From contig JAAFJC010000004.1 in NCBI GenBank assembly GCA_013297925.1, positions 37,287 through 101,286 of the forward strand: a stretch of DNA of 64,000 nucleotides. Reading direction: 5' to 3'. Made by a program: the position numbers and the translations under genes. Source of the stretch: Comamonadaceae bacterium (GTDB lineage Bacteria; Pseudomonadota; Gammaproteobacteria; Burkholderiales; Burkholderiaceae_C). This document shows, in pieces, positions 1 through 64,000 of the stretch (the stretch's first letter is position 1; the number at the start of each line of letters is the position of its first letter). The notes under the pieces were generated by a model, which saw only the letters and a program-made list of their open reading frames with translations, had not been told where the DNA came from and did no database searches.

Positions 1-1136
1 CGCTTGGCTATATCGCAGCTCTTGGTGAAGTCAATCTCGCGAGCCACAGGATTGCCCTGGAAGGAGCAGTCACCTGCAGCGGCAGACACCACGATCTTGT
101 TTTTCGCTTGGGCAGCAGCCAAATCTGGGTTGGCAGCTTGCGTGAGCGCGTTGAAGAGCGGGAAATACGTGAAGACAGCCAAGAACATACCTGCCAAGAT
201 GATTGGCTTGCGGCCAATCTTGTCTGACAGTGCGCCGAAAATCACGAAGAATGGCGTGCCGATCAAGAGCGATGCAGCGACCAAGATGTTTGCAGTCGCG
301 CTATCGACCTTCAACACGCTCGTCATGAAGAACAGCGCATAGAACTGGCCCGAATACCACACCACCGCTTGGCCAGCCACGAGGCCGAACAAGGCGAGAA
401 TCACGATCTTCAGGTTTTTCCATTGTCCGAAAGACTCAGTCAAAGGTGCTTTGGAAGTTTTGCCTTCAGCCTTCATCTTCTGGAATGCTGGCGATTCGCT
501 CATGGAGAGACGAATCCACACAGAAATACCGAGCAAGACGGATGAGAGCAAGAACGGAACGCGCCAACCCCAATCGTTAAAGGCCGCTTCACCCAGATAG
601 GTGCGTGTGCCCAAAATCACCATCAGAGAGAGAAACAAACCCAGCGTTGCCGTGGTTTGAATCCAAGCGGTGTAAGCGCCGCGCTTGCCGTGAGGCGCAT
701 GCTCAGCCACATAGGTCGCCGCGCCGCCATACTCACCGCCCAGCGCCAAACCTTGCAGCATGCGCAGTACGATCAAGATGATGGGAGCTGCGACGCCGAT
801 GCTGGCATAGGTTGGCAGCAAGCCGACCACGAAGGTGGACAAGCCCATGAGCAAAATCGTCACCAAGAAGGTGTATTTGCGGCCAATCATGTCGCCCAAG
901 CGGCCAAACACCAGCGCGCCAAAGGGGCGCACGATGAAGCCGGCTGCAAATGCGAGCAGCGCGAAGATGAAAGCGGCTGAAGGATCAAGCCCCGAGAAGA
1001 ATTGCTTAGCAATAATGGCTGCGAGTGAGCCATAGAGGTAAAAGTCATACCATTCAAACACCGTTCCCAATGAGGAAGCGAAGATCACTTTCTTCTCTTC
1101 TTTGCTCATGGGACGGTTTGCAACTGCTGTAGTCAT
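1..1136 (-). CDS. MFS transporter (metabolite:H+ symporter-like), 3' part cut off by window edge
   Basis: Reverse-strand translation from ATG at 1136: MTTAVANRPMSKEEKKVIFASSLGTVFEWYDFYLYGSL...; multiple TM segments, GxxxDxxGRK motifs (FGRLGDMIGRK). Confidence 0.85.
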   Translation of the reverse strand, partial: MTTAVANRPMSKEEKKVIFASSLGTVFEWYDFYLYGSLAAIIAKQFFSGLDPSAAFIFALLAFAAGFIVRPFGALVFGRLGDMIGRKYTFLVTILLMGLSTFVVGLLPTYASIGVAAPIILIVLRMLQGLALGGEYGGAATYVAEHAPHGKRGAYTAWIQTTATLGLFLSLMVILGTRTYLGEAAFNDWGWRVPFLLSSVLLGISVWIRLSMSESPAFQKMKAEGKTSKAPLTESFGQWKNLKIVILALFGLVAGQAVVWYSGQFYALFFMTSVLKVDSATANILVAASLLIGTPFFVIFGALSDKIGRKPIILAGMFLAVFTYFPLFNALTQAANPDLAAAQAKNKIVVSAAAGDCSFQGNPVAREIDFTKSCDIAK

Positions 1137-1287
1137 AGATTTAAGTCTCCACTCCGTCCCGCCCAATATCAGGCGTGGGGTGATTGTGGAGAACGGCTCT
1201 TACCTGCTACTTTCGCGAAACCAACGCAAGCTTGCGTCAAACCAACACAAGCTTGCGCGTGACTGAACGGTCACTTACAACAAAAGA

Positions 1288-1596
1288 CTACAGGAGATGC
1301 GCCCAATCGCAGCGCAACTTGCCTTGCGTATGTTGCCGTAGCCGCCGCGCGATATACATGCTGGGCGCAAACGCGGCGAGATAGCAAAGCGGCAAAAGCC
1401 ACCACTCTTGCAAGACGATAGCGGGCAAAGCACCCACCAGCCCCATCAACCAAATAGTGAGCACTGCATCAAAAGCTTCGTATTCCACGCGGTGACTATG
1501 CTGATGCGCTTTCAGCCAAGTCTTGATCCGCTGCAATCGCGCCAAAGCATGTAGAGGCGCATCGAGGAAAGAAGCTGAGTGCGGTAGTCTGATCAT
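1288..1596 (-). CDS. small hypothetical membrane protein
   Basis: 102 aa ORF with two hydrophobic segments; no family recognised. Confidence 0.45.
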   Translation of the reverse strand: MIRLPHSASFLDAPLHALARLQRIKTWLKAHQHSHRVEYEAFDAVLTIWLMGLVGALPAIVLQEWWLLPLCYLAAFAPSMYIARRLRQHTQGKLRCDWAHLL

Positions 1597-1719
1597 TTTT
1601 GACTTTCAGCGAAGCGGTTTAAGGACGCATCTTCACTTTAAGTCTGCGGTCAGGTGATGTCAAGCTAGCTTGCTGGTGTGCTGTGGCCTGTGCTCGGCCA
1701 AAAAGATACCTTCAGGGCA

Positions 1720-1775
1720 CTACTAAATCAATAGCGCCTCCCGCAATAGCTACGCCGGCGAATAGCTCAAATTCC
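1720..1775 (+). repeat. R2 repeat copy
   Basis: ctactaaatcaatagcgcctcccgcaatagctacgccggcgaatagctcaaatt, directly 3' of SIMPL gene stop. Confidence 0.75.
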
Positions 1776-1783
1776 TCAAAAAA

Positions 1784-2533
1784 TCACTTCATTTGCACAC
1801 TACCGGTCACCACCACCACCACCGTGCTGCGCCCTGCTTCCACAGGCACTGCGGCATCAGCTGACATGGCCTTGGCTTGCATCATCTCAACGCGGCCACG
1901 AGCTTGATACATGCCTTGATCGGCAGCATTCACGCTCACTTCCCGGATGCTGTAGCCCGCAAAGCCAAAGCCTTTACTGATCTCTTGGGCCTTGGTTTTG
2001 AAGCGATCAATCGCCTGCGCGGTGACTTCTGCTTCCACGCGGGCGCGTGCCTCGCGCGAGAGGCCGAAGCTCACATTGCCTAAAGTGAGCGTGTTGATCT
2101 TGCCAGCCAAGGTGCTAATGCGGGAGAAATCACGGCCTTCTAAGATGAGCTCCGTCGTGCCCTGCCAACCATTGATCTTGCCATCGCGGCCATAGCGCGG
2201 ATAGAGGGAGAAAGCACCAGTGCGCACATCCAGCTGGCCAGGCTGGGCTACCTTCTTGGCTTCCGTCAAGGCGGCGTCCAGCGCGGCTTTGAGCTGGGTT
2301 TGCACGGTGGCAGCATCCGCGCCATCTTTGGTGCTGTTCATGCTGATGGTGAGCAAATCTTGCTGCACCTCCAGGCTGCCTTGGGATTGGAGCGAGACGA
2401 CGTTTTGAGGTGTTTCCATACGAATATTTTGAGAAAAAGCGGGGGTAGCCGGCATCAAACCTGCGGAAAGCGCTATAGAAATAAGAGCGCTCTTCGTGCG
2501 CATCGAGAGGCTGGAAAAAGCTGTTTTCATCAC
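1784..2533 (-). CDS. SIMPL domain (DUF541) periplasmic/secreted protein
   Basis: Signal peptide then SIMPL-like sequence (VSLQSQGSLEVQQDLLTISMNSTKDGADAATVQTQLKAALDAALTEAKK). Confidence 0.8.
   Translation of the reverse strand: MMKTAFSSLSMRTKSALISIALSAGLMPATPAFSQNIRMETPQNVVSLQSQGSLEVQQDLLTISMNSTKDGADAATVQTQLKAALDAALTEAKKVAQPGQLDVRTGAFSLYPRYGRDGKINGWQGTTELILEGRDFSRISTLAGKINTLTLGNVSFGLSREARARVEAEVTAQAIDRFKTKAQEISKGFGFAGYSIREVSVNAADQGMYQARGRVEMMQAKAMSADAAVPVEAGRSTVVVVVTGSVQMK
2445..2485 (-). repeat. R2 repeat copy inside SIMPL signal peptide
   Basis: reverse strand: cttatttctatagcgctttccgcaggtttgatgccggctac, encodes LISIALSAGLMPAT in frame. Confidence 0.7.
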
Positions 2534-2797
2534 GTCATCCTAATAGGTAAATGGAGTTTCTACAAAACCAGCTGCGCACCTTGCGCAACCGATGTGTATT
2601 GAACGCTTGAACCCTCCAAAACGGGGTCAAAATTCCTTAAATAGTCTTTCAAACGTCATTTAAAGCCATAAAACGCCCGGGATTTTGTAACAAATCTGAG
2701 TTTTCACCATTTTTTTAGTGATTTTTCAAAAAAATGGGTGTAAATTCCGCGAAAGTTACATATCCGCCGCTTTGGCTAACTCTAGAAGGAGCTCAGT

Positions 2798-3529
2798 ATG
2801 AACCAAGCCGTGAAAACCGCAGACCGCATCATGGTCGTCGATGACGACGCCCGCATCCGCGATCTGCTGCGTCGTTATTTGACGCAAGAAGGTTTTGAAG
2901 TGATCGTGGCCGAAGATGGCAAAGCCCTCTCCCGCGCCATGATCCGCGAGCCGATCAATCTCATCGTGCTCGATCTGATGCTGCCCGGCGAAGACGGCCT
3001 GTCCATCTGCCGCCGCCTGCGCGCCGCTGGCGATCGCACGCCCATCATCATGCTGACCGCCAAAGGCGAGGATGTGGATCGCATCGTCGGCCTGGAAGTG
3101 GGCGCGGATGATTATTTGGGCAAGCCTTTCAATCCACGTGAGCTGCTGGCGCGCGTGCATGCCGTGCTGCGCCGCCGCCCTGCTTTGGAAGCGCCGGGCG
3201 CGCCGTCTGCAGACAGCGAGATGATGAGCTTTGGCCCGTTTGATTTTGATCTCGGCCAAAGGACGCTGAAGAAAAGCGGCGAGGAAATCGCGCTCACCAC
3301 GGGTGAATTCGCCATGCTCAAAGCGCTGGTGCGCCACCCACGGCAGCCGCTCTCGCGCGAGAAGCTCGCCCAGCTGGCGCGTGGCCGCGAATTTGAGCCG
3401 TTTGACCGCAGCTTGGATGTGCAAATCTCCCGCCTGCGCAAGATGATTGAAAACGATGTGGCGCAACCGCGTTATATTCAGACGGTCTGGGGCGTAGGCT
3501 ATGTCTTCGTGCCAGATGGCAAAAGCTAA
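2798..3529 (+). CDS. ompR: two-component response regulator, OmpR family
   Basis: Receiver domain (VVDDDARIRDLLRRYL, LDLMLPGEDGL, MLTAKGEDVD) plus winged helix (VWGVGYVFVPDG). Confidence 0.88.
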   Translation: MNQAVKTADRIMVVDDDARIRDLLRRYLTQEGFEVIVAEDGKALSRAMIREPINLIVLDLMLPGEDGLSICRRLRAAGDRTPIIMLTAKGEDVDRIVGLEVGADDYLGKPFNPRELLARVHAVLRRRPALEAPGAPSADSEMMSFGPFDFDLGQRTLKKSGEEIALTTGEFAMLKALVRHPRQPLSREKLAQLARGREFEPFDRSLDVQISRLRKMIENDVAQPRYIQTVWGVGYVFVPDGKS

Positions 3530-3554
3530 TACATCTCACTGAAATCACCCTTCC

Positions 3555-5078
3555 ATGCCCGCCAACCAACATATCATCGGTGGCAAGGGCATGGGCGGGA
3601 AGATGTCTCCCGGCGCCGCGCAAACCACCACGCCGCAGGGCTTGTTTTCTCATTTGCCCTCGGGCATGGCTGGCAACGCGACGCCTACAGGCCCAGCTGC
3701 ATTGGAGACGATGCCTGCCCCGCTGGATGTGCGCCCTTCAGGCGCGATCAGCAAAGTGCGCTTCAGCCTGTTTTGGCGCACCTTCTTTCTTCTTGCTGTG
3801 CTGCTTGTCGGCTCTGTTGTGGCTTGGCTGCAAACCTTCCGTGTGCTGGAATCTGAGCCGCGCGCCTCCCAAACAGCTCAGCAAATCGCTTCCATCGTCA
3901 ATTTATCACGCGCCGCGCTCGTGCATTCCGATGCGATTGCGCGCGTCTCGCTCATCAAGCAGCTTGCTGAGCTCGAGGGTGTGAAAGTCGTCGCCCGCAC
4001 CCCCACGGATGTGGTGCAAGGCTTTGAAGGCGATACGCAAATGCAGCGCGTGCTGGTGGATTTGCGCGTGCGCCTAGGCGAGCGGGCTACGCTGGCTCGC
4101 AAAGTCAATGGTGAAGAAGGCCTGTGGGTCGGCTTTGGGATTGATCAAGAAAAATTCTGGCTGCAAACGGATCTAGCAAAGCTCGCCCCCGTGCCTGGCC
4201 GCGCTTGGCTGGCGTGGCTCACGATTGCTGCCCTGCTCTCGCTGGCTGGTGCTGCTGTGATCGCGCGTTTGATCAATAAGCCGCTCAAAGCGCTTTCATT
4301 TGCTGCAGGCCGCGTGAAAGATGGCGATTTTGATGCGAGCCGCTTGAATGAAGATGCCGTCACCAGCGAAATCCGCGAGGTGAACGCGGGGTTCAACCGC
4401 ATGGCCGAGCAGCTGGCCAAGATCGAGCAAGATCGCGCCGTGATGCTCGCCGGCATCTCGCACGATCTGCGCACGCCGCTGGCCCGCTTGCGCCTAGAGA
4501 CGGAGATGAGCGTGGCGGATGATGCGGCGCGCGGGCATATGGTCTCGGATCTGGAGCAGCTCGATGCGATCATCGATAAATTCTTAGATTACGCCCGCCC
4601 CACGGATCAACAGCATCTGCGCGCTGTGGCGCTCAATGATGTGATTGAGGCTTGTGTGCATTCTGTGCAGCAATCGGATGATCTGCGCGTGAAGCTGGAT
4701 CTGCCATCAGATTTCCATGTGATGGGCGATGAGGTCGAGCTCACGCGCGTGATCACCAATCTGGTGGAGAATGCGCGCAAATACGGCAAATCCGTCACCA
4801 GCGGCATCACGCTGCTGGATATTGCTGCGCGCGAGCGCGAAGGCTGGGTGATGCTCAAAGTGCGAGATCATGGCCCTGGTGTGCATGCCGATACCTTAAA
4901 GCACATGACCAAGCCCTTCTTCCGTGGCGATGTGGCGCGCACAGCAGCCACAGGCGCTGGCCTAGGCCTCGCCATCGTGGAGAAAACCATCCAGCGCATG
5001 GGCGGCAGCTTCAGCCTGCACAATTCCTCTACGGGCGGCTTGGCCGCTAATATTCGCTTGCCTTCAGCGAAACGCTGA
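3555..5078 (+). CDS. envZ: sensor histidine kinase, EnvZ-like
   Basis: HAMP, H-box AGISHDLRTPLARLRLE, N box NLVENARKYGK, G boxes; downstream of ompR-like gene. Confidence 0.88.
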   Translation: MPANQHIIGGKGMGGKMSPGAAQTTTPQGLFSHLPSGMAGNATPTGPAALETMPAPLDVRPSGAISKVRFSLFWRTFFLLAVLLVGSVVAWLQTFRVLESEPRASQTAQQIASIVNLSRAALVHSDAIARVSLIKQLAELEGVKVVARTPTDVVQGFEGDTQMQRVLVDLRVRLGERATLARKVNGEEGLWVGFGIDQEKFWLQTDLAKLAPVPGRAWLAWLTIAALLSLAGAAVIARLINKPLKALSFAAGRVKDGDFDASRLNEDAVTSEIREVNAGFNRMAEQLAKIEQDRAVMLAGISHDLRTPLARLRLETEMSVADDAARGHMVSDLEQLDAIIDKFLDYARPTDQQHLRAVALNDVIEACVHSVQQSDDLRVKLDLPSDFHVMGDEVELTRVITNLVENARKYGKSVTSGITLLDIAAREREGWVMLKVRDHGPGVHADTLKHMTKPFFRGDVARTAATGAGLGLAIVEKTIQRMGGSFSLHNSSTGGLAANIRLPSAKR

Positions 5079-5080
5079 TC

Positions 5081-5401
5081 TCAATCGTAGTAATAGCCGC
5101 GCGGCTGGCCGTAGCCATATTTATAGCCATGCTTGTGCCATTTCTTCAGATGGCCGGGGGGAATGCGATACACCGGCTGGGCATACACCACGGGCACAGG
5201 TTGATAGACGGGCTGATACACCACTGGCGCGGGATGGTACACAACCGGTGGCGGCGCATACACCACAGGTGGCGGCGCGTAAATCACTCTGGGCGCGGGG
5301 CGCGGTGAGCCAATCGTCACGCTCCAGTTCACGTCGCCCGCATGCGCAACGCCTGTGGTCAGCGCCATTGCCGCAGAAGCGGCAGCCATCCATGCTTTCA
5401 T
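5081..5401 (-). CDS. small secreted PXPV/VVY-repeat protein
   Basis: Signal peptide then VIYAPPPVVYAPPPVVYHPAPVVYQPVYQPVPVVYAQPVY tandem repeats. Confidence 0.7.
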   Translation of the reverse strand: MKAWMAAASAAMALTTGVAHAGDVNWSVTIGSPRPAPRVIYAPPPVVYAPPPVVYHPAPVVYQPVYQPVPVVYAQPVYRIPPGHLKKWHKHGYKYGYGQPRGYYYD

Positions 5402-5630
5402 GATGTTCTCCTAAGATAAGCAGTGCATCTCTAACGCTTGGCATGCATTTCGAGTTGTCATCTCAGCCATCAGATTCGTATCCGTCTGTATGACATGCGC
5501 GATCAATCTCGCTTTTGAGCATGAGTCATTTGATTGATCGATTGCCTGACGGGCAGAAGAAAGTTAAATAAAGTACAAATATAATCTTTTAAATTAAAAT
5601 TACTATAAAACGCAGCGTTTTACTTCAAAT

Positions 5631-6473
5631 ATGAAGACAGTCAGCATACCAACCGATCAGGGTAGCTTTCACGCGCACATGCTGGGCGAGCAAGGCTCGT
5701 GGGTCATTTGCTGGCCAGCGCAGCCCAATGATTACAGAAGCATGCTGGAATTTGCCAAGCTGATCTCGCATCAGCATCGCGTGCTGATCTGCGAGCCTTT
5801 GGGCATCGGGGCGAATCAGCATCTGCCATACAGCAATAAAGTTGCACATTCAGCCTTGTATGCCAAGCATGTGTTTGTGTATCTGGGCATTGAGGCCTGT
5901 CATTGGGTGGGGCAAAGCGCAGGGGGCGCGGTGGGCGCGGCCATTTGTACAGCCGCACCTGCGCGTATCTTGAGCCTCACGCTCGCTTCCGCGCCGATGC
6001 TGCGCCAAGGGCGCTTTTTGATGGCCGCCACCTTCTCCACAGCGGTGCTTTCCAGCTCAAGCTGGGGGCGCGCTCTGCTCCTCAAAAGAAGCATCAAGCT
6101 GCTGGGCTACTCAGGCCAAGCGCAAAAATCGCTGCTGCTGCAGTATTTGCAAACCATGTTTGATGCCACGCCACCCAAAACCATCCGCAAATTGCGCCCG
6201 CTGGATGGCGAAAGCGTGCGAGCAGTGTTTGATAAGCTGCGCATGAAGCCGCCGCCTAGCATGGTGATCTGCGGCCAGTTTGATAGCGTAGTGCTCCCGC
6301 GCGATCAGCGCACTGTGGCCGAAACCTTGCGCGCAAAGTATGTTGAGCTGCCTAGCGGGCATCTGAGCATGCTGGCAATGCCACAAGAATGCGCTGATGC
6401 ATTTCTGAGTTTTGCTGCTCAACACAGCGCCGCGCTGCGAGATAGCCAAAGAGTGCCGCTGAACGCCCTCTAA
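5631..6473 (+). CDS. alpha/beta hydrolase
   Basis: Nucleophile elbow GQSAGG, overall alpha/beta hydrolase layout with C-terminal SGH. Confidence 0.75.
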   Translation: MKTVSIPTDQGSFHAHMLGEQGSWVICWPAQPNDYRSMLEFAKLISHQHRVLICEPLGIGANQHLPYSNKVAHSALYAKHVFVYLGIEACHWVGQSAGGAVGAAICTAAPARILSLTLASAPMLRQGRFLMAATFSTAVLSSSSWGRALLLKRSIKLLGYSGQAQKSLLLQYLQTMFDATPPKTIRKLRPLDGESVRAVFDKLRMKPPPSMVICGQFDSVVLPRDQRTVAETLRAKYVELPSGHLSMLAMPQECADAFLSFAAQHSAALRDSQRVPLNAL

Positions 6474-6482
6474 AATCAGGGG

Positions 6483-8240
6483 ATGACCGTATCTCCTGCA
6501 TCTACCTCTCCCGCCGCAACTCCCGAAGCCCCCAAGCCAAGCACTCTGCCCAGCAATTTCCTGCGCCAAATCATCGAGGCCGATCTGGCCAGCGGCAAGC
6601 ATTCGCAAATCATCACCCGCTTCCCGCCCGAGCCCAATGGCTATCTGCACATCGGCCATGCCAAAAGCATCTGCCTCAACTTCGGCTTGGCGCGTGATTA
6701 CAAAGGCATCTGCAATCTCAGGTTTGACGACACCAACCCCGAGAAAGAAGAAAAAGAATACGTCGATTCCATCGTCGATTCCGTGAGCTGGCTCGGCTTT
6801 GGCTGGGGCTCAGAAAAAAGCACAGACCAAGCCCACGCCCTCTTCGCCAGCGACTACTTTGATTTCATGTACCAAGCCGCCGAGCACTTGATTGATCGCG
6901 GCTTAGCTTACGTCGACGAGCAATCCGCGGAAGAAATGCGCGCCAACCGTGGAGACTTCAACACCCCCGGCAAGCCCAGCCCCTATCGCAGCCGCACGCC
7001 TGAGCAAAATTTAGAGCGTTTCAAAGAGATGGCCGGCGGCAAACATGCCGATGGCGCTATGGTTTTAAGAGCAAAAATCGATCTCGCCTCGCCCAACATT
7101 AATTTGCGAGACCCCGCCATCTACCGCATCCGCCGCGCCACGCATCACAACACCGGAGACAAATGGTGCATCTACCCGATGTACACCTACGCCCACCCCA
7201 TCGAAGACGCGCTAGAAGGCATCACGCACAGCATCTGCACCCTAGAGTTTGAAGACCAGCGCCCCTTCTACGACTGGCTCATGGATCGCTTGCTAGAAGG
7301 CGGCCTCATCAAGCAGCAGCCCCGCCAATACGAATTCGCCCGGCTCAACCTCACCTACGTCATCACCAGCAAACGCAAGCTCGCCCAATTGGTGAATGAG
7401 AAAAAAGTGAGCGGCTGGGATGATCCCCGCATGCCCACCATCGTCGGCCTGCGCCGCCGTGGCTACACACCCGAGAGCCTGCAACTCTTCGCCGAGCGCA
7501 TCGGCGTCAGCAAATCAGACAGCTGGATCGACTATTCCACCTTAGAAGGCTGCCTGCGCGAAACCCTAGACCCCATCGCCCCCCGCGCCATGGCCGTGCT
7601 AGAGCCCTTAAAGCTCATCCTCACCAACTGGGAAGAAGCCTTCGGCAGCGCAGAGCACCTAGAAGACTGCAGCGCCCCCGTGCACCCCCACCTCCCCGAT
7701 CTCGGCAAGCGAAACTTCAAGCTGGGCAAAGAAGTCTGGATCGAGCAAACAGACTACGAAGAAATCCCCAGCAAAGGCTTCTTCCGCCTCTTCCCCGGCA
7801 ACAAAGTCCGCCTCAAATACGGCTTCGTCATCGAGGTGATGGGTTCAGTCAAAGACGCAGCCGGCAACATCACAGCAGTCAACGCCAACATCCTCAAAGA
7901 CACCAAATCCGGCACCCCCGGCAGCGACGCAGTCAAAGTCAAAGGTGTCATCACCTGGGTCAGCGCCGCAGATGCAGTAAAAGCAGAAATCCGCCTCTAC
8001 GACCGCCTCTTCAAAACCGAACACCCCGATGCCGGCGGCAAAGACTTCCTAGAAGCCCTCAACGAAGACAGTTTGAAAACCATCACAGCCTACGTCGAGC
8101 CATCGCTAGCCAATGCCAAGCCAGACGACAAATTCCAATTCGAACGCCACGGCTATTTCGTCGCAGATCGCGTGGATCACAAATCAGGCAAAGTAGTCTT
8201 CAACAAGATCACTGGCCTCAAAGACACTTGGGCAAAATGA
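6483..8240 (+). CDS. glnS: glutamine--tRNA ligase
   Basis: FPPEPNGYLHIGHAKSICLNFGLA, DDTNPEKE, VITSKRKL: GlnRS signature. Confidence 0.97.
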   Translation: MTVSPASTSPAATPEAPKPSTLPSNFLRQIIEADLASGKHSQIITRFPPEPNGYLHIGHAKSICLNFGLARDYKGICNLRFDDTNPEKEEKEYVDSIVDSVSWLGFGWGSEKSTDQAHALFASDYFDFMYQAAEHLIDRGLAYVDEQSAEEMRANRGDFNTPGKPSPYRSRTPEQNLERFKEMAGGKHADGAMVLRAKIDLASPNINLRDPAIYRIRRATHHNTGDKWCIYPMYTYAHPIEDALEGITHSICTLEFEDQRPFYDWLMDRLLEGGLIKQQPRQYEFARLNLTYVITSKRKLAQLVNEKKVSGWDDPRMPTIVGLRRRGYTPESLQLFAERIGVSKSDSWIDYSTLEGCLRETLDPIAPRAMAVLEPLKLILTNWEEAFGSAEHLEDCSAPVHPHLPDLGKRNFKLGKEVWIEQTDYEEIPSKGFFRLFPGNKVRLKYGFVIEVMGSVKDAAGNITAVNANILKDTKSGTPGSDAVKVKGVITWVSAADAVKAEIRLYDRLFKTEHPDAGGKDFLEALNEDSLKTITAYVEPSLANAKPDDKFQFERHGYFVADRVDHKSGKVVFNKITGLKDTWAK

Positions 8241-8301
8241 AGCTAGCCAAACAATCTGCTTTCCAGTAAATTCAGCATTCAAGCCAACGATACGCAATAC
8301 C

Positions 8302-8724
8302 ATGCCCATGACTGCCAAGCAACTGCGCGAGCGCGATGCCAAGCGAGACATTGGCGCTGAGCTGCTGCAATCCATCCGCGAAATGAAGGCGGCGAAAGCC
8401 AACCCCGCCCTACCCGCCGCACGCCGCTTCGCCCAGCAAGTGGCACTCGCCTATCCGATGCAGCAAGCGATTCTTTTTGGCAGCCGCGCACGCGGCGATG
8501 CGCATGCGGAAAGCGATGCCGATGTCGCCATCATCCTCAAAGGCCAAGCCGGCCACTTCGTTCACACCAAAATGGCTCTGGATGATATTGCCTACGACAT
8601 CTTGCTAGACACCGGCATCCGCGTGCAGCCCCTGCCCGTGTGGGAGAGCGAATGGCAGCAGCCTGAGCAATACAGCAACCCCAGCCTGCTCGGCAACATC
8701 GCACGCGAAGGCATCCGCCTGTGA
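8302..8724 (+). CDS. MNT-type nucleotidyltransferase (HEPN/MNT pair partner)
   Basis: GSRARGDAHAESDADVAIIL = GSx10DxD nucleotidyltransferase motif. Confidence 0.85.
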   Translation: MPMTAKQLRERDAKRDIGAELLQSIREMKAAKANPALPAARRFAQQVALAYPMQQAILFGSRARGDAHAESDADVAIILKGQAGHFVHTKMALDDIAYDILLDTGIRVQPLPVWESEWQQPEQYSNPSLLGNIAREGIRL

Positions 8725-9113
8725 CCCATCAAGAGCTGATGGCCAAGGCGCAACGCGCCCTCACCAGCGCCCAAACCCTGCTGGACGATCAAGACACCGA
8801 TGGCGCATGCAACCGCGCCTACTACGCCATGTTTGACGCAGCGCGAGCCGCCCTGCTCGCCATTGCTGCGCCCGTGCCACCAGAAATCGCCAAGACCCAT
8901 AGCGGCTTGATCTCAGCGTTCTCATTGCACCTGATCAAAACCGGCAAACTACCCACTGAGCTCGGCAAAGCCCTCAACAAAGTAGAAGGCCTGCGCCTCG
9001 TGTCAGATTACAAAGGCGACAGCATCAGCTTGGAAGACAGCCAATGGGCAGTGGCGCAGGCCACCGTGTTTGTGCAGGAAATTACCAAACTCATTGATTC
9101 ACCATCACTATGA
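8721..9113 (+). CDS. HEPN domain protein (COG1895-like)
   Basis: NRAYYAMFDAARAALLA motif; ATGA-type overlap with MNT gene. Confidence 0.82.
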   Translation: MTHQELMAKAQRALTSAQTLLDDQDTDGACNRAYYAMFDAARAALLAIAAPVPPEIAKTHSGLISAFSLHLIKTGKLPTELGKALNKVEGLRLVSDYKGDSISLEDSQWAVAQATVFVQEITKLIDSPSL

Positions 9114-9165
9114 ATTCAATAGCACCCTGCGCATATTCCATGCCGGCGAGAGCCATGAAATTCGT
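9107..9165 (+). repeat. R2 repeat copy supplying the HEPN stop codon
   Basis: cactatgaattcaatagcaccctgcgcatattccatgccggcgagagccatgaaattcg; HEPN TGA lies within its first bases. Confidence 0.85.
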
Positions 9166-9181
9166 TTAAATCAACCAACCC

Positions 9182-9667
9182 ATGTTCTATCTTGACCTCT
9201 TTGCCGCATTGCATCGCCACCGCGTCGAATACGTCTTGATTGGCGGTTTGGCTGTGGCGCTGCATGGCATTGAGCGCAACACCATGGATATTGATGTCAG
9301 CGTCGTCGTCACGCCGGGCAACATGCAGCATCTCCTGCAAGCCGCGCAAGAGCTCGGTCTCACGCCCATGCTGCCCGTGCCCCTCGCCACCCTCACCGCG
9401 ATAGACACACTCAAAGACTGGCACGCCACCCGCAACCTCCAAGCCTTCTCCCTGCGCAGCGATGCCCTCGCAGGCGTGAGCCTCGATATTCTGCTTTTCC
9501 CGCCCGTCGATCCGCAAGGCATGTGCCAGCGCGCCCTCACCTTGGATGTATCCGGCGTGCCCGTGGTGCTCGCCAGTATTGACGATTTGATCGCCCTCAA
9601 GCAAAGTGTGGCCAGACCGATAGACTTGGCAGATATCGAACACCTCAAGCGCCTGAAAACAGCATGA
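9182..9667 (+). CDS. nucleotidyltransferase family protein (AbiEii/DUF6036-like)
   Basis: YVLIGGLAVALHGIERNTMDIDVSVV: GG..A...G....T.DID motif. Confidence 0.75.
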   Translation: MFYLDLFAALHRHRVEYVLIGGLAVALHGIERNTMDIDVSVVVTPGNMQHLLQAAQELGLTPMLPVPLATLTAIDTLKDWHATRNLQAFSLRSDALAGVSLDILLFPPVDPQGMCQRALTLDVSGVPVVLASIDDLIALKQSVARPIDLADIEHLKRLKTA

Positions 9668-9870
9668 ACACCCCATCGCCCGCACACAACGCGCTGCAAA
9701 CCGACCTGCGCGCCCAACGCACCTACCATGTCAGCGACGCACGCCTGCACGCCTTCGGCCAACTGAACTATGCGCAGCGGCTGCAATGGGTCGAGCAATG
9801 TTCACAATTTGTACGGATGGCGCAGGCGGCTAAGGCAACAGCCCTCGTTCAATCGCGTGTAAGCGCATGA
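9664..9870 (+). CDS. small protein paired with nucleotidyltransferase
   Basis: Overlaps upstream and downstream genes by 4 bp; QRLQWVEQCSQFVRMAQA motif. Confidence 0.6.
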   Translation: MNTPSPAHNALQTDLRAQRTYHVSDARLHAFGQLNYAQRLQWVEQCSQFVRMAQAAKATALVQSRVSA

Positions 9871-11306
9871 CGAACACTAGTAAGCCCATATTCTGGACAG
9901 ATGCCCTTGGTTTAGGCTTAACGCAAGCTGAAGTCGATTTCGTCATTCCTAATCTCCAGTCTGACTTACGACTTTACTTAGATCCATACCTCTTCTATCG
10001 TAGCAAGAACGAGGATTTTCAATCGGTGCACGCGATGTTGCACGAGTTTTTTGAAACAGCCATTTCCGAATTACGTAAAGGTAATGATCAAATAGCGAAA
10101 CGGATGCTAATGTTTCCTGAAGTTAAAGAAATTATGCTGGGTCATAGTGTTGGAACTCATTCAGGAAGAGGTTCTGGAGCACAACGTGGCGCGATTTTGT
10201 TCAACGAGTTGATAGCGAACTCCGAAATCCAAAAAAACGGTATCAAACATATTGCGGAAATGCAATTGATGATTGAGGGCGTTGGGCCTGACTTGATTAG
10301 CGATATGGTTGCAAACATCGCTAAACCATTTTTTATTGATTACACCCAAAGACAATGTGCAATTTACGGGATTCCGATGGAAAAAGGCATCTGCTTAGAG
10401 CACATTTTTGACTGGGAGCGTAAGGTTTGGGATGATCAGCATTTAGAGCTTCCCGTTAATCCTTTAAACATGCAACCCATTTTGCTTGTTCCCAAAACTG
10501 TAGTTCGACGGTTCATCACAATGGATTACAGAGATTTTTGGCAAAGAACATATCGATACATGCTTCGAGAGATGGAAACCGAGCCATCGCTTCAAACCCT
10601 GGGCAAGGAACCACTAGTTAAGTGGAAAGACATCAACGCAAAGTACTCTTTTAGTAAGGCTACTGTCGTTGCTGCTTTACGAAAATCTCCTGAGCTACGA
10701 CTTCAATACGTCAACAGGGTAGAAAACGAAGTGAAGGAGCAATTGAGTTTCGATATTGAAAGCGTAAAAGGCGCTGACGTTCGTATAACTTCTGCTGATG
10801 AATATGCAAACTTATTGAAGCAAGTTCTTCCCGGTCAAGCTGATGCGAAAGCTTATGAAAAACTAGTCTTGCGAATATTGACGCGTCTATTCGTCCCCCC
10901 GCTTGCTGATCCAAAAGAGCAAGTGCGATCCATTGATGGTAGAGAAATAAAAGATATCACTTTCTACAACTCAGCTGGCACTGGTTTCTGGCATGACATG
11001 AAGCTTCAGCACCGCAGTGTTTCTGTGGTCTTTGAAGTCAAAAATATGATTGATTTGGGTAATGAAGAATTCGGTCAATTATCGATGCGGCTAGACGATA
11101 TCAAAGGTACGTTTGGCGTATTAGTTGCTCGCGCCAAAGACAATCTTGATACGCAACGAGCCTATCGGCGCTTGTATTTGGAGCGCAAGATAGTTCTGAT
11201 ATTGACGGACAACGACTTAGTTAGCATGCTCAGATTAAAGCAAATGGGTGACGACCCGAGCTTGTCTCTGAGAGCGTTATACAGAAGCTTTGTTGATGCA
11301 GCTTAA
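9867..11306 (+). CDS. uncharacterised 479-aa protein, candidate PD-(D/E)xK-like nuclease
   Basis: Translationally coupled to upstream ORF; AT-rich composition versus neighbours; C-terminal IKDITFYN...VSVVFEVKNM resembles D...ExK. Confidence 0.6.
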   Translation: MTNTSKPIFWTDALGLGLTQAEVDFVIPNLQSDLRLYLDPYLFYRSKNEDFQSVHAMLHEFFETAISELRKGNDQIAKRMLMFPEVKEIMLGHSVGTHSGRGSGAQRGAILFNELIANSEIQKNGIKHIAEMQLMIEGVGPDLISDMVANIAKPFFIDYTQRQCAIYGIPMEKGICLEHIFDWERKVWDDQHLELPVNPLNMQPILLVPKTVVRRFITMDYRDFWQRTYRYMLREMETEPSLQTLGKEPLVKWKDINAKYSFSKATVVAALRKSPELRLQYVNRVENEVKEQLSFDIESVKGADVRITSADEYANLLKQVLPGQADAKAYEKLVLRILTRLFVPPLADPKEQVRSIDGREIKDITFYNSAGTGFWHDMKLQHRSVSVVFEVKNMIDLGNEEFGQLSMRLDDIKGTFGVLVARAKDNLDTQRAYRRLYLERKIVLILTDNDLVSMLRLKQMGDDPSLSLRALYRSFVDAA

Positions 11307-11314
11307 GGTTGACT

Positions 11315-11866
11315 ATGTCGCACGCAATAACTGGCAATGAAATCCTCCACTTCTGGTTCTCCGAACTCACCGAGAAGCAGCATTTCGCCAAAGACGCGGC
11401 GCTGGATGCGTTGATTGCGCAGCGGTTTGGGGCGACTTTGGAGGCGGCGGCGCGCTGTGAGCTGTTTGGCTGGCGGGCTTCCCCTTCCGGGCGGCTGGCA
11501 GAGATCATTGTGTTGGATCAGTTTTCGCGCAATGTGTGGCGCGACACGCCGCGCGCCTTTGCGCAAGATGCGCTGGCACTCATGCTCGCGCAGGAGCTGG
11601 TGGCCAGCGGCGGCGATGCGAAGCTCTCCACGCGCGAGCGCTATTTTGCCTACATGCCCTATATGCACAGCGAATCGCTGGCCGTGCACCAAGAAGCCCC
11701 GCGCCTATTCGCCCTGCCCGGCCTAGAAAACGCCCTGCGCTTCGAACAACGCCACCTATCCATCCTAGAGCGCTTTGGCCGCTACCCCCACCGCAACGCG
11801 ATCCTGGGGCGAGAATCCACAGCCGAAGAGCTGGCGTTTCTGCAGGAGCCAGGGTCTGGGTTTTGA
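11315..11866 (+). CDS. DUF924 family protein
   Basis: EILHFWFSEL...LAEIIVLDQFSRNVWRDTPRAFAQD...RYFAYMPYMHSESL. Confidence 0.85.
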   Translation: MSHAITGNEILHFWFSELTEKQHFAKDAALDALIAQRFGATLEAAARCELFGWRASPSGRLAEIIVLDQFSRNVWRDTPRAFAQDALALMLAQELVASGGDAKLSTRERYFAYMPYMHSESLAVHQEAPRLFALPGLENALRFEQRHLSILERFGRYPHRNAILGRESTAEELAFLQEPGSGF

Positions 11867-11873
11867 GCTAATA

Positions 11874-11930
11874 TGCTATTGATTGCGTAGCACTTCGCGC
11901 AGTTTACATGCCGGCTAAAGGCCAATTTCA
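11874..11930 (+). repeat. R2 repeat copy
   Basis: tgctattgattgcgtagcacttcgcgcagtttacatgccggctaaaggccaatttca, 8 bp after DUF924 stop. Confidence 0.85.
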
Positions 11931-11951
11931 TCACTAATTTGAGCTCTATCT

Positions 11952-12890
11952 ATGCCTAGAAACGCTACCAAAGGCTCACGACAGCGTAAAGCTAAAACTC
12001 TCACAGAAATCGGCCTTTCAGCATGCGCCTTGGGCATCGCTTTCATCATCGTGCCGCTCTTTATGAGCAAGTCATTGATCGCGCAAGCTTTGAGCCCCTT
12101 GAAATACGTGGGCATGCTGGCTTTGCTGATTGGCATTGCCGCTCTGTGGATTGACTGGCTGCGCAAGCGCCAGCCATCTAAGCAAAATTTGGTTGAGGTC
12201 ATCCCCATAGCCCCTAAAGCAGATGCGCCATTTGCCAACGTCAAGGCTCACGCTCCTTCGCCTTCTGGCGTGAGTGAGCATACTCGCGCGCTCTCGCCAG
12301 CCGCTGGTACTGCGCCAGAGCGCGCTACAGCTTGGAGCCCTGCTGTGTTTGAAGCAATTGAATGGCGGCGCTTTGAAGCCGTCTGCGAGGCGCTTTTTGC
12401 GCAAGCTGGTTTTGAGACGAAATCTCAATCGCATGGTGCCGATGGTGGCGTGGACATTTGGCTCTACAGCCGCCATTCGAAAGACTCAGTGGCTTTGATC
12501 GTGCAATGCAAACACTGGCGCGGCAAGGAGGTGGGTGTGAAGGAGCTGCGCGAGTTTCTGGGCGTGATGGCCTCAAACAAGATCATGCGCGGCACTTATG
12601 CGACCACATCAACCTATACATCCGAGGCATTGAAGTTTGCCAACAGCAACGGCATCAGTGCACTCGATGCTAACGGCCTTCTGGCGCTGATTGCCAAACG
12701 CTCTGAGCCGCAGCAGCAGGCATTGCTAGACGTGGCCTACGAAGGCGAATACTGGCGCCCCACCTGCGCCAGCTGCGGCGTAAAAATGCTCAGCCGCACA
12801 CCAAGCAAAGGCGGCGCAGCATTCTGGGGCTGCGCAAACTACCCGCGCTGCCGCTCCATGCTGCCTATGGCAAAAGGTGCGGCGCGTTAG
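11952..12890 (+). CDS. membrane-anchored Mrr-like restriction endonuclease with C-terminal topoisomerase-type zinc finger
   Basis: Two N-terminal TM segments; GADGGVDIWLY...ALIVQCKHW (D...QxK); CASCGVKMLSRTPSKGGAAFWGCANYPRC. Confidence 0.85.
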   Translation: MPRNATKGSRQRKAKTLTEIGLSACALGIAFIIVPLFMSKSLIAQALSPLKYVGMLALLIGIAALWIDWLRKRQPSKQNLVEVIPIAPKADAPFANVKAHAPSPSGVSEHTRALSPAAGTAPERATAWSPAVFEAIEWRRFEAVCEALFAQAGFETKSQSHGADGGVDIWLYSRHSKDSVALIVQCKHWRGKEVGVKELREFLGVMASNKIMRGTYATTSTYTSEALKFANSNGISALDANGLLALIAKRSEPQQQALLDVAYEGEYWRPTCASCGVKMLSRTPSKGGAAFWGCANYPRCRSMLPMAKGAAR

Positions 12891-12911
12891 CCGTGGTTTA
12901 AGAGCGGCCAA

Positions 12912-12968
12912 TCACTATGAATTAGATAGCGTTCTGCGCAGATTCTATGCCGCCGATATGCCAATTTC
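12912..12968 (+). repeat. R2 repeat copy
   Basis: tcactatgaattagatagcgttctgcgcagattctatgccgccgatatgccaattt. Confidence 0.85.
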
Positions 12969-13020
12969 AATGAAGAATCCTGCAATAAATCCAATATGGG
13001 CAAGGTGAATATTTCGGTAA

Positions 13021-13048
13021 ATTTAACTGTATAATTAAACAGTTAAAT
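13021..13048. promoter_or_regulatory. inverted repeat upstream of RelB-like gene
   Basis: ATTTAACTG-tataattaaa-CAGTTAAAT, 9-bp perfect arms. Confidence 0.5.
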
Positions 13049-13099
13049 GATATATTTCAAACCTGATTCCTCCTGTCAATTGAAGCAAACGGCGCTGAT

Positions 13100-13122
13100 T
13101 TGTAGTCACACGAAGACTACAA
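13100..13122. promoter_or_regulatory. putative TA operator
   Basis: TTGTAGTC-acacgaa-GACTACAA inverted repeat about 34 bp before antitoxin start. Confidence 0.5.
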
Positions 13123-13155
13123 TAGAAGCCATTCAATCGACCTTTGGAGCTTCCC

Positions 13156-13437
13156 ATGATCACAGCTGACACCTACGTTCGCGCCCGCATTGACACTGCG
13201 ACGAAAGATCGCGCGGCTGTGGCTTTAGAAGCGATGGGTTTGTCTATTTCTGATGCGATTCGCTTGCTGATGATGCGTGTGGCGGATGAGCGCAAGCTGC
13301 CGTTTGAGATCAAGGTGCCGAACGCGACGACGCGCGCTGCGATGGCGGAAGCTGAGCAGATCATCAAAACGCGCCGCGCGCGCTACAAGAATGCCAAAGA
13401 AGTATTCGATGAACTTGAAAAGCAAACCAGCAAGTAG
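13156..13437 (+). CDS. RelB/DinJ family antitoxin
   Basis: MITADTYVRARIDTATKDRAAVALEAMGLSISDAIRLLMMRV: RelB/DinJ ribbon-helix-helix. Confidence 0.9.
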   Translation: MITADTYVRARIDTATKDRAAVALEAMGLSISDAIRLLMMRVADERKLPFEIKVPNATTRAAMAEAEQIIKTRRARYKNAKEVFDELEKQTSK

Positions 13438-13738
13438 CAAACGCGCTAACCTGCCCCGAGAAATCGATCTTTCCAAAGCTTTCATCAAAGACTGGAAACG
13501 CTTAGAGCATTCTGGCCGCTACGACATGCGCGTGCTCAAAGAAGCGATGACGCTCTTGATCAACAACGATGCGCCGCTCGGCCCAGAATGGCTAGATCAC
13601 CCACTCAAAGGCGATTGGGAAGGCCATCGTGAATGCCATATCGGCGGCGATTTCTTATTGATCTATTCAACAGACGACAGGGAGCCCAGCGGCATGGTGG
13701 TGTTTGTGCGCGCGGGCACGCATTCGGAGCTTTTTTGA
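13409..13738 (+). CDS. YafQ-like RelE-family toxin
   Basis: KAFIKDWKRLEHSGRYDMRVLKEAM...LDHPLKGDWEGHRECHIGGDFLLIYS; overlaps antitoxin gene. Confidence 0.9.
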   Translation: MNLKSKPASSKRANLPREIDLSKAFIKDWKRLEHSGRYDMRVLKEAMTLLINNDAPLGPEWLDHPLKGDWEGHRECHIGGDFLLIYSTDDREPSGMVVFVRAGTHSELF

Positions 13739-13802
13739 AACTTGAAGAAAGCACTAGAAATCGCGGATATCCACAACATGGTCATAAAAGATTGAGTCAA
13801 GA

Positions 13803-13824
13803 ATATTAGCAAATATGCTAATAT
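13803..13824. promoter_or_regulatory. putative TA operator
   Basis: ATATTAGCA-aata-TGCTAATAT, 9-bp perfect arms just upstream of HigB-like gene. Confidence 0.6.
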
Positions 13825-13834
13825 ATAACAACGT

Positions 13835-14161
13835 ATGAACTGGTCAATCAGCTACTACAACGAGAAGGTACGCAAGCGGGTCTATGCGATGCCTACAGAG
13901 ATATTGGCGGACTATGTGCGCCTTACAGATGCAATGAGTTTGTATGGCGCTGATCTACGCATGCCGCATTCGCGGCCGATGGGCGGCGGATTGTTTGAAT
14001 TGCGACCTAAAGGGCGCGAAGGGATTGGGCGGGTGTTTTATTGCACGCAAGTAGGCAAGTCGATCATGATACTTCACTCATTTGTGAAGAAAACGCCTGA
14101 TACGCCAGACCCAGAGCTGCGCATAGCGCGTCAACGTTTAAAGGATGTACAAAATGGCTGA
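13835..14161 (+). CDS. HigB/RelE-like toxin (phage-derived Gp49-like family)
   Basis: GGGLFELRPKGREGIGRVFYCTQVGKSIMILHSFVKKT. Confidence 0.88.
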   Translation: MNWSISYYNEKVRKRVYAMPTEILADYVRLTDAMSLYGADLRMPHSRPMGGGLFELRPKGREGIGRVFYCTQVGKSIMILHSFVKKTPDTPDPELRIARQRLKDVQNG

Positions 14162-14462
14162 TACTGGCTACAAACCTGTGCCGCACAACGCGGCTTTCCG
14201 CAAGTCTCTTCTGGCTAAGCCAGGAGTGAAGCAGGCCTTCGATGCGCTAGAAGAGGAATACACGGCTTTGCACGCCATGCTCGATGCGCGCCAAGCCGCT
14301 GGTTTGACGCAAGCCGATGTGGCCAGCCGCATGGGCACCACCGTGTCCGCCGTCTCTCGCCTAGAAGCATCGCTGCGCAGCGAGAAGCACTCTCCTTCGT
14401 TTGCCACGCTGCGCAAATACGCACAGGCTTGCGGCAAGAAGCTGATGATTCAGATGGTTTGA
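14154..14462 (+). CDS. HigA-like XRE antitoxin
   Basis: ARQAAGLTQADVASRMGTTVSAVSRLE helix-turn-helix, overlaps toxin gene. Confidence 0.88.
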   Translation: MADTGYKPVPHNAAFRKSLLAKPGVKQAFDALEEEYTALHAMLDARQAAGLTQADVASRMGTTVSAVSRLEASLRSEKHSPSFATLRKYAQACGKKLMIQMV

Positions 14463-14476
14463 GGGCTTTGGGTGCT

Positions 14477-14531
14477 CTGCTATTAATTGAGTAGCACTCT
14501 GCGCTTATTCTACGCCGGCGATACGCCAATT
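14477..14531 (+). repeat. R2 repeat copy
   Basis: tgctattaattgagtagcactctgcgcttattctacgccggcgatacgccaatt. Confidence 0.88.
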
Positions 14532-14549
14532 CGGCTTGAATTCCGCCTA

Positions 14550-15308
14550 TCAGCCTGTTGTCTCAACGCGCTTAATCCGTATGAGCAAGTTGCTGATGGA
14601 GCCGCCATCGGGTTTGGCCACGGGCTGATCCTTCACTTCCACGTATTTCAACGAGCGCACCAGCTCACTCAGCTTTTTGAATCCGTAGTTGCGAGCATCA
14701 AAGGCGGGGTTGGTTTTACCGATATAGCTGCCCACTGGCCCCAAGGCAGCCCAGCCATCCTCGCGTGCGCTGGCATCCACGGCGGCGATGATCAGCGGGC
14801 GCAGCTTGCGCACATCTTCCACGATCTCTGGGCTCGCTTTCGCTGTGTCTTTTTCTGGCTCAGCTGCTTGGCGCAAGATTTCTGTGTAAACGAATTTGTC
14901 GCACGCGGCGACGAAGGGCTCGGGCGTTTTGCGCTCTCCAAAGCCGTAAACCAAGAGGCCTGCCTCGCGGATGCGGGTGGCGAGGCGGGTGAAATCGCTG
15001 TCGCTGCTGACGAGGCAGAAGCCATCGACCTTGCCTTCATGCAATACATCCATCGCATCAATGATGAGCGCGGAATCCGTGGCATTTTTGCCGGTGGTGT
15101 AGCTGAACTGCTGAATCGGCTGGATGGCCATCGTGTGCAACACGTCTTTCCAGCTCTTGAGCTGAGTCGTCGTCCAGTCGCCATAGGCGCGTTTGATGGT
15201 TGCCGTGCCGTATCGCGATACTTCGGCCAGCAGCTCCTGCACGACGGAGGCTTGCGCGTTGTCAGCGTCTATCAACACAGCCAGCTTCTGATTCGTGTTC
15301 GTCGCCAT
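14550..15308 (-). CDS. NYN (PIN-like RNase) domain protein with C-terminal OST-HTH/LOTUS-like domain
   Basis: MATNTNQKLAVLIDADNAQASVVQELLAEVSRYGTATIKRAYGDWT...DSDFTRLATRIREAG...SYIGKTNPAFDARNYGFKKLSELVRSL. Confidence 0.88.
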   Translation of the reverse strand: MATNTNQKLAVLIDADNAQASVVQELLAEVSRYGTATIKRAYGDWTTTQLKSWKDVLHTMAIQPIQQFSYTTGKNATDSALIIDAMDVLHEGKVDGFCLVSSDSDFTRLATRIREAGLLVYGFGERKTPEPFVAACDKFVYTEILRQAAEPEKDTAKASPEIVEDVRKLRPLIIAAVDASAREDGWAALGPVGSYIGKTNPAFDARNYGFKKLSELVRSLKYVEVKDQPVAKPDGGSISNLLIRIKRVETTG

Positions 15309-15390
15309 GGGTTTTCTCCAAAAGCCTATCGTAAAGGTTTCAGCGCGTTCGCGGTGCGCACCCAGGCTGAGAGCGAGGAGAGTTGGCAAC

Positions 15391-15447
15391 TTGCTATTTT
15401 TTGAATAGCACTCCGCGCAAATTCCATGCCGGCGATATGACGATTTC
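15391..15447 (+). repeat. R2 repeat copy
   Basis: ttgctattttttgaatagcactccgcgcaaattccatgccggcgatatgacgattt. Confidence 0.88.
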
Positions 15448-15491
15448 ACTTTAAAATCTCTGTCTAAGGTTGCAAAACGCAAGCTTAGAGA

Positions 15492-15545
15492 TTGCTATGG
15501 ATTAAGTAGCACTCTGCGCAGATTCTATGCCGGCGATTTACCGAT
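15492..15545 (+). repeat. R2 repeat copy
   Basis: ttgctatggattaagtagcactctgcgcagattctatgccggcgatttaccgatt, second of a near-tandem pair. Confidence 0.88.
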
Positions 15546-15594
15546 TGACTTGCCATGGGCGGTGTGTACGATGCTTGGCAGGAGAGACCATTTG

Positions 15595-17337
15595 ATGAAA
15601 CCCTTCAACATCACCACCTTGCTGCTCGTAGCGGCTTTGCTCAGCGGCTGTGCCAGCACGGGCAGCCCGCCCGCCCCGGCAAAGATTGAGCCGATCACCG
15701 TTCAGGCGAAGAAGCGGGCTGTGACGACGGCGCATCCGCTGGCCACGATGGCGGCTCTGAATATCTTGGAGCGCGGCGGCAGCGCGGTGGATGCGGCGAT
15801 TGCGGCGCAGATGGTGCTGGGCTTGGTGGAGCCGCAGTCTTCCGGCGTGGGCGGCGGGGCGCTGGCCATGCATTGGGATGCGAAGGCTGCGCAGCTCACC
15901 AGCTTTGATGGCTTGTCTGCCGCGCCCAGCCGCGTGACTGCCGCTTTGAATCAAGATTTTGATGGCAAGACTTTAAAGAGCGAGGATGTGGCGCGCGGCG
16001 GGCGCTCGGTGGGCGTGCCGGGAGCGCTGAGCGTATTGAAGATGGTGCATGACAAGCATGGCAAGCTGCCTTGGGCGAGCTTGTTTGATCCCGCGATTAA
16101 ATTGGCAAAAGAAGGTTTTCCGCTGGCACCCAGATTGCACGCAACGCTCTCTGAGCCCAATGCAGTGAAAGATCTTCCAGAGATGGTGGCTTTGTATTTC
16201 GATGCGAGTGGCAAGCTGCTGCCGGTCGGCACTGTGCTTCAAAACCTTGCGTATGCCAATACCCTGACCCGCATTGCGCAGCAAGGCCCGGCGGGCTTTG
16301 TTGCCCAGGGTGGTGGCGCGAGTTTTGTGGCGGCGGTGCAGCGCGGCGCGCATCCTTCGATGGTCAGCGAGGCAGATATGCGCGCTTATCGTGCCGAGCC
16401 TAGGGAGACGATGTGCGCACCGTTTCTCGCTTACAAAGTTTGCGCCATGGGGCCCACCTCGTTTGGCGGCGTGGTGGTGCTGCAAAAGTTGCAGATGCTG
16501 GAGGCGCGGCTACAAGGCGCGGCACCAGCAGGAAAATTCAACTTTGACGACCCAGAGTTTGTGCATTTGTATGCCGAGGCCGCACGCTTGGCGCAAGCGG
16601 ATCGTTTGCATTACATTGGCGATCCAGCGTTTACCAACGTGCCTGTGGCATCGCTGATTGCCGCGCCCTATGCGAAAGAGCGCGCTCGATTGCTCGATGC
16701 CAAGAATCGCGCGCCCTCGGTGCGCCCTGGCGTGATGGATTCCAAAACCGCCCTGCTCGAAACCGCCCCAGGCAGCGAGACGATGGATGCCACGAGCCAG
16801 ATGGCCATCGTCGATGCAGAAGGCAATGCCTTGAGTATCACCACCACAACCAATCTCAACTTTGGCTCGCGCATCTTGGTAGACGGCTATGTGCCCAACA
16901 ACGCCATGACCAACTTCACCGGCTTGCCGCGCGCCGGCCAGGCTGCGCCCAATAAGATGGAGCCGGGCAAACGCCCCGTGACTTCGATGGCACCTGTGAT
17001 CGTGTTTGACAAAGAGGGCAAGCCTATGCTGGTGGGCGGCTCAGCAGGCGGCCTGCAAATCGTGGACTACATCACCGGCAGCTTGATCGAGATGCTGGCC
17101 AATCAGCGCACGCCTGCTCAAGCTTTGGCACGCGGCAATATTTCTACGGCCGTGGTTGACAAAGTGCAGCTGGAAAAAGACACACCAGCCGCAGCCCTGG
17201 CGCCCGCGCTCACCGCCCGAGGCCACACCGTCGAAATCGTGCCGCTGCCCAGCGGCCAAGGCTTCCTGATGCGCACGGGCGATGGCTGGATCGGCGCAGC
17301 CGATCCGCGCAGAGATGGCGTGGCCATGGGCTATTGA
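15595..17337 (+). CDS. ggt: gamma-glutamyltranspeptidase, lipoprotein-type leader
   Basis: AAALNILERGGSAVDAAIAAQMVLGLVEPQSSGVGGG; T-SQ..IVD..GNA nucleophile region. Confidence 0.92.
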   Translation: MKPFNITTLLLVAALLSGCASTGSPPAPAKIEPITVQAKKRAVTTAHPLATMAALNILERGGSAVDAAIAAQMVLGLVEPQSSGVGGGALAMHWDAKAAQLTSFDGLSAAPSRVTAALNQDFDGKTLKSEDVARGGRSVGVPGALSVLKMVHDKHGKLPWASLFDPAIKLAKEGFPLAPRLHATLSEPNAVKDLPEMVALYFDASGKLLPVGTVLQNLAYANTLTRIAQQGPAGFVAQGGGASFVAAVQRGAHPSMVSEADMRAYRAEPRETMCAPFLAYKVCAMGPTSFGGVVVLQKLQMLEARLQGAAPAGKFNFDDPEFVHLYAEAARLAQADRLHYIGDPAFTNVPVASLIAAPYAKERARLLDAKNRAPSVRPGVMDSKTALLETAPGSETMDATSQMAIVDAEGNALSITTTTNLNFGSRILVDGYVPNNAMTNFTGLPRAGQAAPNKMEPGKRPVTSMAPVIVFDKEGKPMLVGGSAGGLQIVDYITGSLIEMLANQRTPAQALARGNISTAVVDKVQLEKDTPAAALAPALTARGHTVEIVPLPSGQGFLMRTGDGWIGAADPRRDGVAMGY

Positions 17338-17346
17338 TACGGGCTA

Positions 17347-17994
17347 TTGATCAGGATGGATATGAGCAGCATCACCACCCTTGCTGAGCTCCGTGCTCTT
17401 TATGATCCCGCCCGCGAGCGCTCTGTGCTCAAGGAGCTGCCGCAGCTGGATGCCCATGCGCGGCGCTTTGTGGGTTTGTCGCCGATGGTGGTGATCTCGA
17501 CGCATGGCGCGGCGGGCTCCGCGGATGCTTCACCACGGGGTGGGGAGGCGGGGTTTGTCAAGGTGGTGGATGAATCTACGCTGCTTATTCCCGATTCGCC
17601 GGGCAACAATCGGCTGGATTCGCTGCACAACATCATTGAGACGGGGCAAATCGGCCTGCTCTTTCTCGTGCCGGGGATGGATGAGACGCTGCGCATCAAT
17701 GGGCGTGCGGAGCTCTCCGCCGATGAAGCGCTGCGCACGCTTTGCACCGATACCTTGACGGGCAAGCCACGCGTGCCAAAGCTGGTGATCCGCGTGAGCG
17801 TGCAGGCTAGCTATTTGCATTGCGCCAAGGCGCTGATGCGCTCGGATTTGTGGAACACCGCCAAGCATATTGCCCGCAACCAAATGCCCAGCATGGGCGA
17901 GATGCTGCGCGATCAAATGGCTGATCGCATGGCGTCAGATACAGTGTTTGAAACGCAGGAGCAGATGCTGGAGCGGTACAAGCAGACGCTTTGA
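17347..17994 (+). CDS. pyridoxamine 5'-phosphate oxidase family (FMN-binding split barrel) protein
   Basis: LIPDSPGNNRLDSLHNIIETGQIGLLFLVPGMDETLRINGRA. Confidence 0.85.
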   Translation: MIRMDMSSITTLAELRALYDPARERSVLKELPQLDAHARRFVGLSPMVVISTHGAAGSADASPRGGEAGFVKVVDESTLLIPDSPGNNRLDSLHNIIETGQIGLLFLVPGMDETLRINGRAELSADEALRTLCTDTLTGKPRVPKLVIRVSVQASYLHCAKALMRSDLWNTAKHIARNQMPSMGEMLRDQMADRMASDTVFETQEQMLERYKQTL

Positions 17995-18003
17995 ATCATT
18001 TTA

Positions 18004-18051
18004 TGTTTCTCATTATTGACATTTTTATTTAAATGACCATAATGAGAAACA
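18004..18051 (+). promoter_or_regulatory. promoter embedded in 13-bp inverted repeat (autoregulatory operator candidate)
   Basis: TGTTTCTCATTAT ... ATAATGAGAAACA; -35 TTGACA 18016-18021, 17-bp spacer, -10-like ATAATG 18039-18044; ATG at 18053. Confidence 0.7.
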
Positions 18052-18052
18052 A

Positions 18053-18550
18053 ATGCCAGCCACTCTACCCCTCCCTAATGAACAAACGCAAGCCCAGCTG
18101 ACGGCCTTGGGCGAGCAGATTCGCGCTCGGCGCAAGGCGCTGAAGGTGAGCGCAACTGTGGCTGCCGAAGCGGCGGGGCTCTCTCGCGTAACGCTGCATC
18201 GCATTGAAAAGGGCGAGCCTTCAGTGACGATGGGGGCCTGGGCGAATGTTTGCACAGCGCTGGGTATGGAGGTGGCCGCGCAACTCCCTAATGTACGCGG
18301 GGCTACTGCGCCAGCACCTGATCTCAGCCAATGGATTCCGGCGCGCGTGCGCTTGGCGGATTATCCGCAGCTCAAAGCTCTGGCCTGGCAGGTGAGCGGT
18401 GTACAAACGCTGAGCCCGTTGGAGGCGCATAGCATCTATGAGCGCAATGCGCGGCATCTGGATCAAGCTGCTTTGCTTGCGCATGAGCAGGCGTTGATGC
18501 AGGCGCTTAACGCAGCTTTCGGCAGCGCAATTGAGGTGACAAATGTTTGA
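18053..18550 (+). CDS. XRE-family HTH regulator, putative antitoxin
   Basis: GEQIRARRKALKVSATVAAEAAGLSRVTLHRIEKGE helix-turn-helix; overlaps next gene. Confidence 0.85.
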   Translation: MPATLPLPNEQTQAQLTALGEQIRARRKALKVSATVAAEAAGLSRVTLHRIEKGEPSVTMGAWANVCTALGMEVAAQLPNVRGATAPAPDLSQWIPARVRLADYPQLKALAWQVSGVQTLSPLEAHSIYERNARHLDQAALLAHEQALMQALNAAFGSAIEVTNV

Positions 18551-19265
18551 ACGGCCACATCATCAGCGCATCGCGCATGTGCTGGCGGCGCTCGATGGTG
18601 ATCTGCTGCACCAGCATGGCTGCTTGTTTGGAGGCGGCACATGCATTGCGCTGCGCTATGGGGAATACCGTGAATCGGTAGATATTGATTTTTTGATCTC
18701 AGATGCCGCGGGCTACTCAAAGCTGCGGCAGCGGCTCACTGGCACGCTGGGGCTCAATGCCATCTTGCGCCAAGGCGCGCAGCCGCTTGTTGCGCTGCGC
18801 GAGATACGGGCGGATCAATACGGTGTTCGCACGCTGGTGCAGATGGATGGCATGGCGATCAAGCTGGAGATCGTGCGCGAGGCGCGGATTGCGTTCGCGC
18901 CGCCGGGCAAGGCAGACGTGATCTGCGGCATCAGGACGCTCACACCCATCGATATGGCGGCTTCCAAGCTGCTGGCCAATTCTGATCGGCATGCAGACGA
19001 TGGTGTATTCAGCCGAGATGTGATTGATTTGGCAATGATGGCGCAGCCCTTGCCTGCTTTGCGCAAAGCCTTGGCCAAAGCGGAGCTGGCTTATGGCGCA
19101 TCAGTAGTGCGGGATTTAGCCAAAGCGATTGATCGCATGCAAACCCGCACTGGCTGGCTAGAGCGTTGCATGCAGGCGATGGAGATACCGATGCCGAAAG
19201 CTGTGCTGTGGCAGAAGATTCGCAGCTTGCGGCGTGTGCTGCCTGCCCAACAAGCAGATCATTAA
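18543..19265 (+). CDS. AbiEii-like nucleotidyltransferase (putative toxin)
   Basis: LFGGGTCIALRYGEYRESVDIDFLIS motif; coupled to HTH gene. Confidence 0.82.
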   Translation: MFERPHHQRIAHVLAALDGDLLHQHGCLFGGGTCIALRYGEYRESVDIDFLISDAAGYSKLRQRLTGTLGLNAILRQGAQPLVALREIRADQYGVRTLVQMDGMAIKLEIVREARIAFAPPGKADVICGIRTLTPIDMAASKLLANSDRHADDGVFSRDVIDLAMMAQPLPALRKALAKAELAYGASVVRDLAKAIDRMQTRTGWLERCMQAMEIPMPKAVLWQKIRSLRRVLPAQQADH

Positions 19266-19267
19266 CG

Positions 19268-19320
19268 CTATAAATTCAGTAGCGCCTCCCGCAGTATTGA
19301 TCCCCGCTAGCAGCAGATTT
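19268..19320 (+). repeat. R2 repeat copy (diverged)
   Basis: gctataaattcagtagcgcctcccgcagtattgatccccgctagcagcagattt, 3 bp after stop of AbiEii-like gene. Confidence 0.7.
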
Positions 19321-19327
19321 AGGCATA

Positions 19328-19352
19328 AAAAAGCCGCCTCAGAAGGCGGCTT
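19328..19352 (-). terminator. Rho-independent terminator of RNA-binding protein gene
   Basis: Reverse strand AAGCCGCC-ttctga-GGCGGCTTTTTTATG. Confidence 0.8.
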
Positions 19353-19371
19353 AGTTTGCATCGAAAGCAGA

Positions 19372-19743
19372 TTAGTAGCGACGACCGCCACCACCACCGC
19401 CGCCACCGCCGTAACCACCACGGTCACCGCCGCCGCCATAACCACCACCGCCGCCACCGCCGTAGCCGCCGCCACCAGTGCGTGGTGGGCGAGCTTCCAT
19501 CGGGCGAGCCACGTTCACGGTGAGCGCGCGGCCACCGACTTGTTGGCCATGCAGGCCAGCGATTGCGGCTTGTGCTTCATCGGCAGAGCCCATTTCCACA
19601 AAGCCGAAGCCTTTGGAGCGGCCGGTGTCGCGCTCCATCATGACTTTGGCAGATTGCACCTGGCCAAAAGCGGAGAACTGCTGCTGCAGATCTTCATCGC
19701 GGACGGAGTAGGCGAGATTGCCGACGTAAAGTTTGTTGCTCAT
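19372..19743 (-). CDS. RRM-type RNA-binding protein with glycine-rich tail
   Basis: LYVGNLAYSVRDEDL...GFGFVEM RNP motifs; (GGGGYGGGG)n tail. Confidence 0.92.
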   Translation of the reverse strand: MSNKLYVGNLAYSVRDEDLQQQFSAFGQVQSAKVMMERDTGRSKGFGFVEMGSADEAQAAIAGLHGQQVGGRALTVNVARPMEARPPRTGGGGYGGGGGGGYGGGGDRGGYGGGGGGGGGRRY

Positions 19744-19831
19744 GATGAGTCTTTCTCAAAAAACGCGCCCGAAGGAAAATGGGCGCAGGGTAACTGACTA
19801 ATGTAACGGATATTGGAGCAGGCCTGCTTTT

Positions 19832-20098
19832 TTAGCGGCGGCCAGCAAATGAGGGGCCACCGACGCGAGGTTGGCGGTTTTCAATATGGCGGAAGGTGAT
19901 ACGGCCTTTGGTGAGGTCGTACGGTGACATTTCTACTGTCACTTTGTCGCCGGCCAGAATACGGATGCTGTGCTTGCGCATTTTGCCGCCGGTGTAGGCG
20001 ATGAGTTTGTGGTCATTCTCGAGGGTGACGCGGTAGCGCATATCGGGCAAGATCTCATCCACCTTGCCCTGCATTTCAATCAAATCTTCTTTGGCCAT
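19832..20098 (-). CDS. infA: translation initiation factor IF-1
   Basis: [70 protein letters not shown]. Confidence 0.95.
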
Positions 20099-20473
20099 AG
20101 GCCTCCAGTGTTCACAGCTTGCCGAGGAGAAAAAGTATGACCGCTCAAGCATCTGCGTGATTCGCAGAGCAGCGTCGCTGTGAAGCATCCGATAAAAAAA
20201 TACCCGACACACTCCCCGCAGCAAAGGTAAGCAAATAACTGCGGAAGCCTCTAGTGTACTGCCCTTTGCTAAATGGGCAATTTAGCGCCCGCGTCATCGT
20301 CGGGCAGCGCGTGACAAACTGTTTGTGCAACAGCATGTTTGCCTCTCACAGCGAAGCCTGCTGCGAAAGCTTACGCACTTACCAAGTTGCTTGCGTATGG
20401 ACTTGTTTCCGTCATCTCCGCTGGGCCACAGCGCCCTAGGATGGCCTTGTCTGAAACACTTCAAGGAGTTGAC

Positions 20474-22599
20474 ATGCACATCACACATCTGGCCAGCAGG
20501 CTGCAAGAGCGTTTGACGCATTGGCGAATCAGTGGCTGTTTGGCGGCGGCAGCATTTGTATTGGCCGCTTGCGGAGGCGGAGGCTCAGATTCACCGCCCG
20601 CCAGCCCCCAGGCAGCTGCAGACAGCGCCCAGGTGCGCACCGTGAATGCGCTGGATGATGCCGCCATCACCACCCTTTCAGCAGGCAGCAAAGCTGTCAA
20701 TTCAGCTGATGTTGATGCGCCCGTTTCGGAATTTGCGAAAGTCGCTGATAACGCACCGATCAGCTTGGCCGCAGCAGTTGAGAGCTCCGGCGCACAAACA
20801 CCAACAGCCGAGCTGGGCAGCAGCAGCGCCATCAGCGTGCCGATGAATGCCACCAAGGGCGACAAGATCACGGTATTCGCCATGGGCGATTCAAGCAATG
20901 TGCGCACCATGCACATCAAGCAAAATTCCACCAATGTGCCCGCTGATCAAACCGGCGTGCGCGTATTGCACGCCGCGCCGCGCGTGCCAGCTGTGGATAT
21001 TTATGTGTCTGCGCCCGATGCAGCCTTACCCACCACGCCCACGATCAGCTCGCTCTCGTTTGCCAACTTTGCGCCGCCGCCTGATCAGGCTTCGCTCAAA
21101 GTGCCCAAGGGCAACTATCAAATTCGCCTCACGGCTGCTGGCAGCAAAGATGTGGTGTTTGATTCAGGCAGCGTGCCTTTCCCCGGCGGGCAGGCAGCGT
21201 GCCTTTCCCCGGCGGGCAAGAGCTCTTGATTGCGGCGCTGCCCAGCTTTAGCGCTGGCTCAGCCGTGAATCTGCTGCTTTTGCCCAGTGATAGCAAGCCT
21301 ACGCTGATTCGCGAGCCCCGCAGCGCCCTGCGCGCCATCCATCTCTCGCCCGATGCGCCTGCTGTGGATGTGCTGCTGAATGACAAGCGCGTGGTGCGCA
21401 AGCTGATGTTCCGCCAAGATTCAGCCTTCGTGCACACCTTAAGCGGCACGCGCACCGTAAAAGTTACCCCGGCAGACAACACCGCCACAGCCGTGATCAC
21501 GGCCGATGTGAATCTGCCAGCCAATCAGGCTGTCTCTGTGTTGGCGCTCAACAAACTGGCCAGCATCGAGCCCGCCGTCATCGTGGACGATGGCAAAGCA
21601 CCAACCGCTGGCAACAGCAAGCTGCGCGTGTTGCATGCAAGCGCGGGTGTGCCCGCTGTGGATGTTTATTTGACTGCGCCCACTGCGACCCTGCCCTCCA
21701 CACCAACCATTGGCTCGCTCACGTACAAGGCATCCGTGCCAGCCTCTGGCGCAGCAGCGCTGCAAGTGCCCGCAGGCGAATATCGCGTGCGCCTCACCTT
21801 GGCCGGCAAAACCGATGTGGTGTATGACTCAGGCGCTTTCAAAATCAAAGCGCGTGAAGATTTGGTGGTGGCAGCCATTCCGCCCAAAGCTGATGCAGCC
21901 ATGCAACCCAGCCCCGTTGACTTGCTCGTGGTGCGCACGCGTGGCCCCAACAGCCTCCTCAAGAGCCAAACCAGCACCATGCCGCCCGTGACCCCGACCA
22001 TGGTGACCACCTCACTACGCGCTCTGCATGCATCGCCGCAAGCGCCTGCTGTGGATCTGCTGATCGATGACACGAGCACGGTATCTGCCTTGAGCTTTGG
22101 CAATTTCTCCGAGCGAGCCGCTGTGATGGAAGGCATGCGCAGCGTGAAGATCAATGTGGCTGGCACGAGCACCACCGTGCTAAGCGCCACGATCACTATC
22201 GCCAAAGACACGGCCTACACAGCCGTGGCCTACGACACGCCAGCCAGCTTGAAAGCGCTGGTGCTGAAAGACGAGGTGAAGCCCGTGTTCGCCGGCGCAC
22301 GCGGCTACATCCGCATCGTCAATCTCATCAGCGATGTGCAAGGCACTGCGACCTTCACCGGCTCTTCCACCGGAGCAGGCGCCTTCGGCACAGCCGCCCC
22401 TTACGGCGAAAACAGCCCCGGCTCTAAATCCGTCACGGTGAGCTACGCCACGGCCACCGGCCAAGGCCAAGGCCAAGCGGCAGTCGGCTTCAATTTGGAG
22501 CAAGGCAACTACTACACGGTGTACGCCATCGGCAGCGCCACCTCAGCAGGTAGCAACCCAGTGCGATTGATCGTGAGCAGAGATAGCAAAGCGCCATAG
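20474..22599 (+). pseudogene. DUF4397 domain lipoprotein, disrupted by a 26-bp tandem duplication (ORFs 20474-21229 and 21199-22599)
   Basis: Lipobox leader FVLAACGGGG; repeated VRVLHAAPRVPAVDIYV modules in both ORFs; deleting one duplicate copy restores DSGSVPFPGGQELLIAALPSF in a single frame. Confidence 0.8.
21167..21218 (+). repeat. 26-bp perfect tandem duplication
   Basis: ggcagcgtgcctttccccggcgggca x2 (21167-21192, 21193-21218). Confidence 0.97.
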
Positions 22600-22618
22600 C
22601 GTATTCCTGCTGTTCTAA

Positions 22619-22650
22619 ACAACAAACCCCGCTTCTGTGGGGTTTGTTGT
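22619..22650 (+). terminator. Rho-independent terminator
   Basis: AACAAACCCCgcttctgtGGGGTTTGTTGTTT. Confidence 0.75.
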
Positions 22651-22720
22651 TTATAGCGATAGAGTTTTGAGTTATTGATTTTTCTAAAGTGGTGTTATCT
22701 AATGCATGTGAGGCAAGTTC

Positions 22721-24133
22721 ATGGGCTACACACATTCTTTAGGCACGCATCGCTACCAGTTTGACGATTTGCGCACCCTCATGGCGCGCGCCTCGCCAGC
22801 GCGCTCTGGCGATCAGCTCGCGGGCGTGGCGGCTGCGAATGCGCAAGAGAGAGTAGCTGCTCAAATGGCTTTGGCCCAATTGCCTTTGAAAACCTTTTTG
22901 AATGAAGCAGTCGTGCCCTATGAATCAGATGAAGTCACGCGCCTGATCATCGATTCGCACCATGCGGCTGCTTTTGCGCCTGTGAGCCACCTCACCGTGG
23001 GCGATTTTCGCAATTGGCTTCTAAGCGATGCGGCCACCAGCGAATTTTTGGCTTCACTTGCCCCCGGCCTCACACCCGAGATGGCCGCCGCCGTGAGCAA
23101 GCTCTGCCGCCTGCAAGACTTGGTGTTGATCGCACGCAAATGCCGCGTCGTCACACGCTTTCGCGGCACCATTGGCCTGGCGAGCCGATTGGCCACACGC
23201 CTGCAACCCAACCACCCCACCGACGATGCAGCAGGCATCGCCGCCAGCTTGCTCGATGGCCTGCTGCATGGCAGCGGCGATGCTGTGATCGGCATCAATC
23301 CCGCCACAGATAACGTGCCCCAAGTCGTGCGCCTGCTGCAAATGCTCGATGGTGTGATCACGCGCTATGGTATTCCCACGCAGTCTTGCGTGCTCACTCA
23401 TGTGACGAACACTCTGCAAGCCATTGAGCGCGGTGCGCCGGTAGATTTGGTGTTTCAGTCCGTGGGTGGCACGGAAGGCACGAACCGCAGCTTTGGCATT
23501 GATCTGAAGCTGCTCGGCGAAGCGCGCGCGGCAGCGCTGTCTCTGCAACGCGGCGCGCTGTTTGAAGATGGCCAGCGTGGTGACAACGTGATGTATTTTG
23601 AAACTGGCCAAGGCAGCGCGCTTTCTGCCAACGCGCATCATGGCTGCGATCAGCAAACCATTGAAGCGCGAGCTTATGCCGTGGCGCGGCAATTCAAGCC
23701 ACTGCTCGTCAACACCGTGGTCGGCTTCATCGGCCCAGAGTATTTGTTCAACGGCAAGCAAATCATCCGCGCAGGCTTGGAAGATCATTTTTGCGGCAAG
23801 CTGCTCGGCCTGCCCATGGGCTGCGACGTGTGCTACACCAACCACGCCGAGGCCGACAGCGATGACATGGACGCACTGCTCACGCTCCTGTGCGCCGCAG
23901 GCTGCAACTTCATCATGGGCGTGCCCGGCTCGGATGACATCATGCTCAACTACCAAAGCACCTCCTTTCACGATGCACTGGTGATGCGGCAGATCATGGG
24001 GCAGCGCGCCGCGCCCGAGTTTGAAGCTTGGCTGCAAAAAATGGGCGTGTTTGCTGAGGGCGGCGATTCCCGCTTGCAAGATCAGATGCCCGCGCCGTTT
24101 GCCAATGTGCTGCAGCGCTTGGAGGCTGCATGA
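22721..24133 (+). CDS. eutB: ethanolamine ammonia-lyase large subunit
   Basis: [55 protein letters not shown]. Confidence 0.96.
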
Positions 24134-24960
24134 CACAGCCTGCGCTCACCTCTGTTACCCCCGCACGCTGGGATAGCCTGCGCCGCTTCACCGATGCACG
24201 CATTGCACTTGGCCGTGCAGGCTACAGCTTGCCCACCCAAGCTCACCTGGATTTTCAGCTCGCACATGCGCAAGCACGCGATGCGGTGCATCTGCCCTTC
24301 GATGCGCTCGGTGTGGCTGAATCTGTACGAAGCTTGGGTTTGGAAACCATACTATTGCATAGCGCAGCAACAGATCGCGCCGCTTACCTGCAACGCCCCG
24401 ATCTAGGCCGAAAGCTCGATGAGCGCTCACGTGGGCTGCTTGCAAGCTGGCGTTCAAGCCAGAAAGAAGCAACGCGGTTTGACCTTGCCTTCGTGATTGC
24501 CGATGGCCTCTCCGCGCTTGCCATTCATCGCAATGCCGCAGAACTGCTCGCTGCCACCTTGCAGCGCCTACGCGACGATGCAGCCCATGCATGGACCATC
24601 GCACCCGTGGCCATCGTCAACCAAGGCCGTGTTGCTGTGGGCGATGAAGTAGGTTACGCTCTTCAAGCCAATGCCGTCGCTGTCCTCATCGGTGAGCGCC
24701 CCGGCCTGAGCTCACCCGACAGCTTAGGCATCTATCTCACCTGGGCACCAAAGCCAGGCCTCACAGATGCAAGCCGCAACTGCATCTCCAATGTGCGCTC
24801 GGCAGGTTTGTCAGTGCAAGCAGCAGCTACCAAACTGCATCAATTGCTCAGTCAATCCCGCATCCACCAGCTCACTGGCGTAGGGCTTAAAGATGAGGCG
24901 GATGATCAAGCGATCAGTAGCACAAGTAAACCGTCTGGTAATTTTCTTTTAGAGACTTGA
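24130..24960 (+). CDS. eutC: ethanolamine ammonia-lyase small subunit
   Basis: [51 protein letters not shown]. Confidence 0.95.
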
Positions 24961-25010
24961 CGATTTGATCTGGGCAGCAAACACGTTTGCATTCCACAAC
25001 CGCGATCGAG

Positions 25011-26696
25011 TTATTCCCACTCAATCGTCGCCGGCGGCTTCGAGCTCACGTCATACGTGACTCGGTTAATTCCGCGCACTTCATTGATGATTCTTGAAGA
25101 CACTTTCTTGAGGAGCGCGTAAGGCAATTCTGCCCAGTCTGCGGTCATGAAATCGCTGGTTTGAACGGCGCGGAGCGCCACCACGTAATCGTAGGTGCGG
25201 CCATCGCCCATCACGCCGACGCTCTTGACGGGGAGGAAGACGGTGAAGGCTTGGGATGTGGCTTCGTACCAGTTCTTGGGCCCTTCGACAAGCTCAGGGC
25301 GAACGGAGGAGTACGGGAAATTTCGCAGCTCTTCGATGAAGATGGCGTCTGCTCGGCGCAGCAGGTCAGCGTATTCTTTTTTGACTTCGCCCAAGATGCG
25401 CACGCCCAGACCTGGGCCTGGGAAGGGGTGGCGGTAGACCATTTCGGGGGGCAGGCCGAGTGCGACGCCGAGCTCGCGGACTTCGTCTTTGAAGAGGTCG
25501 CGCAAGGGTTCGAGTAATTTCAAGCCAAGCTGCTCAGGCAGGCCGCCGACGTTGTGGTGGCTTTTGATGGTGACGGCTTTTTTGCTTTTTGCGCCGCCGG
25601 ATTCGATGACATCAGGGTAGATGGTGCCTTGCGCTAGGAACGTCACCCCTTTCCCGGATGCTACTGATTTAATAGCACCTTGCGCAGATTCTGTGCCGGC
25701 GAACTGCCCATTTTTCTTTAACTTCTCAGCTTCTGCCTTAAATACATCCACAAACAAGCCGCCGATGATTTTGCGTTTGGCCTCAGGCTCGGCCACGCCG
25801 GCGAGCTTGCCTAGAAACAGTTCCTCGGCATTGGCGCGAATCACTTTCAAGCCAAATTTACCTTCGAACATCTCCATCACCGCATCGCCTTCATTCAGGC
25901 GCAGCAGGCCATGATCCACAAACACGCAGGTGAGCTGGCTGCCAATGGCGCGGTGGATCAGCGCAGCGGCCACCGATGAATCTACGCCGCCTGAGAGGCC
26001 GAGCAGCACATGCTCATCGCCCACCTGCGCTTTGATCTTGGCAACGGCTTCCGCAATGTAATCGCCCATGATCCAATCTTGCTTGGCACCACAGATGTTC
26101 AAAACAAAGCGTTCCAGCAGAGCTTTACCTTGTGTGGTGTGCGTGACCTCAGGATGGAACTGCACGGCATAAAAGCGTCGTTCCTCATCGGCCATGCCCG
26201 CAATCGGGCAGCTTGGCGTGCTGGCCATGAGCTTGAAGCCGGGCGGCATTTCAACGACGTTGTCGCCATGACTCATCCACACATTGAGCATGCCGTGGCC
26301 TTCTGGCGTGGTGAAATCGGCTATTCCATCGAGCAGACGGGTATGACCTCGCGCACGCACTTCTGCATGCCCGAATTCACGACCATGCCCGCCTTCTACT
26401 TTGCCGCCCAAAGCATCTGCCATGGCATACATGCCAAAGCAAATACCGAGCACAGGAATGCCCAGCTCAAAAACAATCTGCGGCGCACGCAGCGTGTCGT
26501 CTTCCCACAGACTCGCGTGACTGCCCGAGAGGATGATGCCCTTCAAGCGCCCATCCTTCGCATACTCACGCACCCATTCGCTCGTTACATCGCAAGGATG
26601 CACTTCAGAGAGCACATGCGCTTCGCGCACGCGCCGAGCGATGAGCTGGGTGACTTGGGAGCCGAAATCGAGGATGAGGATTTTGTCGTGTTGCAT
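25011..26696 (-). CDS. guaA: GMP synthase (glutamine-hydrolysing), with two in-frame repeat-derived segments
   Basis: [35 protein letters not shown]-terminal KPPATIEWE; extra [21 protein letters not shown] and [11 protein letters not shown] segments; ORF can start at GTG 26708. Confidence 0.96.
25278..25312 (+). repeat. PELVEG-type palindromic repeat inside guaA
   Basis: ggcccttcgacaagctcagggcgaacggaggagta; encodes [11 protein letters not shown] on the guaA strand. Confidence 0.85.
25659..25715 (+). repeat. R2 repeat copy inside guaA
   Basis: tgctactgatttaatagcaccttgcgcagattctgtgccggcgaactgcccattttt. Confidence 0.9.
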
Positions 26697-26704
26697 GGGC
26701 GGGT

Positions 26705-27127
26705 TCACATTTCAATACAGGAAATTTGGCAGGCCACAGCCGCCTTGCGCAGCTTGCGGTCAAGTGTGGCGAGTTGGGCTTTGCGACGTATCGCAAGCTC
26801 GAGATAACTGGCATCGTAGGCCGTGAGCTTGTGCTGCAACGCCAGCTCAATCCAGCTCGCTTGGCGGCTCGCATCGGGCAATGTATCAATCGTTGGCTGG
26901 GCGTAGCGTAGTGTGCGCAAGTGGTCTGCCATATCAGTGGGCTCAATCCAGCCAGCCATGCTGTATTTTTGCAAGGCATTGCTGCATTCCCAGAGCCACA
27001 GTGCGGGTACATGCAAAGTCGCCTGACCGCTGTAGCCCGCCAAAAAAAGCTCATCGGCTAGTTCTGCGCTTTGCTGCTTGACAATCCATTGAACGGCGAC
27101 AGAGGTGTCTAACACAATATGCGTCAT
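26705..27127 (-). CDS. VapC-like PIN-domain toxin
   Basis: [18 protein letters not shown]...[26 protein letters not shown]. Confidence 0.88.
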
Positions 27128-27136
27128 GAGCGCACT

Positions 27137-27400
27137 TTAAAAACGCCTGCCTGCATCACGCGCAGTTTTCCAATCCATCGGCATACCGGGAAGAACTTTG
27201 GCGCGCGCTTGAGAGAGCAACTTGGCCGCCTCTAGCCGCTTTTGCGCAAGCAACGCATCGGTTTGTGCGTCATCCGTCTCGCCAATGATGCGCGCAATGC
27301 GCTTGCCATGGCGCGTCAAAACGATCTCTTCACCAATCTCCACAGAGTGAATCAAGGCAGAGAAATTGTTTTTTGCTTCGTGGATGGCGATGGTGCGCAT
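27137..27400 (-). CDS. Phd/YefM-like antitoxin
   Basis: MRTIAIHEAKNNFSALIHSVEIGEEIVLTRHGKRIARI. Confidence 0.9.
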   Translation of the reverse strand: MRTIAIHEAKNNFSALIHSVEIGEEIVLTRHGKRIARIIGETDDAQTDALLAQKRLEAAKLLSQARAKVLPGMPMDWKTARDAGRRF

Positions 27401-27403
27401 GAT

Positions 27404-27432
27404 TATGGCCAGAATTAAAAATATGGCCATAT
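27404..27432. promoter_or_regulatory. putative vapBC operator
   Basis: TATGGCCA and ATATGGCCATAT repeated motifs immediately upstream of antitoxin start. Confidence 0.6.
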
Positions 27433-27454
27433 TATAACCTATGATGCGTCAAAC

Positions 27455-27490
27455 CAAAAAGCGGCCGCTTGGCCGCTTGGCCGCTTGGAT
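27455..27490 (-). terminator. terminator of LysM gene with triplicated stem motif
   Basis: gccgcttgg x3; reverse strand AAGCGGCC...GGCCGCTTTTT. Confidence 0.6.
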
Positions 27491-27503
27491 CAGTTCGGAA
27501 AAC

Positions 27504-28004
27504 TCAAGCCTCAGCAGGGATGATCAAATTCTGACCAGGATAAATCTTGTCTGGGTGGCTCAGCATCGGCTTGTTGGCCTCAAAAATCACGGGGTATTTG
27601 TTGGCATCGCCGTAGTATTGCTTGGCAATCTTCGAAAGATTGTCGCCGCTGACGACCATATGGAATTGGCAGCTCGGCGCATCTGGCTCATCGCATGTCA
27701 TCTCATCGGAGACGCCTGCCACGCCATGCACATTGCCGCAACAGGTGATGATCTTTTCTCGCTCTTCCTGCGTGGCTACTAGCCCGGCCACAGTGACGAT
27801 TTGATCTGCCCCGCTGAAGGTGATGGTGAGGTTGTCTGCAGGCAAATCGTTGGCGCGGATGTAGTCTTTGATGGCGCTGGAAGCCGCTTCATTGGCAGCA
27901 GCTGCTTTTTCTTCGTTACTCGGCTCGGCGACAGCAGCGGCCACTTCGGGCTTGCCGCCAAACAATTTTTGGCCGGCTTCTTTGAAAAATGAAATGATGC
28001 CCAT
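27504..28004 (-). CDS. lysM: BON + LysM domain peptidoglycan-binding protein (LysM/YgaU-like)
   Basis: MGIISFFKEAGQKLFGG...VTVAGLVATQEEREKI...HMVVSGDNLSKIAKQYYGDANKYPVIFEANKPML. Confidence 0.92.
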   Translation of the reverse strand: MGIISFFKEAGQKLFGGKPEVAAAVAEPSNEEKAAAANEAASSAIKDYIRANDLPADNLTITFSGADQIVTVAGLVATQEEREKIITCCGNVHGVAGVSDEMTCDEPDAPSCQFHMVVSGDNLSKIAKQYYGDANKYPVIFEANKPMLSHPDKIYPGQNLIIPAEA

Positions 28005-28074
28005 GATGCGCTCCTCAAGAGTTGGTTAATGAGCTCTCTTTGTACATCAAAAGGATGACGAAACAGAGAAAAAA

Positions 28075-29547
<1,473 letters not shown>

Positions 29548-29675
29548 TTAAGCTTCCCAAAAACAGGATTTTACGCAAGCGCAAGTGTCTCTTTGTATAC
29601 CAAACGGCGATTTTGTCCACCCAAACGGGCTCTGGCGCGTTGGCAGGGCTGGCCCTTCTGGCTACACTCTACGTT

Positions 29676-30197
29676 ATGAAAAAAAATGCATCACTGTTTC
29701 GCGCAGCGCTGGCCACCGCGCTTTTAGTTTGCCTGCTGCCCTTGGCGCAAGCCCAATGGTCTTGGAAAGACAAAGACGGACGCCGAATTTTTAGCGATCA
29801 GCCACCGCCCAACAGCGTGCCGGAAAAAGATATTCTGAAGCGCCCGCCAGGTGCGCGTGCTCCTACTGCTGCCGTCGGCGATGCAACTGCCAGCACGCCC
29901 TCCTCGACATCCGCCACGGCGACCGCACCCAAACTAAGCGGCAAAGATGCCGAGCTAGAGAAGAAGAAGAAAGAAGGCGAAGCCAAAGAAGCTGCTCAGA
30001 AGAAAGCCGATGCAGAGAAAACGGCTGCTGCCAAGAAAGAAAACTGCGATCGCGCCAAACGCGCTAAAGCAAGCTTTGATTCGGGCATTCGCATCTCCAC
30101 CACCAATGCGCAAGGTGAGCGCGAAATCATGAATGATGCGACTCGCGCTTCAGAGACGAAACGCTTGCAAGGCATCATTGCCAGCGATTGCAGTTAA
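29676..30197 (+). CDS. DUF4124 domain protein
   Basis: Signal peptide + QWSWKDKDGRRIFSDQPPP. Confidence 0.82.
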   Translation: MKKNASLFRAALATALLVCLLPLAQAQWSWKDKDGRRIFSDQPPPNSVPEKDILKRPPGARAPTAAVGDATASTPSSTSATATAPKLSGKDAELEKKKKEGEAKEAAQKKADAEKTAAAKKENCDRAKRAKASFDSGIRISTTNAQGEREIMNDATRASETKRLQGIIASDCS

Positions 30198-30214
30198 ACC
30201 ACACTGGCAGAGAT

Positions 30215-30616
30215 TTAATCCCCGAAAATCGCCAGCCAAGACAGCGTTTGCAGCATCATCTGCGCGCTAGCAAGGTTGGTGGCGCAAGGCACGTTGTGCA
30301 CATCGCAGGCACGCACCAAAGCATTGATATCGGGCTCATGCGGCTGGGCGGTCATCGGATCGCGCAGAAAAATCACGGCATCAATCCGGCCACTGGCCAA
30401 GCGCGCGCCGATTTGAAGATCTCCGCCCATGGGGCCAGAGAGCATGCGCTCGATTTTCAGGCCTGTGGCGCTGGCAATGCGAGCGCCTGTGGTGCCCGTG
30501 GCGCAGAGCTTGCAGGTTTCTAAAAATCCCAAAAAATCAGTGCATAGCGCTTCAATATCTGCTTTTTTTGCATCATGTGCGATCAAGGCGATGCGATAGA
30601 CAAGGGGTTTGGTCAT
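30215..30616 (-). CDS. mgsA: methylglyoxal synthase
   Basis: [51 protein letters not shown]. Confidence 0.95.
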
Positions 30617-30748
30617 GACTCATCATAGTTTCAATCTCGATCAAATCACTGAACTTTGGTACAAGTCTCCAATATTTGGTCACGGAGAAGCCTAGAATGT
30701 TGCAATGCAGCATACCGCTGCAAACATGACGCGAAGAAGACCCACACC

Positions 30749-32146
30749 ATGCTCTATCAACTCTACGAAGCCCAGCGCGCCCTGATGGAGCCTTTCGCGG
30801 AATTTGCGCAGGCCACGGCCAAGCTCTTTGCCAATCCGGGCAACGGCTTTGGCCAACTGCCCTTCGCCCAACGCACCGCCGCCACCTATGACCTGATGTA
30901 TCGCTTGGGCAAGGATTACGAAAAACCTGCTTTCGGTATCAAGACGGTGAATATCCCTCACGACGGCACAGAAACCGAAATTGCCATCCACGAGCGCGTT
31001 GAAATCGACAAACCCTTCTGTGAGCTGCGCCGCTTCAAGCGCTTCTCCGATGATGCCGCCACGCTCTCTCGCCTCAAAGGCCAGCCGGCTGTGCTGATCG
31101 TCGCTCCGCTTTCAGGCCACTACGCCACCTTGCTGCGCGACACCGTGCGCACCATGCTGCAAGGCCACAAGGTCTTCATCACCGATTGGAAAAATGCTCG
31201 CCTTGTGCCGCTAGACCAGGGTGATTTTCATCTCGACGATTATGTGAATTACGTGCAAGAATTCATCCGTCATCTGCAAAAGCAGTATGGCAATTGCCAT
31301 GTGATGAGCGTTTGCCAGCCCACTGTGCCTGTGCTCGCAGCCGTCTCGCTCATGGCTTCGCGCGGCGAACAACTGCCACTTTCCATGACGATGATGGGCG
31401 GCCCGATCGATGCGCGCAAATCACCCACCTCGGTCAACAATCTGGCCACGCAGCGCAGCCACAATTGGTTTGAAAGCAATGTGATTTATCGCGTGCCATC
31501 GAATTTCCCCGGCTCAGGCCGCAAGGTCTATCCAGGCTTTTTGCAGCACACCGGCTTTGTGGCGATGAACCCAGACCGCCATGCCAAAAGCCATTGGGAT
31601 TACTTCAAAGACCTCGTCAAAGGCGATGGCAGAAGCGCTGAGTCTCACCGGCAGTTCTACGATGAATACAACGCCGTGCTCGATATGGATGCAGCTTATT
31701 ATTTAGAAACGATTGAAACCGTGTTTCAAAAATTCAAGCTGGTGGAAGGCACATGGGATGTGCAAAGCGAGAATGGCAAGCTCGAGCGTGTGCGCCCGCA
31801 AGACATCAAAGGTTGCGCACTGCTGACTGTAGAAGGTGAGCTGGATGATATTTCCGGCAGCGGCCAAACCCGCGCAGCACATGATTTGTGCAGCGGCATC
31901 GCCAAGACTTCTAAGCTCCACTATGAAGTCAAAGGCGCTGGCCACTATGGCATCTTCTCAGGCCGCCGCTGGCGCGATATGGTGTATCCGCAGGTACATG
32001 CGTTCATTGCGGAGGCTGCCAAATCAGTTTCCGCTCCGAAAAAAGCATCAAAATCTGCTTTGGCCGGCAAGAAACCTGCGAGACCAGCTATCAAAAAGAG
32101 AGGGGCTTCCGCACCACGCAGGCTCGCCAAAGCAGCTGCGCGCTGA
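30749..32146 (+). CDS. phaZ: intracellular polyhydroxyalkanoate depolymerase
   Basis: MLYQLYEAQRALMEPFAEFAQATAKLF...VMSVCQPTVPVLAAVSLMA; C-terminal Lys/Ala-rich tail. Confidence 0.92.
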   Translation: MLYQLYEAQRALMEPFAEFAQATAKLFANPGNGFGQLPFAQRTAATYDLMYRLGKDYEKPAFGIKTVNIPHDGTETEIAIHERVEIDKPFCELRRFKRFSDDAATLSRLKGQPAVLIVAPLSGHYATLLRDTVRTMLQGHKVFITDWKNARLVPLDQGDFHLDDYVNYVQEFIRHLQKQYGNCHVMSVCQPTVPVLAAVSLMASRGEQLPLSMTMMGGPIDARKSPTSVNNLATQRSHNWFESNVIYRVPSNFPGSGRKVYPGFLQHTGFVAMNPDRHAKSHWDYFKDLVKGDGRSAESHRQFYDEYNAVLDMDAAYYLETIETVFQKFKLVEGTWDVQSENGKLERVRPQDIKGCALLTVEGELDDISGSGQTRAAHDLCSGIAKTSKLHYEVKGAGHYGIFSGRRWRDMVYPQVHAFIAEAAKSVSAPKKASKSALAGKKPARPAIKKRGASAPRRLAKAAAR

Positions 32147-32152
32147 TTCGCA

Positions 32153-33763
32153 TCATTTCTGCGGAAATGCCATAGGGCGCTGAGGCACAGGTATCACCAT
32201 CGGCGTATTTTGAGGCGGAAGGTTCAACGGAGGTTTGGTTGCGCCTGCAGGCGCGGTTAAAACCGCTGGAGAAGCCAAAATGGCTGGTGCCACCAAGACA
32301 GGCCCTGCTGCTTGCGATATGAGTTGCTCCATTTCTTGCGCCTGCTGGGGATTGCTGGCGAATCTGCGGCGCGATTCATCAATCAGCTGCTGACGCTTGG
32401 CCGCGCGAGGCGCACCAGATAGCCCTGCAAACTCATTGCCTAGGTACTGATCCAGCCGACTCTTGAAAGCCATCTTTTCAGCGGGTGGCTGCAGGCGATT
32501 TCTCAGCATCGGATCTTTGAGCTGATTGCTCAGCGGGCCCATCGCCAGTTTCATCGAGTTAGCCGCTGGCGCTGCTTTCGGCATGGCGATGCTGACTCGC
32601 AGCGCGGGCGATAACGTCACGCCGCTCATCACGCGGATATTCGCTGCTGTCAAGCGCCGCGCGGGATCCGAGGGTAGTAATCCGCGCAACTCATTGACCT
32701 GCGCCTGCGTGGGCTGCTCGGATAAAGCATTGACTTTGGCCTCAATAGCGCGCGCCAAATCAGCGGAAGCCACCAACTCACTGACCTCGCCCTCGACCTC
32801 GCCTAAAGCACCCACGATCACATCATCAAGCGATTGCATCGCGCGAAATACTTCGGTGTCCAGTGCCGTCGTGGCAGCATCTAGTCCAGTCACAGCCGCG
32901 GCAATCAGATTGGTCAAGCCGGTCGGGTCTGTCGCGCCCAAGATGCGCAAAATTTCTTCCAAGGGCGTAAACACAGACTGCCGCACCACGCCATGCACAT
33001 TGCCCAGCGAGCGGCCAATGCTGTCGTTCATGCGGGCGATGGCTTGCGAGACTTGCGGTAAATCTTGATCCCGCCCACGCTGGCGCAGGCTATCAATGGT
33101 GCGCATCGCATCCTCAAGCGCACGGCGCACTTCCTCTGGCGACGGAGGGGGTGGCAAAGAGACCGAGCCACCAAATGGCGTAGGCATCGGTACAGCGGCA
33201 CTCGGCGATACAGACTGCGGCGCGGTGGCTGGAGCAGGGGCAGGCGCTGCGGTAACTCGCACGCCCGCAGGCAAGCCAGAGGGCAAGGCACCCGGCGTTG
33301 CAGCCACGATCACTCGTGGCGCGACAACAGTGCGCACAGGATTGGCAAGCCTGACTTGCACGCTGTTTCTAGCTGTATCCATCGCGCCCAAAGAATCTCG
33401 GCTGTCTTGCTGTGCCTTGTTGCGCGTTTCTGCAACTTTATTTTGCGTGCCATTGACGGCCTCGTCATAGGCGCGGCGAGCATTGTCCAAGGCTCTGCGC
33501 GCTTCATTCAAAATGCGGCGTGATTCTTCTTGTGCAGCTTGGATGGCACAACTCAAACCGCCCGTCACAAATGCTGCACCACAACTCCAGAAATCGTTGC
33601 AGCAGGCATGCGCTGCGCTGGGCAAGCTCATCGCGCCAGCTGCAGCCAGTGCAGCCAAACTGCTGCGCAACTTGAAGAAACGCGCAGGCTTGGCTCGGGG
33701 CGAAAGATGCGGCTGTGCTGTTAAAACGAGGGCTGACGATGGCTGAACCTTAAAATCCTGCAT
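32153..33763 (-). CDS. hypothetical secreted coiled-coil protein
   Basis: 536 aa ORF, hydrophobic leader, Ala/Arg-rich helical stretches. Confidence 0.55.
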   Translation of the reverse strand: MQDFKVQPSSALVLTAQPHLSPRAKPARFFKLRSSLAALAAAGAMSLPSAAHACCNDFWSCGAAFVTGGLSCAIQAAQEESRRILNEARRALDNARRAYDEAVNGTQNKVAETRNKAQQDSRDSLGAMDTARNSVQVRLANPVRTVVAPRVIVAATPGALPSGLPAGVRVTAAPAPAPATAPQSVSPSAAVPMPTPFGGSVSLPPPPSPEEVRRALEDAMRTIDSLRQRGRDQDLPQVSQAIARMNDSIGRSLGNVHGVVRQSVFTPLEEILRILGATDPTGLTNLIAAAVTGLDAATTALDTEVFRAMQSLDDVIVGALGEVEGEVSELVASADLARAIEAKVNALSEQPTQAQVNELRGLLPSDPARRLTAANIRVMSGVTLSPALRVSIAMPKAAPAANSMKLAMGPLSNQLKDPMLRNRLQPPAEKMAFKSRLDQYLGNEFAGLSGAPRAAKRQQLIDESRRRFASNPQQAQEMEQLISQAAGPVLVAPAILASPAVLTAPAGATKPPLNLPPQNTPMVIPVPQRPMAFPQK

Positions 33764-33831
33764 GATGTTTCTCCTTATTCAGGCGGATGCACAAATGACT
33801 TGTGATCAACTCTAAACCCGATGTCTCTTCC

Positions 33832-34503
33832 ATGAAACCCACTTTAGTGAGTGCCTCCAGCATTCACGCCTTGCTACCGCAAACGCAATGCACGCGTTGC
33901 GGCTACGTTGATTGCATGGCTTACGCCAAAGCCATCGCCGAAGATGGCGCTGCTATCAATCGCTGCCCACCAGGTGGGGAAGAAGGCTTACAACGCTTAG
34001 CCAAGCTCACAGGCCAAGCCGTGGGCGCGCTGGATGAAAGCTGCGGGCGTGCCCAAGAGCGAACGATGGCTTTCATTGATGAAGACTGGTGCATCGGCTG
34101 CACGCTCTGCATCAAGGCTTGCCCGGTAGATGCAATTGTGGGCAGCAGCAAAACCATGCACACCATCATTGAATCGGTCTGCACCGGCTGCGAGCTGTGT
34201 ATTCCAGTGTGCCCCGTCGATTGCATCGAAATCGAAATCACCACACCGGGGCGCACGGGCTGGCAAGCGTGGAGCCAGAGCCAGGCAGATGTTGCTTTGA
34301 ATCGCTATGAAAAGATGAGCAACCGGCGCACGTTATATGCCGGCGAGAAGCCTAAAACACTTCAAAAAACTTTAGAAAACAAGCTGCAGGCTTTAGCCGA
34401 TCATCCGGAGACGGTGAGCCGCATTCAAGACAGCGTTGCGCTGGAGAAAAAGCGCCGCTATGTGCAAGCGGCCCTGGAGAAAGCCAAGCTTCAGGCCAAA
34501 TGA
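33832..34503 (+). CDS. rsxB: electron transport complex protein RnfB/RsxB-type ferredoxin
   Basis: LPQTQCTRCGYVDCMAYAKAI; two 4Fe-4S motifs CIGCTLCIKACPVDAI / CTGCELCIPVCPVDCI. Confidence 0.9.
   Translation: MKPTLVSASSIHALLPQTQCTRCGYVDCMAYAKAIAEDGAAINRCPPGGEEGLQRLAKLTGQAVGALDESCGRAQERTMAFIDEDWCIGCTLCIKACPVDAIVGSSKTMHTIIESVCTGCELCIPVCPVDCIEIEITTPGRTGWQAWSQSQADVALNRYEKMSNRRTLYAGEKPKTLQKTLENKLQALADHPETVSRIQDSVALEKKRRYVQAALEKAKLQAK
34302..34350 (+). repeat. R2 repeat-like copy inside rsxB C-terminus
   Basis: cgctatgaaaagatgagcaaccggcgcacgttatatgccggcgagaagcc; shares 21-nt GCGCACGTTATATGCCGGCGA with the hisZ copy. Confidence 0.55.
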
Positions 34504-35747
34504 GCCAAGGCTTGCTGCATATCCGCCTGCAAATCGGCGGCTTCTTCAAAACCAATCGAGAAGCGCACCAAGATGCCCCGATACGGCCAATGCGACACCT
34601 TGGGATCGCGCATGCTGGGAATATCGTAGGGCACGACCAAACTTAAATGGCCGCCCCATGAATAGCCGATTTTGAAGAGCTTGAGGGCATCTACGAAGGC
34701 ATCGACCTGAGCTTGAGTGTATTTTTCGTGGAAGACGATGCTGAACAGGCCTGCTGCCAAACCCTGATTCGAGGCTGGATTTGCTATTAAATCAGTAGCT
34801 GCTCGCGCAAGATTCACGTGGTCAAAAGACCCTTTTTGGCATAAATTTTGCCAATGCTGATGGCCTGGGGCACCATCAATCGCCGGATGCAACACTGCCT
34901 CTACCTCGGTGCGGGTTTTCAGCCAACGAGCGAGTTGCCGAGCCGATTGATCTGCGGCACGATAGCGGATACCGATGCTTGGCAAGCTGCGCAATACCAG
35001 CTCAGCATCATTGGCCGCCACGCCAAAGCCGATGCGCATATGGCTGAGCTTGATTTTGAGATGCAGCGCCTCATCGCGGGTGATGATCGATCCCATGAGC
35101 ACATCGCCGCCGCCGCTGGGGTATTTGGTGAGGGCTTGCGCGCTGATGTCCACCGCCAAACCTTGGCCATCCAGATCAAAAGCGTTGAAAGCCAAGCCAG
35201 CGCCCCATGTGTTGTCTAAAGCGCAAATCACACCTTTTTCGCGACAAATGCGCACCAAAGCCGGAAGATCAGGGAATTCCATGGTCACCGAGCCAGGCGC
35301 TTCGAGCCATACCAGCTTGGTTTTGGGCGTGATTTTCGCGGCCAAATCACCCGCATCCATCGCGTCATAAAAGCGCGTGGTGATCCCGAAGCGAATCAAT
35401 TCATCTTGCGTGAATGCCAGCCGTGAGCCATACACGTTGTGCGGCAAAAGCATCTGATCGCCGGATTGCAGCAGCGCGAGATCGACAGACGTAATCGCCG
35501 ACAAGCCGCTGGGCACCAGCACACATTGCAAACCGCCCTCCAGCGCCGCCAGCCGCTCCTCCAGCACAAAGGTGGTGGGCGTGCCGTGCAGGCCATAGGT
35601 GTAGCCGCTCTTATCCTTCCATTCCCGCGTGCGCATGGCAGCCACATTCGAGAAGATCACGGTGGAAGCTTTGTGAACCCCGATTTGAGGTGCTTCAAAG
35701 CCCTGAGGCGGCTGGTAAGAGTGGTGAATGAGGTCGGTTATTTTCAT
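34491..35747 (-). CDS. metC: cystathionine beta-lyase / PLP-dependent Cys/Met metabolism enzyme with inserted segment
   Basis: YGLHGTPTTFVLEERLAALEGG, LDNTWGAGLAFNAFDLD, QALTKYPSGGGDVLMGSI. Confidence 0.92.
   Translation of the reverse strand: MKITDLIHHSYQPPQGFEAPQIGVHKASTVIFSNVAAMRTREWKDKSGYTYGLHGTPTTFVLEERLAALEGGLQCVLVPSGLSAITSVDLALLQSGDQMLLPHNVYGSRLAFTQDELIRFGITTRFYDAMDAGDLAAKITPKTKLVWLEAPGSVTMEFPDLPALVRICREKGVICALDNTWGAGLAFNAFDLDGQGLAVDISAQALTKYPSGGGDVLMGSIITRDEALHLKIKLSHMRIGFGVAANDAELVLRSLPSIGIRYRAADQSARQLARWLKTRTEVEAVLHPAIDGAPGHQHWQNLCQKGSFDHVNLARAATDLIANPASNQGLAAGLFSIVFHEKYTQAQVDAFVDALKLFKIGYSWGGHLSLVVPYDIPSMRDPKVSHWPYRGILVRFSIGFEEAADLQADMQQALAHLA
34782..34835 (+). repeat. R2 repeat copy inside metC-like gene
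   Basis: tgctattaaatcagtagctgctcgcgcaagattcacgtggtcaaaa. Confidence 0.8.
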
Positions 35748-36241
35748 AAGTTAGGCTTTTTCTGGAGGGCATTGCGCAGCCTCTCTAGCTTGATGCGATC
35801 CGCGGTATCGCTATCACGGGAGGTGAGCTTGGTCTTGATCAAACCATCGACATTCAAAACGGAAATTTGAGCATCACCCACGCTAACGCGGATGATGTGC
35901 TGCTGTAATTGTTCAAAGCTCTGATCTGCAGCCACATAAAGAAGATCAATCGCCAAACGATCCTCTAGAGCAGTGGAGTGGCCTTTGTCCATCCAATCAA
36001 GCCGCAACTGCTGCAAGGCGGGGCTGGATGATCCGACGAGTTGCTCTAGCGCAGTCATCAGCAAACGATTGTTATGGGCATTGACTGGTAAAAGCAGATC
36101 GATGTCTTTGGTGGCACGAACAAAACCATGCAGGCCCACTGCCATGCCACCAATCAAAGCGTATTTCACACCATGCTGATCCAGCACACGTGCGAGCGCC
36201 AACAGATCTGATTCAGTAGGCGCTTGCCGCATGGCTTGCAT
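35744..36241 (-). CDS. nucleotidyltransferase (AbiEii/DUF6036-like)
   Basis: VKYALIGGMAVGLHGFVRATKDIDLLLPV. Confidence 0.78.
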   Translation of the reverse strand: MQAMRQAPTESDLLALARVLDQHGVKYALIGGMAVGLHGFVRATKDIDLLLPVNAHNNRLLMTALEQLVGSSSPALQQLRLDWMDKGHSTALEDRLAIDLLYVAADQSFEQLQQHIIRVSVGDAQISVLNVDGLIKTKLTSRDSDTADRIKLERLRNALQKKPNL

Positions 36242-36512
36242 GAGGTATCTGCGCGTGATTCATAGCTTGCTCCAGCTCACGCTCTTCGTCGTGTCGGTTT
36301 TTTTCCGCCAAAGACGCAAAGCTCATCGCACCGGGTTGGGTTGGAAAACGATTCATAAAGAGCTGTGTATGCGTTTGCACTGCAGCGAGTTCGCTTCGCC
36401 ACCAAGCAGCCCGCTCAGAAGCGCTCATCGCCTGCACGGCTAAGGCTTGCAGGAGCTCTCTTGCTTCTTGCTGCTGATCAGTGATCAATGTTGGCATACC
36501 GCATGCTAACAA
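36213..36512 (-). CDS. small protein paired with nucleotidyltransferase
   Basis: 99 aa; overlaps nucleotidyltransferase ORF; SASERAAWWRSELAAVQ motif. Confidence 0.6.
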   Translation of the reverse strand: MLACGMPTLITDQQQEARELLQALAVQAMSASERAAWWRSELAAVQTHTQLFMNRFPTQPGAMSFASLAEKNRHDEERELEQAMNHAQIPHASHAASAY

Positions 36513-36527
36513 AAGTCTGAAGAAGCT

Positions 36528-37052
36528 TCAAACCTTCCACTTCTCCAGCAGCTTTTCGGGCGAGAGGCTGTCGTAGCCTTCGAAGGGCTGGTGAATCCAG
36601 GGGTTGGTGGGCAGGTGTTCGACGGAATAATCGCAATCGAAGACGCTAACGGCTTTCGTCCAGATCACGGCGGTGCGCAGCTCGGTGATGGGGGTGTAGT
36701 TGCTTTTGAGCATGTCCACCACGGCTTTGAGGGTATGGCCGGAGTCAGCGAGGTCGTCCACCAGCAGCACTTTGCCGGCGATTTCGCCTTTGGGGGTGGT
36801 GATGTAGCGGGCAATATCGAGGTGGCCTTGCATCGTGCCGGCGTTGGCGCGGTACGAGCTGGTGCTCATGATGGCCAAGGGTTTGTTGAATATCCGCGAG
36901 AGGATGTCGCCAGGGCGCATGCCGCCGCGTGCGAGGCAGAGGATGGTGTCAAATTCCCAGCCTGACTTGTGAATCTGGATGGCCAGTTTCTCAATGAGGT
37001 TGTGGTATTCGTCGTAGCTGACGTAGAGGTGTTTGCCGTCTTCTGTGAGCAT
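36528..37052 (-). CDS. purine phosphoribosyltransferase
   Basis: DTILCLARGGMRPGDILSR, KVLLVDDLADSGHTLK PRPP-binding motif. Confidence 0.92.
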   Translation of the reverse strand: MLTEDGKHLYVSYDEYHNLIEKLAIQIHKSGWEFDTILCLARGGMRPGDILSRIFNKPLAIMSTSSYRANAGTMQGHLDIARYITTPKGEIAGKVLLVDDLADSGHTLKAVVDMLKSNYTPITELRTAVIWTKAVSVFDCDYSVEHLPTNPWIHQPFEGYDSLSPEKLLEKWKV

Positions 37053-37097
37053 TTTTGTCTCCGGTTACGTTTGGATGGGTAGTGATACGAAGGAAAA

Positions 37098-37240
37098 AAT
37101 ACCGGACGCAGAGGACGCAAAGGTTACGCAGAAGAAATACCAAAAAGAGAAAAAACATTGGGATGATTTTTCATTTTTTAGTTTTTTCTGGCTTTTTTTG
37201 CGTCTTTTGCGAAACCTTTGCGTCTTCTGCGTCCGGTATT
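37098..37240. repeat. R1 inverted repeat (copy a), between purA and phosphoribosyltransferase gene
   Basis: AATACCGGACGCAGAGGACGCAAAGGTTACGCAGAAG ... GCGTCTTTTGCGAAACCTTTGCGTCTTCTGCGTCCGGTATT. Confidence 0.95.
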
Positions 37241-37256
37241 AAATTTGTATTTCGGC

Positions 37257-38594
<1,338 letters not shown>

Positions 38595-38610
38595 TCAGAA
38601 AATTCAAACA

Positions 38611-38720
38611 TCCGGACGCAGAAGACGCAGAGGTTTCGCAGAGGGCGCAAAAGAAAACCCAAAATGAATTGGCTTTTTCTGCGTCTTCTGCGCAACCTTT
38701 GCGTCCTCGGCGTCCGGTAT
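38611..38720. repeat. R1 inverted repeat (copy b), between hisZ and purA
   Basis: TCCGGACGCAGAAGACGCAGAGGTTTCGCAGAG ... CTGCGTCTTCTGCGCAACCTTTGCGTCCTCGGCGTCCGGTA. Confidence 0.93.
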
Positions 38721-38739
38721 TTCTCTTGTATTCAACATC

Positions 38740-39900
38740 TCAAACGCTCTTCACAACCCACTGCCCGGCCACTTCGGCCAGTTCGCGGTCGCAATCGAAT
38801 TCTTGCACCTCAGCCTCATGCCCCGGCAGCACGCAGACCACTGTTTCGCCCAAAGCGCGCAGCCGTGCGACAGCTTCGCGCAAAGCGGCTGATTCGCCCC
38901 ATGGCGCGCGAATGGCAGTGCGTAGCCTTTGCACCGGAGCAGCCATCACCAAATCTTTGATGTCAAGAGAGAAGCCTACTGCGGGCCTGTTGCGGCCAAA
39001 AACGGAGCCTACCTCGTCATAGCGACCGCCGCGCGCGACAGCATCAGACGCTGATGGCGAATAAATTGCAAAGCGCGCTCCGGTGTAATAGGCGTAGCCA
39101 CGAGCATCCGACAGATCAAAGCTGACCTTCACACCAGGCTGAGCAGCTCTCACATGATCTGCCAGCCACTTCAAATTTGATAGCACGCCGCGCACGTTAT
39201 ATGCCGGCGACAAGGCATTTTCTGCCTCTAAAAGCACTTTTTCATCGCCATAGAGCTTGGTTAGCTGTACCAAAGCGTCGCGTTGCGCTGCTGGCATGCC
39301 GGCCGTCAACTCAGCCAAGGTGGCAACGTCTTTAGCGGCAAGTGCTGCATGAATCTGCGCCAGTTGCTCGGCAAACACAGGCGCGCCCGCCAGCAAGCTG
39401 CGCACGATCTGCGCATCAGCCAAATCCACCGTTAAATCTTTGAGCCCAGCGCGCTGCAAGCAATCAATGGCGAGCAGCATCACTTCCAAATCCGCCTCGC
39501 GCCCCGCATGCCCGTAAATTTCCGCGCCAAATTGCAGCGGCTCGCGTGTGGCGTGCGGCTTGGCGGGCGCTGTGTGTAGCGCCGGGCCGCAGTAGCAAAG
39601 CCGCGCCACGCCTTGTCGATTGAGCAAATGCGCATCGATCCGCGCCACTTGGGGTGTGCTGTCCGCCCGCACACCCATCGTGCGGCCAGAGAGTTGGTCC
39701 ACCAGCTTAAATGTCTGTAAATCCAGCGCCTGGCCTGTGCCGGTGAGCAAAGATTCGAGGTATTCCAGCAGCGGCGGCATCACCAGCTCATAGCCATAGC
39801 CCCTAGCGGCATCCAGCAAGCTGCGGCGCAATTCTTCGATATGGCGCGCCTCAGAAGGCAGCACATCGGCAATGTGATCGGGAAGCACCCAGGCAGACAT
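38740..39900 (-). CDS. hisZ: ATP phosphoribosyltransferase regulatory subunit
   Basis: [48 protein letters not shown]; adjacent to purA. Confidence 0.92.
39170..39220 (+). repeat. R2 repeat-like copy inside hisZ
   Basis: ttcaaatttgatagcacgccgcgcacgttatatgccggcgacaaggcatttt. Confidence 0.6.
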
Positions 39901-40018
39901 TTTTATGTAGAGGTCGGGTTAAAAATGAATTTTACCCGCCCAACTTGTCGCTTTCTGGCGGCATCGAAGGCTTAAGAGCACAATTACTAGCAAATCAACA
40001 CTATCTGCCATTCCACCC

Positions 40019-40465
40019 GTGACCCCACTCGACGCCCTGACGCAATTCTTCGCCCCGCTGCGCACCCACCCCTTCGCCTATCCCGCGCTGGAGGCCATTC
40101 ATATCGTAGGAATTGCATTGCTGCTGGGCAATCTCGTGCTGCTAGAGCTGCGCGTGTGGGGTTGGGGCAAAGCGCTGCCGGTCAAAGATTTGGCGAGGCT
40201 GGCTTTGCTGCTCGTCGTCTCCGGCTTTGGCATTGTCGCTGCTTCTGGTCTGCTCATGTTTGCTGCCCAAGCCGGCGAGCTGCTGGCCAACCGCGCTTTC
40301 GTCATCAAAATGCTCTTGCTCACGCTCGCTGCTTGCAACGCCGCCTGGTTTCATGGCCGAGATTCGTTGACGAAACTTGATTCAGTCGCCAGACTCCAAA
40401 CACTCGCGTCCACCCTGATCTGGATCGCCGCCATCTTCTGCGGCCGCTGGATTGCTTACATTTGA
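40019..40465 (+). CDS. small membrane protein (DUF6644-like)
   Basis: 148 aa, four hydrophobic segments, LEAIHIVGIALLLGNLVLLELRVWG. Confidence 0.7.
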   Translation: MTPLDALTQFFAPLRTHPFAYPALEAIHIVGIALLLGNLVLLELRVWGWGKALPVKDLARLALLLVVSGFGIVAASGLLMFAAQAGELLANRAFVIKMLLLTLAACNAAWFHGRDSLTKLDSVARLQTLASTLIWIAAIFCGRWIAYI

Positions 40466-40488
40466 ACCTTCCATCATAGGAGCTCATC

Positions 40489-40965
40489 ATGCAACGTCGT
40501 ACAAGCCTGCAACTCATCGCCGTCAGCACCCTTTCCTCCTCGTGGGCAGCCCATGCACATCACGGCTGGAGCAGCTTCGATTTAGATCGTCCGATTTATC
40601 TGGAGGGCAAAGCAGCCAAGGTCAAATGGCAAAACCCACACACCGAGCTGATGCTTGAAATCCCCGCTGGCATGAAGCTCCCCGCAGACCTCGCCACCCG
40701 AAGCATCCCTGCGCAAACCGCCCCAGTCGATGCCCCCGCCTTGCTCAAAAAAGCGAGCCTCCCCAAACGCACCGACAAAGCCTGGGAAATCGAGCTCGCG
40801 CCCCTAGCCCGCATGGAAGCGTGGAAAGTCCCTGAAATCAAAAACGGCCAATCTCTCGCCCTGCTCGGCTTCACCTTCAAAGACGAAAAAGGCAGCCCCA
40901 TCGTGCGCGCAGAGTTTTTGTGGCTAGACGGGAAAAGCTATGCATTACGTTCTTCTCCGGCTTGA
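40489..40965 (+). CDS. DUF6152-like exported protein
   Basis: AHHGWSSFDLDRPIYLEGKAAKVKWQNPHTELML. Confidence 0.75.
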   Translation: MQRRTSLQLIAVSTLSSSWAAHAHHGWSSFDLDRPIYLEGKAAKVKWQNPHTELMLEIPAGMKLPADLATRSIPAQTAPVDAPALLKKASLPKRTDKAWEIELAPLARMEAWKVPEIKNGQSLALLGFTFKDEKGSPIVRAEFLWLDGKSYALRSSPA

Positions 40966-40974
40966 TTTTTAAGC

Positions 40975-41032
40975 GTTTTGGGCTGTTCGCCGGGGTATTT
41001 ATTGCGCAAGCAGCTATTGAATTGATAGTAAA
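40975..41032 (-). repeat. R2 repeat copy
   Basis: reverse strand: gctttactatcaattcaatagctgcttgcgcaataaataccccggcgaacagccc. Confidence 0.7.
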
Positions 41033-41078
41033 GCAATCCGCTCACCCTGATCTTGTCAAACGGTCGGCAGGCCAACAA

Positions 41079-41918
41079 TCAATGCAATCCACGCTCATCC
41101 GGCTCGTCTTTGGAGGTTGAGATGACGCTGGTTTGCAAGCCCTTGGCTTTGCGGTAAGCATAGATCACGTAGCCTGAAAGACCATAGGCCACAAAGATGC
41201 CGAAGAGGACGGTGGGAGGGTCGATGTTGATGGCGGCGATGCCTAAAGCGATCAGCACAATGACAGCAAACGGTACGCTCTTTTTCATGTTCACGTCTTT
41301 AAAACTGTAATACGGCACATTGGTCACCATCGTCAGGCCAGCCAACAGCGCGAAAGCGAACATGATCCATCGCACTTTCATCTCAATCGCGCCGAGAACC
41401 ACAATCGTGTCGCTGCCAGCAATGCCCAAGTCAGTCATAAGCCACACCAGACCCATCACCAAGGCAGCGGCAGCAGGGCTGGGCAAGCCTTGGAAATAGC
41501 GCTTATCGACCACGGCGGTGTTCACGTTAAATCGCGCTAGACGCAAGGAAGCGCAGGCTACATAGACGAAGGCTGCGATCCAACCCCAGCGCCCCAGATC
41601 TTTGAGCGCCCAGATGTAAGCGATCAGGGCTGGCGCAGCGCCAAAGCTCACCATGTCACAGAGGGAATCCATCTGCTCGCCGAAAGCAGATTGTGTATTC
41701 GTCATCCGCGCCACACGGCCATCAAGGCTATCGAGCACCATGGCGCAGAAGATGCCAATGGCCGCTTCATGAAAGCGCCCGTTCATGGCCATCACAATGC
41801 CATAGAAGCCACCAAAGAGTGCGGCTAGGGTAAACAGGTTGGGCAAAACATAAATGCCCTTGCGGCGTGGTTTGATGGGCGCTAGTTCAGCGGGAGAGGT
41901 GTCTTGTCCGTCATGCAT
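41079..41918 (-). CDS. pssA: CDP-diacylglycerol--serine O-phosphatidyltransferase
   Basis: LDSLDGRVARMTNTQSAFGEQMDSLCDMVSFGAAPA: CDP-alcohol phosphatidyltransferase motif. Confidence 0.93.
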   Translation of the reverse strand: MHDGQDTSPAELAPIKPRRKGIYVLPNLFTLAALFGGFYGIVMAMNGRFHEAAIGIFCAMVLDSLDGRVARMTNTQSAFGEQMDSLCDMVSFGAAPALIAYIWALKDLGRWGWIAAFVYVACASLRLARFNVNTAVVDKRYFQGLPSPAAAALVMGLVWLMTDLGIAGSDTIVVLGAIEMKVRWIMFAFALLAGLTMVTNVPYYSFKDVNMKKSVPFAVIVLIALGIAAINIDPPTVLFGIFVAYGLSGYVIYAYRKAKGLQTSVISTSKDEPDERGLH

Positions 41919-41947
41919 GCGTAGAGTGTAAAGGCAAGTGCATCATA

Positions 41948-41977
41948 AGAAAAGCCACTGGGTTACCCGAGTGGCTT
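41948..41977 (-). terminator. Rho-independent terminator downstream of ilvC
   Basis: Reverse strand AAGCCACTcgggtaacccAGTGGCTTTTCTT. Confidence 0.8.
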
Positions 41978-42034
41978 GCTATCGATTTTATAGCGTCTTC
42001 CGCATGGTCTACGTGCGGAAGGTGCCGATTTCTC
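41977..42034 (+). repeat. R2 repeat copy (variant with extra hairpin)
   Basis: ttgctatcgattttatagcgtcttccgcatggtctacgtgcggaaggtgccgattt. Confidence 0.65.
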
Positions 42035-42041
42035 TTAAAAA

Positions 42042-43082
<1,041 letters not shown>

Positions 43083-43091
43083 TCAAATTCA

Positions 43092-43246
43092 AATACCGGA
43101 CGCAGAGGACGCAAAGGTTACGCAGAAGGAATACCAAAAAGACAAAAGAAAAGAATGGTTTTTTACAACCTTGGCTTCAATTTTGAATTGTTTTTCTTCT
43201 GATTTTTTGCGTCTTCTGCGTAACCTCTGCGTCTTCTGCGTCCGGC
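43092..43246. repeat. R1 inverted repeat (copy c), between ilvN and ilvC
   Basis: AATACCGGACGCAGAGGACGCAAAGGTTACGCAGAAGGAATACC ... TTGCGTCTTCTGCGTAACCTCTGCGTCTTCTGCGTCCGGC. Confidence 0.95.
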
Positions 43247-43273
43247 TGTTGGTTTTAGGGTTTTAAAAAAATC

Positions 43274-43765
43274 TCAAACACGCAATATTCTCTCACCTCT
43301 GCCAATGCCGCTGGCACCGGTGCGGACGGTCTCAAGAATCGCGGTGCGGTCGATGGCTTCTAGGAAGGCGTCGATTTTGCTGTGTACGCCGGTGAGCTCG
43401 ATGGTGTAGCTCTTCTCGGTCACATCGATGATGCGGCCCCGGAAGATTTCTGCCATGCGCTTCATCTCTTCGCGCTCTTTGCCCACCGCGCGCACTTTTA
43501 CCATCATCAGCTCGCGCTCGATGTAGCTGCCTTCGGTGAGATCGACGACTTTCACGACTTCGATCAGGCGGTTCAAATGCTTGGTGATTTGCTCAATCAC
43601 TTCATCGGAGCCGCTGGTGACGATGGTCATGCGAGAGAGCGATTCGTCTTCCGTGGTGGCCACGGTGAGCGATTCAATGTTGTAGCCACGGGCGGAGAAC
43701 AAGCCAACCACGCGGGAGAGAGCGCCGGGCTCGTTTTCGATCAGTAATGCAATGATGTGTTTCAT
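43274..43765 (-). CDS. ilvN: acetolactate synthase small subunit
   Basis: MKHIIALLIENEPGALSRVVGLFSARGYNIESLTVA. Confidence 0.97.
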   Translation of the reverse strand: MKHIIALLIENEPGALSRVVGLFSARGYNIESLTVATTEDESLSRMTIVTSGSDEVIEQITKHLNRLIEVVKVVDLTEGSYIERELMMVKVRAVGKEREEMKRMAEIFRGRIIDVTEKSYTIELTGVHSKIDAFLEAIDRTAILETVRTGASGIGRGERILRV

Positions 43766-43853
43766 GATGATTCCTCTTTTCTGAGCCCTCCTCCAGTGAC
43801 GGTAATCAACGGACTTGGCTGCAAATAGATTTATCGTTTAAGTTAAGAATTCG

Positions 43854-43999
43854 AATACCGGACGCAGAGGACGCAAAGGTTACGCAGAAGGAATACCAAA
43901 AAAAGACAGGAGAAAAGAGTTTTTTTGAATTTCAACTTCTAAAGTTTGTATTTTTCTTTTTTGCGTCTTTTGCGTAACCTTTGCGTATTCTGCGTCCGG
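43854..43999. repeat. R1 inverted repeat (copy d), between ilvB and ilvN
   Basis: AATACCGGACGCAGAGGACGCAAAGGTTACGCAGAAGGAATACC ... TTGCGTCTTTTGCGTAACCTTTGCGTATTCTGCGTCCGG. Confidence 0.95.
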
Positions 44000-44014
44000 A
44001 AGTTGGTATTGGTT

Positions 44015-45814
44015 TTAAAGCTCTTCCGAGCCCAAAAGCATCTCAGTGATGCCCTTACCCGCCTTCACCATCGGCCAAACGTTTTCTGTCGGGTCGGTGC
44101 GGAAATCCATGAAGACGGTGCGATCCTTCAGCTTACGCGCCTCGCGCAATGCTGGTTCGACGTCTTGTGGACGTTCGATCAGCATGCCCACGTGGCCATA
44201 AGCCTCGGCGAGCTTCACGAAGTTGGGCAACGCATCCATGTAGGAATGCGAATAACGGCCTTCGTAATCGATCTCTTGCCACTGGCGCACCATGCCGAGG
44301 TAGCGGTTATTCAGCGACACGATCTTGATCGGCGTGTTGTATTGCAAGCAGGTGGAGAGCTCTTGAATGCACATCTGCACCGAGCCTTCGCCTGTAACGC
44401 AGAACACTTCTGCATCCGGCTTGGCCATCTTGATGCCCATGGCGTATGGAATGCCCACGCCCATGGTGCCCAAGCCACCCGAGTTGATCCAGCGATTGGG
44501 CTGGTCAAAGCGGTAGAACTGAGCCGCCCACATTTGGTGTTGGCCCACGTCAGACGTGATGTAGGTCTCGACATCTTTGGTCATGTTCCAAAGCGTCTCG
44601 ACCACCATTTGCGGCTTGATCACGTCTGTTGCGGTGCGATCAAACTTCAGGCAGTCTTTGCTGCGCCAAGCTTCAATCGTGTTCCACCAGCTCGCCAAAT
44701 CGCTCGGGGCCACGCGCTGCGGCATTTCCTTGATCTGATTGATCATCTCGGTGAGCACGTCTTTCACGTCGCCCACGATAGGAATATCGACCTTCACGCG
44801 CTTGGAAATCGAAGATGGATCAATGTCGATATGGATGATCTTGCGCTCGTTTTGCGCGAAGTGTTTGGGGTTGCCAATCACGCGATCGTCAAAACGTGCG
44901 CCGACGGCGAGCAACACATCGCAGTTTTGCATCGCGTTATTGGCTTCCACCGTGCCATGCATGCCGAGCATGCCGAGGAATTTCTTGTCAGATGCGGGGT
45001 ATGCCCCCAAGCCCATGAGCGTGTTCGTCACGGGGTAGCCGAGCATATCCACCAAGGTTCGCAGCTCGTTGCTTGCGTCACCCAAGATCACGCCGCCGCC
45101 GGTGTAAATATACGGGCGCTTGGCCGTGAGCAAGAGTTGCAGCGCCTTGCGAATCTGGCCGCCGTGGCCTTTGACTTTTGGCTGGTAGCTGCGCAACTCG
45201 ATGGGTTGCTTGTAAGCGGCCAGATCAAACTTCACTTTGTTGAAGCTCACATCTTTCGGAATATCCACCACCACCGGGCCGGGGCGGCCTGTGCGGGCAA
45301 TGTGAAAAGCTTTCTTGATCGTGCTGGCCATATCACGCACGTCTTTCACCAAGAAATTGTGTTTCACGATCGGGCGTGTGATGCCGATGGTGTCGCATTC
45401 TTGGAAGGCATCCAGGCCAATGGCTGGCACGGGCACTTGGCCGGTGATGATCACCATGGGAATGCTGTCCATGTACGCAGTCGCAATGCCAGTCACAGCA
45501 TTGGTTGCGCCAGGGCCGCTCGTGACGAGTGCTACGCCCACATCACCTGTGGCACGCGCATAGCCATCGGCCGCATGCACAGCCGCTTGCTCGTGTCGCA
45601 CGAGGATGTGCTGCATGCTTTCTTGCTTGTACAGCGCATCATAAATATGCAGCACCGCACCGCCGGGATAGCCCCAAACGTATTTGACGTTTTCAGCAGC
45701 GAGCGCAGCGCAAAGCACTTCCGCGCCACGCATTTCGGGCAGGTGAGATGTATTAGAGGATGTGGCAGCGCTAGCAGCAGCGGCCGAGGCGATTTCCGCC
45801 TTGGAGATTTCCAT
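44015..45814 (-). CDS. ilvB: acetolactate synthase large subunit
   Basis: YVWGYPGGAVLHIYDALYKQ, RHEQAAVHAADGYARATGDVGVALVTSGPGATN; ThDP motif. Confidence 0.96.
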   Translation of the reverse strand: MEISKAEIASAAAASAATSSNTSHLPEMRGAEVLCAALAAENVKYVWGYPGGAVLHIYDALYKQESMQHILVRHEQAAVHAADGYARATGDVGVALVTSGPGATNAVTGIATAYMDSIPMVIITGQVPVPAIGLDAFQECDTIGITRPIVKHNFLVKDVRDMASTIKKAFHIARTGRPGPVVVDIPKDVSFNKVKFDLAAYKQPIELRSYQPKVKGHGGQIRKALQLLLTAKRPYIYTGGGVILGDASNELRTLVDMLGYPVTNTLMGLGAYPASDKKFLGMLGMHGTVEANNAMQNCDVLLAVGARFDDRVIGNPKHFAQNERKIIHIDIDPSSISKRVKVDIPIVGDVKDVLTEMINQIKEMPQRVAPSDLASWWNTIEAWRSKDCLKFDRTATDVIKPQMVVETLWNMTKDVETYITSDVGQHQMWAAQFYRFDQPNRWINSGGLGTMGVGIPYAMGIKMAKPDAEVFCVTGEGSVQMCIQELSTCLQYNTPIKIVSLNNRYLGMVRQWQEIDYEGRYSHSYMDALPNFVKLAEAYGHVGMLIERPQDVEPALREARKLKDRTVFMDFRTDPTENVWPMVKAGKGITEMLLGSEEL

Positions 45815-45989
45815 GATGATCAACCTTTAAGAGTTAAAGTAACTTTGCAGGTACCCCTCACGCACACTTGCGATGCCGTTGCGGGGCTTCGAGCTTTGAA
45901 CATAAGCTTGCCTAAAGACAGCCGGATCAGAACTCTTTTGCAGCCGTTATTATGCCACCAGCACACCACCCTCCAACCCACACCTCCGA

Positions 45990-46925
45990 ATGACGACCGC
46001 GAACCCCCTGAAAATCGGCTTTTGCTGCCCCACGATCGATGCTCAGCCGTGGGCAGATGCCTTAGCGCACAAGCTTCCCTCGGCGCAAATGCACATCTGG
46101 CCAGGCAGCACTGAGAGCCTGGATTACGCGCTCACTTGGTCGCCCACACAAGAATTCTTCGACGCACAGCCGCGCCTCAAAGCCGTTTTCGCCCTCGGTG
46201 CTGGCATGGATTCGCTGCTCAAGCTTCGCCTGCCCGAGAGCCTGCCCTTGGTGCGCATTGAAGATGGAGGCATGGCTTCGCAGATGCAGGATTACGTGAC
46301 ACATGCCTTGCTGCGCCACGTCTATCGCTTTGATCGCTATGAGCAAGACACGCGCACTGGCCTGTGGCAACAATATGCTGAAAGCTTGCCAGAGCACTAC
46401 CCCGTAGGCATCCTCGGCCTAGGCGAGCTGGGCAGCAAGATCGCGGAGCGCGTGCGCGATTTGGGTTTTCCTGTTTGTGGCTGGAGCCGCTCGCCAAAAG
46501 TGCTGCAAGGCATTCGTTGCTACAGCGGCGATGAATTGCCGAAATTCTTGGCAAGCTGCCGCGTCTTGGTCTGCGCACTGCCATTAACGGCGCAAACCCA
46601 GAATATCTTGAACGAGAAAAATTTAAGCCTCTTACAGTCCAGCGCTTATCTCATCAATGTGGCTCGAGGTGCACATCTCGTTGAAGAGGATTTGCTCAAA
46701 CTGCTGGCTAGCGGGCACATCGCTGGTGCGTATCTGGATGTGCTGCGCACCGAGCCAGCTCCTGTAGATCATCCATTTCGCTCCCATCCGAGCATTACGC
46801 TCACGCCACATATCGCCGCGCAGACCTTAATGCAGCCCTCCATCGCACAGATCAGCGAGAAAATTCGCATGCTTGAGAAGGGCCAAGCCATCAGCGGCGT
46901 GGTGCAGCGAGAGCGTGGCTATTGA
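45990..46925 (+). CDS. D-2-hydroxyacid dehydrogenase (glyoxylate/hydroxypyruvate reductase A-like)
   Basis: VGILGLGELGSKIAERVRDLGFPVCGWSRS, LINVARGAHLVEEDLL, TLTPHIAAQT. Confidence 0.9.
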   Translation: MTTANPLKIGFCCPTIDAQPWADALAHKLPSAQMHIWPGSTESLDYALTWSPTQEFFDAQPRLKAVFALGAGMDSLLKLRLPESLPLVRIEDGGMASQMQDYVTHALLRHVYRFDRYEQDTRTGLWQQYAESLPEHYPVGILGLGELGSKIAERVRDLGFPVCGWSRSPKVLQGIRCYSGDELPKFLASCRVLVCALPLTAQTQNILNEKNLSLLQSSAYLINVARGAHLVEEDLLKLLASGHIAGAYLDVLRTEPAPVDHPFRSHPSITLTPHIAAQTLMQPSIAQISEKIRMLEKGQAISGVVQRERGY

Positions 46926-47054
46926 GCGCGCCTTCGTGATTTTTTGCCTAAGTGGCGAGCAAAAGATGCATATGTCCTGATGCGATAATGCGCAGCGAGA
47001 CTCCGCTGCACTACCATCAGCGCATAGAATTACAACGCCCCCAAGCAGATCATT

Positions 47055-47621
47055 TTGGCCACCGAGCAAGAACTCTCCGATTTCCTCAAGTCTGTGGAAA
47101 AACGCGCCTTCAAGCGCTCGGTCTACCATGTCCGAGACGAAGATGCGGCATTGGACATCGTGCAAGACAGCATGATCAAACTCACGGTGAACTATGCCGA
47201 TAAGCCCGCAGCTGAGCTGCCGATGCTCTTCCAGCGCATTTTGCAAAATACCACCCTGGATTGGTTTCGCCGCCAAAAGACGCATCGCGCCGTGTTTTCC
47301 AACATGAGCGACTTTGAAAAGGCTGGCGAAGACGGTGAATTTGATTTATTGGAAACTTTAGAGTCGATTGACACCTCAGATGGCACGGAAAGTGCTGAGA
47401 CTCAGGTGTCTCGCGGTCAAGTCCTCCAGGAGATTGACGATGCGGTGCAATTGTTGCCAGCACGTCAACGGGAAGCCTTCCTCATGCGTTACTGGGAGGA
47501 AATGGATGTGGCAGAGACCGCAGCAGCTATGGGTTGTTCCGAAGGCAGCGTGAAAACGCACTGCTCTCGTGCAGTTCAGGCATTGAGCAAGACGCTTATT
47601 GCCAAGGGAATCAAACTTTAG
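47055..47621 (+). CDS. ECF-type RNA polymerase sigma factor
   Basis: Sigma-70 region 2 and region 4 (LLPARQREAFLMRYWEEMDVAETAAAMGCSEGSVKTH). Confidence 0.92.
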   Translation: MATEQELSDFLKSVEKRAFKRSVYHVRDEDAALDIVQDSMIKLTVNYADKPAAELPMLFQRILQNTTLDWFRRQKTHRAVFSNMSDFEKAGEDGEFDLLETLESIDTSDGTESAETQVSRGQVLQEIDDAVQLLPARQREAFLMRYWEEMDVAETAAAMGCSEGSVKTHCSRAVQALSKTLIAKGIKL

Positions 47622-47671
47622 TATTCATTTACAAACCAGTTAAAAATATTTATAAACCATAGGTGAAGATC

Positions 47672-48136
47672 ATGACCAACGCAACCCTCCTCCAACGCGA
47701 AGCCCAAATGGATCGTTTTGGCCTGAAGGTGGCCGCGTATCTGGATGACCAGCCTTTGGCTCACGATATTTCCGAGCGCCTGCGCGTGGCTCGCCAGCAA
47801 GCTCTGGCTCAGCACAAGCTCGTCTCAGTTGCTCAAACTCAAGCCGCTCCTAGCGTTTTTGTCTCAGGCTCTGCTGCTGTGCTCGGCGGCGGTGATGGTT
47901 CTGGTTGGTTCAACCGTTTTGCCGGCTTCGTGCCTTTGTTTGCTCTGGTCGTGGGTCTGGTGGCTATCAATATCAATGTGAATGACGATCGCGCCAATGA
48001 ATTGGCCGAAGTCGATACCCTTTTGCTCACTGACGATCTGCCGCCCGCTGCGCATACCGATCCCGGTTTTGCGCAATACCTCAAATTCGGCCCACCTTCT
48101 TTGGCTCAGCCTTCTGGCTTGCCCTCTGCACAGTAA
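47672..48136 (+). CDS. DUF3619 family membrane protein
   Basis: Downstream of ECF sigma; single TM (FAGFVPLFALVVGLVAINI). Confidence 0.75.
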   Translation: MTNATLLQREAQMDRFGLKVAAYLDDQPLAHDISERLRVARQQALAQHKLVSVAQTQAAPSVFVSGSAAVLGGGDGSGWFNRFAGFVPLFALVVGLVAININVNDDRANELAEVDTLLLTDDLPPAAHTDPGFAQYLKFGPPSLAQPSGLPSAQ

Positions 48137-48148
48137 GGTAGCCCAATC

Positions 48149-48823
48149 ATGCGATTTGCTGCTGCGCTGATCTGTATGACCAGCTTGGTTGCGGGATCGA
48201 TTGCGCTGTCTCAAACCAATGCTGCAAGCGAACCAGCCAAGGCAACTGTAGCCAAGCCTGCAGCAGCAGCTGCCAAAAAACCTCTTTGGAAAGAGCTCAG
48301 CCCCGCTGAGCAAACGGCTCTTCGCCCACTTGCTGCCAATTGGGATGCCATGGGTATCGGCCAAAAGCGCAAATGGCAAAGTGTCGCCAAAGATTTCGAC
48401 AAGCTCCCTACAACTCAGCAAGCCAAAATGCACACCCGCATGACGGAATGGATTGCATTAAGCCCTCAGCAGCGCGCCGAAGCGCGTATCAATTTCGCTG
48501 AAAACCGCCAACTCACCGATGGCCTAACGCCAGAGCAGCGTAAGGTGCAATGGCAGGCTTATCAACAGCTCAGCCCTGAAGAAAAGCGCAAGCTGGCTGA
48601 TAGCGCATCCAAGGCCACCCTTGCCGGCGCAGCGCCTGCGGCCAAACCACAGCCCGTGCTCAAGAAAGAGCCTGCGCCAGAATTCGGCACTGGCAAAGTT
48701 CTGGCCAATGCCAAAGCCGCCAACACCCCAGCACCAGGCAAAAAAATCGCTGTGGCTCCTCATGTGGCCAATCAAGGCAGCGTCTTACCCGGCTCTGCCA
48801 GTGAAACCACTGGAAAGCAATAA
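48149..48823 (+). CDS. DUF3106 family protein
   Basis: LSPAEQTALRPLAANWDAMGIGQKRKWQSVAKDFDKLPTTQQAKMHTRMTEWIALSPQQRAEARINF. Confidence 0.85.
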   Translation: MRFAAALICMTSLVAGSIALSQTNAASEPAKATVAKPAAAAAKKPLWKELSPAEQTALRPLAANWDAMGIGQKRKWQSVAKDFDKLPTTQQAKMHTRMTEWIALSPQQRAEARINFAENRQLTDGLTPEQRKVQWQAYQQLSPEEKRKLADSASKATLAGAAPAAKPQPVLKKEPAPEFGTGKVLANAKAANTPAPGKKIAVAPHVANQGSVLPGSASETTGKQ

Positions 48824-48859
48824 AACTCCTTCTCCTGCGCGTTTTTAAGCATTTTAAGC

Positions 48860-48906
48860 AGTTAGCCGGCATATTCATTGCGCGGGATGCTATGAAATAA
48901 GTAGCA
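48860..48906 (-). repeat. R2 repeat copy
   Basis: reverse strand: tgctacttatttcatagcatcccgcgcaatgaatatgccggctaac. Confidence 0.8.
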
Positions 48907-48936
48907 TTTACAATCTAGGCTCTTGCAAAGCATGCC

Positions 48937-49467
48937 ATGAGCCAGATCGAAAGTCCCACTCCCGAAAACACCCCTGTACCTCCCAGTCTGCGCCGCCGTA
49001 TGGCTTGCTGGCTGTATGAAGGTGTGTTGATGTTTGGCGTGATTTGGATCGCTGGATACCTCTATGGCACGCTTTCTCAAACTCGCCACGCCATGGACAA
49101 TCGCTTGGGTTTGCAGATCTTTCTCTTCGTCATCTTCGGTATTTATTTCGTCTACTTTTGGCACAAAGGCCAAACCTTAGCGATGAAAACGTGGCATTTG
49201 CGTGTCGTGGGGCTGGATGGCCAAGCCATTTCGCAAAAGCGCGCTTTGGCGCGCTATGCATTGTCTTGGTTGTGGTTTTTGCCCCCCTTGGCCGCGGTCG
49301 CGCCTTTCAAACTGACTGCCGGAGAAATCGGCGTGATTGTTTTTGGCTGGATTGCGGTGTATGCCCTGCTCTCTCGTTTTCATCCCCAGCGGCAGTTTTT
49401 ACATGACGCTCTGGCTGGCACACGCCTGATCTCCCACAAGCCGATGAGTAAAACCATTCCCGCGTAA
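48937..49467 (+). CDS. RDD family membrane protein
   Basis: RRRMACWLYEGVLMFGVIWI...GQTLAMKTWHLRVV. Confidence 0.85.
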   Translation: MSQIESPTPENTPVPPSLRRRMACWLYEGVLMFGVIWIAGYLYGTLSQTRHAMDNRLGLQIFLFVIFGIYFVYFWHKGQTLAMKTWHLRVVGLDGQAISQKRALARYALSWLWFLPPLAAVAPFKLTAGEIGVIVFGWIAVYALLSRFHPQRQFLHDALAGTRLISHKPMSKTIPA

Positions 49468-49484
49468 AACACATTCGATTCACG

Positions 49485-49877
49485 ATGTCTACCTCACAAG
49501 AATCCCCCACCGCTCAAAAAAAGCGCTCAGGCCTCGCCCGCATCATCCATGCCACAGGCTACTCTATCTCCGGCTTGAAAGTCGGCCTGCAAGAGCCCGC
49601 TTTTCGCCAAGAATTGATGCTCGCCGTCATCTTGATTCCCGCCGCCTTTTGGGTGGGGCGAAATTGGCTGGAGTCGGCATTTTTGATTTCAGTGGTCGTG
49701 CTGATGATGATTGTTGAATTGCTCAACACGGGCATCGAGCGCTCGATTGACCGCATCGGCCCCGAATGGCACGAGCTGTCTAAGACCGCCAAAGATCTGG
49801 GCTCAGCCGCTGTGCTGTTATCGCTTCTGCTCTGCGCAGGCGTCTGGCTCGCTGCTTTGTATTCACGCTTTTTCTGA
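49485..49877 (+). CDS. dgkA: diacylglycerol kinase
   Basis: FRQELMLAVILIPAAF...VVLMMIVELLNTGIERSIDRIG. Confidence 0.95.
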   Translation: MSTSQESPTAQKKRSGLARIIHATGYSISGLKVGLQEPAFRQELMLAVILIPAAFWVGRNWLESAFLISVVVLMMIVELLNTGIERSIDRIGPEWHELSKTAKDLGSAAVLLSLLLCAGVWLAALYSRFF

Positions 49878-49883
49878 ACGCGC

Positions 49884-50830
<947 letters not shown>

Positions 50831-50855
50831 CTAAACTTTAACCCAGAAAGTGCGG

Positions 50856-51413
50856 TCAAGCGGCATGGGGATACTCTACCCTGATAACTTCTAAAGTCTG
50901 CACCCCAGCGGGCGTTTGCAGGCGCACCTCGTCGCCTTCTCGGCTTTTGAGAAATGCCCTCGCAATCGGAGCGATCCAGCTGACTTGCCCCTTGGTGCTT
51001 TCTGCTTCGTCGATGCCCAAGATGGTGATCGTGCGCTCTTCACCTTTGGCATCCGCATACGTCACCGTTGCACCAAAAAACACCTGATCGCTGCCATGAT
51101 GCTTTGTCGTATCCACCACCTCTGCAATCTCCAGCCGCTTCGTTAAAAACCGAATGCGTCGGTCTATCTCGCGCAGGCGTTTTTTGCCGTAAAGATAATC
51201 GCCATTCTCACTGCGATCACCGTTTTTCGCCGCCCAATGCACAGCTTCCACCACTTTCGGGCGCTCGTCATCCACCAGAATTTTCAGCTCCAACTGCAAG
51301 CGCTCGTAGCCAGCTCGGGTGATGTAGTTTTTACTGCCAGCAGGAATCGGGGGCGCGCCTGCAAGGTCCTCGTCCTCATCAGCATCAGTCTCTTTGGTAA
51401 ATGCCTTGCTCAT
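50856..51413 (-). CDS. greB: transcription elongation factor GreB
   Basis: NYITRAGYERLQLEL...AAKNGDRSENGDYLYGKKRLREIDRRIRFLTKRL. Confidence 0.95.
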   Translation of the reverse strand: MSKAFTKETDADEDEDLAGAPPIPAGSKNYITRAGYERLQLELKILVDDERPKVVEAVHWAAKNGDRSENGDYLYGKKRLREIDRRIRFLTKRLEIAEVVDTTKHHGSDQVFFGATVTYADAKGEERTITILGIDEAESTKGQVSWIAPIARAFLKSREGDEVRLQTPAGVQTLEVIRVEYPHAA

Positions 51414-51428
51414 GATTTTTTCAGGGTG

Positions 51429-52343
51429 TCACTTTGATTTGCCTTCAATCGCAGCCTTGAGCTGCGGCATCAGGCGCTGCATGGCTAGCTTGCCGGAATC
51501 AATCGAGCGGCGCTTTGAAGTGAAATCTCCGCCTTTCACGCCCACTAACTCAGGCCGCACCACAATATCTGCGCCCTGCAAAGCATATTCATTGATGCTC
51601 TTGCCCATGATGGCAAAAGTCTGTAGCAACACGGCCACCGTGCCATCTGCCGCATTTCCCTCAGGCGCAGAAGAAATATCCACCGCAATGATCAGCTCTG
51701 CGCCCATCTGCTTGGCAAAGCGCACAGGCACAGGCGCGACCAAGCCGCCATCCACATACTCACGATCCCCAATTTTCACTGGGTTAAACACCGAGGGCAC
51801 CGAGCTGCTCGCGCGCACCGCTTGGCCGGTATCACCACGCTGAAAAAGCACGCCCTGCCCGCTCTTCAAATCTGTCGCCACAATGCCCAGCGGCAAGCTC
51901 ATGCTCTCCATGAGCTTGTTATTCACCTGCCGATTCACGTATTGCGAAAGGGCTTCACCACGCAGAATGCCTCGGCTGAAGAAAGGCAAAGTCCAATCTG
52001 TGATCTCGGCTTCCTCCATCTTCATCGCGATCTCTTGAAGCTGAGCGGCATTTTTGCCCGAAGCGTAAATCGCCCCAACCAATGAACCTGCAGACGTGCC
52101 CACAACCAAATCCACCTTGATACCCGCTTCCTCTAGAGCCGCGATCACACCCACATGCGCAAACCCTCGCGCTGCGCCGCCGCCCAACGCCAAGCCAATC
52201 CGAGGCAGCCGCTTGGGCGCAACAGGATCGGTTGTGCTCGCAGTCGCAGGTGGATCAGCGGATTTCACCGGCGCTATCGAGCAAGCAGACAAAGTGAGCA
52301 AGCAAGCGGCGAGCAAACAAATTTTCAATTTCACGAAACGCAT
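51429..52343 (-). CDS. patatin-like phospholipase (RssA-like), lipoprotein leader
   Basis: LALGGGAARGFAHVGVIAALEE, GTSAGSLVGA, DGGLVAPVPV. Confidence 0.93.
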   Translation of the reverse strand: MRFVKLKICLLAACLLTLSACSIAPVKSADPPATASTTDPVAPKRLPRIGLALGGGAARGFAHVGVIAALEEAGIKVDLVVGTSAGSLVGAIYASGKNAAQLQEIAMKMEEAEITDWTLPFFSRGILRGEALSQYVNRQVNNKLMESMSLPLGIVATDLKSGQGVLFQRGDTGQAVRASSSVPSVFNPVKIGDREYVDGGLVAPVPVRFAKQMGAELIIAVDISSAPEGNAADGTVAVLLQTFAIMGKSINEYALQGADIVVRPELVGVKGGDFTSKRRSIDSGKLAMQRLMPQLKAAIEGKSK

Positions 52344-52390
52344 GGGCTGATTATCAGGGCACGAAAATCGCTGATAATCTGGGATTGACG

Positions 52391-52406
52391 TTTACGTTAA
52401 CGTCAA
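52391..52406. promoter_or_regulatory. LiuR-like (MerR family) operator candidate
   Basis: TTTACGTTAACGTCAA, within TTGACGTttacgttaACGTCAA inverted repeat. Confidence 0.5.
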
Positions 52407-52423
52407 TTCAACAACCAAATACA

Positions 52424-52538
52424 AATACCGGACGCAGAAGACGCAAAGGTTTCGCAGAGAACGCAAAAAAGAAATACAAAATCTGGTTTTCTTTTTTGCG
52501 TCTTCTGCGTAATTTTTGCGTTCTCTGCGTCCGGTATT
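52424..52538. repeat. R1 inverted repeat (copy e), 5' leader of SDR gene
   Basis: AATACCGGACGCAGAAGACGCAAAGGTTTCGCAGAGAACGCAAAAAAG ... CTTTTTTGCGTCTTCTGCGTAATTTTTGCGTTCTCTGCGTCCGGTATT. Confidence 0.95.
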
Positions 52539-52562
52539 CGATCTTCTCTTCTTGGAGTTCTT

Positions 52563-53321
52563 ATGCAAATCAAAGACAAAGTTTTCATCGTCACCGGCGG
52601 CGCATCGGGCTTGGGCGAAGGCACGGCGCGTATGCTGGCGGCTCAAGGCGGCAAAGTAGTGATTGCCGATATGCAAGCTGAGAAAGGCGAAGCCGTCGCA
52701 AAAGAAATTGGCGGCGCTTTCGTCAAATGCGATGTGACGAGTGAGGCTGATGGCCAAGCAGTCGTGACGAAGGCAACTGAAATGGGCAAGCTCATGGGCT
52801 TGGTCAATTGCGCAGGCATCGCCAGCGCCGAGCGTACCGTGGGCAAGAATGGCCCGCACAATTTTGACGCCTTCAAAAAGACAGTCACCATTAACCTCTT
52901 CGGCAGCTTCAACATGCTGCGCCTCGCCGCCGACGCCATGAGCAAAAACGAACCGGAATCCACCAAAGAGCGCGGATGCATCATCAACACTGCATCAGTC
53001 GCCGCGTACGACGGCCAGATTGGCCAAGCCGCCTACAGCGCCTCCAAAGGCGGCATCGTTGGCATGACGCTCCCAATAGCCCGCGACCTGTCGAAAATTG
53101 GCATCCGCGTTTGCACCATCGCCCCAGGCATCATGGGCACACCCATGATGTTTGGCATGCCGCAAGATGTGCAAGACGCCCTCGCAGCTGCTGTGCCCTT
53201 CCCTTCGCGCTTAGGCACGCCGCAAGACTACGCCAAACTCGCGCTGCACATCTTTGATAACGATTTGCTCAACGGCGAAACCATCCGCTTGGATGGTGCA
53301 ATTCGTTTGGCTCCGAAGTAA
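52563..53321 (+). CDS. short-chain dehydrogenase (3-hydroxyacyl-CoA dehydrogenase type-2-like)
   Basis: VFIVTGGASGLGEGTARML...AYSASKGGIVGMTLPIARDLSKIGIRVCTIAPGIMGTPMM. Confidence 0.9.
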   Translation: MQIKDKVFIVTGGASGLGEGTARMLAAQGGKVVIADMQAEKGEAVAKEIGGAFVKCDVTSEADGQAVVTKATEMGKLMGLVNCAGIASAERTVGKNGPHNFDAFKKTVTINLFGSFNMLRLAADAMSKNEPESTKERGCIINTASVAAYDGQIGQAAYSASKGGIVGMTLPIARDLSKIGIRVCTIAPGIMGTPMMFGMPQDVQDALAAAVPFPSRLGTPQDYAKLALHIFDNDLLNGETIRLDGAIRLAPK

Positions 53322-53340
53322 ACAGAGTTCGCAAATAGAA

Positions 53341-53374
53341 AGCCCACAGGTGCAGAGCCCGTGGGCTTTTTTGT
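53341..53374 (+). terminator. Rho-independent terminator of SDR gene
   Basis: AGCCCACaggtgcagagcccGTGGGCTTTTTTGTG. Confidence 0.85.
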
Positions 53375-53377
53375 GTC

Positions 53378-53425
53378 CGCTATAAATTAAGTAGCACTCC
53401 GCGCATATTCTATGCCGGCCGACTG
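53378..53425 (+). repeat. R2 repeat copy
   Basis: cgctataaattaagtagcactccgcgcatattctatgccggccgactg. Confidence 0.88.
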
Positions 53426-53442
53426 CTCAAGACGCTTAGAAA

Positions 53443-54900
53443 TTAGATCGGCAAAGCCACTAAATCGTGGCCTTGCGTGCCAACGATCCGAGCAGCCGTG
53501 AACTCACCCACTTTGAGTTGCTTGCTGATTTTCTCAGGCGGCAGCAGATGCACGATGCCGTCTATCTCAGGCGCGTCGGCATAGCTGCGCCCTTTGCCGC
53601 CTTTCTTGCCCATCGCAGGCGCATGATCCACCAGCACTTGCATCGTCATGCCGATGCGGCTTTTGAGTTTGTCGGCAGACACTTCTTCCGCCACCGCCAT
53701 GAAGCGCGCCAAGCGCTCATCGCGCACCTCTTGCGGCAGCATGCCTTCCAGCTCATTCGCCGCAGCGCCTTTCACCGGGCTGTACGCAAAGCAGCCTGCG
53801 CGGTCAATCTTGGCTTCGCGCAAGAAATCGAGCAAGTGCTGAAACTCTTCTTCCGTCTCACCTGGAAAGCCAGCGATAAACGTGGAGCGAATCACGATCT
53901 CTGGGCAAATCTCTCTCCAGCGCTCAATACGCGCCAAATTCTTCTCGCCGCTAGCCGGGCGCTTCATGCGCTTCAATACATCCGGATGGCTGTGCTGAAA
54001 CGGCACATCCAAATACGGCAAGATGCGCCCCGTGGCCATCAGCGGCACGATCTCGTCCACATGCGGATAGGGGTACACATAATGCAAGCGAATCCAAGCG
54101 CCATGCGGCTCGGCCAGCTTCGATAGCTCTTCGCAGAGCTCCAGCATGCGCGTCTTCACTGGTTTCCCATCGAAAAATCCGGTGCGGTATTTCACATCCA
54201 CGCCGTAGGCGCTCGTGTCTTGGCTGATGACGAGCAGCTCGCGCACACCGCCTTCAAACAGCGCCTTCGCCTCTTTGAGCACATCGCCCACCTGCCGGCT
54301 CACCAAATCGCCGCGCATGCTGGGGATGATGCAGAAGGTGCAGCGATGATTGCAGCCTTCGCTGATTTTTAGGTAGGCGTAATGCTTAGGCGTCAGCTTG
54401 ATGCCAAACGCTGGAACCAGATCAGTGAACGGATCGTGCGGCTTAGGCAAATGCTTGTGCACCGCATCCATCACCTCCTGCGTAGCGTGCGGGCCGGTAA
54501 CGGCGAGCACGCTCGGGTGAATACTCCTCACAAGATTTTGAGCATCATTTTGACTAACCGCCGGCATAGAACCTGTGCGAGCAGCTATCATTTCAGGAGC
54601 GTCATCCGGCTTCATATCCACCGTCTTTGCGCCGAGGCAGCCCGTCACAATCACTCGCCCATTCGCCGCCAGCGCCTCGCCAATCGTGTCCAGGCTCTCC
54701 TTCACAGCATCGTCAATGAAGCCACAGGTGTTCACGATCACCAAATCCGCGCCCTCAAAGGTCTTGGAAGTCTCATAGCCTTCGGCAGAGAGCTGCGTGA
54801 GGATCAGCTCAGAATCGGTCAAAGCCTTCGGGCAGCCAAGGCTGACGAAGCCGACTTTGGGGGGTTTGATGGGGGAGAGTTCGAGAGTAGCAGCGGTCAT
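53443..54900 (-). CDS. rimO: ribosomal protein S12 methylthiotransferase RimO with inserted segment
   Basis: [41 protein letters not shown] radical SAM motif; extra [21 protein letters not shown]. Confidence 0.96.
54547..54597 (-). repeat. R2 repeat copy inside rimO
   Basis: reverse strand: cctgaaatgatagctgctcgcacaggttctatgccggcggttagtcaaaa. Confidence 0.85.
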
Positions 54901-54922
54901 GCCGCTATTGTCGCTGATCAGG

Positions 54923-55441
54923 CTAACGCTTCATGCCGAAAGCACTCAGCATTTGCTCCTGCATCTGTGCAGCCATGCTCTGGCTTTGCTCCATGAAGCT
55001 GCCCATGAATTGATTGGCATTGGGCACGCTGCCTAGCGTGGGCAGCGCACCCGCGCCGAATTTGCTTTGCAGATCGGTGAAGGCTTGCATGTTTTTCTCG
55101 AGCATGCTGCCCATGAAGCCTTGCATGGTGTGGCCATAGAAGCGGATCATGTTGGCCAGGGCTGCTTCTGAGAACATCGGCACGCCGCCCATTTCTTCTT
55201 CCAAGATGATTTGCAGCAGGATGGAGCGCGTGAGGTCTTCGTTGGTTTTGGCATCGCGCACGGCAAAGGGCTTGGCATCAATCACGAGCTGCTTGACTTC
55301 GGCCAGCGTGATGTAGGCTGAGCTCACGGTGTCATACAAGCGGCGATTGGGGTATTTTTTGATAATGCGCATTGCATCTGAGCCTGTTGAACCATTGGTT
55401 TTTTTCTGCGTGGCCAAAATGAAAGCTCCTGAAAAATGCAT
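54923..55441 (-). CDS. phaR: polyhydroxyalkanoate synthesis repressor PhaR
   Basis: [28 protein letters not shown]...[15 protein letters not shown]. Confidence 0.93.
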
Positions 55442-55484
55442 GCTGCGATGCACCATTCTAGGCACTTCGCGGGAATCAAAAAGC

Positions 55485-55519
55485 AAAAAACCGCCTAGGT
55501 TTACCCTAGGCGGTTTTAG
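55485..55519 (-). terminator. Rho-independent terminator downstream of tRNA-Val
   Basis: Reverse strand AAACCGCCTAGGgtaaaCCTAGGCGGTTTTTT. Confidence 0.85.
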
Positions 55520-55536
55520 ATTATTTCTGATATCAA

Positions 55537-55613
55537 TGGTAGGCGCAATTGGACTCGAACCAACGACCCCCACCATGTCAAGGTGGTGCTCTAACCAGCT
55601 GAGCTATGCGCCT
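55537..55613 (-). tRNA. tRNA-Val (anticodon GAC), CCA encoded
   Basis: Reverse strand AGGCGCATAGCTCAGCTGGTTAGAGCACCACCTTGACATGGTGGGGGTCGTTGGTTCGAGTCCAATTGCGCCTACCA: cloverleaf readable by eye. Confidence 0.95.
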
Positions 55614-55649
55614 ATTGAAGCCCTAAATTATAGCATTGTCTCCTGCGGC

Positions 55650-56663
<1,014 letters not shown>

Positions 56664-56796
56664 TCAAGCCAGACATGCGCTGAACCCTACCGATTATCCA
56701 GTGATTCAACGCATCTCAGGTCAGTCTTGTAAAAATCAAGGCGTGGTTTAAGAAACGCCATTCACACAACAAACCCGCTTTTGAAGGGACAAAAAT

Positions 56797-57471
56797 ATGT
56801 CGATGTTGTCAAATTTAGAGCTTCTTCGCCGTGTGCCGCTGTTTGCGATGCTCACGCCTGCGCAGGCAGAGGCCGTCTCCGAGGCGGTGATTAAGCGGCG
56901 TTTCAAGCGCGGTGAATTGGTGGTGGAGCAAGGCAAAAAATCCAATGCGCTTTTTATCGTTTTGACAGGCCGTTGCCGCGTGTTCACATCTGATAGCCGG
57001 GGCCGCGAAGTGATTTTGGCCAATATGCAGCCTGGCGACTATATCGGTGAGATGAGCTTGATCGACAATGAGCCGCACTCAGCCACCGTGCGCGCTGAGG
57101 TGCAAACCGATGTGTTGATGCTTGGCCGCCTCGAATTTGCACGATGCTTGCCCGAGAATACATCGATGGCCTATGCCGTCATGAAAGGATTGGTGCAGCG
57201 CCTGCGCAGCGCGGATCGCAAGATTGAATCTCTGGCGCTGATGGATGTGTATGGCCGCGTCGCTCGCGCTTTGATTGAGGCGGCTGATACAGATGCAGAG
57301 GGCAACAATTTCATTCGCGATAAAGTCTCTCGCCAAGATTTGGCCAAGATGGTGGGCGCATCGCGCGAAATGGTCAGCCGCGTGATGAAAGACTTGGAAG
57401 AGCGCGGCTTCATCGAAACCCAAAGCTCTGGCTCGCTGCTGATTCGCCAGAGGATCAGCACGCTGGGTTGA
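56797..57471 (+). CDS. Crp/Fnr family transcriptional regulator
   Basis: Cyclic nucleotide-binding-like domain and HTH VSRQDLAKMVGASREMVSRVMKDLEERGFIE. Confidence 0.92.
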   Translation: MSMLSNLELLRRVPLFAMLTPAQAEAVSEAVIKRRFKRGELVVEQGKKSNALFIVLTGRCRVFTSDSRGREVILANMQPGDYIGEMSLIDNEPHSATVRAEVQTDVLMLGRLEFARCLPENTSMAYAVMKGLVQRLRSADRKIESLALMDVYGRVARALIEAADTDAEGNNFIRDKVSRQDLAKMVGASREMVSRVMKDLEERGFIETQSSGSLLIRQRISTLG

Positions 57472-57488
57472 GCTTGGGAATGGGCTCA

Positions 57489-57517
57489 AACAGCACCTCT
57501 TGAGGTGCTGTTTTTTT
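57489..57517 (+). terminator. Rho-independent terminator
   Basis: CAGCACCTCttGAGGTGCTGTTTTTTT. Confidence 0.9.
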
Positions 57518-57559
57518 ATTGTCTTTGTCAACTCCAGAAGTAAGCTATCATTTTGATAG

Positions 57560-59941
57560 ATGGCCTACTCTCTCGATACTCTCAACTCCGCAACCGGCAC
57601 GAAGCGAGGCAACGCTCGCAATGCACCTGCTGCGCCCGACAAACCACGCCGCTTTTCGCAAGAGCTGCTGCTGGCTCTGGGCGCGCTTGCCTTGCTTTTC
57701 TGGCTGATTGCCCTAGTAACTCATTCCGGCGCTGATGCTGCCTGGAGCACATCGGGTAACCAAGCCGCAGGAGCTGCTTCGCGCAACTGGGGTGGCAAGC
57801 TGGGTGCTTGGGCTGGGGATGCATCGTTTTACTTATTTGGTTACTCAGTGTGGTGGTTGTTTGCAGTGGGTGTGCGCACATGGCTGGGCAGCTTAGCGCG
57901 ATGGTTGCGAAGCGATACGGGCAAAGACACACGCCGCGCCCTCTTCTGGATCGGCTTGGTGTTGCTCTTGGCTGCGAGCTGCACGCTGGAATGGACGCGC
58001 CTGTATCGCTTTGAAGCGCGGCTGCCGGGGCATGCGGGCGGCGTGCTGGGCTATTGGCTGGGTGCATTGGCGACAAAATGGCTGGGATTCAATGGTTCTG
58101 CGTTGGTGGCCATTGCTTTAGGCGTACTAGGCGCGGCCTGGGCGCTGCGCTTTTCTTGGGTGGCTTGGGCAGAAGGCTTAGGCGGCATGATCCTCGGCTG
58201 GATTGAAAAGCGCCGCGAGAAGAAAGAGCGCGAGCAAGACTTGGCCTTTGGCACACAAGCTGCCAAAGAGCGCGAAGAAACAGTGATTGTGGAGCGCGCT
58301 GAGAGCGAAGAGCTGCATATCGCGCCCGTGTTTGTGCCACCCGCGCCTGCCCCGCGCATTGAGCCCGTGCTTACCGATAGCTTTGTCGATCTGCCCTCAA
58401 GCACGCGCGTGGCCAAAGAGCGGCAAAAAGGCTTGTTTGTCGAGCTGCCTGATAGCAAGCTGCCGCAGGTTGATCTGCTCGATGGCGCGCCGACGGTGCA
58501 ACAAATCACTGTCTCTCCTGAAACGCTCGAGATGACCTCGCGCATGATCGAGAAAAAGCTCAAAGATTTCGGCGTCACGGTGCAAGTGGTGGCAGCGATG
58601 CCCGGCCCCGTGATCACGCGCTATGAGATTGAGCCCGCCACAGGCGTGAAAGGCTCGCAGATCGTCGGCCTGGCCAAAGATTTGGCGCGCTCGCTCTCAC
58701 TCGTTTCCATTCGCGTGGTCGAGACGATCCCCGGCAAAAATTACATGGCGCTCGAATTGCCGAATGCCAAGCGCCAGATGATTCGCCTCTCCGAGATTCT
58801 TGGCTCGCAGGTCTATAACGATGCCAAATCCATGCTCACCATCGGCTTGGGCAAAGACATCGTGGGCAACCCGATCGTGGCTGATCTGGCCAAGATGCCG
58901 CATTGCTTGGTGGCCGGCACCACAGGCTCCGGCAAATCCGTGGGCATCAACGCCACCATCCTCTCCCTGCTCTACAAAGCCGAAGCGCGCGATGTGCGCC
59001 TGCTGTTGATCGATCCGAAGATGCTGGAGATGAGCGTGTATGAGGGCATCCCGCATTTGCTCTGCCCCGTCGTCACCGATATGCGCCAAGCCGCGCATGG
59101 CCTGAACTGGTGCGTGATGGAGATGGAGCGGCGCTACAAGCTCATGAGCAAGCTGGGCGTGCGCAATCTTGCGGGCTACAACGTGAAGATTGACGATGCC
59201 AAAGCGCGCGAAGAGTTTATTTACAACCCGTTTAGCCTCACGCCTGACAGCCCCGAGCCGCTGGAGAGATTGCCCCATATCGTGGTGGTGATCGATGAGC
59301 TGGCGGATTTGATGATGGTGGTGGGCAAGAAGATTGAAGAGCTGATTGCGCGCCTCGCGCAGAAGGCGCGCGCTGCCGGCATTCATTTGCTCTTGGCCAC
59401 GCAGCGCCCCAGTGTGGATGTGATCACAGGCCTGATCAAAGCCAATATCCCCACGCGTATTGCCTTCCAAGTGTCGTCAAAAATAGACAGCCGCACCATC
59501 CTCGATCAAATGGGCGCAGAAGCCCTGCTCGGCATGGGCGACATGCTCTACATGCCCTCAGGCACAGGCTTCCCCATTCGTGTGCACGGCGCGTTTGTGA
59601 GCGACGAAGAAGTGCACCGCGTGGTGGCCTATCTCAAATCGCAAGGCGAGCCCAATTACATTGATGGCGTGCTCGAGGGCGGAACTGTGGACGATGAAGA
59701 CGGTCTATCGCTTGACTTAGGCGGTGGGTCTGGTTCAGGAGAAAAAGATCCGCTGTACGACAAAGCCGTGGAGATCGTTTTGAAGAATCAAAAAGCCAGT
59801 ATTTCGCTCGTACAACGCCACTTGGCCATTGGCTACAACAAGGCTGCGAATTTGCTGGAAGCGATGGAGAAGGCTGGCTTGGTCACGGCAATGAACGGGC
59901 GCGGGCAGCGCGAGATTCTTGTGCCTTTGCGTAGCGAGTAA
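57560..59941 (+). CDS. ftsK: DNA translocase FtsK
   Basis: N-terminal TMs, [16 protein letters not shown] Walker A, C-terminal gamma domain. Confidence 0.97.
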
Positions 59942-59947
59942 ACTCAC

Positions 59948-60601
59948 ATGAAGAATATCCGCACGCTCTTAGCCACTACACTTTTGATAGCTGCTTGCGC
60001 AGTATCTATGCCGGCCAGAGCCTTAAATGGCCTAGAAAGCCTAGAAAACTTCGTAAAAACTGTGAAATCCGGCAAATCTGATTTCACCCAAACTGTCACC
60101 TCCCCTGCCCGCGCAGGCGAAGCCCCCCGAGTCAAAAACTCCAGCGGCACCTTCGAATTCCAGCGCCCCGGCAAATTCAAATTCGCCTACAAAAAACCTT
60201 TCGAGCAACTCATCTTGGCAGACGGCACGAGCCTGTGGATTTTTGATGCAGACCTCAACCAAGCCTCCCAACGCAAACAATCCGCAGCCTTCGCCAACAC
60301 CCCAGCAGCCCTCATCGCATCCGCCACCGATCTGAGCGCGCTACGCAACGAATTCACCCTAGAAAACGCTCCAGAAAAAGACGGCTTGGTCTGGATCAGT
60401 GCCAAACCCAAAGCCGCCGACAGCACCCTACAAAACGTCCGCATCGGCTTCAAAGGCGATGCCCTCCAACAACTAGACATCACCGACAGCTTCGGCCAAC
60501 GCAGCCTGATTAACTTCACAGCAATGCAGCTCAACCCGAGCTTGCCAGCGAGCAGCTTTCAATTCACTTTGCCTAAAGGCGCAGAACTTCTCAAGCAGTA
60601 G
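59948..60601 (+). CDS. lolA: outer membrane lipoprotein carrier protein LolA
   Basis: FVKTVKSGKSDFTQTV...SGTFEFQRPGKFKFAYKKPFEQLILADGTSLWIFDADLNQ; downstream of ftsK. Confidence 0.94.
   Translation: MKNIRTLLATTLLIAACAVSMPARALNGLESLENFVKTVKSGKSDFTQTVTSPARAGEAPRVKNSSGTFEFQRPGKFKFAYKKPFEQLILADGTSLWIFDADLNQASQRKQSAAFANTPAALIASATDLSALRNEFTLENAPEKDGLVWISAKPKAADSTLQNVRIGFKGDALQQLDITDSFGQRSLINFTAMQLNPSLPASSFQFTLPKGAELLKQ
59978..60028 (+). repeat. R2 repeat copy forming LolA signal peptide
   Basis: ctacacttttgatagctgcttgcgcagtatctatgccggccagagcctta, encodes TLLIAACAVSMPARAL. Confidence 0.82.
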
Positions 60602-60630
60602 GCGCACACCAGCTTTCATACAGAGAACCC

Positions 60631-60690
60631 ATACTACAAATTCAGTAGCAATCCGCGCAATGAATACGCCGGCTAATCGACTGAAAGGCG
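60631..60690 (+). repeat. R2 repeat copy
   Basis: actacaaattcagtagcaatccgcgcaatgaatacgccggctaatcgact. Confidence 0.85.
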
Positions 60691-60737
60691 CCGAATTCAG
60701 CAAATTCAGCTGATCGTTGACGCTAAACCAATTGCAC

Positions 60738-61142
60738 TTACTGCGCGTTGAATGACTCTGCAAATTCCTTTTTGAATTCGCCGAGCATGAGGCCAATCAG
60801 GGGCGTGAAGCTGCGAATCAACTCGGGAGCAACGGCGCTCATTTGTTTTTGCATTTTGGCCTGCATTTCTTTCACCGCAGTTGAATTTTCTAAACTACCC
60901 AGCTCTGGCGCCCGACCAGCTGCGACATCCGCTGCAGCTTTGTCTGCGCCTTGCGTGGCGATGTCTATAACAGCATTGATGTCTATCGCACCCATCAGTT
61001 TCCCGATGATTTTCTCAACTGGAATGTTGTCCAGCGCAGTATCCAAAGACGGCTTGTCTTGTGCGAAGCTAGGCAGTGCCGTGCCACAAAACAACGCGAA
61101 TATAGCGAAAGCGCGGAAAAAGCGTGACAAAGTGGGCATCGA
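60738..61142 (-). CDS. hypothetical secreted protein
   Basis: Signal peptide MPTLSRFFRAFAIFALFCGTALPSFAQ; 134 aa. Confidence 0.65.
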   Translation of the reverse strand, partial: SMPTLSRFFRAFAIFALFCGTALPSFAQDKPSLDTALDNIPVEKIIGKLMGAIDINAVIDIATQGADKAAADVAAGRAPELGSLENSTAVKEMQAKMQKQMSAVAPELIRSFTPLIGLMLGEFKKEFAESFNAQ

Positions 61143-61258
61143 GATTCTCCTGAGAATAGTGAAAGCTCGCCCATAACGGGGATGGCATGGTTTGGATGAC
61201 AAGCCGCCAGACCTCCAGCTCGGTGACTGACCTACCATGAGCTATGAATCAATTTGAA

Positions 61259-61315
61259 TGCTACAAATTCAATATCACTTCGCGCAATATATACGCCGGC
61301 GATCTGCCATTTTCT
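61259..61315 (+). repeat. R2 repeat copy
   Basis: tgctacaaattcaatatcacttcgcgcaatatatacgccggcgatctgccatttt. Confidence 0.85.
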
Positions 61316-61328
61316 TCATTAAAAGCAT

Positions 61329-61362
61329 GAAAAAACCGCCTCAAGTCTCCTTGGGCGGTTTC
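61329..61362 (-). terminator. Rho-independent terminator of rpoD
   Basis: Reverse strand AAACCGCCcaaggagacttgaGGCGGTTTTTTC. Confidence 0.8.
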
Positions 61363-61382
61363 TTTACGAGGCAACCGGCAAT

Positions 61383-63620
61383 TTACTGGTTATCCACAAA
61401 GCTGCGCAGCTTATCCGAACGAGAAGGATGCTTGAGTTTGCGCAGGGCCTTGGCTTCGATTTGGCGGATGCGCTCGCGGGTGACGTCGAATTGCTTGCCG
61501 ACCTCTTCCAGCGTGTGATCCGTGCTCATCTCGATGCCGAAGCGCATACGCAGCACTTTGGCTTCGCGCGGGGTGAGGCTGTCCAAGATGTCTTTCACCA
61601 CATCGCGCAGGCCGGCTTGCATGGCCGCTTCAATCGGCGCGGTGTTGGCGCTGTCTTCGATGAAATCACCCAAGTGGCTGTCGTCATCATCGCCAATCGG
61701 CGTTTCCATCGAGATCGGCTCTTTGGCGATCTTCATGATCTTGCGGATTTTGTCTTCCGCAATTTCCATCTTCTCAGCCAGAAGCGCGGCATCGGGCTCG
61801 AAGCCGAATTCTTGCAAATGCTGGCGGCTGATGCGGTTCATCTTGTTGATGGTTTCGATCATGTGCACCGGAATACGGATCGTGCGCGCCTGATCGGCGA
61901 TGCTTCGCGTGATCGCCTGGCGAATCCACCAAGTGGCATAGGTGGAGAATTTGTAGCCACGGCGGTATTCGAATTTGTCCACCGCCTTCATCAAGCCGAT
62001 GTTGCCTTCTTGGATCAGATCCAAGAATTGCAAGCCGCGATTCGTGTATTTCTTCGCAATGGAGATCACGAGGCGCAAGTTGGCCTCGATCATTTCTTTC
62101 TTGGCGTGGCGTGAGTTGCGCTCGCCATCATTCATGCGCTTGTTGATGTCTTTCAAATCTTCCAGCGGCACAACCACGCGCGATTGCAGGCTGATGAGTT
62201 TGTTTTGCAGCTCTTGCACGGGCGGCACATAGCGGCCCATGGTGGTGGCCCAGGCTTTGCCGCTCTTGGCTTGCGTCTCGATCCATTTTAGATCGAGCAA
62301 ATGGCTGGTGACTTTCTTACCCATCTTGTCGCGGCCAGAAAATTCTTCGGCAAATTTGTCTTGCGGGTAGCCGCATTTCTCTACGATGATTTTGCGCAAT
62401 TCACGCTCGACCTTGCGCACATCCGCCACTTGGCCACGCACCATTTCGCACAGGCGCTCAATCGTCTTGGCGGTAAAGCGAATCAGCATGAGCTCATCGG
62501 TCACGGCTTTTTGCGCTTTGTGATATGCGGGCGTACCGTAGCCTTCTTTATCGTAGCTTTTGTGCAGCTTCTCGAAGTGACCGCGAATGATATCCAAGCG
62601 GCGATAGGCTTCAGCCTGCAACTCTTCCAAGCGCTTGGTCATGGCCTTGTTGGCCTTCGCTTCATCGTCGCCATCGCTGTCGTCGTATTCGTCAAAATCC
62701 TCTTCGGCCACGAAGTCATCGGCCGCATCGGGATTGGAGAAACCATCAACGACTGCAGAGATCAGGACTTTTTTCTCCTGCACTTCGTTCATCATGTTGA
62801 AGATTTCTTGGATCGTGGCCGGGCTGTGCGAGATGGCTTCCATCATCGCATTCAGGCCGCCCTCGATGCGCTTGGCAATCTCAATCTCGCCTTCGCGAGT
62901 GAGCAGCTCCACCGTGCCCATCTCGCGCATATACATGCGCACAGGATCGGTGGTGCGGCCAAATTCTGAATCCACCGTAGAGAGAGCGGCTTCGGCCTCT
63001 TCTTCGGCTTCTTCCTCGCTGGCCGCAGTTGGCGCGTTGTTGTTGAGCAGCAGCGTCTCGGCATCAGGCGTTTGCTCATACACGGCAATGCCCATGTCAT
63101 TCAGCAGCGAATACACCACTTCCAGCGTTTCAGCATCGACCAGCTTATCGGGCAAGTGATCATTGATCTCGGAATGCGTGAGGTAACCGCGCGTTTTGCC
63201 GAGCTTGATCAGGGCCTTCAAGCGCACGCGGCGCTTGGCCAAGTCTTCCTCTGAGAGCACCGTCTCATCGAGACCGAATTCTTTCATCAAGGCGCGCTCT
63301 TTCGCCTTGGAGAGCTTCATGCGCAGCGGCTTGATCTTCTCACCGTTTTCATCCAGCGCCACGACCGCTGGCTCAGGCGTCTCTTCAATCAGCGCTTCGA
63401 TTTCAATATCGTCTTCGGTGTTGATGCTACCCTTTGGCTTGGGGCCGCGCTTAGCGCCTTTTGGCTTCTCGGGCGCTGCTTTTGCAGCTGGCTTGGCCGG
63501 CGCTGCTTTCACGACGACTTTTTTCGGATCTTCTTTAGCGGCGGGGGCCTTGGCTGCGGGTTTTGCAGCAGGCTTGGAGGCTGATTTGGCAGGGGCTTTA
63601 GGTGGAGTTTTGGTCGGCAT
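61383..63620 (-). CDS. rpoD: RNA polymerase primary sigma factor RpoD
   Basis: [65 protein letters not shown]; region 4.2. Confidence 0.98.
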
Positions 63621-63874
63621 GCAGACACCTCAGTGAATCAATCAAACAATACGCACACTGAAGCTCAAGGGAGTCATCCGAGAACCAAAGTGGGCATCAA
63701 TCAGGGAAGGCAGCACAAGCGGTGTGGGCGAACATTTGGTGTGCAGTCCTTGCGTGTAAGGCGTTGACGCTGGTGGTCAAGTGAGACGAATCTCGGTTGC
63801 CTACGGAGGTGCTGCTGTCGCGCTTGTATTGCTGTTACATGGATTATACCAAGATGCGCTTTGGCCTGCAGTTC

Positions 63875-64000
63875 TGTGTGACCCCAACATAGTAATGTCC
63901 CCTCCGAGCCATTTACAAATGTCCCCTTTGATCGAGAAGGGTGGATGTGATGAGCCAGGGGAACAAACTGATGAGTCAGAAAGAAGCACAGCGCTACGCT
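63875..64000 (+). mobile_element. left end of an insertion sequence (ISNCY-like), truncated by window
   Basis: tgtgaccccaacatagtaatgtcccc plus repeated aaatgtcccct motifs, followed by ORF MSQGNKLMSQKEAQRYA... Confidence 0.6.
63950..64000 (+). CDS. transposase N-terminus (truncated)
   Basis: MSQGNKLMSQKEAQRYA, resembles starts of ISNCY-family transposases. Confidence 0.55.
   Translation, partial: MSQGNKLMSQKEAQRYA

Follow-up and report, generated by a model that had tools for sequence, protein, structure and literature searches.

A divergent PDC-M36A-type candidate defence nuclease in a variable interval downstream of glnS in a Comamonadaceae bacterium

Introduction

The PDC families of candidate defence genes are predictions made from embedding in defence loci, and most of them are untested (PMC12988326). 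In the PDC-M36 layout of PADLOC, an M36A gene comes before two small genes that are related to each other and are both M36B by HMM; a search of the literature on PDC-M36 or on DUF8370, the annotation of one M36A-like protein discussed below, found no paper. Two sites on mobile elements are of importance for what follows: the psu-int interval of P4, described as an antiviral hot spot by Rousset et al. (PMC9122126), and a site on the portal side of P2, which in P2 itself carries old and tin (PMC9122126).

The present analysis concerns a 479-aa protein encoded in a 64,000-nucleotide stretch of a Comamonadaceae genome, hereafter the window. PADLOC PDC-M36A matches this protein over residues 11-457 (E 5.1e-66), and PHROG 27295, whose function is not known, matches it as well (E 3.4e-52), while neither Pfam and NCBIfam models nor sequence searches of the PDB gave any match. 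The protein is a divergent, M36B-less member of PDC-M36A, a catalogued but uncharacterised candidate family.

The locus and its base composition

The gene lies between glnS and a gene that we take to belong to the DUF924 family, with the following layout:

6483-8240, + strand: glnS, left anchor of the interval (ORF call and genome comparison)
9182-9667, + strand: nucleotidyltransferase gene, DUF6036-type, predicted separate unit (161 aa; homologues in relatives are 34-58% identical and come without the nuclease)
9664-9870, + strand: small ORF, partner of the nucleotidyltransferase (68 aa; also follows the nucleotidyltransferase in genomes G114 and G125; no family match in profile scans)
9867-11306, + strand: gene of the 479-aa PDC-M36A-type predicted nuclease, an AT-rich foreign insert (PADLOC PDC-M36A, PHROG 27295, GC 0.426, AlphaFold)
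11309-11866, + strand: DUF924-type gene, right anchor (probable start ATG at 11315; lies 26 bp past glnS in genome G007)

As originally predicted, the three ORFs between 9182 and 11306 are joined by 4-bp ATGA overlaps at both junctions (9664/9667 and 9867/9870), and the last of them is AT-rich. Its GC of 0.426 and GC3 of 0.425 are the lowest in the window, the 39 ORFs of at least 200 aa used for comparison having a GC of 0.569 +/- 0.032 and a GC3 of 0.652 +/- 0.061. The drop is confined to this gene, starting and stopping at the gene's own ends, and the flanking genes are host-like, with a GC of 0.593 for the nucleotidyltransferase, 0.604 for the small ORF and 0.616 for the gene located 3' of the nuclease. 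Because the nucleotidyltransferase and the small ORF have host composition, the 479-aa gene is the sole foreign-looking one of the three; it was horizontally acquired, in agreement with the earlier claim, and probably arrived in the genome alone.

In the window, 3.07 kb separate glnS from the DUF924-type gene, and this interval holds MntA-like and HEPN genes, the nucleotidyltransferase and small ORF, and the nuclease gene. Its content varies: the DUF924-type gene directly follows glnS in G007, whereas G002, from the same genus, has protein kinase and TPR protein genes at this place, and the 17-kb interval of G005 includes, among others, a zeta-toxin-like gene and a GmrSD type IV restriction gene, along with a fragment of the small ORF. 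Downstream of glnS, G066 has first a zeta-toxin-like gene, then the small ORF, then a remnant of glnS and lastly the gene of an ATPase-nuclease. The two anchors are neighbours in five of the examined genomes, so that the hot spot is a local one, limited to part of the family. A glnS 3' remnant, which would be a sign of site-specific integration, was not found in the window. In G066 (locus L038, 4106-4435) and in G005 (locus L119, 5107-5379), the 3' end of glnS is present twice, the extra copy (86-90% DNA identity) lying downstream of the intact gene and right after a small-ORF homologue, a pattern resembling the integration of an element at this end of glnS.

Other features were noted in this region. 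The MntA-like nucleotidyltransferase gene overlaps the HEPN gene by 4 bp (8302-9113), and the two resemble a type VII toxin-antitoxin pair (PADLOC PDC-S09; MntA-like match of 35.6 bits, under the cut-off of 60). Directly downstream of the interval, positions 11952-14462 encode a Mrr_cat protein with a zinc ribbon, a RelB/YafQ pair and a Gp49-HTH (HigBA-like) pair. A dispersed repeat occurs at 9118-9149 and 15404-15435, one copy sitting between the HEPN gene and the nucleotidyltransferase gene; its core, GCATATTCCATGCCGGCGA, has 133 copies in the genome when up to two mismatches are allowed (control, 0).

The nucleotidyltransferase and small ORF pair

The first gene of the three had been called AbiEii-like. 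It does encode a nucleotidyltransferase, with DUF6036 as its best family (32.5 bits for a cut-off of 23.6), but AbiEii scores 20.1 bits, under its cut-off of 22.5, so that the name is a loose one. An AbiEi winged-helix antitoxin was looked for upstream of 9182-9870 and is not present; the MntA-like nucleotidyltransferase and the HEPN protein are found there. Homologues of the nucleotidyltransferase exist in 14 of 150 related genomes, and in G114 and G125 they are followed by a small-ORF homologue, the nuclease being absent. Genome comparison thus points to the nucleotidyltransferase and small ORF as a unit separate from the nuclease, perhaps a toxin-antitoxin-like pair.

The original prediction had read all three genes as one translational unit, and it is true that the two ATGA overlaps suggest translational coupling here. 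However, cooperation of the nucleotidyltransferase, the small protein and the nuclease in a three-gene system is very improbable. Relatives, either of the whole 479-aa protein or of a single domain, are present in 59 loci; none of these has the nucleotidyltransferase and one has the small ORF, namely L038 (genome G066), which has the C-terminal module alone in common with the window protein. The three genes thus show no conserved association, a lack that had been named as grounds for giving up the unit. The existence of the pair without the nuclease in G114 and G125 and the sharp change of base composition at the small ORF/nuclease junction also argue against such a system.

Relatives of the 479-aa protein

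Relatives were drawn from genomes, plasmids, viral contigs and E. coli. Peptide-pattern scans with the 479-aa sequence alone retrieved no relative in the genome or viral contigs, while scanning the viral contigs with the alignment of relatives led to 33 loci; phage records gave no match. Every relative found is at most 30% identical to the window protein (21-30% for the 37 that were aligned), and because none exceeds 30%, conservation of the protein's own neighbourhood is unreadable.

M36B genes are found beside M36A in seven relatives, which are all seven members of one clade. The 479-aa protein branches off deeply as sister to this clade (support 100/100) and all other full-length relatives in the tree are without M36B. 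No M36B was found in the window by tblastn, or elsewhere in the genome by HMM; M36B may have been lost from this lineage or never present in it, the tree being compatible with either. The 68-aa small ORF was considered as a diverged M36B and rejected, as it gave no match. On plasmids of Leptolyngbya and Methylobacterium, an M36A-M36B-M36B array lies directly downstream of umuDC-like genes (L030, 3112-7167, and L031, 4676-8110).

Domain organisation and the C-terminal nuclease fold

The alignment and the structural model divide the protein as follows:

9894-10556, + strand: N-terminal domain, residues 10-230 (conserved; no similar fold in the PDB)
10557-10796, + strand: linker, residues 231-310, poorly conserved (alignment and model)
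10797-11261, + strand: predicted C-terminal PD-(D/E)xK nuclease domain, residues 311-465 (weak Mrr_cat/PDDEXK_3 matches in relatives, model topology, marginal Foldseek matches)
10953-10955, + strand: codon of D363, an Asp predicted to bind metal (conservation of at least 95% outside a degenerate clade)
11034-11042, + strand: codons of E390-V391-K392, the ExK motif (alignment conservation)
11076-11078, + strand: codon of Q404, a conserved Gln in the helix that follows the ExK strand (alignment and model)

In 31 of the 37 aligned relatives, conservation reaches at least 95% at D363, E390, K392, N393 and Q404, and the D...ExK core proposed earlier had been placed on the right residues (D363, E390 and K392). 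In the AlphaFold model of the whole protein (33 sequences; pLDDT 84.5, pTM 0.87), a helix (327-342) is followed by three strands (346-356, 359-368 and 386-391), a second helix (399-406) and a last strand (416-420), i.e., the alpha-beta-beta-beta-alpha-beta core of PD-(D/E)xK proteins, so that structure prediction bears out the fold that had been expected. D363 sits on strand 359-368, E390 on strand 386-391 and Q404 on helix 399-406; alignment and model agree in placing the Asp and the ExK motif on consecutive core strands. When 11 relatives were scanned singly, Mrr_cat was matched in six and PDDEXK_3 in three, weakly in both cases, the E. coli relatives having Mrr_cat scores at or under the cut-off.

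Foldseek comparison of the whole chain with the PDB gave marginal results, none with an E below 0.001, and the best matches were mostly restriction-endonuclease-like, with FokI (probability 0.89), Nt.BspD6I, MspJI and RPB5. The jaw domain of RPB5 has a restriction-endonuclease-like fold; these matches are not evidence of a link with RNA polymerase, the nuclease-like fold being merely common to both. Weak matches to SPARTA/APAZ (probability about 0.1) were dropped, given that the N-terminal domain alone matched nothing. Taken together, alignment and model indicate that the C-terminal domain has a PD-(D/E)xK nuclease fold in which the putative catalytic residues are intact.

This is not the case in a degenerate clade of six relatives, which have lost the D, E, K and N, and for five of them the Q as well, and have kept all N-domain residues. 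Because one clade has kept the N-terminal domain and lost all catalytic residues, nuclease activity is not needed everywhere. On viral contigs (L076-L082), the clade with an intact M36A N-domain and lost PD-(D/E)xK residues adjoins one integrase type.

The N-terminal domain and module swapping

Sixteen alignment columns within residues 10-230 are at least 95% conserved; these nearly invariant residues make up a glycine-rich loop and acidic residues, and include D33, P40, E85, G92, S94, G100, G104, D142, S145, D146, P209 and K210. The domain was modelled alone with good scores (46 sequences; pLDDT 89, pTM 0.88) and Foldseek found nothing similar to it in the PDB, the best probability being 0.05.

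Both halves of the protein are also found in other combinations. In 15 further relatives, a different PD-(D/E)xK module, recognisable by GPVDFK...E-x-K...Q, comes after the M36A N-domain. The C-terminal module, in turn, is present on proteins of 700 aa (L038, which has weak AAA/NACHT matches) and 688 aa (L050), and on a Mrr protein (L039). Such swapping suggests a sensor or recognition N-domain with exchangeable cutters. We tentatively put forward a bolder proposal, which is possible but on balance doubtful: that the N-terminal domain, rather than the nuclease, is the functional core, an undescribed domain, either ligand-sensing or catalytic, whose fold the PDB lacks, and that it represents a new class of phage-defence sensor. 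In favour of this, two nuclease types are joined to it, and its 16 residues are kept where the nuclease residues are lost.

Several individual loci illustrate this diversity. The second PD-(D/E)xK type (GPVDFK...ExK...Q), with SASK as C-terminus, follows the M36A N-domain in L046-L049, L052-L055 and L083-L088. In L051 (5108-6495), a TIR-Mrr gene overlaps by 4 bp a gene for a stand-alone C-terminal nuclease module, forming a possible TIR-nuclease pair. On two Acinetobacter plasmids (L032 and L033), the M36A N-domain stands by itself in short proteins of 304-319 aa, close to genes for an HTH regulator and an ImmA/IrrE metallopeptidase on the opposite strand.

Where the relatives are found

P4-like satellites carry two of the E. 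coli relatives, in both cases between psu/delta and the integrase gene, and a third follows the delta gene of an element related to P4 satellites. The E. coli relatives include WP_021574992.1, WP_247142595.1 and WP_001212348.1. On viral contigs, the relatives of L056, L057 and L061 follow a P2-type portal gene (terminase and portal being confirmed by Pfam for L056), and others adjoin integrases. Genomic relatives are found in or beside restriction loci, as read from the sequence: one lies between apparent hsdM and hsdS genes in a type I R-M operon (L035) and one is followed by genes that are probably type III mod and res (L036). No methylase lies beside the 479-aa gene in the window. With the PDC-M36A match and relatives in defence hot spots, a candidate defence role for the 479-aa protein, which had been anticipated, is well supported by comparative evidence.

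Possible modes of action

We favour a reading, with about equal prospects of being right or wrong, in which the 479-aa protein is a single-gene, two-module nuclease directed against phages or mobile elements. The N-terminal domain would recognise a cue from the invader, either a DNA feature or another ligand, and would license or position the C-terminal PD-(D/E)xK domain, which would cut DNA with a divalent metal via D363, E390 and K392. DNA cutting is a prediction, a sensor or recognition role of the N-terminal domain is suggested by its combination with different cutters, and the target would presumably be invading rather than host DNA.

The main rival to direct restriction is abortive infection, in which the N-terminal domain senses infection and frees the nuclease on host DNA, so that the infected cell dies or stops growing. 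Sharing of the C-terminal module with probable P-loop ATPase sensors (L038 and L050) and with the TIR-Mrr partner of L051 is typical of triggered systems; the joining of the N-terminal domain to two different PD-(D/E)xK modules would suit a sensor whose effectors can be exchanged, and no modification enzyme travels with the 479-aa gene. This pattern is, however, also explained by an N-terminal domain that recognises DNA, and we consider abortive infection possible but less probable than direct restriction. Since many relatives are carried on plasmids, on satellites and at prophage edges, the protein might also be a mobile-element nuclease without a defence role, acting for example in recombination, packaging or the selfish maintenance of satellites. 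This is unlikely: the sites that the relatives occupy are exchange points for accessory, mostly defensive, cargo (PMC9122126), and relatives also lie within chromosomal restriction loci.

The candidate family PDC-M36A hereby gains testable content, namely a putative nuclease active site and relatives in the E. coli P4 hot spot that lend themselves to cloning in laboratory strains, as well as a conserved N-terminal domain found with two different nucleases. This domain, whose fold has no PDB match, is the interesting part of the protein; if it is a sensor, a new trigger mechanism would come within reach once its ligand was found. The locus also calls for caution, in that overlap of reading frames is no proof of a single system within a cargo hot spot: the overlap here ties a foreign gene to a resident pair.

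Comparison with known systems

The upstream gene resembles DUF6036 nucleotidyltransferases, scoring above the cut-off of that family, and differs from AbiEii in being under the cut-off and in having no AbiEi partner in view. For the nuclease itself, likeness to PDC-M36 (M36A + M36B) lies in the full-length M36A match and the grouping with the M36B-bearing clade, but the window is without M36B and the protein forms a separate deep branch, with no more than 30% identity to any relative. The solitary M36A-like proteins of P4/P2 elements, one of which is annotated DUF8370 in E. coli 23CRST009, share with it the two-domain layout, the catalytic residues and the single-gene arrangement; in contrast, the E. 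coli members are 28-29% identical to it and belong to another clade of the tree. With Mrr and PDDEXK_3 proteins of type IV restriction, it has in common the D...ExK...Q pattern, the fold order and, in relatives, weak HMM matches, but the window protein matches no Pfam model and its N-terminal domain is unrelated to known recognition domains. Finally, FokI, MspJI and Nt.BspD6I have a cutting domain of the same restriction-endonuclease-like fold, although the Foldseek scores are marginal and the recognition parts do not correspond.
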